A stretch of 64,000 bases of DNA from Thelephora terrestris (taxonomy: Eukaryota; Basidiomycota; Agaricomycetes; Thelephorales; Thelephoraceae), in contig WIUZ02000006.1 in NCBI GenBank assembly GCA_015956445.1, positions 2,289,001 through 2,353,000 of the forward strand, given 5' to 3'. This document shows positions 1-64,000 of this stretch, one piece after another. The translations under genes were made by a program, and so were the position numbers. Under the pieces are notes generated by a model that had not been told where the DNA came from, ran no database searches, and was given only the letters and a program-made list of their open reading frames with translations. Numbering within the stretch: position 1 is the first letter of the stretch; each line of letters begins with the position of its first letter.

Positions 1-29
1 GAGCCGTCTCGTTGTCCCCAGGAAATCAT

Positions 30-1850
30 CAGACTCGATGGAGGCGACGCGCAGGCGACTGGGTTGCTGTTCGCACTGCCTCCAGCGGTGGATACCACCT
101 CTCGGCCCCGGCCGTCATTGAAATATTGACAGCTTGTACTTGCAAGAATCCCACACCGAGTCTTCTGCTTGACCGGATATGGGGCCAGGAATGCATTTTC
201 CCAGGCGTGGGCGTTGCTTTTAAACGCTCAATCCCCCGCTCTCCGCCCCCTTCAGGAACACCAGCGCGTGAGCAGTTGACAGGGCGATCATCTGAAATTC
301 TGCGCCTTCGCTCGCAAAGATCTCTTTCTTCACCTCGCGACCAAGGGTGCCTCCCAAATCGCCATCAACCTGTCTCTCCCCCCTCTCATCTTTTCCAGCA
401 TCGTCCCCGCCCTTACAAACGCGCCCGCCGTCTGGTTGCCACGTAACTTCTGGCAGCTGGCCTAGTCGTCGCCTGTTGTTTGGGGAACTGGGGTAATCTC
501 CGTACGTAATCTCATCTCTCACGATCCAGTCTGTTCCCACAGCTAACACGTCAACAATTCAGCCGCCGCCGTCATCGTTCCCGTGACTCAACAGCCGCCT
601 TTCAATCCTCCAACGAACACCAATCGTGAGATCGTGAGACACTACCCCTTGTTCGCTTCGACCCACCCCTTATGTACCTCATTCAACTACAGTGGGGTCT
701 CCTTCGTCGGCATATTCATAGTCGTCTAGGCTGACATCTTCTGGATCCGCGGTCTCGCCCGTTCCCTCGCTTGGGGCTTTGTCCCCGGCGTCCCACAAGG
801 TGAAGAAGCCCAGAGACGAGTACCATGGAGAGAAACCCCCATCGGAAGCCTCGTCCATAGTCATCTGCTTGCAAATCCCCCTCTTCAGTCTTCTGCCTCA
901 GCACTACAAAATGCTGACGACGCTGCTCAACCGATTACTCCCACCAGTATAGGAAGAAAACTGAACGTCTTCGTCGATGTTAGCTCTGAGGCCGACGGGA
1001 AACCTCCTCTCGCCTTTGTCATGGATACCGGTCTGCCGACCCTCGCTTTCGCGGTAAAGCGTAGCCATCTTACCCCGACTCAATCAGTTGCCTTCGTCGG
1101 CACTATCACAATCCCGCTCTCCCTTGTACTCCTCCTTCTTCGCGAGAATGAAGTCCCTCGTCCGATCTCCCGTCTGCCGATAGCAGTCATCCTTTCTGTT
1201 GGTATACCAAAGCTGGTGTTATTGCCCATCATCGGCGAAAGGCAGTTTCATCCCACCACAAACTAGGGTGCAGATGTGGCCATGTTCCGCAGCGGCATCC
1301 TCACATCCATCACGTACGAGAGTCTAACCCTGCCTACCACTCTCGATCGTGCGCGAAAGTTCTGGTTGCGGCGTTCTTACTCACACAATGTGAGAAGGTG
1401 ATTCCATCTTGATCGTGCACGCGATACCCAACTGAAACCGACCGATTCAAGATGTATTCATGTTCCTCTCCTCCTCGGCACTAACCAGCGTATCTCTCCC
1501 GTTATCTTGATTGAGCGACCGTAATCAATGTATCTGGACACAGCCCTTTGGTACAGATCACAGCACGCATATAGCTAAATCCTAGAAGCAGATTCCAGCC
1601 TGATCGCCCCCCCCCACTTCATAGAAGGTGTATTCAATCGCCATTCGCCGTGCTTTATTCTAAAGTGCCCGATTCAGACGAACCACGTTTCCCGGAAACA
1701 ACGGGCTGCTTAATTGAAAAGATGAGAACACGGGCCTCCAACAGAGAAGCTGAATACAATCACCGCGAAGGCGAACCGAGCTGTGCGTGACGAGTGTCTG
1801 CACAAGCCTGTGCTTTCAATTGCTAGTAAGTGGGTTATCAGTGTTAATTA
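30..1850 (+). pseudogene. Auxin-efflux-carrier-like relic, copy 1
   Basis: This is a degenerate copy of the better preserved carrier relic at 11240-12850. The two can be followed side by side from the 'GATGGAGGC.ACGC' block (about 36), through the stretch that in the better copy encodes GVSHIAINLSLPPLIFSSIV (here about 350-410, out of frame), to the 3' block around CACAATGTGAGAAG (about 1385). The family is PIN-like membrane transport proteins (Mem_trans). No continuous reading frame remains, so I call it a pseudogene. It opens the first unit of the duplication array. Confidence 0.6.
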
Positions 1851-1960
1851 TAGCAAACGCGTGCGGGCATCTACATGCTTTCGATAAGAAATGTGACGCG
1901 CAGCCGTGCCCCAGCCCATATGTCCCTCCCGTTAGTAATCTTAGTTAGAACAGAGTGGTT
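1850..1960 (-). pseudogene. Relic of OXA1 3' trailer
   Basis: The block 'GGCATCTACATGCTTTCGAT..' and the following 'CGCAGCCGTGCCCCAGCCCAT' match the sequence just downstream of the intact OXA1 stop codon (about 24418-24505). Only the trailer survives here. It then runs into the 3' flank of membrane gene A, which shows the same convergent order (carrier then OXA1 end) as the other units. Confidence 0.5.
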
Positions 1961-2153
1961 CCAAGGCATGAAAACAGCGCGTGATTCTCTTACGGGACCG
2001 CAGGGTGGGCCCATCGAAGTAATTCGCTGCACCAGCCGTGTATGAACGTGCCAACTTAACGCTAACGATAAAAGTACATAGACGAACAGACAACCATAAA
2101 AACCCGAATCTGGGGGGTACGACGAAGAATACAATGACAGGTGCTGACACCAA

Positions 2154-2252
2154 CTAACTATTGATGATATCGTTCGAGAGCTCGAGGATCAAGTGAAGGG
2201 CAAGCAAGAACAAAACTGCGTAACCGCTGGCGAGGACAATGCCGCCGATCCA
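2154..2252 (-). pseudogene. Severed 3' end of membrane gene A
   Basis: Read on the minus strand this encodes the last transmembrane segment of the family (WIGGIVLASGYAVLFLLALH.. then ..ELSNDIINS and a stop at 2154-2156). It corresponds to the ends of genes B (8455) and C (20725). It is separated from the rest of gene A by the transposon at 2253-4699. Joining 2252 to 4706 restores the order of residues seen in the paralogues, so the element inserted inside the last exon. Confidence 0.85.
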
Positions 2253-2606
2253 TATACTGTTCAAAGTGCACAAAAAATAGTTTCAGCCGCGCGAAGCAAT
2301 TCCCTCGCACGAAACTCACCAATCACCTCGCACGAAACTCGTCAGTCACCTCGCACGTGTTGTCCCCCAGGTCGCACGAGCACCCAGGCTCCTCCTGGGG
2401 GAAATTCCCACCTTTTTCTAAACAGACCCGAAGGTAGGCAGTCTGTTCCGTCGGCTTGCACACTATATAGAGGTAGTTTCGAGGCGGTATTCCCATTTTT
2501 CTGACCTTCGGAACGGCCTCGGGACTTTCCGAGATCCGATCAATTCCTCGGTATTCCGCCCAGCATTGTCGTTAGAAAACTCGCCGGGGTGTTGGACTGC
2601 CACTGA

Positions 2607-3934
2607 TATGGCGGTCGAAGTGCACAAAAAATATTCTCACGCGCGCGATGCAATCACATCGCGCGAAACCTGTCACCCCGCACGAAACTCCCCAATCATC
2701 TCGCACGAAACTTGTTGCTCACCTCGCACGAACACCCAGACTCCTCCTGAGGGGGATTCCCGCCTTTTTCCGAATAGATCCGAAGGTAGGCAGTCTGTTC
2801 TGTCGGTTAGCACGCTATATAGAGGTAGTTTCGGGGCGGTATTCCCATTTTTCTGACCTTCGGAACGGCCTCGGGACTTTCCGAGACCGAGATCCGATCA
2901 ATTCTTCAGTATTCCGCTAGATTCCGCTTAGTATTGACACGGGTCAACATTAGAATACTTGCCGGGGTGTGATGTTGCCACTGAGTGACTGTCCGCAGGA
3001 ATAGGTTAGACAGCAAATATATGTATCCGCCGTAGAAGGGTGCCCGCTCCCGCATTTCACCGTGTTCCTGACCCTCCACAGCGGTCGGGGTCCTTCACCT
3101 TCCTTAACAGTCCAAAAATAATCACCTAGGTTCGAATGCACACTGTGTACATCCCACGGACAGTCACTCACTGAGGCTCCTGTTTTAATAAAGACTTGCT
3201 AGCGCTCCTATGTTTAATTTGATCCTATGTTATTTTCGACATATTATTGATTATATGTTCGCCCGTTTTCGGCCTTGGCTGCATCCCGTTTCGAGATATT
3301 CCGCTTCCCGCTCAGTAGATAACCTCACTGTGGTTCGCCCGCTTCCACCCCTTAGCATTGCTCTTATTTCTTATGTACTGAGACAATTCTATCCTGTCTA
3401 CCTAGATGCGATCCCGCCAAACGCGCCTTCACCATTTCATGATAAAACAATCAAACTACTAAAATAGGTCGAAAATAACATAAGATGAAACCAAATATAA
3501 GAAGGCTGTCGCGAGTCTTAGAGGGGCAAACACACCTGAAAATATTATAAAAGGAGTCTCAGTGGCAGCACAACGCCCTGGCGAGTTTTCTAACGCCAAT
3601 TCGCGGCAATGCTGGACAGTGGGCGGAATACTGGAATTGATCGGATCACAGGTCTCGGAAAGTCCCGAGGCCGTTCCGAAGGTCAGAAAAATGGGAATAC
3701 CGCCCCGAAATTGCCTCTATATGGCGTGCAAACCGACGGAACAGACTGCCTACCTTCGGGTCTGTTCGGAAGCAGGTGGGAATTCCCTTCAGGAGGAGTC
3801 TGAGTGTTCGTGCGACGTGGAGGACAACATGTGCGAGGTGATTAATGAGTTTCGTGCGAGGTGATTGGTTAGTTTCGTGAGAGACGATTGCATCGCGCGC
3901 GCGAATTTATTTTTTGAGCACTTTGAACAGTATA
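2607..3934. mobile_element. Inner copy of the same foldback transposon
   Basis: It starts TATGGCGGTCGAAGTGCAC at 2607 and ends GCACTTTGAACAGTATA at 3934. It is flanked by a direct CACTGA duplication (2601-2606 and 3935-3940). Without the MITE at 2984-3168 and its 5-bp duplication it is about 1138 bp, close to the 1113 bp of the outer copy, which supports both boundaries. Its middle section (3174-3552) matches the outer middle section (about 3941-4297) in reverse orientation, so the two copies lie head to head. It is inserted at the arm/middle border of the outer copy. Confidence 0.87.
2984..3168. mobile_element. 185-bp MITE inside the inner transposon
   Basis: The terminal inverted repeat is AGTGACTGTCC (2984-2994) and GGACAGTCACT (3158-3168). 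It is flanked by a CACTG direct duplication (2979-2983 and 3169-3173). The equivalent positions of the sister arms (about 3562 and 4300, other strand) lack the insert and read straight through CACTGAG/CACCGAG, which confirms an insertion. There is no coding capacity. The exact edge of repeat versus duplication is slightly ambiguous because the repeat itself begins like the target. Confidence 0.8.
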
Positions 3935-4588
3935 CACTGAGACTCCTTTTATAATATTTGTATGTGTTTACCCCTCTAGGACTCGCGACGGCCTTCTTAT
4001 TTTGTTTTCATCTTATGTCATTTTCGACATATTTTAGTAGTTCAACTGTTTTATCATGAAATGGTGAAGGAGTGTTCGGCGGGATCGCATCTAGATAGAC
4101 AGGATAGAATAGTACATGAGAAATAAAAGCAATGCTAAGGGGTGGAAGTGGACGAACCGCAGTGCGGAATGTCTTGAAACGGGATGGGGCCAAGGCCGAA
4201 AACGGGCGAACATATAATCGACAATATGTCGAAAATAACATAGGATCGAAGTATTTAAACATAGGAACACTAGCAAGTCTTTATTAAAAAAAGGAGCCTC
4301 GGTGATAATATCACGCCCCAGCGAGTATTCTAATGTCAATTCGCAGCAATACTAATAAGCGGAATCTAGCGGAATGCTGAAAAATTGATCGGATCTCGGT
4401 CTCGGAAAGTCCCGAGGCCGTTCCGAAGGTCAGAAAAATTGGAATACCGCCCCGAAACTACCTCTCAATAACGTACAAACCGACGGAACAGATTTCCTAC
4501 CTTCGGATTTATTTGGAAAAAGGTGGGAATTTTCCTCAGGACAAGACAGGGTGTTCGTGCGAAGTGCGGGACAAAACGTGCGATGTGA

Positions 4589-6443
4589 TTAACGAGTTCC
4601 GCGCGAGGTGATTGGTGAGTTTGTGCGGGGTGACAGGTTTTGTGCGACGTGATTGCATCGCGCGCGCGAAAATATTTTTTGTGCACTTCGAACGGCATAG
4701 ATCCAGGCTGCCTTCGTGATATCATAGTCATATCCGGGGGCTATGACATCGTACGCACGTTGAGCCCCCCTCCCCAACACACTCGAGTTACAGTAACAGG
4801 TGCTGAACACATCGGAGAACTGGAACACACACGCGAGGATGATGCAGAGAGTGTTGCAAACGGCGGCGAATGTCGATAACCGTCGCAAGAAGGTGGCGAG
4901 ACCTTCAGCGAGGTTGGAGAAATCGAATCCAGAGCTTGAGGTCTCGCCACGGTCGTGATGATGCAGTTTGGCGAGATGGGCGAGGTAGCTCGAGAGCAAC
5001 AACGTCAACCATATCGTGGTTGAAATCATGCCATAGAGGATGTAAGTGCCAGAGCGGCACCCGAGTCCAGTGGTAGGCGTGAAAATGACGGTGATAGCGG
5101 CTGAGGCGGTGGTAGACCACTGTAAGCCCAGCGCGAAAAGGGACGCGACGAATATCCTTATCCACACCCCAGAAGGCATGGGTGGGTTTGGCTCGTCGTC
5201 TTCCCAGCCATCGAATCCGCAGTAAGCCTGGACTTGCTCGAGGGACCCAACTCTATTGTCACGGTGGTGCGTGACCCGTCTCTCGTCCGTGAATTTCCAT
5301 CCGTTCCTGAAGTTTACGGGGGTGTGTCTCTTCGCCATCCTGTCCGCGCTCTCGAAGGCCTGGGCGACCATTTCGACAGCTGAGTGCCACTCCCAGATCC
5401 TCGCGTAGTTGAAGACTGGCGCAGTCCTCGCGGCGTCCTGGGTGAAGACCTCCTTCTTCTCATATATCCCAAGCCCTTGCATGTCGGAGACTTCGCTTGC
5501 TCGCCTTGGGGGGTTGATCCCGACAGCGTTGTTGACCTGGGAGGGTTTTTCGGGGGCAGTAACGAAGGCGATCTCGTTGGCCTTGTTGATCGCAGCCTTC
5601 AGCTTCTCGTAGGAACAGACAGGGACCCAAAGCCACCCGACGACCATGGGAACAAGCCACAGCCAGAGGATCCCGGCTCCCTGACCGCTGGAGTTGACGT
5701 TACTTCCCAGATTCATGACAGAGTCCGCGATGGTGAAGATGAGGGCGATCATCACCCATGCTACGGACGTTGCTGCGGCGATTGTCCAAGTATAGGTTTG
5801 CTGGAGTCTGTCGACGAGAGATTCCCACCAATCATCGTTCTCGGGAAGGACTATGAGGGAAGCGAGTAGACCCTCGGAGGTGGTGAGGCGAAGTGGGACT
5901 TGTTGGAGGTAGATCAGGGCCTTCGCAGCGTTCTCGTGGTTGGGATATTTGATGGTCGAGAAGCGTTCGTTTCCCCAGCGAGTGTTGAGGGCAGTGATGA
6001 AGAGAGAAAATGCCGCGAGAGTAGGGGAGCCAACGGTAAGAGCGACTGGTGGATTTTGGTAAGTAAGGGATCGCCCCAGCAAACTGGTTCAAGACACGAG
6101 GAAACTCACCAGAAATCAGGTTATCAATGCGGCTCTCCGCCCCAAAGGGTAGCTGACTGACCAGAGCCAGCCACGGCAGAAGCCAGGCAGAGAACTGCTG
6201 GGAGAAGATGGACCAGTTAAATGGTTCCTGACCGGCGCCACACGATACCATGCATTGCTCGTAGGTCAAGCCGACAGCATCCCGGGAATCGTTCACGGGT
6301 CTACCGAAGAAGTCTGTTCCGCCTGTGGCATTGCCATTGGCCCTGAACGTTTCCAGGCACCGGGTAAAGGTGTGCGAGGTCGAGACGGAAACGAAGAAGA
6401 AAGATATGAAAAGGAACAGCTTGACACTGCCAGTTGATCTCAT
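4589..6443 (-). CDS. Polytopic membrane protein A, C-terminus replaced by transposon sequence
   Basis: Two exons: 6110-6443 (ATG at 6443, donor GTGAGT) and 6045 downward, with a 64-nt intron. The N-terminus is a signal peptide (VKLFLFISFFFVSVSTS) followed by a small luminal/extracellular part with conserved Cys (LTYEQC.VSCG) and SQQFSAWLLPWLALVSQLPF. Exon 2 holds several hydrophobic segments (TWTIAAATSVAWVMIALIFT, LWLWLVPMVVGWLWVPVC, VASLFALGLQWSTTASAA, IWLTLLLSSYLAHL, FAAVCNTLCIILACVF). The family is one I recognise only as uncharacterised in Agaricomycetes. After TKAAWI (about 4703) the frame runs into the transposon arm and stops at 4589, so the last membrane helix is lost and about 37 residues come from the element. 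Topology and function are unknown. Confidence 0.8.
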
Positions 6444-6889
6444 GACTCGAAGGCAGCTAGGAGAGAACGGCAGGGGGGATGGGAAGGTCACACTACCCCT
6501 GCGACGACCTTTGTAGGCGGCGGTGTATTTGGATCTCCATATAAAGTTTGAGTGGACCTTCGAAAAACGCTTTTCATAACAGGAAATGAAGGGCTACCGA
6601 ATCAGAAGGCGAGGCTTCTGAAGAATTCGCGATGTGGTAGCGGTGGCAGTGAGGATCGTCCGAGATCACATTAAGGCTATTTTCCCTTATCTTCTCGGGT
6701 CCAGAACCGCTGTGGTGTTCCAGGTGTTCAATGGTGCTGTGCGATAGCGACAGCGGCGCAGATGCCCACAGCAACCTCATGGGTTTGCTGATTCTGTAAT
6801 TGACTAGGTCAAAACGCTCAGTATCTTTATAGCGTTCGTGTCATGGCTATGACTCTTGGATCCGAAATAGCACCTCCGGATAGGTTCCT
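6444..6889. other. 5' flank of gene A
   Basis: No gene is seen. The segment just upstream of the gene (6510-6545, 'GTAGGCGGCGGTG..CCATATA') resembles the flank of gene C (about 22640-22675) and probably carries the promoter. Confidence 0.4.
6610..6778. repeat. Gene A 5'-flank block, also present at about 13155-13320
   Basis: The block contains GAATTCGCGATG, CCGAGATCACATT, CCTTATC.TCTCGGGT and CAATGGTGCTGTGCGATAG in the same order as at 13155-13320. In that second place there is no membrane gene beside it. Confidence 0.65.
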
Positions 6890-8010
6890 CTCTGGCACGT
6901 CAGCTCGAACGGAGTCTTGCGATTTAACGTATGTTGAGCGACTGCTTCGTGTTGTTTGGATGACCGTGACCGTGACTCACCGCCCTTCCCCAACAGTCAT
7001 TAGGCCCGGTGGAGGCAACGTGCAAAGGGCTTGTTTGGCGGATGCACTGCTTCCGGCAGTGGACAAGTTTTCTTGGCCTCAACCGTCGCCACCGTGAAGT
7101 CCTAATGCCACCGTAAACTGTAAGTGATAGCCGTGTGAGTTCCAAACGCCTCCCTCACCAAAACAAGCAACAGTCCCCCATCTGACCAGCTCTGCGGCCG
7201 GGGAACACATTTTTCGAGGCAGTGGGCACAGAAAACTTGGCCTCGGTGAATGAGGTTTTTGCTAGAGTCGGCGCGGGAAAATTTTCGATCATTATCATCC
7301 CCGCGACCTTTAGTAATGGAGGATCCGGGGTCTCGTTTTTCAACAATCATCTGGTTACGATTCCATTCTTACAATCGGTCCAGGTGGGGTTCGGTTTCTT
7401 CTCATTAGCCAGCGCCTTCGTCGGTCTCCCCTCGCGCTTGGTACACGCTCATTGTTTCCGTCTACAGAACAAATTCAGCATCTTGCTTATCCTCGGTGTT
7501 TCTACCGTGAAAAAGATGTCCAAAAGGTGGTTCAATTCGCCCACAAAGTAAGGCCCAGATCTTTGTAACCATGTTCCCGTACTCTCAGCATCCACCACGC
7601 ACCAATCGACCGTCCCAAATTCCCGACCGCGCGTTTTATAGGGAACTCGCCGTATCGGCTCTGTACTCCTAGGATGTCGATTAAGAACACCTCCTTGATA
7701 AATCTTCCACTTCTTTCTTCCAACTCATTTGGCGGTGATCTGCCGGGCGTCCTCGCATGCACAACGTGAGAAGACAGGGTTTTGATCCCTTCCAAACACA
7801 ATATCCAACTGAATCTGGCTCTTTCAAAGTTCCTGATACCGATGCCGGGCTTTCCGCAAAGGACGGTCCGCGTGATTGGGAAGATAAGATCACGTTCCAA
7901 CAAAGAAACTGGGCCTCAGTCACCTCGAAGGCAGCGCACGAGTCTTCATTGAGGCCAATGCTTCTAATTGCTGTGGGGTGGGGCATCATTATCAATGAGA
8001 GTGAGTGAGA
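6890..8010 (+). pseudogene. Auxin-efflux-carrier-like relic, copy 2
   Basis: It is alignable by eye with 23308-24420: shared 'GTGAAG.CCTAATG' (7095 and 23511), 'TTTTTCGATCATT' (about 7280 and 23670), 'AAGGCCCAGATCTTT' (about 7550 and 24008), and the 3' block with CACAACGTGAGAAG (7758). Short open stretches remain but no full carrier frame. It belongs to the second array unit, upstream of gene B's 3' end. Confidence 0.55.
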
Positions 8011-8140
8011 CTTCTTACTCGGTTGAGCCCACGCCCGAGCCTGGGCTTTGAGCGCTTGAGGCGGTAACTACCCCCTAGCAAGGCAGGTGCCAACCAGCCG
8101 TTGATAGGCTGGTGGGAAGAATCTGTTAAATTCTGTCTGA
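8010..8140 (-). pseudogene. OXA1 C-terminal relic
   Basis: 'ACTTCTTACTCGGTTGAGCC.. CCCGAGCCTGGGCTT' and 'CAAGGCAGGTGCCAACCAGC' match parts of the last OXA1 exon and preceding intron (24505-24560 and 24730-24760). Most of the exon is deleted. Confidence 0.5.
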
Positions 8141-8454
8141 GGCAAGTTAATGCCTAGAAGAACTGGGTCCTCGCAGGACGTGGAGAAGAATCGCGCGTGT
8201 AGACTAAGAGAGCGCGACTCGGGGTGAAATTAAAACTTATCTACCCGAAAGGTCACGTGACTAATCGATCATCGATCAGTGGCTACGCGGCCGCCGGGAA
8301 TGACGGAACGAAAGTGGAATATTACAGCAGAATCGAACACTATGGACGAGCCAGCGACTCAAGAACTTCTATGGGAAAATTACAGCCTGAATAGTCTACA
8401 ACATGAGAGGTCACAAACAACAGCAAAACATAATAGGACAGATGGCGACACGAA

Positions 8455-10283
8455 TCAATCGTTGATGATATCGCTCGAGAGTTCGAGGATCAAGTGAAGA
8501 GCGAGCAAAAACAAAATAACGTAACCACCGGCAAGAACGAGAGCTCCAATCCAAGCGGCCCTCATCCCATCGTAGTCGTATCCAGGAGCGATGATGTTCC
8601 AAGCGAGTCTAGCCCCCCTCCCGAGCACGCTCGAATTGCAGTAACAGGTGCTCCAAAAGTCGGAAAATTGCAATACGCACGCCAGAATTATGCATAGGCT
8701 GTTGCCGATGGCGAGGAATGTCGACAACCGTCGCATGAAGGTGGCGAGGGTTTCAGCGAGGTGGGCAGAATTGAGTCTAGAGCGTGAGGAATCGCCACGG
8801 TCGTGATGAAGTTTGGCGAAATGCGCGAGATAACTTGATAGCAAGAGCGTCGACCATATCATGGTTGAAACTATGCCATAGAGGAGGTAAGCGCCGGAGC
8901 GGCACCCGAGCCCGGTGGTAGGCGTGGCGATGACGATGACGGCGGCCGAGCCAGTGGTGGACCACTGTAAGGCCAGCGCGAAAACTGAGGCGACGAATAT
9001 CCTCTTCCACACCCCAGAAGGCATAGGTTGGGTAGGTTCCTTGTGCCCATGCACAGGGAATCCGCAGTAAGCCTGGACTTGCTCGAGGGACCCGATCCTA
9101 TTTTCATGGTGAAGCGTGACCCGTTTCTCCTCGGGAAATACCCATTCGCCACTGGAATCTATGGGAATGCGTCTCTTCGCCATTTTGTCCGCTTTCTCGA
9201 AGGCCTGGGCGACCGTCTCGACGGCCGAGTGCCACTCCCAGATCCTGGCGTAGTTGAAGACTGGTGCAGCCCTCGCGGCGTCCTGGGTGAAGACCTTCTT
9301 CTTCTTGTATATCCTAAACGCTTGCCTGTGGGTGACGTTTGTCGCGCGTGTGATCTTTGGGTATGCGTCCAATTTGGGTTTATTCTCAGTGGTGGCAACG
9401 TAGGCGATCTCGTTGGCCTTGTCGATCGCAGCCTTCAGCTTCTCGTAGGAGCAAACCGGGATCCAAAGCCAGCCGACGATGATGGGGATGAGCCACAGCC
9501 AGAGAGTCCCAACTCCCTGACCGTTGGAGTTGACGTCGTTTCCCACATTCATCAGCGAGTCGGCGACGGTGAAGGCGAAGGCGATGATCACCCACACTAT
9601 CGACGTGGCTGCAGCGATTGTCCAAACGTAAGTCTGTTCGAGTCTGTCGACGAGGCATTCCCACCAATCGTCGTTCTCGGGGAGAACTATGAGGGAAGCG
9701 AGCAGACCGTCGCGGGTAGTAAGGCGAAGTGGGACTTGTTGGAGATAGATGAGAGCCTTCGCGGCGTTCTCGTGGTTGGGGTATTCGATGGCTGAGAAGC
9801 GGTCGTTCGCCCAGCGAGTGTTGAGGGCGGTGATGGCTAGCGAGAAGGCCGCGAGAGTAGGGGAGCCAACAGTAAGAGCCACTGGTAGATGGTGGCAAGT
9901 AAGAAATTTGTCCAATTCAAGCCATGAGGGAACTCACCAGAAATCAGGTTATCTATGCGGCTCTCCGCCCCGAAGGGCAGTTGGCTGACGAGAGCCAGCC
10001 ACGGCAGAAGCCAGGCAGAGAATTGCTGGGAGAAGACGGACCAACTAAATGGTTCTTGACCAATGCCACACAGCGACTTGCATACGTCGTAGGTCAAACC
10101 AACAACATGATCGGAATCATTGACGCTATGGCCGAAGAAGTCGGTTCCGCCTGGGAGACTGGGATTTGCAGTTAAATTGGATTTAAAATCTGCCAAGCAT
10201 TGGGTAAAGTTGACTGAGGCGGTGACGGAAACGAAGAGGAGAGATAAGACGAGGAGCAGCTCGACTCTGGCAGAGAGCGTCAT
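8455..10283 (-). CDS. Polytopic membrane protein B
   Basis: Exon 1 is 9938-10283 and exon 2 is 8455-9881, with a 56-nt intron (GTGAGT..CAG). The spliced frame is 590 codons plus stop. It has a signal peptide (LLLVLSLLFVSVTAS), a conserved N-terminal ectodomain with LTYDVCKSLCG, then the family's hydrophobic segments, and ends ALHLILELSSDIIND with a stop. It is colinear with gene C over its whole length and closely similar. The order of signal peptide, short Cys-bearing ectodomain and about seven membrane spans suggests a surface or endomembrane protein. I know no assigned function. Intact as read. Its upstream region includes a run of 13 G's (about 10301-10313). Confidence 0.85.
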
Positions 10284-11239
10284 GACTTAGACATCGACGA
10301 GGGGGGGGGGGGGAGAGGAGCGAGAGGGCCAGACTGCCCAGGCTGCGACTTTTATATGTTTGTGATGGCAGTGTCCAGTGTTTGGCAATTGCTCGTGACG
10401 CAATTGAGCGAAGAGTCGCCCGCTGCTTATGAAATTCGAGATAAGCAGCTTCTGTCAAGTATCGCACAGCCCGGAGTTTGGCAGCGTTCAATTCAGGTAT
10501 AATGGCCGCTAGATGGTCCCGCATAACGATCGCCGAACGATTAGACGCGACCAGAGGGAAAGGCGCTGTGCATACAAGGTCAGTCGATGAGGTTATGCCA
10601 ACCAGAAGAGGCCACTCGCCTCACTTTCATTCTACGTAGCGTCTACCATCCCCCTGTCTGTCGAGCAGTGGAGCGACATCTTTACTGTCTTCAAGGTAAG
10701 GGGGTCGTATTTCCCCGTTGTCTGCACGGCATCCAACCCGCTTCCCTGAACCAGAGAGTTCTGTCGAGGAGGAGAGGTCGTGAGTCATGCCCAAGCCGGA
10801 TGTCTCCGCAGCGTTGCAAGGAATTTTAGAGAGCAACGAGTCAACGAACACCGGGGATCCCGGGTCGTCGTCTCTAAAATTTACCGCAATTGACAGGGTG
10901 GGGAACCAAACAGGGATTTCTACTGCTACTTCGAGGGTTGTTTGTCACGTTTCGTCACGCCCGACTGCGGAAAGTACGCCACTTCGTTACTTGTACACCA
11001 AACTAGAAAGAGAGACTCACAGCGACTGCGCCGGCGGAGTCCTATGGTCCCGGTCACTCGCGCTTCGGGGAGAGTCTGAATGGATGACCGAAAATCGCGT
11101 CGGCTCAAACGGAGGCTAGATTGTCTTTGGTAGTGGTACCAAGTAAGGACAAGTTGTTGCAGTATTCCGAGAAACACACAGCTGGTGTACGTCAAACCGT
11201 GCGAATTCACCGTCGCAACTGTTCACCCGATCAAGCCAC
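10284..11239. other. Intergenic, no gene seen
   Basis: The stretch before the third array unit contains several short frames with no recognisable protein. The 5' end of this stretch should carry the promoter of gene B. Confidence 0.4.
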
Positions 11240-12850
11240 CAGTCTCGATGGAGGCAACGCGGAGGCCGCTGGGTTTCTGTTCGCACTCCCTCCAGCAGTG
11301 GTCTGGCTTTTCACGTCATTGAAATATCACACCGACTCGCCTTCTCAGTCTGCACGACCGAATACGGATCGAGGAATGCACTTTCCCGTTGCTCTTGAGC
11401 GCTCAATCACCCAATACGGGAAACTCCGTCACGGTCCCTTCCGGCGATCACCTGGAATTAGCACTCGAGCTGCGCTTTTTCGCTCGAGTGCTAATTCGTT
11501 GTACGGAGACACAAACGCCCAAGTTCCACTCTGCCAAACACGCACGATTGTCTGGAGGGCGTCCGGACCCAAATTCTGTGATTTGGATCAGACCTCGTGA
11601 CCGATTTTCAGTACTTGAGCTCCGTCGTCCGACTACGCGACAGACGTGGATTCTACTAACCGCACTCCCTCATCATGGCCTCGGCGGCCTTCCTTATTTT
11701 CCAGGCGTAATCCCTTTGGTTAAATGCCATGGCCCGTTCGTCGCCGTTACACTCCAACTTCACGCTGAACTATGTTTTCAGCTTCATAACCATGTCCGTT
11801 GGCTACTACTCTGCTCGCAAAAATCTCTTTCCCAGGGGTGTCTCTCATATCGCCATCAACCTCTCCCTCCCCCCTCTCATCTTTTCCAGCATCGTCCCCG
11901 CGTTTACCAAGAATAACGTCTCCGCCATCTGGCCCACTTTCTTGATTGCCTTGATTTACGCTATCCTCGGTCTGTTCTTCGGCCTCATCATCCGTGAAGT
12001 CTGCTACGTGCCACGTAACCTCTGGCAGGGCATAGTCGTCGCCTGTTGTTTTGGGAACTGGGGTAACCTCCGTACGTAATTCTGTCTCTCACGATCCAGT
12101 CTAACTTTCATTCCACCACAAAATAGGGTACACGTATTCGTGGCTATGTTCCTCAGTGGCACCCCCACGTCTATCACGTAAGGGAATCTAACCCCACCTA
12201 CTCTCGGTCGCGCGCGAAAGGTCTGATTGCGGCGTTTGACAGACAGCTCATCGTATCGGCTCTGTACGCTTCAGATGGAGATTTGGACACCCTCTCGGGA
12301 ATTGTTCAATTCAAGCCCTTGAGCGCGTCTGACGGTGATGTGGCCTACGCGTTCTTAATCGCACAATGTGAGAAGATGATGCCGTCTTGATACTACACGC
12401 GATACCCAACTGACCCCGACCGATTCCAGATGTATTCATGTTCCTCTCCTCCTCGGCACTAACCAGCGTATCTCTCTTGTTATCTTGATTCAGCGAACGT
12501 GTTCAATCTATTTGTACACCGCCCTTTGTCACAAATCACAGCACGCATATAGCTAAACTCTAGACCCAGATGCCAGCTTGATCGTCCCTACACCTTACGG
12601 AAGGTGTATTCACTTGCCATTCGCCGTACTTATTTTAAAGTCCCCGATTCAGATGGACCACGTTTCCCGGAAACAACGGACTGCTTAACTGAGAAAGATA
12701 AGAACGCCGTTCAACGGAGAAACTGAACCCAATCACTTCATAAGCGAACCGAGGTGTGCGCGACGAGTGTCTGCAGAAGCCAACGCCTTTCTACATACTG
12801 CTAGCAAGTGGGTTGATTATAGCAAACGCGTGCCGGCATCTAAATGCTTT
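11240..12850 (+). pseudogene. Auxin-efflux-carrier-like relic, copy 3 (best preserved)
   Basis: A 117-codon open stretch (11729-12079) gives the clearest family signature: an N-terminal membrane segment with VGYYSARKNLFPRGVSHIA, then LSLPPLIFSSIVPAF, then a second span (FLIALIYAILGLFFGLIIRE) and the FGNWGNL motif typical of fungal PIN-like (Mem_trans) carriers. An ATG with MASAAFLIFQA lies at 11674, in a likely preceding exon. Downstream, a continuation can be guessed (about 12128-12400) but frames are broken, and a typical C-terminal transmembrane half is missing. It could be a very diverged multi-exon gene, but I favour pseudogene. Confidence 0.65.
11455..11497. repeat. Perfect 16-bp hairpin
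   Basis: GAATTAGCACTCGAGC (11455-11470), an 11-nt spacer, then GCTCGAGTGCTAATTC (11482-11497), a perfect inverted repeat. The related unit at about 290-320 reads through the site without the palindrome, so it is a local gain. Confidence 0.85.
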
Positions 12851-13015
12851 CGATGACAGATATGCCGTGCAGCCGTGACCCTGCCCATATGTCCATACCG
12901 CTCGTAATTTTAGTTGGAACTTCTTCGTTGAGCGTGAACCCCCGCCCGAGCCTGACCGCTGAGCTTCAGCACTGCTGGTCCTGAGCCAACTTTGACGGTC
13001 TCCAAGAACGTGCAT
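12835..13015 (-). pseudogene. OXA1 C-terminal relic
   Basis: From 'GGCATCTAAATGCTTTCGAT' (trailer) through 'CAGCACTGCTGGTCCTGAGC' and 'TTTGACGGTCTCCAAGAACG' it matches the OXA1 trailer and last exon (24420-24605). Only the C-terminal 30-40 codons have a counterpart, and the frame is not maintained. Confidence 0.6.
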
Positions 13016-13059
13016 ATTGCAGTGAGAGCCAAGGAGGTGTGACAGAGTCGTTCCAGGGC

Positions 13060-13325
13060 AGCATGAATGTGTCAGTCAAAGTGCTCAATGCCAACGATAA
13101 AAGTAAAAGTACAGACAACTACAAAAAGACAAACCGGGGGGGTGATTACAGAGACCTCTTGAGAATTCGCGATGCACTACAGCGGTGGCGGTGGCGATCG
13201 TACGCGTCCGAGATCACATTCAGGAAGTCTTTCCTTATCCTCTCGGGTTCCGGGGCCGCTGTAGTGTGTCAGGCCTTCAGGCTTTCAATGGTGCTGTGCG
13301 ATAGCTACAGCAGCGCAGATGGATA
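13060..13325. other. Fused 3' and 5' flanks of a lost membrane gene
   Basis: The left part (13060-13130) resembles the 3' flank of gene A (2050-2105) and of gene C (20563-20640). The right part (13150-13320) resembles the 5' flank of gene A (6610-6778). Nothing of the gene lies between them. Confidence 0.6.
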
Positions 13326-13617
13326 GGAGAGTGTTCAACCCGACGGGGTCCATCCCTGTGGCATCATGCTCATGCGCTTGAATCACGCGAATGGCCCCCT
13401 TCCACTGAGGGCCCCCTGCCGAATCCCACCCTCGATACACCATTCCCCCGCATCCTCCGCCATTGCTCCGGATTTGATGCTGGATTCCGGCCGATATTTA
13501 TGGGATATAGTCTGTGCTTGTAAGCGCCCGTCATGCTATTCAGTACAAGCGCCTCGCGGTTCCCGGACGGCCCACCTTCCGATACATCTCACCTCACACT
13601 TTCATGTGGATGCACCA

Positions 13618-16600
13618 ATGTTCAAAAGAAAATTCAAAAACCGATCCAACCCCCCCACGAACCTCTTGTCGGGAACTCCCACTAACGTTGCCGTCAGTCC
13701 GCTCCGCTTCCGAGCTGAACCAGACACCGATACTCAAGGTGGACAACGCCACCTCCAAACATCACGATTCTAGCTGATCTAGCTGTATTATAGATGAAAA
13801 CGACCCTGGGCCTTCGAGGATCGTGTTTGGTGAAAGTGGGAGCGAGGCCGCCGTGCTAGGAACCTCGATCGCTGTTGCGAATGACGATATCGAACCCAGC
13901 GACTACCCAACAAGTAAGTGCTTCCACTCCTCGAAACTACGGCCGATGTTTACCTGTACCTCTTGCCTATCGGCTTCTAGAGGAGAATATCAGTCACACA
14001 AGATGGGGAGAAGGTGACGCAAGGGTAGCTTCGAAGGGTGAGCGTTTGTGTTGTTGTATCGCTCGCATCCACTTACCATCTGTCAGCTCCCGAAGAAGAC
14101 CACAGGAGGGCGCACGGGGATCCCTTTGTTATCAACGAAACCGGAAAGAAGAGTGGCTTTGGTCCTCTCAAAGCCCTACTAGGGGCAATCTCTGCCCTCT
14201 ACACGGATCGTGAAGTTCGTAAACGCTTCCCTACTTGAAACGTTAGGTTAACACCCCTCTGTAGGGAACCATCGCCGTTGGAAACAAGAGCGGAGTGCTC
14301 TTCCTACGTATAATTTCACTGGATGAGCATTTTGCCACACCTCCAAATGGCGTCACAGAGCAGAGGCGCAGGCATGAACTGATACGGTATGCCAGGATTG
14401 CCCCTTCTACGCTCAGTGCTAACTTCCTTCTAGCAAGTTAAAAGCCATAGAGGGACAACTGCAACCGTTTCATGAGTTACAGCAGCTAGCCCACAACGTT
14501 GAAGGCGATGAAGATGGGTTCGGGCCTCTCGAAGATCTCGAAGAGGCAATCTTCCACTACCAGGTTTGTTTCATAATCTGGCAGTGGCCTAGGGTTAACA
14601 TGGAGCATAGATGGAAAGACAGACGGTGATTGTCGGTCAAGGGTTCAAACAGATAGTGAGTGCCCTCTTTCGCGTCTGGTATACGAAATGACACCTCCCG
14701 ACAGGATCCAGGTTGGAACACCATCTGCTGCTGTGATTCTAATGACAGTTGTCTGATGTGTTTTTGCAGCTGAAGCGAAGGTCCTAAATAATTTTCACTG
14801 TGCACAACAGGCCGAGTTTCGACACGGGAACCGTAATGGCTGTCTCAAAGGGACTCGCAGAGGCGTTCTTGCCGAGATTGAACTCTGGGCGCACGAGTTT
14901 CACAAGCCACCTGTTTATTGGTTGAATGGGCTCGCCGGAACGGGGAAAAGCACCATCGCTCAGACAATCGCGGAGAAGGTGTTTGCAAACGGACAGCTCG
15001 GTGCCTCCTTCTTCTGCTCCCGGGACTTTGAGGACCGGAGCAACCTTCGGTTCATCTTTCCCACCTTAGCTGTCCAACTTGCACGCACGTACCCTGAATT
15101 TCGATCGATCTTCGTCCCATTGGTGCGGTCGGATCCAGGGGTCGCCCACGAGTCCCTGTATGGACAAATGGACAAACTGATAGTCCAACCCCTCGTGGAA
15201 TCCGCCATCTCTACCGTGATCGTGATCGACGCGTTGGACGAATGTAAAGACAACGAACCGGCTTCCGCGATTCTCTCTGTCCTTGGCCAATTTGTGGCTA
15301 AGATCCCAAAGGTCAAGTTCCTCATCACTGGTCGTCCAGAACTCCGCATCAGAGAAGGTTTCAGACTCCCGTTGTTGATCGATGCGACAGACGTGTTCGT
15401 CCTTCACGAGGTTGAGCCGAGTCGAATCAACAACGACATACGGCTGTTCTTCAGGCACACCTTTTTCGAACTCAAGGGACGTCGACGCGTACCGGATGAC
15501 TGGCCGACTGAAGAACAGCTGAATACCCTCTGTGATCGTGCAGGGGGTCTGTTTGTTCATGCGGTGGCTACCGTTAGGTTCCTCGACCTCAAGAACAAAA
15601 ATCCCAAGAGACAGCTGGATCGCCTCCTCCAGACGCCGGAGAACAGCGCCTTCGAGGGGAAGACCAAGTTTAGGGCCAACACGACGCTCGATCTGCTCTA
15701 CATGACGATCCTTCATGAAGCCTTCGGTGACGACGACCCGGAGGATGATCCCAAGATCCGGTCCGTTCTCGGTGCTGTGGTCCTTTCTGCAAATCCACTC
15801 TCTCCATCCACCATCGCCACGCTGCTGGGCCTTGAGGCCGAAGACGTATTTCCCCTCCTGTCATCGATCCACTCACTCCTGGTTCTCCGGGAAGAAGACG
15901 TCGATCACATTGTCAGACCCTTTCACAAGTCGTTTCCCGACTTCGTCGTCGATACAGCCCGTTGTACAGATTCAAGGTTTCGGGTCTCCCCTCCCGATCA
16001 ACACGCCGAACTTCTGATCGGCTGCCTGGAATTAATGAACCACAGACTGGAGCTGAACATGTGCAAACTCCCGAATGGGTTCATGAACTCAGAGGTTGCT
16101 GACCTGAGGGAGAGGACCAAAGAGCACATCGATAAAGCTTTGGAATACGCGTGCAGGTCTTGGTACAGGCACCTAGTCAACACGAAACAGGCACGGTCAC
16201 TCGAAATCACGCCCATCCTGCGCCGATTCCTGGAGAAAAACTTTCTCTTCTGGCTGGAAGTGCTCAGCGTCCTTGGTGCTGCGAGGGAAGCAGTTGATGC
16301 ACTGGAAGCAAGTGCAGGGTGTCTCAATGTACGTTTGTATTTTGCTTTCTTTTTTCGGAAATTTACCCATGCTGGATTCAGGACTTGCCGACTCTTGAAC
16401 TTGTCGGGGACTACACTCGCTTCGTAATCACGTTCTTCGAAGTGATCAGCACCTCCGCACCACACATCTATATTTCCGCGCTCCCCCTGTCCCCCCACTC
16501 ATCGATCGTGCGTGGGTTGTACCAACAATACGCCCGTCCCTTGGTGAGAGTCATACGAGGGTTACCGATTTCATGGGAACCGGTTGTTACAGCCGTGCGC

Positions 16601-18310
16601 AATGATCCCATCAGAGATGTTGCATGGTCACCGTGTAACAGATTTATTGCAATTGTTTCTGCAACAGTAGAAATTCTTGATGCAGTGACTCTCAAGCGAC
16701 TCAATACCTTTGAGACCCCTTCAAGTCTCGACTCCCCACGGCTTTGTTTCTCCCCAGACGGCCACTCTCTGACACTTTTTTATCACGGGAGGTTTACAAG
16801 CTGGGACCTCCAGACCGGTGGTCCAGCCGGCACTGTCCTCTCAGTAAGCCCTCTCCTGCCTCACGATCACTTCTCATCCACACATTCCACGGATGGAAAA
16901 ATCCTTGCGGCGGTTTTGAACCCTCGTCTCTCAATCGCTACCTATGACCTTCTATCCAGGACCCAAACATGTACCCATCGTGTGCCGAAGCGGCGGCCTC
17001 TCGTACACCCAATTTGGACTCATGGTGAATGTCTCCGATTCGCTACTCTAGAATCAGGGTCTATCACCATATGGGAAATTGCCTTCGCCTCAACACACCC
17101 GCCGGCAGAAGTTGAGTCTTTTCCTGCTCCGGATGAGATTGCCCATGGGGAACAATTCCTATTCCTCCCTGCTCTCTCTCGGTTGGCCTTCGCTCACCAA
17201 GGGTCAATTTTGGTATGGGACATCAAGGATTCAAAGTTTCTCCTGAACTCGAGGTCCACCATCCTCAACAGCTATCATCATCACAGGTGTTCTTTCTCAT
17301 CCGATGGTCGCTTCTTTGCATATTTGACCGCTGAACGCGAAGTCTCTGTTTGGAAGGAGTCCTCTGCCGGCTACACGCTTCATCAAAAGCTTACATTCCC
17401 CTCCGAGGACATGCATAGTGGACCACATCTTTCCCCAAACGGAAAATCAGTCGTTGTGGTCCTTGGCTCAGCAATTCACTTATGGCATACTAAAGATCAA
17501 GATCTCCCCCTCTTCAGTGTTCCAAGTCAGCGTCACGCTTGGGACTCCTCCATTCTGGTATTCTCTCCAGACGAAACCTTAGCGGCACTCGGAACCCCCT
17601 TGGGAAACACAGTTACAATCCTTGACCTTCGGTCTGGTGACCCCCGGTTAGTTATTGACACAGGCATGGAAGTTGAGTGTCTGGGGATGACTGGAAACAC
17701 AATTGTTGCTGTCTGTTGGGGAAAGGCCATCACATGGAGCATACCGGAAAAGTCCACACTCAACGCCACGGCGGATGTCAATGACAGCATTCGGGTGACA
17801 CTTTTCAGGTCATGCTCTTTCAGATATCAGAAACCCGCCAGCATGTCGATTTCCCCTGATTCCGGCCGTGTCCTCATTTGGGGTCCTCTCATCAAGCATT
17901 CGTATGGTAGTGTGGAAATTTACGATGTGTCTACCGGGAAGCGTCTCGCAGGCGTCAGATTGCCCCGTGATCTGTCATCAGCATCGTTTACTCTAGACGG
18001 ACTTGAGGTTTGGGGTGAGGATTCTTGCTCAATGATTGGGTGGAAAGTCGTCGAGGACAGTGAATCAGGCATCACTGAGTTGGAGCGCCTAGAGCCAACT
18101 ACGTTTCCGCCGGAACTACTCCCCTCAAATTCATTCTGTGGACACAGAATCATGCACGATGGGTGGATAATAAGCCCTACCAAGAAGCGACTTTTGTGGT
18201 TGCCTAATCATTGGAGGTCGGATGATTGGCTCCCATCGTGGGGTAGGCGGCTCCTTGGGTTGAAGTGTCGTGGGACATCAGATGTTGTCATTCTAGAGTT
18301 TTTCGAATGA
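13618..18310 (+). CDS. NLR protein 1: helical N-terminus, NACHT, WD40-like propeller
   Basis: Fungal STAND/NLR receptor. Proposed start 13618 (MFKRKFK), because NLR2 begins in the same way and both continue to ..GTPTNVAVSPLRFR / GIPTSIATGPLGFR. Several small N-terminal exons follow (about 13790-14570), including SGFGPLKALLGAISALYTDR. The large exon 14770-16328 carries the NACHT NTPase: Walker A GLAGTGKST, FFCSRDFEDRSNLRFIFPTL, Walker B TVIVIDALDEC, LITGRPE. A 53-nt intron (16329-16381) precedes the last exon to 18310, with degenerate WD40 blades (WSPCNRFIA, FSPDGHSLTLF, LSPNGKSVVVV, FSPDETLAALG). Such proteins are proposed to act in non-self recognition and cell death. No known effector domain is visible at the N-terminus. 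N-terminal exon borders are approximate. Confidence 0.85.
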
Positions 18311-18519
18311 CCTGGTACCCCTTTCCTTTCATTGTCACTACTACACGGATCCGCTTTCTGTACTTCACTCATACTCTGTCACATTGAACTTTTCTGTGGC
18401 AGTGATGTATTTCCTCGAGCTCCTTTAGCACCGATGACGTGCAATCATGCCCTTCTAATCTATGTACACCTCCACAACTGCACAATAACAGAGTTGGTTC
18501 TGATTCCTACGGTGCCTGG

Positions 18520-18760
18520 ACGCACTGAACGGAGAGTCGATGTTGATCAAGGACTCCACGATCAATTTGTTGACATCGCCATGGCCCTTGCTGTCGTCTG
18601 GGTCATCCCTGCCAAGTTGCTTGTATGCTCACTGAGATGCGGACTTGATGAGCAGATGTGGGAGTGGTGGTAGGAAGAAAGATTTGGTGGAGAGGTCGCT
18701 CGGCTTATGATGTGCTCCTCTCAAAGTTGATGATCGCCGGAATAGGCAAATCCCTATCCT
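18520..18760 (-). pseudogene. Antisense relic of a NACHT domain
   Basis: On the minus strand the translation contains DLSTKSFFLPPLPHLL, then ..LGRDDPDDSKGHGDVNKLIV followed by ESLINIDSPF. This parallels the NACHT stretch of NLR1 (NLRFIFPTLAVQLA.. then LVRSDPGV..GQMDKLIVQPLVES). Similarity is weak but colinear, and a stop lies between the two blocks. It is probably the remains of a different NLR. Chance resemblance is not excluded. Confidence 0.45.
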
Positions 18761-19199
18761 TTTATAGCCCACTTCACTGGGATGGATCACGCTGATGGAG
18801 GGCATTCGTGTGATAAAGCTAGACGAGGGATATGCGACGATAATGTCAAACTGCGACAAAGTTGGTATAGATTAAAGAGGTGCAACGGTGAAAGAAAAGA
18901 GAGCGAGGAGCGGAAAACAAAAACGAGGGGGAAACAGCCGTATCTCCTATCCGAACCAAATGAATCGTTCAACGATCCTCCATATGCTTCCTCAGCTCTC
19001 CGTAGCCCGGCAAGCCAAACCGACCGGGTATAGATTTCCAAACATCCTGTCTCGCAGTCCTGATCACGATCCGGAAGTCCGCTTTGCAAGCGGTACAGAT
19101 GTTGAGACTACATAACACCTTCGGATCCGTTGCGTCCGCATAGTCGGTCCTGTCGAGCATATCTTCCGTCTGGTTGAGGGATCCATCCCCCCTTGGTAA
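18761..19199. other. Intergenic, no gene seen
   Basis: Only short frames without recognisable features. A TATA-like TTTTATAG lies at about 18760-18767. Confidence 0.35.
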
Positions 19200-19510
19200 G
19201 TTTTCTGTCTTCTTGCTCATCCGACGGTGATTTGCCGGGCTTTATCGCCTGCACAAGGTGAGAAGATGGGGTTTTGATCATAAATACGATGTCCAACTAA
19301 ACCCGTCTCTCTCGATGTGCCTGATACTGATGCCGAGTTTCCCGCGAAGAACGGGTCGCTTAACTGAGGAGATACGAGCACCTTCCAACAAATAGGGCAG
19401 ATCCAATCACCCCGACACTCCGAGGGCGGTGTGCGAGTGTTCACTGAAGCCAATGCTTTCAATTATTGTAGAGTAGGGGATCGTTATCGATGACAGCGAG
19501 CGAGTGTATG
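19200..19510 (+). pseudogene. Carrier relic copy 4 (3' part only)
   Basis: The stretch 19213-19500 follows 7725-8005 and 24180-24410 closely: 'GACGGTGATTTGCCGGGC', 'CACAAGGTGAGAAGATGGGG', 'GTGCCTGATACTGATGCCGAG', 'TTCAATTATTGTAGAGTAGG'. The 5' two thirds of the carrier are missing. Confidence 0.55.
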
Positions 19511-20030
19511 CTTTTTCAGCCGCGCCCAACCCATCTATCCGTATTGTTAGTAATTGCGCCTTACTCTGTTGAGCCCCCGCCCCAGCCTGAGCTTCAGCAC
19601 TCTTGCCCTTGAACCAATCGATGCCAACTTTGACCTTCTCCAAGAACGTCGGGGGCTTGGTGCGTATACGATCAACTATCCTAGGGACATCGATAGCCCT
19701 GCGGGCTGCGGGAATTCGGGGGATGAGCGATCGTATCGTCGTGGCGGTAACTACGCCTTGGCAAGGCAGGTGACAATCAGTCGTTAATAAGCTGGTGGCC
19801 AAAGGCAGAGGCGCATACCGCAGGGAGGTGCCACGTCATGACCGGCACGAAAATAAGTGAAACAGCTTTAACGCGTTGAACAAGCGTCACGCTTGTTTAA
19901 GCAGCATCTTCGGTGGTGTCCTTGGAACCGATCTAGGAAGGAAACCCCGTGAGCGGCCGTAGGGGGTTTGTGAAGAGACAGCACTGACAGGGAATTGCAC
20001 ATTGGCCATCAGTGGTGGCTGAAACTCACA
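19510..20030 (-). pseudogene. OXA1 3' relic, longest copy
   Basis: On the minus strand this aligns with the last two exons and introns of the intact OXA1 gene. IPRI(V/P)DRIRTKPPTFLEKV and DWFKGKSAEAQA are still readable, and further upstream 'GGAACCGATCTAGGAAGGA' matches the exon-4 acceptor region (24890-24908). The hydrophobic segment GVVLYCLVTASAM is degraded to GVVTATTIRSL. It ends around 20030, where similarity to OXA1 is lost. Confidence 0.7.
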
Positions 20031-20560
20031 ACGAACCACGGTCCCAGGCATTTGTGGGTGAGAAATATGTCTTCCATCGGTGCCGTTGGTGTGTATGATT
20101 GCTCGAGGGGGGTCCCAGAGCAAGACGAGGAGGCACCGACCCACCCGCCTGCAGACGTCCTCTGCGCGATGGTGAGCTTTTCCGTTCCAGCGAAGACATT
20201 CAAGCAATTTGTGCTTCCCGTCTTGCAGGGCACGCAATATACAGAGCCTCTTCATCTAGGATCTGAGTCGAACCAGGTCTCGGATGTGGTCTGCATTGGT
20301 ATGGCCCTCAAATCCAGAAAGCGCACAGCCTGATAAAGGTCCTACAGAGCTGACCCAAGGCAGGAAACAGCTCCACGGTGCAACCCAGTAACTGAACCGC
20401 CCGAGGGAAGACTTGGTCGAATCTCACGGGACGCCCATCCAGAAGGGGGTACACGCCGCAGTAGAAGATGCGCCTCAGCTGCTGTGCGTGATTCACTCAC
20501 ATGCCCATGGGGTGGGGCCCATTGATCTCACTGCACGAGTTGTGCATGGGATGAAATCAA
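20030..20560. other. Unexplained segment between OXA1 relic and gene C
   Basis: Minus-strand frames read plausibly (e.g. 20308-20496 with RFDQVFPRAVQLLGCTVELF) but nothing is recognisable. It has no counterpart in the other array units that I can see. Confidence 0.3.
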
Positions 20561-20724
20561 AATGCTTTGCGCTAGCGATCAAGGTACATCGACAAACAGA
20601 CAACCACAAAAAACCAAATCGGGAGAGACGGACGACCAAACTAATTAACGTGAATCATAAAACACAACTGGTGGAATGCATAACAGTCAACAACAAAACG
20701 TACAACGACAGATAGTGACACCAA

Positions 20725-22550
20725 CTAATCCTTAATGACATCGTTAGAGAGTTCGAGGATCAAGTGAAGGGCAAACAAAAACAGAATTCCATAACCACTG
20801 GCGAGGATGATACCCCCGATCCAAGCGGCCCTCGTGGCATTATAGTTGTACCCGGGGGCGATGACGTTGAACGCGTGTTGAGCGCCCCTCCCCAACACAC
20901 TCGAGTTACAGTAACAGTTGCTGAAAGTGTCGGAGAACTGGAACACGCACGCGCCTATGATGCAGATAGTGTTGCAAAAGGCGGCAAATGTCGCCAATCG
21001 TCGCAAGAAAGTGGCGAGACCTTCAGCGAGGTTGGCGGAGTTGAGTCGGGAGCGTGAGGGATCGCCATGGTCGTGCTGTACTTTGGCGCAATGCGCGAGG
21101 TAACTGGATAGCAAGAGTGTCAGCCATATCGTGGTCGAGACTGCGCCGTAGAGGATGTAAGTTCCAGAGCGGCATCCGAGCCCAGTGGTTGGTGTGAAAA
21201 TGACGGTGATAGCGGCTGAGGCGGTTGTAGACCACTGTAAGCCCAGCGCGAAAAGGGAGGCGACGAATATCCTCTTCCACACCCCAGAGGGCATGGGTTG
21301 AGTAGGTTCCTCGTGTCCCCGGACAGGGAATCCACAGTAGGCCTGGACTTGCTCGAGGGATCCAATCCTGTTGTTGCGGTGGTGCGTGACCCGTTTCTCC
21401 TCCGTAAAGATCCATTCGCTCCTGAAGTCTACGGGAGTGTGTCTGTTCGCCATCCTATCTGCGTTCTCGAAGGCCTGGGCGACCGTCTCGACGGCCGAGT
21501 GCCACTCCCATATCCTCGCGTAGTTGAAGACTGGCGCAGTCCTAGCGGCGTCCTGGGTGAAAACCTTCTTCTTCTTATACATCCGAATCCCATGCATGTG
21601 GGATACTTCGTTTGCACGCCTTGGGGGGCAGATCTCTGGAGCGTGGTTGCCCTGGGCAGGTTCCTCAGGGGCAGCAACGAACGCGATCTCGTTGGCCTTG
21701 TCGATCGCAGCCCTCAGTTTCTCGAAGGAGCAAACCGGGACCCAAAGCCACCCGACGACCATGGGGACAAGCCACAGCCAGAGAATCCCGACTCCCTGAC
21801 CGTTTGAATTGACGTTGCTTCCCAGATTCATCACCGAATCCACGATGGTGAAGATGAAGGCGATCATCACCCATGCTACGGATGTTGCTGCGGCGATCGT
21901 CCAAGTATAGGTTTGCTGGAGTCGGTCGACGACACTTTCCCACCAATCGTCGTTCTCGGGAAGGATTATGAGGGAAGCGAGGAGACCGTGACGGGTAGTG
22001 AGGCGAAGTGGGACTTGTTGGAGGTAGATGAGGACCTTGGCAGCGTACTCGTGGTTGGGGTATTTGATGGATGAGAAGCGGTCGTTCGCCCAGCGAGTAT
22101 TGAGGGCGGTGATGGCTAGCGAGAACGCCGCAAGAGTAGGGGATCCAACGGTAAGAACCACTAGTGGATGGTGGTAAGTAAGAAATTGGACCAATTCAAG
22201 CCATGAGGGAACTTACCAGAAATCAGGTTATCTATGCGGCTCTCCGCCCCGAAGGGCAGCTGGCTGACGAGAGCCAGCCACGGCAGAAGCCAGGCAGAGA
22301 ATTGCTGGGAGAAGACAGACCAGCTAAATGGTTCTTGACTAGTGCCACACGATACTTTGCATTGCTCGTAGGTCAAACCAACAGCATCCCGGGAATCATT
22401 CACGGGGTTCCCGAAGAAGTCTGTTCCTCCTGTAGCGTTTCCATTGGCTCTGAACGTATCCAGGCACTGGGTAAAGGTTTGCGAGGTGGAAACGGAAACG
22501 AAGAAGAAAGATAGGAAAAGTAGCAGTTTGACTTTGCTAGTCGATCTCAT
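20725..22550 (-). CDS. Polytopic membrane protein C
   Basis: Exon 1 is 22217-22550 and exon 2 is 20725-22160, with a 56-nt intron (GTAAGT..TAG) at the same codon as in genes A and B (NLIS|VxLTVGSP). The spliced frame is 589 codons plus stop. It has a signal peptide (LLLFLSFFFVSVSTS), a conserved ectodomain with N-glycosylation sequons (NGNATGG, VNDSRD) and Cys (LTYEQCKVSCG), then the same series of hydrophobic segments as gene B, ending LHLILELSNDVIKD. It is closer to A than to B at the N-terminus. Intact. Function unknown. Confidence 0.85.
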
Positions 22551-23307
22551 GACTTGAGAGTTGTTGAAGGCAACGAGGAAATAATGACGGCGGGGAGGAG
22601 GGGGGGGGATGGGAAGCTCACATTACCCCTACGGCGGCTTTTGTAGGCGGTGGTTGTACCAGGATCACCATATAGCGCTTTGGTAATCCTTCGAGAAACG
22701 CATATGATATGCGGCAATTGAAGGGCGACCAAATCGGGGATGATCAGATGGCCAGAAGTTACGTAGACGATCATCCGAGATCACCTCCCAGCGATTTTTT
22801 GTTAAGCACCGTGCAAAGCGGAGTTTAATGACGCCCGACAGACTGCGGATTCTCCTGGCCTCAACACAAATTCGACCGCTGAGTGAGTTTTTCCAACTCC
22901 AGCTGCTGGGCAAGTCCCCGCAACCGTTGAGAAACACAACTTCCCGACGGCACCCGTATTTGTTTTACCGACTGTGCCTGCACAGTGAAAGGAACGGTCA
23001 GGCATGCGCCACCAGATAGCGGTCCTATGGGCGCGGAGCGTGCGAAACACGTACAAAAGTCTCACCAGGTTCCAAAATTGGAAGCTTTCCGTTCTCTTCT
23101 CGGGCCCAAAGCTGACTGCGCAGCAACTCATAGCTGTGCCAAATCATTTACATGAGCACGGATGGACGAGGTTGGTGAGATACCAAATCATGTCTCGCCT
23201 TCATCTTTGCGTCTACTAGGCCACAACTCCCTCTTTCCTTCAAACTTTCGCGCGTCATACGTTGGCTATTCTGACTCTCGCATCCGGAACGATACTTGTC
23301 GATCTGT
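22551..23307. other. 5' flank of gene C, no gene seen
   Basis: A short G/A-rich run (about 22590-22615) and the conserved flank block precede the gene. Minus-strand frames here have no recognisable features. Confidence 0.4.
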
Positions 23308-24420
23308 GGCACGCCAACTCGAGCGGGCGCTAGAGCGGAGTTGTTCGGTTCAACGTGTTGAGCCAACTGCTTTGTGTTGTCTGGATTACTTCAACTCACA
23401 GCCTCTCCCGAAAGTCAATCAGGCCTAGTGGAGGTAACGCGCCAGGGGCTCGTTTAACATGCGCACTGCCTGTGGTAGTGCACATCTTCGCTTAGTCTCA
23501 GCCGCCATTGTGAAGCCCTAATGAATGCCATTGTAAATCGTAGCTAGTCGCTGTAAGGGTTCCACACGCCCTTCTCACCTGAACCAACACGAGTCTCCAG
23601 TCTGGGCAATAGGCATGACAGGCAATGGCCTTACTTATTGCGGTTCTCACTGAAGTTGGCGTGGGGACTTTTTCGATCATTCTTGTTATTTTTAGAATCA
23701 TCGCCCCCGGCCCCCCGTTGCCGTGAGAGTGAAATAGGCTCGACCTCAAGGAAAATCGACATCTGCCCAAGTCTCTATCTCGTCCAGCCTGACTAGGACT
23801 CACCATGGATCAGCTGTCCTGGCAGTGCACGGTCAAACGTAGCTACATCAACCGCCTTTGTTGGCATACTAATCTCTCTACTAGTAGGTTCCTGTTCGCG
23901 AGAATGGAAACTCGATCTGGTCGGATGTCCTTTCCGTCTGCATGGCAAAATTGGTACCATTGCTTATCAATATCTTTACAAGACACGGTTTCACTTCCCC
24001 ACAAAATAAGGCCCAGATCTTTATGAAACGAACGGTCGGGTCCTTTGTGACGGTCGACTCGATGTTCCATGAGCGGTATTTCCAACGTCCATCACAGACA
24101 ACTGATCATATCGGATTTGCACTCTTCAGATGGCGATTTGAACACCCCCGGTACTAACTGTTACACGTATGTCTTCTAGCTCATCTGACGGTGATGGGCT
24201 ATGCGCCCTCACCTACACAACGTGAGAAGATGGGCTTTTAATCAAACACGCGCTATCGAACTAAATCTGGCTCTCTAAAAGTGCCTGATGGCAATGCTGA
24301 GTTACATACCCGAGAAGATAAGAGAGTTGATCCGACCACTCTGAGGGCGGATCTAGCTAGCCAACGCTTTCAATTACTGTAAAGTAGGGGATCATTATTA
24401 TTGTTAGTGAACGAGTGTAG
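23308..24420 (+). pseudogene. Carrier relic copy 5, next to intact OXA1
   Basis: It is colinear with copy 2 (6890-8010) and, in the 3' part, with copies 1, 3 and 4 (CACAACGTGAGAAGATGGG at about 24216). It is convergent with the intact OXA1 gene, whose stop lies at 24504. No continuous carrier frame can be read. Confidence 0.55.
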
Positions 24421-24503
24421 GCATCTAGGTGCTTTTGATAAGATAAGTGACCCGCAGCCGCGCCCCAAGTCATCTGTCTGTATCGCTATCATAGTAATCT
24501 CCG

Positions 24504-25931
24504 TCAAAACTTCTTTTTTTCCTGAGCCCTTGCCTGAGCCTGGGCTTCAGCACTCTTACTCTTGACCCAATCCATGCCAAATTTGACCGTCTCCAAGAAC
24601 GTCGGGGGCTTGGTGCGCATACGGTCGGGTATCCTAGGGATATCAAGAACCTTGCGGACCGAGGGATTACGGAGGATGAGCGATTGTGCCGTCATGGCGC
24701 TTGCGGTGACAAGACAATACAGCACAACGCCCTAACAGGGTAGATGTATCAGCCGTGATAACCTGGCAGTAAAAGACAAGAGGTTCATACCGCAGGAAGG
24801 TACATCATGACCGGCACAGAAACGAGCGAAACGGCTTTGAGCACGTTGAATATGTGCCTAGTCTGAGCAGAATCGTCTGTGATATCCCTGGAACCAATCT
24901 AGGAAGGAGGTTAGTGAGCGGCCGGAGGGGTTAGAGGAAGCACTGACAGATAACTGCGCATTGACCATTGCGGCCATCGCGAGCGGTAACACATACATGG
25001 GGTCCGCCACAGTTAAATCTGTTATCCAACCGAACCCCCCGACCTGTAACTGTTGCAGGGGAAAGTCGCATAGCTTCTTTATCCCAAGGAACAGTCCCAG
25101 GGACATCGGGAGTTGAATGAGGGGTGTGAGAATCGGACCTAGAAGCGATACACCAGCCTCTTTGTAAATCTTGTTTTGTTGGAGGGATAACCTCTGGACT
25201 GCGATCGGATCCTGCGTAAAACCCGTCTTTTGAAGCTCACTCCGGAGTTCCATCAGACGACGTTGGTAGGGGGCGAGCTTTGCGGTGGAACGGACCGAGC
25301 TGATATTGAACGGGAGTATGACCAGTCGGGAGAGAAGCGTAGCAGCCACGATTGTCCAAAACCAAGACATGCCGGAGGAGACTTGGATCAGTTCCATGGT
25401 CCATTGCGCAAGTCCTGCCGGAGTCCAACTTGAGAATCCGAGGGCAGCGAGGTCACCATAATTTAATGGCAGAACCCCCACCGTTGAGGGAATATCGAGC
25501 TGGGTGGCAAGCTCGGATATGCTTGTTGTTGACTCAGGAACCGGCGTTGTTGCGGTAACAATTTCTGACTGCGAGACATCATTTAAGACTTCTTCTGGCG
25601 GAGTAGGGGGGAGGGGAGGGGGGGCAGGGGGGGCAGGTGCAGGCGCAGACCTCCAGAAGGACAGATTGCGTGTGGACCCCAACCCAACTATCACGCTCGG
25701 CCGAGGTTTCAGGGTCCGAGCCTATGCAACAAGTCGTATCAGTAAGACGAGGTGAGATTGGCAAAACGCCAGATTCTACCTGGTGTGTAGCAAACAACCC
25801 GACAGCAGGACCAAGCCTAAAAAATTGAGTCAAGGGTACTGTTTCCATTCTGAGCCCCATACATACCTCGCCGCATTGCGAGTGGTAGACCTCAAGAGGA
25901 GGTTCGTCGAAACTAGCCGGCCAAGGGACAT
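24504..25931 (-). CDS. OXA1: OXA1, mitochondrial inner-membrane insertase
   Basis: YidC/Oxa1/Alb3 insertase that inserts mitochondrially made and some imported proteins into the inner membrane. Exons: 25867-25931, 25780-25816 (37 nt), 24948-25721, 24791-24898, 24504-24731. The splice is in frame throughout and gives 403 residues. ATG at 25931 opens an Arg/Ser-rich presequence (MSLGRLVSTNLLLRSTTRNA). A Pro/Ala-rich linker follows, then the conserved core: WFWTIVAATLLSRLVILPF, LxPYQRRLMELR, GVSLLGPILTPLIQLPMSLGL, VLPLAMAAMVNAQLS, VPVMMYLPAGVVLYCLVTAS. The C-terminal matrix tail is basic and helical (DWVKSKSAEAQAQARAQ), as expected for ribosome binding. It is the likely parent of the OXA1 relics to the left. 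Confidence 0.93.
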
Positions 25932-26148
25932 GGTGAGCTGAAGGGGCAATGGTGGACGGGACGGACTTGGTCGAACGCGACTCGGATCAATTCGACTGGA
26001 TCGATTCCCACGCGAAAGCGGATGCGGAAGGAAAGATGAACTGGCACGAGATATATAGTGTGAATACATTATGGGTCAGCATGCATAAATAAACAGGGTG
26101 GTCGAGATACAAAGCGATTTGGTTAGTTTGTGTTCAGTGTACGATCCT
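25932..26148. other. Promoter region of OXA1 and 3' end of AXL2-like gene
   Basis: Minus-strand TATATA-like sequence lies at about 26050-26056, roughly 120 nt upstream of the OXA1 ATG. Confidence 0.35.
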
Positions 26149-28945
26149 TCATGTCTTCGGAACGACCTCCACGACCGCAGTTCCAATGCAAGCGCCCCGG
26201 TCAGACGTATAGATACCAATTTCCAGCTCTCCTTCGTCTCCGGCGGCAGGCAATCCCCACAGCTGCACAACTTTCCTCTTTCCAGCCGTCCGATTCACGT
26301 TGATGAATGAAGGCAGTTGTTTACCGGAGACCAGCCTCACATCCGCCATATCTGCCATTTCTGTCACGTGAATCGTGAATAGGAACCTTTCTTCGATCCT
26401 TGCCAAGAATCTCGCGGGTCTGGTCTTGGTTGTGACGCTCGTTTGCGAAGACACTAACGAGGAGAATGATGGAACCTCGTCGCCAGGGGTGTCCATCCCG
26501 AACGCACGGACGTAGCTCCCGAGATCTTCTTCCCTGCTACCTTTCCCTTCAACCTCAGCAGAGAGGCTAGCTATCCGTTTCAATCCAATGGGGTTTCCGT
26601 AGTCTGCCGTAAGGTTTCCGTTGTCGCCAGAGGGGATCCGTGGGACAGGCACTCTACTCGAACTGGTAAACGGTACGAGTCTTGGCCGTCCACCATCCGC
26701 AAGAGTCTGCGAAGGGTACGACACACTATGTCCGCTCCGAACGCTCATAGCTCGTGCAGTCTGAACAACGGCTTCCTGGGTGTGGGATTCGATCGAGGAC
26801 CGCTCTGAAGCAAACCGTGGACTGTCCTGTTCATAGTTCACCGGTGATCTGATACCGCGAGTGGACGGAAAAAGGCTGCCCTGCCTTGGCGAGGAATTTT
26901 TGGGGGGAGCAAAGTCCGCCCTACGAGTAGGGATAGACTCAGGAATGGACGAGGAAGGTGAACCTCCTAAACTAAGGCTCGCAGGTGGGTGTGCCAGGAC
27001 AGGAGTCGTAAACGGAGGCGAAGGGGCGTTCTCTGGAGATTGTTGTGGAAGCCCGATGACGAGCCGCGGCCTGGATTTGCTTGGGCGTATCCGGCGGCTT
27101 ACAGAAGTGTACTTGTCGCTTACGATGCGGACGGCTTCCCGCAGCTTGCCTACGAACTCGGCCTTTTTCATCGAGGTGCCTCCGGGGCTAAGTACAGGAT
27201 CCGAGAGTGGCGGCGGGGAGCGGAAAGAATTTGCCGAAGCACCAGGACGTACCCAACTGAGCGTTGTTGATCCAAAGCGACGAATGCTATCCGACAAGTT
27301 GACCAGCACCCCCTCACTCTGACTCGGCTCTTGCTTTTCGACCGCGCCAAACCCATACCAGTGTTCTTCTTCGAGATTGCGCCCTTCTTCGTTATCATGA
27401 AGGCTACCCCTATCTCGCGTGCACCTTCGACAGATTGCCACAAGGGCCACGATTGCCAGCAGTCCGCCGATAACTCCAAAAGCGATGGCAATCCCGAGAA
27501 GCACACGAGATTTGGCCTTTTGTTGGGCTGAAGTCGGGCTCGTAGCACTCTTCCCTTGATCCAGGAACAAGTTCAAAGAGGTATGGGAAGTGGAGTGTGT
27601 GATGCGGGAAAACGCCGTGAAGGTCACTTTGATTGCGTCGCCTTCAAAGGTAGGAGGGATAGAGCCAGAGAGCAGCATTGTTTTGTTGTCAAATACAAGA
27701 AAACTGTTCGAATTTAGGGGCTCGAAAGTGGCAGTAAGATTGACATCCGAGGAGGACCCGAGAGCAGTCCGCCCAGAAAGGAAGCTTCCGAGGTCGAAGC
27801 TGACCGTTTGGCCACGAGTCGCTCGTAAATCCTCGAGCGTCCCCGCAGAAAAGAACGACGGAACGAGGGCGATCGAAACGTTCGTGTGTATTTCCTGGTG
27901 GAAATTCGTGCCGATCACGACGGGAAGTGGAGCCAATTTCAAGGTCCCCAGGCCACTTGGGGGCTCTCCACTGAGACTACGAGTTTTGTTTTCGTATTTC
28001 AGCCAGGAACCGAACGAAGAGGTATCAATGAGAACTTCGGAAATGTTGGCCGACTGTATGGGATGACCGTCTACCAGCAACCCAGAATAGTCAAGAGATG
28101 ACCTAGAGACGCTTTCAATGGAGGGATAATAATGAGAGCGCCGCGAAAACATACCAGAGCGACAGGTTGAACGGCGCTCCAGTGGTAACGTTGATTGTCG
28201 GCAGCGGACGGATGGACGTTAAATCGTGCGCAGTGACAACCACATCGAAAGGTGATTGAGTACTCGAATAGCCGTTCTGGTCGATCCCGTGAAGGGACAG
28301 AGGGACGATCGTAGGTGGGTCGCTGGAACGGACATAGGGTGCGACTCCGGAAAGGGTTCCAGAGACGTTGTCAAATCTGAGCCATGAGGGTGGAGCTGAA
28401 CCATCCGCTTGCGAAACCGCATAGTGGTCAATGTCGCTGAATGTGCCGCTCTGAAACCCAACACTAAAGGACCAAGAGGGTGGTATCCGTAGAGCAGGCC
28501 TTCCAGAGTATAAGGCAGAGGTCGAGTCCAAAACGAAAACAGACGACAGCGACGGATTTGACTGCTGGAACTGTGTCTCCAACGGGACGTTGAGAGTAGG
28601 AGCTGCATAAGAGGAAACGCAGACAGAAAAGTGGGAAGACACAGACGAGGAACCTTGCCGAGCCGTCACATTCACTAGAGGGAGCCCTTCGTCGCCTAAA
28701 GATGGTGTGCCGCTGAATGTACGAGTTTCCGAGTTAAAGGACAGCCAAGAGGGGAGACCAGATGCAGCGTAAGCCAAGGAAGCCCCAGAGTCTATAGTGA
28801 ACGAGTGATCCGAGAACGTCCAGGAGTATGGTCGACCGACACGAGCGGTGGGTGCTAGTTGATTGTGTAAAGGAAGGTTGACAGTGAGAGTAGCAAGTCC
28901 ACGAGCTGTGAGCAAACAAAGAGAGAGGAGGAGTATTGCAAGCAT
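26149..28945 (-). CDS. AXL2-like cadherin-domain membrane protein
   Basis: Two exons, 28155-28945 and 26149-28102, with a 52-nt intron (GTATGT..TAG) and an in-frame junction giving 914 residues. It has a signal peptide (MLAILLLSLCLLTARGLA). Three to four cadherin-like (CADG) repeats follow, with the hallmark pattern 'LPSWLSF..ETRTFSGTP', 'PPSWLRFDNVSGTLSGVAP' and 'SWLKYENKTRSLSGEPP'. Then a single membrane span (LLGIAIAFGVIGGLLAIVAL) precedes a long, Ser/Pro-rich cytoplasmic tail. This is the architecture of the yeast axial bud-site marker Axl2 and its filamentous-fungal homologues in septation and polarity. The role in this fungus is inferred. Divergent spacing to KAP123 is short (259 bp between coding ends). 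Confidence 0.85.
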
Positions 28946-29204
28946 AGTGTGCTGATGAAAATTGCGAGTACGTGACGCGGAGAGTCGTCCTGCGACCGTC
29001 TCTAGGAAGGTGAAAGCGAAGGCAGATGAAAGGAAAGAACAAGAAGGATGTTAGATGTAATGTTCAACCCGCCGTGTGACTGGCTGACAGGTCACACAGT
29101 TGAACATGGACAGATCTATGATGCGTCGCGCCGCAAATAGTAGAGTAGACACAGGATAACAAATACCGAAACCTAAAGAACTGCCGTCTATACACCGTGA
29201 TAAA

Positions 29205-32200
29205 CTACGCTCCCAAAATAAACGGACCTAAACCAGCTGCCTGCACCTTCTCCGGGGCCTCCTTATTCAACGCCACAATCAACTCAATCAACCCAGCTCT
29301 AATCTCGTCGCCAATCTGCTCGGGTCCGAACGGTTCGAGGACAGCCCGAAACACTCCCAACAACTTGTCTGAGTATGGGTGCAGCGCTTGAGGGTTCGTG
29401 CCAAAGAGGTGGAAGATTGCCTTGAAGACTGGCGGGTTCTCAAGGAAGTCATGACGCAGAGGGAGAGCATTGATGACGACTGGGAGGACCTGATCCAATG
29501 GGACAGCAGCAGCGTTCCGTACGATTAGGCGTGAAATAGCCCCGGCAGCGTTGTCATGTGCCTTCCACCTCGACAGAGGCGAATTGGGGGGGACTTCAAA
29601 CAAGGGGCGGACGGCGGATAAGAGGTGGGGATACTGAGGAGATAAATCTTTCTGGGTGTGCTCAACAAGGAGACCGACAGCGAATGCAGCATTGCATTGA
29701 ACTTCTGGCTCCTCGTCGCTCAGCGCCTGGTAAAAGAGCTCCAGCAGGGGCTCGGTTGTCGGAGTGATTTCGCCCTTCATTCCAGTAATGATCTCCGATA
29801 GGGTACCGATGGCTGCGGTACGGTCACCGACGGAGCGATTCTTATTCTAGGATAGCAAATCATCAGCTTTTGATCGAATCTAGACAAGTGGATGGCTCAC
29901 ATAGTATTTGACGATGAGCGGGTAAAAGGTCTGGAAGAGCGGAGTGAAAGCAGAACCGAGGGTTGTAGAGAGAGCGGAAACGAGATCCCCGGCAGAAGCG
30001 ATGAGCATCGTGTCGTATTCCGCGGTTTCATCAGGTGCTTCCTCGGCCTCGTCTTGATCAGGATCTTGTTGGCAAACGGCTTTTTGCTCGAGGATGGTGG
30101 CCGCCAATGAACAAATCTCAGTTGTTTCTAGAATGACCTGAGGGGCTGCGGGTGGGGCGGTGGAATGAGAGACTCACTGGTCTCAATGAACGCCGGTCCA
30201 ATCTTATTCAGAGTCTCAGCAAGGGCCACACAGAGCCCAGAGGCGACTTTCCTGTCAGGTTTCTGTCAGTAACGAGTCCGAAGATGACGAAGAAAGTGTG
30301 CCGAAGTCAGAATTTTCAGTGTGAAGGTGTTCTCCCGCGCACAATGGCATCGAAGTGAGCTGAGTAAACATTTCATCACGCGACAGCACGAATCGCTGGG
30401 GTGGAAACGAGGATAGACGACTAACTTGTTATCCTCTGTCTCGAACAGCTCGAACAGCTGTGGCAAAACGTGTCCGATGAGAGTCTTAACGGTCTGGTCC
30501 AACGGAGGGTTCTAGAGGGAATTCGTTATGGAGTGCTGCAACCATTCGAAAGCGATTACTCACATTCTCCAGGCCAGGTTGCCACTCTGGTGGGTTGCTC
30601 AACTCGTACATTGTCCGGACGATTTCCAACAGCGACTCCAGCGAACTCTTCCTGATCCCATCATAATAATGTGTAAGTTGCCCAACAAGCTCGACGGTGC
30701 AGTCCTCGACGTAAGGCAGGAAGTGGGGACCAGTGGACTCAAAAAGTCCACCAATGGTGTCCGCAGCAATCTCCTTCTCGATACAGATCACACTGTTGAC
30801 CTCGAGCATCTTGTCCATGTCAAGCTCTTCGAAGGTGTCGACCCTGATCGCAGTCGCGGGAGTGCTCCCAGAAGCAAAGGCCTCTGTGGAACCGCCTGTC
30901 GTGCGTAGTTAGCACCCTCGCATTGAATGAGCAATCAACGACCTACCGACAGTCTCCTCTTGAACTTTCTCATCTTGTTTCAGACTCTCCACGAGGACGG
31001 GAACAACGTCGGGTAGATAAGGCGCAAATTCTTCCTCAAAAACTCGAGCCATAACACCGAAGAAGAGGAAGCTGCATTCCTTCAGTCTAGAATTGCCGGT
31101 CGCAATGCCTGCGAAGGCGTGCTTCATCATGTCCGAGAAAAGGGGGCGGAATTCATCCTTTCCAACGGCCTCGGCGAAGGTCCCAAGGGCGTCCATAGTG
31201 ATTCCCCGCAACTCTGTCTCTTCGCCTTCCCCGGTGAGGAACAGGTTGGGCATCAGGCGGTCCACAGTGGCTTGGAAGTAGGGTAAAAACTTTTCGCCAG
31301 AAGCGTGAGAGGCACTGCCAATTGCACCGATAATAACTGACTTGACAGAGATTGGTGCAGTTTCGAGGAGGCTAACAAACCTCCCCATAACGAGCGGGAG
31401 GTATTGATGGATCGAATCTCCCATGATCTCGAGAAGGGCATCGAATGCTGTGCATGCGGAGCGTTGCGTCACTGGGTCATCTAACAGGTGCATCAACACC
31501 TATGAACTGTCAGGCGGAGAAAAAAGATACAGGGACGAGGACTCTTACCGGGATCAACACTTCGTGCTTAGAAGCGCATTCGTCTTCCATCCATTCGCAT
31601 AGGCAACTTAGAGCAACGCAAGTAGCCTTGCGTACACCAGCGTCTGAATCAGTGAGGCCCGTCTGTATGACGGGCCATACGTGTTCCATAATGGGTGTCA
31701 TGTATTCACTGCAACCCTCGACAGACACACCGAGGGCGAGCATCGCGCCACGGCGAAGGTTTGCATCAGGAGATTGGAGGTATTGTTGGATAAGAGTCCG
31801 GAGAGGAGGGAAGACTTGAGTAGGGGGGAGAGCAGTGGCTAAATTATCGATTATCCGCAGCGCTGACTTGAAAATGCGTCAGGAATCAGAAGGTGCACCG
31901 GAAATGCCGACACTTACACGGCAAGGCGCATCTTCATCCGAGTCTTCGGGTTCTGGTTCAGTTGTTACGGGCATAAGACCTTGCAAGATTGCGGCGGCGA
32001 GGCCCTGGTTCTGGACCTTGGACTTCTTGCTGCCGTGGGAGTCAGGTGAGCGCTTATCTCGAAAATGCCAGTGCAACGCACTATTCAACAGTCCAGGCCA
32101 GGCCATTCAGCGCAGAGACCCTGAGGTCGGAATCATAGTTGCGATTCCCTCCACGTTCCAGAAGAAATTGAACGAGGCTAGGGATGTGTTGGCTGAGCAA

Positions 32201-33331
32201 TGGGGTTTCCTAAGGGTGCGTTCAGATCGCGTTGAAGCGGGGAACAAAGCCTGACGCACCAAGACAAGGAGAGTCTCATAAACATCCATAAGGGCAGAGG
32301 TACCACTGCTATCGCCGTTGTCTAGGCATTGTCCAATCACGCTCATGAACTGGGGGAGGAGTGATTGGAATTGGCGCTGTAGCATGTGTGAACTTACGTG
32401 GAACAGCGATAGTGTCGAAACTTACAATCGCATCCTTATCTTCTCCATCTATATAAGTAGCGATGATGCCCATAGCCCTGAGGACGGTCAGAGACCGCAT
32501 AGAGCCAGCGTAGATGCTATCCACTCACTTGCAAGTCGTAATCCTGACTTCCAAACTTGCGGGGTCGTTTAAGAGTTGGGCAAAAAGTTGAAAAAACTGG
32601 GTTATATGCGACTCGAGCGTATCCATTACCTCTTCCAAGACGGTGTACAGGATAAAGATACCGATCTCACGCTGGGCGGTATCGGAGGAGGTCATGGCGG
32701 AGTAAAGGAAGGGCAATAGTTTCGGCCACTGTTGAAGAGGGATCTCATGGGAAGCAATCGCGGCAATTACTCGGGCAGTCGAATGCCGCACGAGCTGACT
32801 AGTTTATAGATTAGCTCGAGCCTAAGACTGAGTCTGAAGCCCGAGGAACGTACTTTTGTTCTCGAACGATCAACTCTGGGAGGTGAGTCTTGATTTGGTC
32901 ACGTTGATCTTGAGGAAGATTAACCCAGAGAGCACCGCTCTTCTGCAGTATCCGCTTTCGGAGTTCTACGGCTGCTAGTTGGCGGATCTTGGAAATTTTA
33001 GAGTTTATATTTCACCTTGACCGCCGTCGATCTAGGCAATTGAACTCACGGGTTGGTCGGGAGAGTCAGCAATTATCTGAGAAAGTGCAGGGATACACGT
33101 CGGAGAGACGTAAAACTCTGCATTGAGTGCTGCGGTAGCCTGTATGTGAGGATGAGAATCAGAGCCTTGACTTCGCGCGAACGGTGAGACGGACAGCTTT
33201 TAGGGTAGCTGTGTCATTAGAAGTGGATTGAGTGAGGAGATTATGGAGTGACTGGACGTAATTTGGCTAGAAAGAAAGACAGTTGAGAGAGGTTTTAGTG
33301 AAGGATTGATAAGAAGGAAACGCACGTCCAT
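29205..33331 (-). CDS. KAP123: Karyopherin beta, KAP123/importin-4 type
   Basis: Nuclear import receptor for ribosomal proteins and histones, built of HEAT repeats. About a dozen short introns. The first exon is only ATGGAC (33326-33331), followed by exon 2 (33195-33266), giving MDPNYVQSLHNLLTQS. Then come the importin-beta N-terminal segment (IRQLAAVELRKRILQKSGAL), HEAT-type repeats (HSTARVIAAIASHEIP.., LLEIMGDSIHQYLPLVMGRF), a mid region with EYDTMLIASAGDLVSALSTT, and the C-terminus ..LPLRHDFLENPPVFKAIFHL.., stop at 29205. These residues fit Kap123 better than Kap121. Exon borders in the middle are approximate. Confidence 0.88.
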
Positions 33332-36300
33332 CGTAGAGGGAGATTGTGGTGGATGCGTAGAGGCCACACAAAGTAGCGAAAACCTGATCTTATCCGAAAA
33401 CAAAATTTTCTACCGTCACGTGACTGCGATCGATGACAGCGTCCCGGCGTTCCGATTGGCTATCGGCCTAGGTAGCAAAGCGTCGGGAATTGCGTAACTT
33501 CTTTCCCTCTGGAGAATCGCCGAAGATAAATGGATAGTCGTGAATACGACATGCTGAAAGGGGAAAGTGTCCCGTGATAGCTATTACTGGAAGGGAGAGT
33601 GTCCAGCTCAGAAGCTGATACTCAGAGCGAGGAGCGTTGTAGGGCTGTCAAAAAAGTGGCTCTGTGCAAGCGTCCCAGTAACCAAGATTCGTACACTTGG
33701 AGATATGTACAGAGATCCTTTGGTCCAATATCAGAATCAGAAATGCGTTTGTTCCACCGACCACCAGCGTGCAAGAGTCCACCTTTCTGTCCGAAGGACT
33801 ACCCTAGCCCACAAGCCTTGAGAAAACTACCCGAATCGGTGAATCCGAACCGCACTCACCATCGATTACCAAAGGATTGATGCAGATGCGCCAGGATACT
33901 TGGAGGCATAATCTTAGGCGACGCCACTGACAGTTACGGATGGGTACTGTGGTGTTTTCAACCCAGCGGTCATGTTGTCGCTCTTTATGACCCGGTCCAG
34001 GAGACGAACCGTCTGGCAAAGCTGGTGGCCATTGTCGTTCTCATAGTTAAGTCGTACTGAGGTACAGGGCTTTGTTGACAACTGGAGCAGAGAGAGGGTT
34101 AGTGCTGAGTTGATACCACATGACGGGTGGTGAGATAGGCGGTTTACAAAAAGACGACGCGGCGGTGTTCAACGACGGCGAAAATGTGGGGCCGCATAGA
34201 TTGTTCGCTGCGACGTGAAGTAGAAACCAGAAGTCGTCAGAAATCCATAAAACGCGCCCGGACACATCCATACAATGGAAACCAACCCGACCACTCGGGT
34301 AACGCTATGCCGGAGAATCCTGTTGGTCGTCTCCATCGCGACTTCGGATGGTGGAAACCACCGGATGATTCCATGACTTCTGATCTTGAGCTGTTCGCAA
34401 GTTCCGGGTTTCCAGTCCTGCTGGCACCAGAAGGTAAGCGTGTAGTACCCTAAGGGGTTTCTGGCCAAACCTCACCACGCCATTCCTCGCAAAAAATTCC
34501 TAGAATCTCCATTGGTATGACATTCTCGTCTTCGCAACTGCCGAGCTCGAGCCCTGTGACAATACAGAGATCATTTGTCAGAGATTCATTGGTCGACGTC
34601 GCTGGAGGTGGCGACTCGGCGTCCCCCCGAGCCATCCCCCCCGCTCTGAATCTGAGGCTGGATTCCACCCTAGGGGAGGGAGAGAACGATCGGGTGTTGA
34701 CAATGGAAAGGAGAACATTTGTAAATCGACAGTCAGGAAGAAGCATCTCGAGTCATTTGCTTGGACCCCAAGATCTGCGGAAGAGGGTCAACGGCCTGCC
34801 TGAGGAGTCGGACGAGGCGAAAATATGGAGGATTATCACCACGATCGTGGGTATAGCTGCTCAACTTGGTAACTCACTTACCTAACCCGGCCCTGAAGTG
34901 AAGGATGATGAGCACTGGGGCTACTGTCTCGACCTCTGGCAATCCGTGTCAAAAGTTGTAGAAGGGTGACATCAGCCAAGTTTTGTTTGGGGTGTCTGCG
35001 GCCTACAACGGAGCGGTCGGGTCTCTGCCCCCCCCCCCCCCCCCCCCCCCCCAAAGTATATCTGTTTTATGCGCGGGTATACATACACGGTGTAGCCCTA
35101 CTACCTGGACTCAGTCGGTCAGCCACTCTTGCAGCTGTTGCCGGAGATTGATCTGAGCGCATCTGGGGTTCGTTTTTAGTGACATCCTGGCGGCTCGCTG
35201 AGCTCATATTTACTGATTCAGCTACTGCTTTCGGTACACCGGGTCTCGCTACAACGTCATAATATAATTCCATCTTGCGAATTCTTGTTCCTTGTAATTG
35301 GCTGTGGTGAAAGTGGGAACGTAAGGACGCCGACGATGGCATGGTGTGAGGAAAATGTGGTACGCCAGATGTCCAGGTACTTGGAACACCATGGATGCCG
35401 CCCAAACAGACGTGCCAATGGGCGACATCCCGCCACCCAGGATCGATTTCATTGATGGGCTTCTTACTGGACTTCAAACTCTAAGCCACAAGGCATATTT
35501 CGCCGTAACTGTAGCGGCTGAAATTCAATAACCCAAATCGACTGTAATTCAGGCTTTCTACGTCGCCTCTCAGGTAAGCACCAGCATTCAGTGCCCCACA
35601 CCAACTGAATTTTTCAGTCCGGTTTAGTCGAAACACGACTGGATTTGCAATATCAGAGGGATTCTAGGTTGAGGCGCCGGTTTTTTACACTGTTTCTAAG
35701 ACGATGGGCAATCCAATGGTCAGTGTATTTTAAATAGCACTAAAAGTGTGGTTCCGCTAATTTACATGAAACTGTTCTTCCCTGCATAACCCTGCATCCA
35801 CGACTCGTCGTGAGGGAGGAAGCCACCTGGGGCCAGGGGGTAGCCTACCTGCGAGGTTGCTGCTGGTTACTGGGTCTTATAGGCGAATTATGTAGAGTCC
35901 TGACGGCCGGCAAAAACGTGGGCGATTTTTCATCTGCTACCGGACCCTGCATGGAACCGCCACGCGGATCCCTTGCTGAGCAACTGTCCCTACACAGACC
36001 TCTTCAGGGAACACGATGAACTCTAGGCGCCTGCTCTCTATCTGGATGGCTCAGGGTCTTGGACTATTTAAGAAGGACCCTTGATGGACACTCGGGATCT
36101 CAACTTTGCTGGCAAACCTCGGGAATCGCTTGTACACGCGTTACCCACGAGACCTTGCTGAGAAGCATGACAGGCATTGCCGGGAAACCAAGACAAAACA
36201 AAAGAGGATAACAGGCTCATCCGCGCTTCGGTATCCGATGCGGAGGAATCGTCACTAGCACTCGCCCTCTCGAGTACGTACGCCCACCGCGATATGTCAC

Positions 36301-36912
36301 CCATCGGCTCGGAGGACATATTCCGCCAACCGACTGGCCTCCTGCGTACAGCTTGTCTGAAACATATTCCAAACGAGTCACTATTGGCGTTATCTTCGTT
36401 GCGCTTTGCGTATATGAAGGTTTTATGGCGGTCATGTCTCTCTCTGACCTCACTCGAACGCGTTTTATGTTAACGCCGCTCATCGTGAGTACCGCTGGGG
36501 CAGGGTTTCGTAAATTCAAGCGGATTCTCATGTCAGGTTCTAGATTCTGGGCCCCTCAGCCCTCACACTGATCTCATCCTCCAACCAGTCGGTCCCGATT
36601 TTCAGCTAGTGATGCCACCTGACGCGTTAAGATCAGCCAAACTATGGCGTATTGCACTGATTTTAACATTCCACCAGGTTCCTTTCCAGATAAGTCCAGT
36701 TAACGTACAGGTCTAATCTCTGTCTAGACCTTCGACAGGCGCATGTTCCCTTTGCGATGACTCCTCTAATCGTCGTCGTACAGGCTGGAGTCCAGTTCTT
36801 TGTCGCAGGTCGTACATGAGTTGATCATGCATTTCGCGCTTACCTTCAGCTGGCAACGACCTTTCGCCGCAACATGGTTTTCATAAACAGAACTGGCTGG
36901 CCGCCTCACGGT
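33332..36912. other. 3.6-kb intergenic stretch
   Basis: Frames up to about 120 codons (for example 34517-34885 and 36068-36319) show no recognisable domain, no splice-supported continuation and no paralogue in the window. I cannot exclude a small unknown gene. It contains the poly-C run at 35028-35052. Confidence 0.35.
35028..35052. repeat. 25-nt poly-C run
   Basis: Twenty-five consecutive C's as written. The length is probably uncertain in any assembly. Confidence 0.9.
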
Positions 36913-36919
36913 TAGGGAC

Positions 36920-36927
36920 TATAAAAA
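36920..36927 (+). promoter_or_regulatory. TATA box of small gene
   Basis: TATAAAAA, 70 nt before the ATG at 36990, with a C/A-rich leader between. Typical of strongly expressed fungal genes. Confidence 0.55.
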
Positions 36928-36989
36928 GCAGGCGATAAACATCATCAACCACAAGAAACCAACTACCATCCCCCACCCCAGCCAGCCAG

Positions 36990-37365
36990 ATGATGAACTT
37001 TGCTTCTGGGTTGCAGAACATGATCAACAATACCTGTACGCGCCAACGAGACCACTCAGGATGGATTCACGAATGGTACGCCTTTGTTCCCTCTCGACTA
37101 GATGAGTGCGCTCACGAAACCGCCTAGCGATGAATTCAATCATTTACCAACTATTGCCGAGGTTTCCGGGGAGCAGCCCGCACCTCGACGACGGCCTACT
37201 CTTCGTCAGAACTCGTCGTCCTGGAGGAGGAAAGCAGTCGTCGCTTGGAAAGATAGCACTGGGGCCCTGCGCAGAATCAGCCCCCGACGGAACTCCTACA
37301 TCCCGTCGGGATTTGAAATGGTCGCTTCTCGCTTCTCCTGGATTTACGTCCACGTACGGCAGTGA
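36990..37365 (+). CDS. Small basic hypothetical protein (107 aa)
   Basis: Exon 1 is 36990-37075 and exon 2 is 37128-37365, with a 52-nt GT-AG intron and an exact frame across the junction. It begins MMNFASGLQNMIN. The middle is rich in Arg (APRRRPTLRQNSSSWRRKAV) and ends with IYVHVRQ. No domain or signal peptide is recognised. Support comes from the good TATA box and leader, the intron of typical length, and the absence of another explanation. An unspliced 44-codon alternative exists from the same ATG. Confidence 0.5.
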
Positions 37366-37642
37366 GCCAGTGGTGTATGATATCACTTTTCACACTTCCA
37401 TCGAATATTGGGGTACTGGTTTTTATTCGTTATTTATCCCCATGCTATGCTTCATAATCTAATAACATGCCTCCGTCATGCGTCTTCCCATGTATATGTG
37501 TTGTGCCAGGGATACTTTGCGTTGTGCGGACCTATTTTCAGCATCTCATGTCGTGTACCCATATGTACTTAGCGCCCGTTCACCCCTAGTGAGTTGCGAA
37601 ATGATCGAATATGATTCTTTGGACTCAACCAGCGTGATCCTT

Positions 37643-39353
37643 ATGTTCACCCTGCGACATTCTACCCTCAGAGCCGGCCATGCGTTCCGGCCCACATTTC
37701 AGGCACGCCTCGCGTCTACGGGCTCGCCGTCTCCACAGAACACGTTGAAGAAGGGGCTCTATGCCACCGTGGTTGCCGTCTCAACGGGACTCTTCGCCGT
37801 CTACTACTTGGACTCTCGGTCAGCAATCCATCGATACATCATCACTCCTACCATTCGGAACGCTCTGGACCCGGAGACATCGCATAGGCTTGCTGTGCGC
37901 GCCATCGGGAGTGGTTTTGGACCTCGGGACACTCAGGTTGATGACGAAAGGCTAAAATTGGAGGTACTCCCAACTCCCGCTCCCCTAGACGCAGTCTTTA
38001 ACGTTGTCAGGTCAGCTTTGGGGAACGCAGATATCTAATCCGGTCGGGTTAGCCGCAGGGTTTGACAAAAACGGGGAAGCCGTTGACGGTCCGGGCACCT
38101 TCATATCCTCGATTTCATTCCACTTACTGGCCTTTTACAGGCTTGCTCGACCTCGGGTTCAGTTGGGTGGAGATCGGAAGCATCACACCGAATCCCCAAG
38201 TATGAAAAAATACCTTGTTGACAGGTTGCATGATCCTGACACGCTTTCTACAGCCGGGTAATCCTCAGCCTCGGGTATTCCACCTTCCAGAAGACGACGC
38301 GTTGATCAACCGTTATGGATTCCCGTCAGATGGTCATGCGCTCGTTCTATCGAGATTGCGCGCCCGGATCTCGCCGTTCGAACCCAAAGGCGCCAATCTC
38401 CCCGCATCTCAACGCCCTGGTACCGTCCTTGCGGTAAACCTGGGGAAAAACAAATCGTCTCCTGCAGATTCTATCGCCGACTTCGTATCCGGAGTGGAGA
38501 CTTTTGGCCCATATGCCGACGTACTGGTTATCAATGTCTCCAGTCCGAACACTCCTGGGCTTAGGTAAGTCTCCATCTTTCTCCGAGTCTTGCACCCGCC
38601 AACGTCAAACAAAGGGGGCTACAGACGCGCGCTGCGTTGGCCAATCTTTTGAATGGAGTGAACATTGCCCGTAAGAAGATTGCTTCGAGTTCTCGGATAC
38701 CCAAACTCGTGGTCAAGATTGCACCGGACCTGAGCGAGCCTGAACTGTTGGACATTGCCTCAGTTATCCGGGAAAATGAGGTTGATGGGGTTATAGTCAG
38801 CAACACGACCGTTGCGCGACCCTCGAGCCTTATAAACCGTATGTTTCTTCTGGCTCTGTCTGATGCCCTGATACTAAGAACACTGGTAGCGAACAAGGGG
38901 GAACAAGGAGGTCTTTCTGGCAAGCCTTTGAAGCCATATACCCTTGCCGCTCTCAGGATCCTCCGGCCACAAATCCCTGGGTCCATCCCATTGATCGGAT
39001 GCGGCGGCATCTCAACAGGTGCTGACGCGTTGGAATACGCAAAGGCAGGGGCATCCCTGGTCCAGATCTATACCAGTTTCGGCTACGACGGCGCTGGTGC
39101 ATGCCGACGAATCAAGGATGAATTGAACGGCCTCTTGGCGAAGGAGGGAACAAGTTGGCAAGGCATCGTTGATAGTGCTGTGAATGAACTTTCCTGGAAA
39201 CCCACATCCCCTCCAGTTCTGGTAAAGGCCGAGGAACCGTCGAGTGTGCGAGCACTAATTGACGAGGCCAAAGAATTGGGAAAGTTGTTGGATCAGCTGA
39301 GCGAAAAGTTTGAGGACGAAGGCGCCATTGGCATCCCAACACCGCTTTTATGA
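37643..39353 (+). CDS. Dihydroorotate dehydrogenase, class 2 (quinone-linked)
   Basis: Fourth step of pyrimidine synthesis, at the outer face of the mitochondrial inner membrane. Exons: 37643-37963, 38016-38088, 38141-38199, 38254-38564, 38615-38838, 38890-39353. Every junction is in frame, giving 483 residues. The N-terminus has an Arg-rich presequence and a membrane anchor ([20 protein letters not shown]). Then come [35 protein letters not shown], the catalytic-Ser motif [42 protein letters not shown] and [22 protein letters not shown] with FMN-phosphate-binding glycines. The extended membrane domain identifies class 2 rather than the cytosolic class 1 of budding yeast. TYR1 follows on the same strand after 191 bp. 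Confidence 0.94.
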
Positions 39354-39544
39354 TAGAAGTAGTAGCACAATGGTACAACGCTTTTTCCAAACAAATCACA
39401 TGATCTTTCCCCTGGAACACGGAGAGAAACCTCTCCGCAATGGTTTTCCCCGCGATTGAGGAGGGGCACGCCGTGGCAACGCTATAAATCTCCTGATCTC
39501 TCTGCCTTGTCTCTTTCCTTCCCCGCTATCGCTCAGAGGTCGCC

Positions 39545-41312
39545 ATGCCCGTCCCTCAAGATGTCACCCCTCAGTCTCCTATCGAAAAGCAGCCGGTGAT
39601 TGGGTTGATTGGTATGGGTGCAATGGGCACGATGTATGCCAAACATCTAGTCCACGCCGGATGGAAAAAGTGCGTACCTTCGCGAAAGACTCCGCTCATC
39701 CCGTCCTGATGGTGCCTACACTAGAATTTACGTCTGCGATCTCCCGAGCAAGTATCACGATCTCAAGGAAAAGTATAAAGGTGCCATCCCCGCCACGACA
39801 CAAGTCCTATCCGGCTCCCCTCGCTTACGTTCTTACCCCTAGACGTCCCTGCGATTACGGTCTTACGAGATGGTCATTTCGTCTCCAGGTCCTCAGACTT
39901 CATTATGTATTCCGTGGAGGCAGAGTTCATCGATAAGGTGGTCTCTCAGTACGGTCCATGTACGTTTTTCTCTCTGTCACCGGGCGCTCGTTGACCGCGT
40001 CTTCACAGCGACGAAAATCGGCGCAATTGTTTCCGGTCAGACATCTGTGAAGGCTCCTGAGAAGGAAGCATTCGAGAAATGGCTTCCCCCTGACGTGAGC
40101 ATCGTCTCGTGTCACTCCTTACACGGTCCTACCGTCTCCCCGGTTGGCCAACCCCTGGTATGATTTTCCCCGAGTTGCTGGATCGTTGTAACCTGAGCGC
40201 ATAAATTCCGCAGGTCCTCATCAAACATCGAGCATCAGATAGCGATCTTCGGCTCGTAGAAAACATATTTCGTCACCTCAAATCCCGTTACGTCTACCTA
40301 TCATACAAGGAGCACGACGAAGTGACTGCAAACACACAGGCAGTCACCCACGCTGCATTTCTCAGGTAAGAATACGCACCCCCTTTCCGGTAACTGCAGG
40401 ATCAACCCTTGGCACCATTCAATCATCCTCATGGGTGCTGGCTGTAACGCTAACCATATACCTTGCTTTATCTGCAGCATGGGCACGGCGTGGGCATCTT
40501 CGCGGCAATACCCCTGGGAACACGGTAAATACGTCGGAGGGATTGAAACTGTGAAAGTGAACATCATGCTCCGGATATACTCCAATCAATGGCACGTCTA
40601 CGCCGGTCTCGCGATCCTCAACCCCAGCGCCCGCATCCAGATCGATCAATACGCTCGGAGTACGCTCGAGATCTTCAAGCTTATGCTCAACCTTGACGAA
40701 GAGGGTTTGCGAACACGGATCTACGCAGCTAGGGACAAGGTCTTTGGCCCCGCCCAGACGCGCCGCCCCTTGCTGTTGTCGGAGGACATTCTTGATCAAT
40801 TCAGCCTTGGGCGTCAATCTCCTCCGAGCAAACCAAGTTCGCCTGTGAACGGCGCGCCAGCCTCACCACCTGGGCCAACTTCCGAGCAGCTTCATGCCAT
40901 TAACGGCAAGGTCAACGGTAACCGTTCCACACGTAACGATACCAATTCGCACCTATCTCTATTGGCCATGGTCGATTGTTGGGCGCAACTCAACATCCAA
41001 CCCTTTGTCCACCTCGACCTCGCGGCCACCCCCCTGTTCCGGATGTGGATCGGCGTCGCCGAGATTCTGTTCCGTTCGCAATCCCGCCTCGACGGTGCGA
41101 TTCATTACGCCATTCACAATCGATCCCACCGTTCCGATGACCTGGAGTTCGCGATCGCGGCCGGAGAATGGAGTCGCTGCGTTTCTTATGGAAACTTTGG
41201 GCTGTATCAGCAGCGGTTTAACGAAACCGCAGACTTCTTTGAATCGAGGTTCGAAGAGGCCACAAAGGTTGGGACAGCCATGATCAAGACTATCATGGAA
41301 AGGTCTCTGTGA
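39545..41312 (+). CDS. TYR1: Prephenate dehydrogenase (tyrosine biosynthesis)
   Basis: NADP-dependent oxidative decarboxylation of prephenate to 4-hydroxyphenylpyruvate. Exons: 39545-39669, 39725-39780, 39843-39959, 40009-40157, 40214-40365, 40478-41312. They give 477 residues with all junctions in frame. The Rossmann signature GLIGMGAMGTMYAKHL lies near the N-terminus. Then come VCDLPSKYHDLKEKYKG, SGQTSVKAPE, the conserved SCHSLHGPTVSPVGQPL, YLSYKEHDEVTANTQAVTHA and WEHGKYVGGIETVKVNIMLR. A Ser/Pro/Gly-rich insert (about residues 315-345) interrupts the C-terminal helical domain. The C-terminus is basic and acidic mixed, ending MERSL. Confidence 0.92.
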
Positions 41313-42134
41313 TGGTGTTTCGGCCTGTCCATTCTCCCCTATATCACTCCTATTTATTCGACATCTATTCTATCTGGGTTCGTGTTGTCCGGTTCCCAAT
41401 CAAGTGCTCTAAGCACCCCCTCGCTGCTTTCTATTTTCCATGCCTTTCTGCTTTGTGATCACCTGTACATATCGCTGTCCGCTCCACACACCCCATTCTT
41501 GTTGTTCGCTTCGATTCGTGCCTTTGCTCCATGTATCCTAGTGCCTACCGCGCATGGATGTATATGAATCATGTCTGTATAAATTACATTGAACTCTACG
41601 CACACGCAGTAGATGAACTGTGGCCCGGGTGGGTGAGGTATCAACGATGGCTGGTAATTTCAATGCGGGTGTAACCCGTCGAGGGAACGTCTCTATGAGG
41701 TTAAACGGTTGACGGGGAACTCAAAATAAATTGTACAGCGAAGGAATACTTCGAAAGCGAAAATACGATAAGCGGAAAAGATGGACATAATTTGATACAA
41801 GACGACGGGAAGTAGGTGACCAGATAGGGTGTATGTGTATAAGCGTGGGTAGTGGAGAAGGTCTATGCTCCACGGCGTTCCAAAGACGTTTCAAACGACC
41901 ATGAACAAGGACTTAAAAAAAAGGACAGAAGGGACATAAAAATTATTCATAATAACGTACCATGCCTCGACAAAACGTACGTCGAAGTGTGGACGGATAC
42001 CGCGGTCTAGAGGGTTGGGGAGATATCAGGGCCGAGGGCGAACGAAGCGCGAAACGTGAACGGCGGTCGTAGATTATGCCAAACACGCTAAACGGATTAT
42101 AGACCCTAACCCAAAGAAGGAAGGCGGTCGGGTC
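41313..42134. other. Convergent intergenic region, no gene seen
   Basis: Holds the 3' ends of TYR1 (+) and the Zn2Cys6 gene (-). The longest frames are shadows without recognisable content. Confidence 0.5.
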
Positions 42135-43784
42135 TCAGGAGTCTGGCAAGGGTCGTTTGTGACCAGCGGTGGTAGGGGATTGCAACGGAGTCCGGCCATC
42201 TCTAAATTGTTTAGAGGGGACGACCAACGGGGTGAATGTGCCGCGACTGAACCGTAAGCCTCCCGACGAATGGGGGCGGCTGTAGGAAGCGTTCTCTGGG
42301 GTGACTTCCAGCGGAACGATGGAGGTGGAACCGGGGGTAGCAGATTGCGGATTATGAGGCGGAGGAGGCACACCAGGAGGAAGAGGGAGGGCAGAAGGGT
42401 ACTGTAGAGCTGTGGCTGTCGAACCAGATCTACCGCCCGGCAGGACTGGCGCGGACGCATGCCCTGCTGCGTCCACGCGGAGAGTTTTTTTGGCCGCTCG
42501 TCAGTTCCATCGGTGCTCCCATACGACGGCGCAGCTGTTGCAGGGCCTAGAGTATGCCGGAACTGCCTCGACGCCGGTCGATGAGGTACTGCGTATGGCC
42601 TGCTGGAAGGGATCTCACGCTCTGTGGCAGGCGGATTAATTTCCCCAGATATCGTCGTTCGCGAGGATGATGGCAGGGCTGTCACCGGAGGGCGTGTGTT
42701 GACCGAATAGGGGTCTGAGCTATACTCGGGGCCCAGACCGTACGAACCGGACGTCGATCTGACATGGTGACTATATGGAGGATTGGGGTGACCTGTCCCC
42801 GGTGCCATAGCGGGCGCCGGAACCATTGTTGGATGCATAGGGACGTTACCGGCGCCCGTAATGCGAGAAAGAATGTACTCGAGCTGGTCAACTCGGCCTT
42901 TGAGCTGATCGTACTCCGCCCTTGTAACATACTTGTCGCTGCGGAACCCCCTCGATGAGAACGTGAAGTTGAAACGTGAGAACAAAATGTCGAGAAAACG
43001 CTCACTTGGTTTCTACCTGGTGCCATTGGCATTTATCCTGCTCCCCGCGCCGCGCGCACGGTCCACAAGGCTGAATTCTGGGGATCGACCGAATAAAAAA
43101 AATGCAAATTTGCCAGGATCAGCGATTCACGGAAGAAGACTTGTGGGAAGCGAAGCAGATCGCACCTGTCACACTTTATCTTGCGCCGTTTGCATTCTAA
43201 ACGTCCAAGAACACGTAAATAAACGTGTAAGAAGTGAGGAGGATTGAAATGCGGGGAGGTCGGGGAGGAGTCAGTTGATTGCGGGTTTTGGCGCGTGGCA
43301 GCGGTGATGGATTGAGGCGGATAACGAGAACGCATAGCACAAACAACGTGGTTGATGGCAGTCAGCCGCCGGTTTCATAGTAGTGTCAAAAAATTTACTG
43401 ACCAGTGCAGCTCAACGCCTGTCGTTTGCGCCTCTTCTTTGGCGGAGGAGAGGAATGCTTGTCCGAATCCGACTCTTCGATCGTCTCCAACGCTTTGGTC
43501 GGATCGTGAGGAACGTGTTGGGTTCCATATCGGATGTGACCTGAAGGCGGCGGATGCTCGAAAGAAGGCTGGTAAGCCGAGTGATCAGAGGGTCCGAAGT
43601 ATTGATTTGTGTTCGGCGGCGGTAGATTGGGATGTAAAGCTCGGATCGGGGGCAAGGAAGTGCTTGTAGATCCGGAAACATGGCCAGGTTGGGACGGATG
43701 GAGGGTTTCGGATACGGAAGGAGTTTTCTCGCGACGTCGTGATTGCCTTGGTGAATCAAGAGACCTGGAGGGCGGCCGGTCCAT
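42135..43784 (-). CDS. Zn2Cys6 (Zn-cluster) transcription factor
   Basis: Exons: 43403-43784, 43166-43196 (31 nt), 43006-43077, and 42938 downward. Splicing assembles CTECKRRKIKCDR followed by IQPCGPCARRGEQDKCQWH, a canonical six-Cys fungal DNA-binding cluster preceded by a basic stretch (PPPKKRRKRQ). A coiled-coil dimerisation segment follows (AEYDQLKGRVDQLEYILSRI), then a Pro/Ser-rich tail. At a run of seven A's on the coding strand (42485-42491) the better tail (..TPLVVPSKQF..KRPLPDS, stop at 42135) lies one frame away. The alternative frame runs to 42074. I favour a 1-bp length error or polymorphism in this run, but an unseen intron could also explain it. Regulatory target unknown. Confidence 0.82.
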
Positions 43785-45539
43785 GAGCCCGAAGGGGAGG
43801 AGGAAGAGGGAAGGGGGGGGACGGAAGTAAGTGGAAGCACTGGGAAGGGCGAGGTTGTGGATTTCACGTTTTTGAGATACCGTTGGATCCGTGATGGGGT
43901 CTTATGTCGCAAGTCCGGGCACGCGAAGGGCGAGGGGGGTACTTCTTATATAAACGCGGCGTGGGTGCTGCCAACCAAAGGTAGGATATAACGGCGGTAG
44001 GGGAAACGGGGATAAGACGACTTTTGGAGAGCCACAATCCGGCCGTCATAAATATGCTAAACCGAGCCGACGCCCAGAACTGAAGGGGGCGGTACACCTC
44101 CTTGATCGAAAACGGTGGGTTTTTACGGTGAATTGGAAAGTGTCCTGGGATCGCATTGACTCTGCGCGGGAAGTGGAAGGTGTGACCCCTATCGGCCTGA
44201 TAAGAATGGGGGATCTGGGGATCTGGGAGTCATGCGCGAGAGTTTATGGGTGCAGACCGTTTGCGATGATGCTGCACCGCAGCCTTTATGATCTCAAGTC
44301 GGAGGCTGCGGGACAGACAGATCGGCTCCGGATCAACCGAACAGGAGAGAAGGAAGGGGATGGCCGCTAAGTGTATATCGTGTTGTGTGGGCATCATTCA
44401 TTGCGTGCGGGGTGACGGGCAGGCTAGTGAATGTGCGCGGATGGGGGTGCCTCGTGGTAGCAGGGCGTTTGGCCGTTTGCACGCTTATCTCCGTTGTCTC
44501 AATGCCAACGAAAACGTTTCAACCGATGACGAGAATAACAGCGGCCAGTCCTCCGCGGAGACTTTTCTCTTTCTGTCAAGAGCGCAGGCCGACGGTGTAT
44601 GGGCACTTGACCGCCGGTCAGGGGTTCGAGAGGGCGGATAACACGCAGAGAGGGCAACCAGCACGATGTCGGCGCGTCACGGTTCGGGTTCCGCATTGTG
44701 GAGAGTGGAAGACAGGGAGGTAAATCGTGAGCGCAATCGAACCTCGCCAACTCCGCAAACCGTTCTTCATTCCCCCCCGTCTATACATTGTCGTCCCTGC
44801 ATCAAGGTCCAAATTCACGATTACGGAACCGTGCCTGTTTTTTTTATTTCATCCACCGGATGGGCACAGGCTGCAAAAACGTCACACATGGTCTGGTCTC
44901 CTCAACTTCAGGCAGGTGATCAACCTCCTCTCTTCGGCAGCCGCCTATCCGTCGGGAGTGCCGAACCGTGCAAAAAAACGATCCCCTGTGCACAAATATC
45001 ACGAAAATATTTTTAATATTCGCGTTGCACAACTGGAAGAACACGCTGGCCGTCTACTGGCATTTCAAACTACCGACGTCTACCAAAAAAAAACGGTACA
45101 TGTGTCTGCTTTACGGGTCGCTTTCGACATCTTCTGGATCGGCACGATCTTGGGAAGCAGAACGTTAGTCTCCCTTCGCTCAAAAGTTCAAGGTCCCTCC
45201 GTCGAAGCGTGAAGCGGATGAGACCCCAAATATCGACTCGCGAGGTGTAACTTTCGATGAGAAAAAACGAGCGAGCCCTTTCCATTCTCTTATATCTCCA
45301 CCTCCGGATCATTTTCTCACGGATCGGCGCCAACTGTCGGCGCTGTCGATGTTTGGTTGGTCTGATAACGTTGACCGCCACCGCTAAGGAAACCTGCCGC
45401 TAGTCCCGATTCCCGGACGATGGCTGGGAATCAGAAAGTTTTTACAACCCAATGAGTAGTTCGGTGATCTTGTACACTATATGGAGTCGGTGTGATGAAT
45501 ACACAAAAGTCATAAATATTTCGTTCCATGTAGAACCCC
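43785..45539. other. Intergenic, no gene supported
   Basis: Frames such as 45070-45381 (-) and 44288-44641 (+) are Arg-rich and unlike known families. The region probably contains promoters of the Zn-cluster gene and the 3' end of the thiolase. Confidence 0.4.
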
Positions 45540-46951
45540 CTAGTTCTGCTCGCTGACGAAAAGGGCTGCCATACCCATGCCAGTCCCGATGCACATCGAG
45601 GTCACGAAGATCTTTTGGTTAGTGGCCTCGGCGATGCTGAGACCCGTCACGATCTGACGTGCTCCGGCTAGAAGTCATGTCCAATCACTATTTTGCCTAA
45701 ACCAAAATAAGAACGAACTTACTGCAACCGAGGGGATGCCCGAGGGCGATTCCTCCACCCCAGGGGTTGACCTTTTCGTGGGGGATCCCAATCTTGTCGA
45801 TGGAATAAAGAGCCTGCGAAGCGAACGCCTCGTTGATCTGAAAAAGATGGGTGAGTCTGAGATCCGTTATTTCCGGGATCGATACGCACCTCATAGAAGT
45901 CAACGTCGTCCTTGGTGATTCCATGCTTCTCCAACAATTTGGGAATAGCGTACGCAGGTCCGACACCCATAATCCTCGGAGGAACACCAACAACAGAAGC
46001 ACCAACGAACTTGCCGAGAATGGGGAGATTCAACTTTTTAGCAGCTGACCGCCTGGCAAGAAGAACCGCAGCAGCACCATCGGAGACTTGAGAAGAGTTT
46101 CCGGCATGGGAGCAACCATTCTCTGCGAAGGATGGCTTCAGCTTGCCCAAAGATTGCGCAGTGACGCCCTCTCGGATTCCATCATCCTTGTCAACAACGA
46201 TCTCGGACTCGTTCTTCGTCTTGGGATCAATGTACTTGACGGTGATAGGAAGGATCTCGTTCTTAAACTTGCCCTGTTTCTGGGCGGCAGCGGCCTTGTT
46301 GAAAGATTTTGCAGCGAACTCGTCTTGTGTCTGACGAGGGATCCCAAAGTCCTTGGAGACGTTCTCAGAGGTGATTCCCATGGGAAGAAGACATTCCTGG
46401 GCCTTGGGCACGGCAAGCACTTTCTCCGAGATAGCCTCTGGATTGGAAGAGGGGCTGAAGAAGCCAAATGTCATAGATTCAACACCGGCGCCTGATCGCA
46501 ACGCTAAGTTCACAAAGAAATCACGGTGATTACGCGACAGCTCACCAATACCGATGTCGATCTGTCCAGACGCGATTTGAGCAGCAATCGTGTTCACGGC
46601 TTGAAGACCAGAGCTGCACTGTCTGTTGAGGCTGCTAACGGGAACGGACTCGGGGATACCGGCGGCGAGAGCAGCCATACGAGCGGTGAGGGCACCTCCA
46701 CCGGGCGGGAGGACGTTCCCAACGGCAATGTCTTCAATGAGAGCTGGGTCGATTCCGGCCTGCTTCCAGACAGCGCCCAAGATAGCAGAGAGGTATTCTT
46801 CAGGTCTGGTGTCCTTGAAACCCCCTTTCATGCCCTTTGTGATCGCTGACCGAACAGCGGCGACGATGACGACGTCGTTGTCGTTCTGGCTCAAAACTTG
46901 AGCTTTTCCACCCTTGGAGAAGAGATTCGAGGCAATGTTTGAGAGCGACAT
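45540..46951 (-). CDS. 3-ketoacyl-CoA thiolase (acetyl-CoA C-acyltransferase)
   Basis: Last step of beta-oxidation, cleaving 3-ketoacyl-CoA to acetyl-CoA and a shortened acyl-CoA. Exons: 45890-46951, 45723-45837, 45540-45667, in frame, 434 residues. The active-site Cys lies in [12 protein letters not shown], the His in [12 protein letters not shown] (exon 2) and the second Cys in SMCIGTGMG (last exon). Start at 46951 ([11 protein letters not shown]), because the upstream in-frame codon is not ATG. The sequence resembles fungal peroxisomal POT1/FOX3, but I see neither an obvious N-terminal PTS2 (R/K-L/V/I-x5-H/Q-L/A) nor a C-terminal PTS1 (ends FVSEQN). Confidence 0.9.
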
Positions 46952-49900
46952 GGTGGTGGTGGTCGACAAAAAAGCGGGTGATGAATAACCAAGTCCGAGC
47001 CCCGTTTACCCCACTGCGGCTTATGGGGAACTCGATTTCACGTGATAACTATCCCCGGGTATGCCCCTTGCCCTTTTTTGGTACCGACGGCTGCACGATC
47101 CGGAACGCAGCTGATTTTCGGTTGTACCATAATTCATGAGCTGCCGGCCTAATTGTTCGTTATATTCACGTTTGTGGTATTACTCTCAGCCTATACCGGA
47201 AACTGAGAGAAGCCGGAAATACATGGTGATCAATGGAAACGGTACGAAAGTAAGTTCGGGGTCCAGGGCGAGCTTAAATTTCCAGGATATGGCAAGTTCT
47301 CGCAACCGTTAGTAAACAGTGTCTTCCAGTGACTCGCAGGTGTTCACTAGCTTTACCTGTAGAGTGACGCATGTGTCTGAGGTGAACACCGCGTGTAATG
47401 AATATATTAACACCTAAGGTATCGTCGCTTCATTCCACCGCGGGCATCCACACGAGGGATAGATTATATCCCACAGACCCGTGAACTTCCCAAACAATCC
47501 CAAACAACAAGGTGACTTATGGGCGTGGTCACCCTAGTCTCGTGTGGAGGGTGTGGAACAACGATTTGGTTGGGGTTCCAGCGACCGCACTAAATTTCCT
47601 GGAATCCAACAAGTGCTTTTTTGGACGATGGTAGTTTATTGTGGTGTATATGTACATGTTGCGACTGGTAAGGTTCGTTCGGCAAACCACATAACCGATT
47701 ATCACAATACCTCTGCGAAAGGGTGGACCACCATGCCCGCCGCTTTGCCGATTCGAAACCTCTCACCGAGTCTCGCACCACCTCGCCGGTGAAGGGGGTA
47801 GGCTAAAGTTCGATTGGCAATGGACGAAGGCAGTGTAACGTACCTGTCAGCCGTCGCACTCCCTGCAAGATACTGGAACGACATCCCCTTCATTGCTACC
47901 CGCAGCAGCGTCCCCAGCGAATGTCCACGCAGCCAGCCAATCAGCCCGTGGATCCAACAAATGCGACGCTCGAGGGTGCCACCAAGAGAAATGAAACCAG
48001 CACAGCACGTTTAGTGAAAACCACCCATCGGCTATTACTCTGAGGGACACCCTTCCCACCGAAAAACTGTCCTACGGCTTGAAGTTCCGCTTCACCAATC
48101 ACCGATAACCGAGACCCATAGGCGTCGTTAGGCCGAGGTGGTGTGCCGGTGTCAAGGAGACGGAATGAAGTGTCGATGATTAGGCCAGGTGTGACAATAG
48201 TCCCGCATGTCGACAGCGCGCCCCAAGAGATCTAGGGTGAGATCAACACAGCATCCACGGCTTCTCGCGGACACAAGCGCACGCCGTAACACGAAAGTTG
48301 GTAAAGTCTTCGCGAGGTTTGCTGACTGATGTCAGATTCGTCAGGTAACTCAAACTCTGTGAACCTCTATACGAGCATCTGCTCAGCATCCAGGGTCCAG
48401 CACGGGATTTCCCGACCACCACGCAAGTCCCCACAACGACGAGATGCTACCAACATTCTCTGCCGAGGCAGATTGATGAAGGTGCACCGCTTCTTCGATA
48501 AGAGAGGATATGACTGAGACCGTCACACGGTCCAGAACCCCGATCGAACGCGCACAAACTACTCTCGCGCGGACAGGTTTCACCGGTCACCCAGAAACCT
48601 TGAGCAGGATCTCCAACAAAGTCGTTTCCCGAGACTCTCTCTCTCGAGAAAGTGAATGGAGAAGGGGAATCCCGAGCTGTTGCTGGCCCCTGACGGAAGA
48701 ATTAATCGGCAGCGAACGCGGGGAACAGAACAAGAACGTTCATTCACTTATCGTGTGATACACAGATCAGAAACGCGGGTTCTGTTCGCAGGGCCGCCAT
48801 GCGACGATGAACTTGAAACGGGAATTGGAAAACGACCCTCCCATCCCAGCGAAACACAGCGTGAAGGGCTTGATCGGTGAGAGGAACGATTGGGTGATAC
48901 ACACACTCTCGTTCCACGCGCAATGGCTGCCAAAAGACAGCGACAATTCGAATAGCCCGGAGCGGGAACAGCGCCCCATGATGGACGCGGTGATCTAATA
49001 AATTAGAAAGTCAAGCTGCGAAGTGTCTGACACACCGACCATCCTCACATGACCGCACACAGGTAAACATTCAAAAGCCCACTCACCGCCCACAAAGTGC
49101 GGCACGCACACGAGTCGCTCGGACAAGAAGATCAACGATCGAACTTCGCGCTGATGATTGGATCACTCGTGGATAAAAAAAAACAATCTGAGATCCACGT
49201 ACGTAAATTAAGTCGGAATGCTGTGGAGTGAGTATAGAGGGGGAGAGAGGAACGAGATCTGGGGACGTCTGACACTTGATGTCTGATGGGCAGAAGAGCA
49301 TTGTAAGGTCTCCAAGATCCCAAGATCTGCGACAGCACTCACTTCCGCCCACAGTCGCAGGGACACGGAAAGCATCAAAGCCGGAGTCCGACCCTGCGAT
49401 TCAGTTGGGGGGAATACCGAGGGCGCCACACCACAATGTACAGAACCATTTCGGGCGCGAGGGCTCCCTAGCGTTCTAAAAACAGTTCAATGTAATCACC
49501 TCCCCACTCGCTGCGTATCCCTGCGAACTCGTGAGGGGTGAAGGCTAACTTGACTCTTCGCCAGGTAGCTGCTGGCGCTCCGAGATCGGCGAGGAAGCGA
49601 GGAATCGCCCTCGCGATCATGTAACCTGGAGCCCTTTCAGTGAGACGAGGGACGTGGCAGTTGCAGTATCTAGCAAGGGGGAGGAGGTTTGCGAACAGAT
49701 AAGTCCCATGTGCACACAAAGGATCGCCGACGAGGAGCCTTTGACTCCTCATGCGTCAGTGTAAATCAGGGAACTAATCCACACGCCTCCACATGGGCAC
49801 ACCGAACTGCACAAAGAAACGAGGACCAAGGGTCTCCCGAACGGCAAGCGAGCAGCGCAACACGACAACGATTACCTATAACGCAGCAACGGACGCGAGG

Positions 49901-51350
49901 CTTGGAAACGGAGTTTGAAAAAACACAAGAGGGTGGGAACGCATGGGTGGTGGGAAGAGTCCTATAAACCCAAAATCAGTTACCAAAGAAGAAAAGGTGT
50001 GAGGAGGAAAGGGAAACTTCCCAGAAAAGCTCCGTCAATTCCGTCCACGCGAGGAAACCCTGCAGCACACACAGAGATCCCGGGACCGACTATCCGCCTA
50101 CTAAACGGTGGGTGGCGGTCTCGCGTAGAATTCCACTCTAGTCGAATTCAGCCCTTCTGCTCAGTGATGCATCACGGATCACATACGAGGATGTGGGTTG
50201 ATGACCGGGGTGAGGGGCGAGGGATGGAAAGCGTATCTCTGGAGTTGGATGGATCATAATCACGTAAATACACCACGAGCGCGTTTCCTTCGGTCGCTCG
50301 GACTCAGACCATCGATCCGAGGGTTATCTCCGCGCGAGGAGACGCAGTCACAAGGGGCGTGCGCACGCCCGACCGCTTGGCCCCCCAGTGAAAGAACGAG
50401 GCACGGAGGCGAAAATAACAAATGGGGGAAGGTGAATTATGGAAACCGGAGGATCACGAGGGAGGGAAAAAAGGAAAAAGCTGACGTGTGTGAGAAGAAG
50501 GGCCGGAGGATGTGTAGGTGTGAACGCAGGGGTCATGTGCGGGGGGAAACCGTTCAGCCGGCGCCCTGAGGCTGGAGGAATCCAAATGGGGGTTTTAGAA
50601 ACCGAGGCATGTGTGTGTGGGGGGGAGGGACGTCAGAGCGTACGTACACGCTTACAGGTGAAGGGTGTCCATGCCTACTCACTCTGACTTGAAAGAGGTC
50701 GGATCAGACACCTGGATCAGACGAAAATGAAAAAAAAAAAACGAGAGCAGGCTGATCGGGAAATAACGGACGGTGATCAAATGGAGGAGTGTATTGTTTT
50801 AGAGAAAGAGAGCGAAGGACAGGTGGGAACGGTGACTCTGTTTCTCACTCAGAAAAATGTAGAATTCAGATGGGTGCAATAAGCTCAAGCTCAGAAGCGT
50901 TCAATGCGCTAAAGCACAATATATTCGGTGGAATAAGAGGGAGAAATAAAGAAACCGGGGGGTAGAATGAGCAGGCGACTCGTAACCGGAAACCGAAGAA
51001 ACCAAACTAAAAACGGAAAGTTGAATCGAGTGCCGCTTGAAGAGGAACAATGGCCAAGTCTACAGCACTCCACGTCCACCTGGTTTCAATGGGCGAACGT
51101 CCGAGGGAAGGCGGTCGATAGCACAGAAGGAGGGTTTCGTTTTAGAAGCACATCTCGTTTTTCAAGGAAGATAGACAGGGGGGAAAGCAAGTGGTATCTG
51201 TAGATAAATATCTCCAAAAATTCACACACACATCACTCGATGAGTAAGGGAGAAGGAGATAAGGGGAGCTAATGACACACAAATTGGTTGTAGGAGGGAG
51301 CGAGCAGTATACAAAAGAAATAAATACATCGCGGGTGAGCGCGAGCGCGA
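46952..51350. other. 4.4-kb gene-poor stretch
   Basis: Apart from the candidate frame at 49468-49752 nothing gene-like is seen. It is GC-rich at 47.5-50.7 kb with many short Arg/Pro/Gly shadow frames. From about 50.7 kb it becomes purine-rich on the plus strand, probably the long 3' trailer of the GATA gene. Confidence 0.4.
49468..49752 (-). CDS. Candidate small ORF, unrecognised
   Basis: 94 codons, MRSQRLLVGDPLCAHGTYLF then ..YCNCHVPRLTERAPGYM.. and a C-terminus EWGGDYIELFLER. The amino-acid composition is balanced, unlike neighbouring Arg/Pro-rich shadow frames, and it starts with ATG. There is no known domain and no splice partner that I can define. It may be a fragment of a larger gene. 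Confidence 0.25.
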   Translation of the reverse strand: MRSQRLLVGDPLCAHGTYLFANLLPLARYCNCHVPRLTERAPGYMIARAIPRFLADLGAPAATWRRVKLAFTPHEFAGIRSEWGGDYIELFLER

Positions 51351-52743
51351 TCACAATCTATCCCTCGAGTATGGGAGTGCCCCCGATTGAGCCTGTGAGA
51401 GGGGTGGGCTCGAAGACCTGGAAAGGGACGGGAGGGTCAATTGTGGGCTTTGCTGTTGTTGCCCCGAGCTAGAAGGCCCATCCCTGGAAGGGAGAGTAGC
51501 CGACGACGAGTGAGGGGAGTTATGGAGAGACCCTCCACCATTTCCGTACTGAGGTTGCTGTTGTTGATGGAGGTGGTGTGACTGTGGAGGATAGTCCCTC
51601 TGGTGCATCTGCCTTTGGTTGGAATTATCAAAATCGGGGTGAGGACCATTGAGCCCCTGACCAGGCGCTGGAGGAGTGCCTGTGATTGAGGAGTGATGGT
51701 ACGGGGGAGAAGCCGAAGGACCACCATTTGATGATGGGTGAGAGTGTGGGTGATGGACGCCGACTGATCCCGATGGGGGTAATGGAGTTAGCATGGGAGA
51801 CATTTTTGCGCTGTTAGGGGAATTTGTCCTGGAAGGTTTGGTAATGCCGGTCGACATGGGACCTCGCTTGTGTGGGAACTGCTCTGGGCGGGGGCGAAGA
51901 TGGGTGCGTTCGAAAAGACCGCATTTATTACAAAGCTAGCGAATAGCGAATCAGAATGGGAGAATATGCGCCCAGAGCGAAAATACACGTACCACTTTAC
52001 CCGGGGTGAGGTTGGAACGCCTCCAAGTGGAAGTGTCAGTGGTGCGACAGTTGTAGCACTTTCGTCTGACACGGTCTGTAAGCTTGGTCGCGGCATCATC
52101 AGTGTAGCCGACCATGTTATTGGCCGGGGGCGGGTAGCTCTGAGACTGGTAAGGAGCTCTGAAGTCCTGCATGGGGCTAGGGGGGACTGGGTAGGAAGCA
52201 GGGGGATAAGAATAGGAGGAAGGGTACGGCTGGGGGTATCGAGACCCATAGTAGTGTGGCGGCGGTGGTTGGTGGTGGAAACCGTAGGCTTCGGTGGTAG
52301 CGTAGCCTGCTTGCATCGCTAGTTGATCTGGGTGAGGAGGAGGGGGATAAAAATGCCTCTGCTGCTGTTGCTGCTGCGGGAGCTGAGAAAAGGGGGATGA
52401 GAAAAAAAAAGGATGACGCGAGAGTGAGACTTACGTGGGGAGAGGGGGGCGACTTGGAAGAACGATCTGAAGCCAAGGCTGAGGGCGGTTTCTGGAACTG
52501 AATCTGAGGAGGCGGAAACTGGACGCGTTCGTCCGGTCTGTCTTGCCTGTTGGGAGTGTAAGCTCAAGAGAGAGAGGAGAGAGGGAGAGAAGAGAGAACC
52601 TATGAAAAGAGTCTGAGCGTTGTCTGCTGGCGTCGAGCGAGACAGAGACGTTTATGCTGATGCGTTGTTGTTGCTGCTGCTGATCAGCTTGGGCTGATGG
52701 CGATGATGGGGAATGTTTTGGAGAGGGGGAAGGCGAAGAGTCA
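51351..52743 (-). CDS. GATA-type zinc-finger transcription factor, 5' exon not found
   Basis: Exons: 52609-52743 (first seen), 52435-52546, 51993-52382, 51351-51935. Junctions are in frame. The finger is split by an intron: CYNCRTTDTSTWRRSNLTPG + KV|LCNKCGLFERTH, that is C-x2-C-x19-C-x2-C, followed by RPRPEQFPHKRGP. The N-terminal part is rich in Gln, Pro and Tyr (LPQQQQQQRHFYPPPPHPDQ). The C-terminal part is Ser/Pro/His/Gln-rich low complexity, ending PYSRDRL. The upstream frame in 52744-52800 has no ATG before a stop, so an initiating exon lies further upstream, within 52.8-53.8 kb. GATA factors bind (A/T)GATA(A/G) sites in nitrogen, light, iron or developmental control. Which applies here is unknown. 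Confidence 0.82.
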
Positions 52744-53850
52744 CTGTTGGGAAGAAAGGGTGAGGGAGATATATATACGGAAGATTTAAATCAGAAGAGG
52801 ACGAGGACGAACAGCTTCATCTTTTTTTTTCTTATACGGCAAAAAAAGGCGGTGAAGAAGTGGACGAGGCTGGTGAAGAACGAAACAGACGAAATGTGAA
52901 CAGAACGATCCCTCACGCTTTCTTTCCCACCGGATCAACCGGCCAGCTGACATAAATATTTATTTATTTTCGGTCTCCAAAATGAATCCCGCCCACAGAT
53001 CTCCCACGCCTCCTCCCTCTCACCCGAACAGCTGTATTGTCTCTCAGACGGCCTTCTCTAGAAATCCCGCTCGTAAACCCAGTCAGCAGGTCACCCTCGC
53101 TCGCTGCTCCCCCGGTCTCGTTTTGATCAAGCTCTTGAAACAGTTCAAACGATCCCTGAGCTCGCATTCATTTCTGCGCGCCCGACAGCCAATTATCTGA
53201 GCCTTTAGATCGGAGAAAGCTCAAGCTCACCGGCCCACGAGTCCGCTTTCCTAACTTCTATCACTTCGTCATCAGGCCGGTATTCCAATCCGCCATCTGC
53301 TTCCTCGGCCATCGGTGGAGATGATCGCAAATCTCCACTCACATTAATCCCGCCTGGCCCTCGACCCCTCGTCACCACGCGAGGCCAACTCGTATCGGCC
53401 TCTTTGACCTCATCAATCCGACAGCAGACCGTTTCGCGACGAGAATCTCACGACCGTCACATTAATTCACCGCATATTTCCACCGTTAGTGTCTCATCTC
53501 TGCTCCGCTTCCTCATTGTTGCCATCGCTGTGGCGGTGCCGTCTCCCCTCTTCTCCTCAAAGTAGTAATAAAATGTAAAACAGCCAGTCGAGATCAATCC
53601 TCGATCGATCTATCAATGTGCCTTTCTTATCTCTTCCCCCCACGACCAACATTCCTACTTCTCCTCGTGCGCTCGGTCATCTCACAAGGCACCCACCGTG
53701 CGCAAACACCGCCGAACCTGCACACAGTTTTAGCTCCTACCCCTTGATCTCGTAACCCAGCTGCGCGGTCGATAGGGTCCAGGCGACCCTCCAGGTGTTT
53801 ACTCTAATCAAATTCGCTCTCACACGAGTTCTGCTTCTGGAACCTCTCAG
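52744..53850. other. Divergent promoter region
   Basis: Lies between the GATA gene (-) and the TRIP4-like gene (+). It presumably holds the missing first GATA exon and both promoters. The plus strand is pyrimidine-rich from 53.2 to 53.8 kb. No other gene seen. Confidence 0.45.
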
Positions 53851-54840
53851 ATGAAACCCACAACCTCCAAAACGCCCCCGATCCGGCCGCCCGTTTCCTT
53901 CCCGCCAGATAGGCTCTCACCCAAACCCCAACAACAGAAGCAGAAGGGTCCTGGCACAAAACAAGCCAAGGACTCTTCCAAAAGTCCAGACGTCAAGCGC
54001 CTCGAATCTATTCTCTCCGGTCTACGCGCTCTCAAAGCGCACGGGCCTCTCAACGAGAAAGGGCCAGACCCAAAAGCCGGCTGTTTTTGTCAAGGCGAGT
54101 GAAAGAATCCCACCTTCCCGTTTCTGTTCCGCAGCAGCCGGAAATTCAATGCTGAAATCCGCATTCCGTATCTATATGTTTCCCGCCACATGTCCCACCT
54201 CGGACCGTTTCATTCATCCTTTCGTGTGGAAAATGATAACCCGTAAATCTTCCGCTGGGTGCCCTACCCGATAAACGCCATCGCAACAGGCAGAATCCAT
54301 CCTCTCTCCATCTACACTCCAGTGTGCCACACGTGCGGTCTCCCTCTTTGTTCCATCAACCTCCCGTATCATCTTTGCCCCCACCCACCCTGTCAATCCC
54401 CGCTGCTTTCCTCAACCCCAGACCCGTTTCGGGTTCAGGTCCAACCGCTGATCGCACGGATCGAAAACGAGATCAGGGATCAACTCAGGAAAGAGGAATC
54501 CGAGCGCGCCCTCGCGGCGGAAGAGCTGCGGATACGCGAGGGTGAGTTCCCGACGCTGAAACCGTCGCCCTCGCCTAGTCCCTCTCCACTCCCAGGAAAC
54601 CAACAATCAACTGTCAGGCATGGCGGCGGGCCACTGCCAGGGCCTAGTCAGGGGTACTCGGTAATGTCCCTGACAGGTGGAAAGGGTGGGAAGAGATCGC
54701 AGGTGACCGTGGCATCTTACAGACCTGGAAACCTCTCCAAATCGTCATCTTCCTCTTCACTCAAGAAGGACACCGAAGAAGATAACGTGGTCAGGATCCG
54801 CTCTCCGCCATCGCAGGTCGAACCCATCAAGGCCATATGA
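53851..54840 (+). CDS. TRIP4/ASC-1 family C2HC5 zinc-finger protein (Rqt4-like)
   Basis: Exon 1 is 53851-54094 and exon 2 is 54290-54840, 264 residues. The junction gives CFCQ|GRIHPLSIYTPVCHTCGL, then PLCSINLPYHLCPHPPC, the zf-C2HC5 finger of TRIP4 and yeast Rqt4, a subunit of the ASCC/RQT complex that splits collided ribosomes. The N-terminus is Pro/Lys-rich and precedes a short helix (VKRLESILSGLRALKAHG). After the finger is a charged helix (RIENEIRDQLRKEESERAL), then a Ser-rich tail ending VEPIKAI. It is shorter than animal TRIP4 and lacks an ASCH domain, as in fungi. The 195-nt intron appears to begin with GC (CAAG|GCGAGT). Confidence 0.85.
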
Positions 54841-55075
54841 TCTCACTCGCGCCTGTGTTCCATTCAATCTCAACAACTTCTTGAAACAACAAATCATCCG
54901 TAATGTTAAGCCTGCGTAGTATACATTATATCATCTTTCCTTGCCACAGACCGAGGGGCGTGATGCGACAGCAACGCAACCCCGACCACCGAGTGAATCT
55001 TCATACATCCGACCAACTAGGGGCCTCACCACAGCATACAATACAGTCCAGAAATCATTTTCGGCTATCCCAGAA

Positions 55076-56264
55076 TTAATTGAGCAACCAGTTTCGCACA
55101 GCCTGAGATCCTCCAAGGTCTGGATGGAGCAACACCGATGACAACCAACGTTCCAGCATCCTTCTTCTCTTTTCTAGGAAGCTCGATCGGTATTTTGCCA
55201 GTGAGGTTTTCGGTGGGAGCGGCGGGATGAGGCGGTGCTCTTGGCGCTGGACGAATTGGATAGTAAAGGTAAATATCCAATGGACCGGGGTTTCAAACGA
55301 AGGTGTTATTTGCGTGATGGAGTGAGGAGCGTCAATAACAGCTCCTTCGCACGCACCCTAGTGAAAGAATTGAACGCACAGGAAGGGTGCGATGCAACGA
55401 GTTGAACAGCTCCTCGAATGCATTGTAGCGTTTGTGCACATGTATCACCGTCTCCTGCAGGGCTAGGTCAGTCGAGAATTTGATACGTATTCAGTGGATG
55501 GAATGAGGGTAACGTAGCCATGGACCCTGAGCCTCCCAAAATACGGACGAGGACGGCGGATGGGGTCCGGTGAATGAACACTGACCTCCTTGGTTCGGAC
55601 TACGCATTCATACACTACACAAAGATCGTGAGCCCAGAACAGGTTACGGCAAGAAATGACGACGCCGGGTGACGGAATATTACACGAACCGATGTAAGCA
55701 CCCCCAAGCTTGTCTCCCACGCTCGTCCAGCCGCGAATTTCCACTCCCCGAGCAAACAACGAAGAGGCACCCGAGTTGTCACCCAACCATATGTCATCGG
55801 AAAATATGGAAGCTGGTGTTTCGTACTTGCCCAACTCTGGCGAACTCGCCCCAAGTTCGGGAATCCGGAGCGATTTACGAGAGGTCGGTTGCGTAGAGTC
55901 GAGCGACGTGCGGGTTTCGTGCCGTTTCAGAGTTTGTAGGTAACTCTCGTCATCGTCGTCCTGAATAACAGACCGGTGGGGCGATTAGAAATACGGTGCG
56001 AAGTGTTCGGTGCTTTCAAGTGGGAGCGTTTTCGGATGGGCCGGGACGTACGGATTGAGTGGCTTCGCGCAGCTCATTAAACAACCTTGTTTCTGCCTCC
56101 GCGTCGATTGCGTCATTCGGCAACAAGACCAAGAGTTTTTTGGAATTCTCGAACGGGTGCTGCGGCCCACAGACCGCGCGAGAGCTCGTTCCAGCCGCGG
56201 TGGCGTCGTCCACAGAGGACCGTCCTGGGGAAATGAGTTTGGACCTTGAAGATGCTTGGTCCAT
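55076..56264 (-). CDS. PX-domain protein, YPT35-like
   Basis: Phosphoinositide-binding PX protein of the endosome/vacuole. In yeast Ypt35 recruits Vps13 to endosomes. Exons: 56052-56264, 55690-55960, 55586-55614 (29 nt), 55380-55454, 55076-55246. All junctions are in frame, 252 residues. The PX domain begins VEIRGWTSVGDKLGGAYI, continues VYECVVRTKE + ETVIHVHKRYNAFEELFNSL with the Arg/Tyr that contact PI3P, then IPPLPPK (the PxxP loop), and ends SFLEKRRRMLERWLSSVLLH and QAVRNWLLN. The N-terminal 120 residues are Ser/Thr-rich and probably disordered. Start at 56264 is the first ATG in frame. Confidence 0.88.
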
Positions 56265-57033
56265 CGAGCTCCGAGGATGTTTTCGGTTCGCGCCAAGGAT
56301 GAATGTAATCGTTCAAGAGCAACATGAGAATTTGTGGTGTTGTCGTTCGCTAGACGACATTTACCGCAGAGTTTTGTTTTGTGGTGGTGGTCCTTGCGGG
56401 CGTAACGTCGGACGGACGAGCTCGTTCAGCTTGGGTGTCTGGAACCGAAGTGAATGAAATCCGATTATGTCACCTTCCCGGGGTTTCTTCGGATCCCCGG
56501 TCCTACCTTCCGACCCTACTGACGTTCAATGTTCCAAATCTCGACTTTGGTCGAAATGTGTTCATCTCCTACACCATTGGAGGCTGCGTTCACCCTCACC
56601 GGGTCGCAGTCAAAAATTAAATCTTGTGGCTCGGTATCTTTGCAGTGAATGGGACTGCGCGCCACGTGAACGCCCTTCTGTCATGGGGTGGACGAGGGCA
56701 TCGTCCCCCCGAGCCGGCGTAATTACTAGATTATGCGGTGAAATTTTCCTCTGCATTGGAGCGGTTCTCCAATTTCTTTGTGAAGGGCTTCCCAGAAAGA
56801 ATCATCTGGGGCGAACGTCTTCATTACACAAACTCACAAGCGCACCTACGAGGGCCAGGGCGTATAGAACGAGCCGAGTTTTCTGATGCTGGGCGGCTAC
56901 CCTTCGTTCGTTGAATGATGTGGGTCACGTAGGGCAGAACTCGTGGTGCGCCTTATTTGGTCTTATCTCTCGAACTCTCATCGACACCGCCAAAGATATC
57001 TTGCTCCCCCCGCACGAACCCGGCGATAAACTC
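56265..57033. other. Divergent promoter region, PX gene and NLR2
   Basis: Short frames only. No recognisable exon, though a 5' untranslated exon of NLR2 could lie here. Confidence 0.45.
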
Positions 57034-60000
57034 ATGTCTGACAAAAAGTCAAAAAAATCACTCAAGCATCTCGCAAAGAATGCCTTGCTGGGAATACCCA
57101 CCAGCATCGCCACTGGTCCGCTCGGTTTCCGAACGGAGCTGGACGTCGACCCCAAAAGTGAATACGATCGTTTACGATTTTCAGAGCGATTCGACCTGAT
57201 TCGACTGCAACGCTAGATACAGATAACCCTAGACCCGCACGCATCCTGTTTCGCGAAAAGGAGGATGAAGCTCAGGGGCCCTCCATGCCAGGAACCTCGA
57301 TTCCCCTTATCGCGATCGGCGACATCGAGCATGAGAACCGTCCTATAGGTCAGCGCTTCTGATCCCACGTACGGTTGCGGTCAACGTTGACGATTGTCTC
57401 TTTTCTTTTGCGCATTAGCGGAGAGCACCAGCATCGCAGGGCAAGAGGAAGGTGAACCAGAGCCGCCGTTCACAGGTGGGCGTCGATATCTTCACGCCGT
57501 CCGGATTCTCTTGACATCTACCAGCCCCGAAAGAAAACCGCAAGAACGCAACGCATGGATCTCGCTTCATTCCTGGTATCTTAAAGAAGGGCCTAGATGG
57601 GTTCGGTCCCCTCAAAGCTCTCCTAAAAAAGATCCCTACCGTCTACGCTGATCGCAAAGTTCGCCCACGATTCCCTACTTTAAATCCCTGTTCGACTGAC
57701 CTCTCTGCAGGGGTCAGAAACAAGGTCACGCTACTGCGCTCACATATAACCTCACTGGATGCAGTTTTTGCCACACCTCCGAATGTCAGGTCAGAGCTGC
57801 AGCGTCGGGATGAACTGATACGGTATGTTGCGTCACCCCTTTGTCGATCAGTGCTAACTCCCCACTAGCAAACTCGGGGGCATCAAGGATCAACTGCAGT
57901 TGTTGTCCGTGGAGCCTGGATCACAGCAACTTGGTGATGACAATGGTGAAAACCTGTTGAAGGTCCTCGAAGATTTACAAGAGGCGATCTTCGATTATCA
58001 GGTTCGTTCACGACTTGGTATTCTTCTCAATGTTGACAAGCCTGAGGGACAACAGATGGCGCGACGAACGTCGATCGTCGATCAGGGATCGGAACAGATG
58101 GTAAGCGTCTCCTCCTACGTCGTGGACCAGCGAAATGACCTCTCTCTGTAGGACTCAGGTCAGAATACTTTCCCTTTACACGTTTCCAGCGACGGTCATC
58201 TGAATTCATCATTCTCCCCGGCAGCCGAAGCTGCTGTCATCAAAGATTTCCGCTACGCAAAACGGGCCGAATATCGACACGGTAACCGAGGTGGTTGCCT
58301 CAAGGGAACCCGCGGAGCCATTTTGGACGAGATCGAATTATGGACGGGCGACTCTGGCCAGCCCACCGTCTACTGGTTGAATGGACTTGCTGGAACGGGA
58401 AAGACCACGATTTCCCAGACGGTCGCGGAAAGGGCGTTCGCGGACGGGCGGCTTGGCGCCTCCTTCTTCTGCTCCCGGGACTTTGAGGACCGTAGAAACC
58501 TCGAGTTTATCTTCCCCACCCTAGCTATTCAACTCGCACGGAAGTACACCGAATTCCGATCGATCTTCGTCCAGTTGGTCCAGTCAGATCCAGATGTTGT
58601 CGACGAGTCACTGTGTGGCCAGATGGACAAGTTGATCGTCCAGCCCCTGGTGCAATCCGCCATCTCGACCGTAATCGTAATCGACGCGTTGGACGAATGT
58701 AAAGATGAAGAACCTGCTTCCGCAATCCTGTCTGTCCTCGGCCAGTTTGTAGCCAAGATCCCAAAGGTCAAGTTCTTCGTCACCGGTCGTCCAGAGCCCC
58801 GTGTTCGAGAAGGGTTCCGGCTCCCGCTGTTAGCCGCTGCGACTGACGTGTTTGTCCTTCACGAGGTCGAGTCGAGTCGGGTCAACAACGACATACGGCT
58901 GTTCTTTATCCACAGCTTCTCCGAACTCAAAGGACGTGGGCGTATATCAGATGGCTGGCCGACCGAAGAACAGCTGGATTTGCTTTGCAATCGTGCGGGG
59001 GGGCTCTTCATCCACGCAGTGGCTACGGTCAGGTTCATCGACCTCAGGAACAACAATCCCAAAAGGCAGCTGGATCGTCTCCTGAAGTCGCCGGAGAGCA
59101 GTGCGTTCGAGGGGAAGACCAAGTTCAGGGTAGACGTGACACTCGATCTGCTCTACATGACAATTCTCCGCGAGGCCTTTGGCAACGACGACCCGGAGGG
59201 TGATTCTAAGGTCCGGTCTGTCCTTGGTGCTGTCATTCTCGCCATGAATCCGCTCCCTCCATCTACTATTGCTGCACTCTTGGGCTTGGATCCTGAAGAT
59301 GTCCTCCCCCTTCTATTGTCAATGTGCTCATTCCTTGTTCTCAAGGAGGGTGTTGATAACCCTGTTCGACCCTTCCACAAATCCTTCCCGGATTTCATCG
59401 TTGATCCGTCCCGGTGCACCGACCCAAGATTTTCTGTCTGTCCTCCTGATCAACACATGGAACTTCTGGTTGGCTGCCTTAGCTTAATGAATCAAAAGCT
59501 GGAGCAGAACATGTGCAGGCTCCCAGATGGGGCTAGGAACTCAGATGTCAATGACCTCAAGGAGAGGTCCAAGGAATATATTGGCCAAGCTTTGGAATAT
59601 GCCTGCAGATCATGGCACAAGCACCTTCTTGATACAGCACCTGCTCACAGGCCAAAAATCATATCTGTCCTGCACCAGTTCCTGGAGGAGAAGTTTTTGT
59701 TCTGGTTGGAAGTGCTGAGTGTCCTTGGTGTTGCAAGGGAAGCAGTTGATGCATTGCAAGCAGTTGAAAAGTGGTTAGATGTATGTCACTTTCTAAATAG
59801 TTCTTTTTCCAAGGTTTACTGATGTTAGTCACAGGTTTCACCAACTCTTGATCTCACCAGGGACTGCCTCCATTTCTTGGTTGCATTCTTTGAAGTCATT
59901 AGCACGTCCACGCCCCATATCTATCACTCTGCGCTCCCCCTATTCCCTCAGACATCAACTGTGCACAAGTTGTACAAGTCATATGCCAGTCCCTTAGTGA

Positions 60001-61727
60001 GGGTTGTGCAAGGGGTATCAATTGTGCAGGAGCAATTTGTTGCGAGCAAGTCTCACAGTGATCATATTTGTGGAATGACTTGGTCACCATCCAATAAACT
60101 TATTGCAGTTGCCTGGAGCAGTTCTCAAAAAACAGCCATCCTTGATGCAACAACTCTAAAACAACTCAATACCTTTGAGTCATGTAGACATGGTTTTCGT
60201 CACCCATGGCTTGGTTTTTCCCAAGAAGGCCACTTTTTGGCAGAGTTTGATAGAAAAAACATCATGAGCTGGGACCTCCAGACAGGTGGTGAAGTCAGTT
60301 CTTTTAACACAGGGTTGTACTTAACCTCAAACTTTGAGTTTTCATCTGCATATTCTATGGATGGAAAGATGCTTGCAGTTGTATTTTGGAATTGGAATGG
60401 CTTGTTCCCTACTGTGATAATTTCTATCTACAACATCCTCTCCCAGGAACGTGTGTGTTCCCATACACTACAAGGGTCTGTGGTATCAGTTTGGAGCCAG
60501 GGTGTATGCTTCCGGGTTGCTGCCAGAGGGCTGGGATTTCTAACTGTGTGGGAGGTTGGGTTCAGCCCATTTCCTTCTCCAGTTGAGGTTGGGAAATATC
60601 CTATACCATATGAAATTGAATCTGCACGGGAAATCCTGTTTTTGCCTACTGTAACCCGACTTGCCTTCACTCTTGTAGGGAAAGTTCTGATTTGGGACAT
60701 CCAGGGTTCAAGGGCCCTTCTTGATCTTATGGGTGAAGAGATGGAGATGATATCCTTCTCCCCTAATGGAAACTTTTTTGCATGTGTATGTGGTCAGGAA
60801 CTTCATGTCTGGAAAGACTCCCCCACTGGCTATGTCCTCCACCAGAATGTTCTATGGGACATAAGGAGATATCTTTTTTCTCCAGATGGTGAATCAATAA
60901 TCATATCTGATGACAAGAGCCTTCATCTACTGTCCACAAGAGATCCAATCCCCTCCCCCTCTGATGCTCAGACACAGTCTATAGACTGGTCTCCCTTCAT
61001 TTTGGAATTTTCACCAGATGAAAGATCAGCTGCAATTGCAAGGAAGAAGGAAAACACAGTCACAATCCTTGAGCTCAAGTCCGGCAACCCACAATTGATA
61101 GTCAATGCAGGCATCGAGATTTATGGTCTGAGGGTAACCAGGGCTGCCATCATCATTGTTGGTGAAGGGGTAATCATTACTTGGAACCTGCCTGTGGGAG
61201 ACTGTGCCACTACTGCTTATGCATACCCCAAAGATAGTGTCCAGACCATAATGTTCAACTATTCTGGGTACTATAGCAGTGCATTGATATCCCCTGATCT
61301 CAAACACATTGCTATCCTCAGTCATTTCACATTGTCCATTTATGACACATCTACTGGAAAACATCTTACAAGCATTGAACAAGGCTTTGGGTTAAGGCCT
61401 TATTTTTCTCCAGATGGACATGAGCTTTGGTGTGTGGATGGAAATTCAATGAGTGGGTGGAAAATCATTGGGGATGGTGGATCTAGTGTCTTCCAGCTGG
61501 AGCCCCTGGAGCCAACTGTGTCTCCATCTGGTGTATTTTCCTGGCAATCATCTCAGGGCTATGAAATCACACCTGATGGTTGGGTCCTTGACTCTACCCA
61601 CAAACAACTCTTATGGTTACCACATCACTGGAGATCACATGAGAAGCACATCATATGGGGTGGGCAGTTTCTTGGGTTGCTGCATGGTGCACTTAAACAG
61701 GCTGTCATTCTGGAATTTCCCATGTGA
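57034..61727 (+). CDS. NLR protein 2: helical N-terminus, NACHT, WD40-like propeller
   Basis: Paralogue of NLR1 with the same architecture and the same intron before the propeller (59781-59834). Proposed start 57034 (MSDKKSKKSLKHLAKNALLG), with small N-terminal exons to about 58000 including FGPLKALLKKIPTVYADRKV and LLKVLEDLQEAIFDYQ. The NACHT exon ends at 59780: Walker A GLAGTGKTT, FFCSRDFEDRRNLEFIFPTL, Walker B TVIVIDALDECKD, VTGRPEPRV. The last exon 59835-61727 encodes degenerate WD40 blades (WSPSNKLIAVAW, FSQEGHFLAEF, FSPNGNFFACV, FSPDERSAAIA). The frame is open throughout. From about 59420 onwards CpG is rare, unlike NLR1 and unlike its own NACHT half. N-terminal exon borders are approximate. 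Confidence 0.87.
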
Positions 61728-62240
61728 TTATTGTAGTTTCTTATCTTGTGACTCTATTGACTAGTTGTTCATGTGTATGTATATTAACAAACTATGTCTG
61801 CCTATACACAAATATCATGAGAACATATTCTGACTGATTGAGTGCTCAAATGAGGACAAGTAATTTCAAACACTTATCATCACTGTCATCCCCCATGATT
61901 ATCACATCTGAGAGGATGTTACTACTTGCGCTGCTGGTTGCAATAGCCTGTTTACTCCAAATCTTCAGTGATCCAGGGACCAGGAGAACTGGGCAGGAAA
62001 CCAGGTTGATTTCAGAGGGGCTAGCAGATTATTCTCCATTTTTTATGATTTCTTGATTCTTGACAAAAACAGATTAACCACAAAGTATGAGTATTCTATA
62101 CGGTGATGGTGAAAACCACTGGACAAAAGATGAGGGATGTAAACCAAATAGATCTCCCACAATTTCAAGTTAGGGCTACAGTCCTTGATCAATATTCTTC
62201 AGCACAAAATGTAGACCAGCAACCACCCACCTCCATCACC
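59420..62240. other. CpG-depleted tract
   Basis: CpG dinucleotides become rare around 59.4 kb and common again after about 62.24 kb. Where NLR1 has CG, NLR2 mostly has TG or CA. For example 'GACTACACTCGCTTCGTAAT' (about 16407) corresponds to 'GACTGCCTCCATTTCTTGGT' (about 59860). This fits deamination of methylated cytosine. Confidence 0.6.
61728..62189. other. Intergenic, AT-rich, no gene seen
   Basis: 3' flank of NLR2. Part of the CpG-poor tract. Confidence 0.5.
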
Positions 62241-62500
62241 ATCAGTATTCATCAACAGCTAGTGGTTTGGCTCGGATACTGTCTCACCCATCTTCGGCGC
62301 ACTGCTGGCCTTCTACTCACCCAACATCTACTGCCCCGTCATCATTGGACTTGCCAAATATCAGCTTCACTGAGGGTTTCCTGGATCCTTCAGTCGAAAA
62401 ATCCCGTTTGCAGGAACCTCAATCTCAAGGTGGGCTGAGGCCCTATATCTTACACCACCATGTCTCCTGTAGGTCGGAAGGCATACAGGGACACTCGTGG
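62190..62500 (-). pseudogene. Decayed partial duplicate of RPF1
   Basis: It follows the plus-strand sequence of the RPF1 exon and intron at 62745-63105: 'TTGATCAATA', 'CCATCACCATCAGTATTCAT' (versus CCATTGCCATTGGTATTCGT), and 'GGTCGGAAGGCATAC' (versus GACCGGAAGGCATAC). The frame is lost and CpGs are mostly replaced by CA or TG. Confidence 0.65.
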
Positions 62501-62697
62501 GTAACAGAGGCCGAAATTATCAGGAGAAAATCCCAGTACCCTCCGTGAGATGCGGGCTCGATGGACGGTCAGGCTGAATTTCCGTGTCTTTTTGTTGTTA
62601 GTCCCAACCTCACACCGAAAATGCGGGGTCGATGGAGTGCGAATCATCCGTGGGAAGGCGGAGGAAAATGTAAGATATCGACGGCAAGAGACAAAAG

Positions 62698-63990
62698 CTA
62701 CAAGAAGAATGTACGTCTGGTCGTTTCAAGTTTTGGCTGTGGCATTTGATCAATACGACAGGGTGTGAGACGCGAACTGGGTCCGCTCACCTTCCATTGC
62801 CATTGGTATTCGTCGACGGTCGGCGGTTTGGTTTTATCCTTCGGGTCAGGTTCAGATTCCTCACCCTTTTCCCCATCTTCACTGCCTCCATCGACTTCCT
62901 TAGCACGTTGTTGGTCCGGGCTTTTGGGTCCAGGTTGTTCCGTGTCTACCACCGAATCGTCAAATTCATCAAATTCTAGCCTCGTCGAGGGCTCCCCGAA
63001 GCTCTTCACAGCGGGCAATCCTGTTCTCAATGACCTCAATTTCAGGGTGAACCGGGGCCCGATCTCTTGCAACGCCGCCTTTTCTGTTGACCGGAAGGCA
63101 TACCTAGAAGTTCACGAATGTCATTCATTGCTTCGAAGGCATGAGAGTGGGAACAAAACTAACCGATGACGCCTGAAGAATAGGAAATCTCGCTGATTAT
63201 GTAGCGTGACCACTTGTCTGCCTTGGAACTGAGGCATCGGGGGGAACATCGTCTGGAACATCCTCCCGACGGTATGCCCCAACCTCGTCACAAAGTTGTT
63301 CAACACAAGTTCAGGGAAATGAGCCGTTGACCGAGCGTGTCCCTGCGATTTAATGGCATGAGATGTTGGGTCTGGTGAACAACAGTTCGAACAAGCCCAC
63401 AGATATGCGTTTCGAGAGTTCGATCGATGTGAGCTTAAAGTATGCGGTCGGTCCGTTTGGGAGATGGACCAACGTGATTGCATCTAGGTTCAGGGTGAGC
63501 TTTGCTTTCCGTGTAGTTCGAATCGCTTACTCGGTTTCTTCACGTCCTCATTTACGACCAACATCTTCTGATACCCTCTATCCGCGGCCCATCCAGCAAT
63601 CCTGCCTATCTCAAATCCTCGCCCTTTCTTCCTCCGAATAAACTCAGCCCCAGGAAAGATGTCCACAAGCTCCTCGCAAAGGTTGTACGTCACTTTCGTC
63701 GCTTTTGGCGAAGTGGTGACCAGGACCTTGGGTGGCGCGTCTGGATCCCAATCAGAGAAGTACGATGCGAACTGGTCAGAGTCAATATCGGCAGAGGTTT
63801 CTGGGGCCATAGGCACATCGTCTCCGGGCACTGTACTTGGGCCAGTTGAACTCTCAGTGGGCTGAGAGGAGGTAGAGATCGCATTTGCTCGTGTCTTCCG
63901 TGGATCGGCGGTCAAGACGGAAGGATCGAACTCCCTTTGGTTATCAAGCGTGTTGGGGACATTCTGGGCTAATCTTTTCTGAAGTCGAAA
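62698..63990 (-). CDS. RPF1: RPF1, Brix-domain 60S ribosome-assembly factor (5' end off window)
   Basis: Nucleolar factor for 27S pre-rRNA processing, IMP4/Brix family. Exons seen: 63531-63978 (may start further right), 63401-63483, 63164-63342, 62791-63103, 62698-62736. All junctions are in frame. They give [60 protein letters not shown], the Brix core [20 protein letters not shown] and [40 protein letters not shown], an acidic stretch ([16 protein letters not shown]), then EYQWQWK and the C-terminus [12 protein letters not shown]. The N-terminal part and start codon lie beyond 64000. Confidence 0.92.
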
Positions 63991-64000
63991 CACAACTCAT

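Follow-up and report, generated by a model that had tools for sequence, protein, structure and literature searches.

Structure of the nest in gene A

The window analysed here, a stretch of 64,000 nucleotides, comprises bases 2289001-2353000 of contig C56 of Thelephora terrestris; the genome searched amounts to 40.6 Mb in 60 contigs. Near the start of the window, the last exon of a minus-strand gene (gene A) is interrupted by a transposable element that contains a second copy of its own family, which in turn contains a MITE. The features of this region are as follows.

2154-2252, minus strand: 3' remainder of the gene A last exon, beginning with GATCCA copy 1 (2247-2252) and ending in the stop codon (2154-2156)
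2247-2252: target duplication GATCCA, copy 1, exactly 6 bp
2253-4699, plus strand: outer IS3EU-type non-autonomous element, net 1113 bp (2253-2606 plus 3941-4699), with ends TATACTGTTC and TATGCCGTTC
2601-2606: target duplication CACTGA, copy 1, exactly 6 bp
2607-3934, minus strand: inner IS3EU-type element, in opposite orientation to the outer one, net 1138 bp after removal of the MITE and one ACT
2980-2982: target duplication ACT, copy 1
2983-3169: MITE of 187 bp, best filed as PIF/Harbinger-like, with TIR GAGTGACTGTCCG
3170-3172: target duplication ACT, copy 2
3935-3940: target duplication CACTGA, copy 2
4700-4705: target duplication GATCCA, copy 2
4706-6088, minus strand: gene A, open stretch 5' of the insertion in the last exon, without a Pfam match at E 0.1

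When 4706-6088 is joined on the minus strand to the stretch ending at 2252, the result is an open frame that ends in KAAWIGGIVLASGYAVLFLLALHLILELSNDIINS and a stop codon. This C-terminus matches those of the paralogous genes B (ending in RAAWIGALVLAGGYVILFLLALHLILELSSDIIND and a stop codon) and C, so the last exon closes in frame after excision; that it closes up had been noted in the first-pass annotation of this DNA. In its interrupted state, gene A has lost its final 30 residues and its frame extends 36 codons into the TIR. Three protein stretches from genes A and B were compared with Pfam at E 0.1 and matched no family. Elsewhere in the window, 14757-18310 and 58152-61727 resemble each other, each holding a gene or gene pair that encodes NACHT and WD40-like domains, and a run of 25 C occupies 35028-35052.

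For both large elements, 6 bp is the sole duplication length that fits the boundaries (lengths 1 to 19 were tried). With the inserts excised and the inner copy reversed, the two elements align from first to last base at 88.8% identity (1082 compared columns, 87 gap columns; K2P 0.123). The CACTGA target of the inner insertion, 354 bp from the left end of the outer element, is uninterrupted in the aligned inner copy, and the MITE site is likewise uninterrupted in the aligned outer copy, giving reciprocal empty sites. Neither element is autonomous, and their TIRs measure about 340 bp. Three of the four ends in the window fit the motif TATRCYGTTC; the inner element's end at 2607, TATGGCGGTC, departs from it. 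The first-pass annotation mentions neither this deviating end nor the reversed orientation of the inner copy. The boundaries, exact duplications, end-to-end alignment and empty sites bear out a GATCCA-flanked element with a CACTGA-flanked second copy inside it, the net sizes and the three nesting levels, all of which had been proposed in the first-pass annotation. The nest is real, and ordinary in kind.

The raw inverted repeats pair in an interlocked fashion (2253-2534 with 3653-3934, and 2607-2686 with 4620-4699), as might also arise if recombination or inversion between the inverted repeats of a single element had rearranged it. However, two copies of one family are expected to interlock when they lie in opposite orientation, and here the pattern arises because the inner copy is reversed. 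Moreover, both copies are full-length, each with its own exact duplication, and rearrangement within one copy would leave unexplained both the second complete set of ends and the CACTGA pair. We therefore regard a rearranged single element as extremely improbable and treat the two large elements as separate insertions.

Boundaries and affiliation of the innermost MITE

The innermost insert reads GAGTGACTGTCCG...CGGACAGTCACTC and lies at ACT. Its family was sampled from 48 listed matches, of which 34 loci were fetched and scanned together with the window, yielding 35 end pairs; the places C5:552800, C8:820114, C12:628, C12:2008470, and C45:546219 were left out, and four of the fetched loci (L072-L075) gave no end pair. 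Identical 3-bp flanks were found in 25 of the 35 pairs, and all are ANT (8 ACT, 7 ATT, 6 AAT, and 4 AGT). A 7-bp duplication fits 2/35 pairs, and a 1-bp duplication fits 27/35, a score that is expected because this base is the middle of the 3-bp duplication. Some of the 10 pairs that lack a matching 3-bp duplication join ends across MITE-in-MITE nests. The first-pass annotation had described a 185-bp MITE with a CACTG duplication, which is one among several symmetrical readings when the window alone is used. Across the family, a 5-bp duplication fits just 3/35 pairs, and the other genomic copies differ from the boundaries proposed, an outcome that the annotation had itself named as contrary to its reading. 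The MITE is thus 187 bp long with an ACT duplication. Its closest relative among 28 full-length copies compared, at locus L044, is 96.3% identical.

At four of the 34 fetched loci (L045, L060, L065, and L068), MITEs of this family are inserted in one another's terminal repeats, as read from the flanks. These insertions are at ACT or AGT, sites that are present within the TIR.

An element of 4327 bp at C4:756898-761224 has the same ends as the MITE, an AGT duplication, and DDE_Tnp_4 in two frames (E 2.4e-16 and, below the cut-off, E 8.8e-4). Because this larger element combines the shared ends with such a duplication and transposase, the MITE is best assigned to a PIF/Harbinger-like group. Nuwa-type families are described as having a second, Myb/SANT protein (PMC12730594); the one plus-strand frame of the C4 element checked for such a protein had no Pfam match at E 0.1.

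Genomic family of the large elements

The terminus pattern, searched with up to two mismatches, occurs at 44 genomic sites, while the reversed control pattern occurs at none. These ends start with TATGG (29), TATGC (12), or TATAC (3), the search pattern itself having fixed TAT. From them, 14 complete insertions were paired by hand, leaving out unpaired ends and the group C12:1191738, 1193125, and 1193837, in which pairing is ambiguous. Nine of the 14, including the two in the window, have an exact 6-bp duplication: GATCCA, CACTGA, CATATC, TGTTTC, GGTTTG, GTTTCG, TTTCCC, AGAAAA, and GAAAAA. By eye, these nine have no common motif. The remaining five are inexact: C12:396398 agrees at 5/6 positions, C58:596317 has an offset GTGAC, and C8:501238, C60:409275, and C56:1239113 are without any duplication. 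The association of TATRCYGTTC-type ends with 6-bp duplications, which the first-pass annotation had put forward for a genome search, thus recurs elsewhere in the genome, the duplication being exact in nine pairs (the window's two included) and inexact or absent in five.

Other IS3EU-type copies lie on the same contig as the window, at C56:1238941-1240498 (L083, 5442-6998) and C56:1217400-1218407 (L085, 1-1008). Two of these copies form an inverted pair with 0 substitutions over 1149 compared columns (2 gap columns). The 188-bp flank of one copy of the pair recurs, identical by eye, beside another end 22 kb away, and TACAAC is present on two L083 ends and single at the distant flank copy. Either the region was duplicated recently, leaving a paralogous empty site, or the pattern is an effect of the assembly.

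Transposase-bearing relatives

A relative of the window elements at C8:587463-592779 (5.3 kb) has perfect 105-bp TIRs and a TTTCCC duplication. Two of its five frame pieces tested contain PF24764 rva_4 (E 1.6e-10 and 9.7e-16), and a weak HTH_21 match falls below the cut-off. Each rva_4 piece has 18 genome matches including itself, the closest others being 77% and 84% identical, respectively. The window elements have roughly 80-100 terminal bases in common with this copy, at 80-84% identity, and among the matches listed none extends beyond them. Since only the ends are common to both, the C8 copy is a putative helper, and its transposase may plausibly have mobilised the window elements.

Published IS3EU elements have TA..TA ends and a target duplication that is usually 6 bp (PMC10045372), and those of rust fungi are described with TAYGG..CCRTA ends, 6-bp duplications, and TIRs longer than 30 bp (PMC12730594). 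Judged from sequence features, the ends and duplications of the window family fit this description; a 6-bp duplication and TA..TA termini are present, and an integrase-core transposase is found in the relative with only its ends in common. An alpha-kinase gene is mentioned for TET-bearing fungal IS3EU families (PMC12730594).

Seven more distant rva_4 hits (on C1, C4, C12, C20, C34, C58, and C59) are 30-35% identical to one C8 rva_4 piece and 42% to the other. A complete GGGTGACT-type MITE lies about 6.5-14 kb downstream of each. Derivation of the MITE from a second rva_4 transposon was considered and rejected, as the ends downstream of these hits belong to complete MITEs (198 bp in six cases and 186 bp on C4). 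They look as if they had been carried along as a larger unit multiplied; one such unit was fetched, and long inverted repeats are absent from the stretch read. The Harbinger-like element on C4 is the better candidate source of the MITE.

Order of events

Containment implies that the MITE entered a pre-existing inner element and that the inner element entered a pre-existing outer element. The first-pass annotation had each level dated by its own target duplication, but the duplications fix boundaries and date nothing. Its order of events was called unambiguous; the nesting sequence stands, whereas the entry of the outer element into gene A ahead of the others is not fixed in this way, because an outer element already carrying its inserts could have transposed as a whole.

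A sister of the outer element on contig C11 (L078) is 97.2% identical to it (K2P 0.029). In the site alignment, this sister has a single uninterrupted CACTGA at the site of the inner element, with one substitution nearby; therefore, barring perfect loss from C11, the inner insertion postdates the separation of the two outer copies. The sister carries two other inserts, at 862-1286 (about 0.4 kb) and 1939-5598 (about 3.7 kb), whose aligned element ends overlap by 2 and 8 bases. An interruption common to both copies was rejected, since these inserts lie elsewhere, at about 321 and 962-969 of the element. Divergence between TIR arms was likewise considered for dating and rejected: in the outer copy of the window the two arms are about 17% different, and the sister shows the same divergence, so this difference is inherited and gives no age.

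The nest might instead have been built elsewhere, with a loaded 2.4-kb composite entering gene A in one step as the last event. Such a history is compatible with the containment and with the GATCCA duplication, and the pieces of gene A on both sides are still open in frame, as they would be after a recent insertion. However, no second composite was found among the family ends read, where the window alone has an end preceded by outer sequence up to position 354, and the C11 sister is without the inner element at that site. The lack of another composite among these ends favours entry of the outer element into gene A first. We infer this order and consider one-step arrival of a composite improbable.

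Insertions within the same family

Three of the 14 complete insertions (3/9 of those with an exact duplication) are nested in their own family: the one in the window, C8:587463, at position 790-795 of a long-TIR element, and C12:397268, at about 865-870 of another. C60:409275, which adjoins a C-type element and lacks a duplication, was left out of this count. With the family taken as roughly 0.09% of the genome (26 places assumed), three in 14 differs from uniform insertion at P 2e-7. The enrichment may reflect directed insertion, with the IS3EU-type elements of this genome preferring the internal portion of the long TIRs of their relatives. When the two window elements are removed, 2/12 still gives P 0.0005 if 30% of the genome is tolerant of insertion and 0.017 if 5% is, but the events are few and the enrichment is no longer clear at 2% (P 0.09). 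The three target sites all fall 23-32% of the element length away from an end, a clustering that is not significant (P 0.08), and the lack of a common motif among the nine duplications also speaks against a directed mode. A bias towards self-insertion is thus possible on the basis of few cases, and directed targeting seems rather unlikely as its cause. If real, it would represent a self-targeting, self-limiting insertion mode for this integrase-like transposase, and the repeated own-family nests offer a testable hint of insertion preference in a little-studied superfamily.

Origin of the nest and comparison with known systems

Taken as a whole, the nest very probably arose through three insertions in succession, made by two DNA-transposon systems that are unrelated to each other. 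An integrase-like transposase of the IS3EU type, plausibly supplied by the C8 copy, would have mobilised the long-TIR non-autonomous elements by staggered 6-bp insertion. A first copy would have entered the last exon of gene A at GATCCA, a reversed relative would then have inserted into it at CACTGA, and a PIF/Harbinger-type transposase would have placed the MITE in the inner copy at ACT. The boundaries, duplications, orientation, nesting, and empty sites are observed directly, and both transposase types (rva_4 and DDE_Tnp_4) are present in the genome; which transposase moved which element we infer. The nest shows, to the base, how insertions can be ordered relative to one another by containment, with each copy acting as the other's empty site, and one genome links the long-TIR elements to an IS3EU-type transposase and the MITE to a Harbinger-like source.

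Plant PIF/Harbinger elements usually duplicate TWA, whereas the MITE family of the window duplicates ANT. The likeness to PIF/Harbinger (PHIS) MITEs lies in the short TIRs, the 3-bp duplication, and the longer relative (4.3 kb) that shares these ends and has DDE_Tnp_4. The large elements resemble IS3EU (Repbase; fungal families described in PMC12730594) in their TA..TA termini, with TATGG..CCATA in 29/44 ends, in having TIRs longer than 30 bp and 6-bp duplications, and in the integrase-core transposase of a relative; they differ in that the window copies are non-autonomous with TIRs of the size given above.

As kinds of event, nesting and self-insertion are well known (PMC4744444, PMC3411680, PMC6911290); the wider literature compared here also includes PMC10045372, PMC12730594, and PMC4455052, and the terms "IS3EU" and "nested insertion" both occur in PMC9970103. 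For self-insertion into TIRs, our literature search found nothing beyond one paper on Helitrons (PMC5148889). P-element self-insertions (PMC4744444) are likewise copies inside copies but concern P constructs. The "autoinsertions" of plant LTR elements (PMC6911290) share same-family nesting with the window but involve a different kind of element, and the nested elements of Laccaria (PMC3411680) similarly lie inside one another but comprise mixed fungal TEs.
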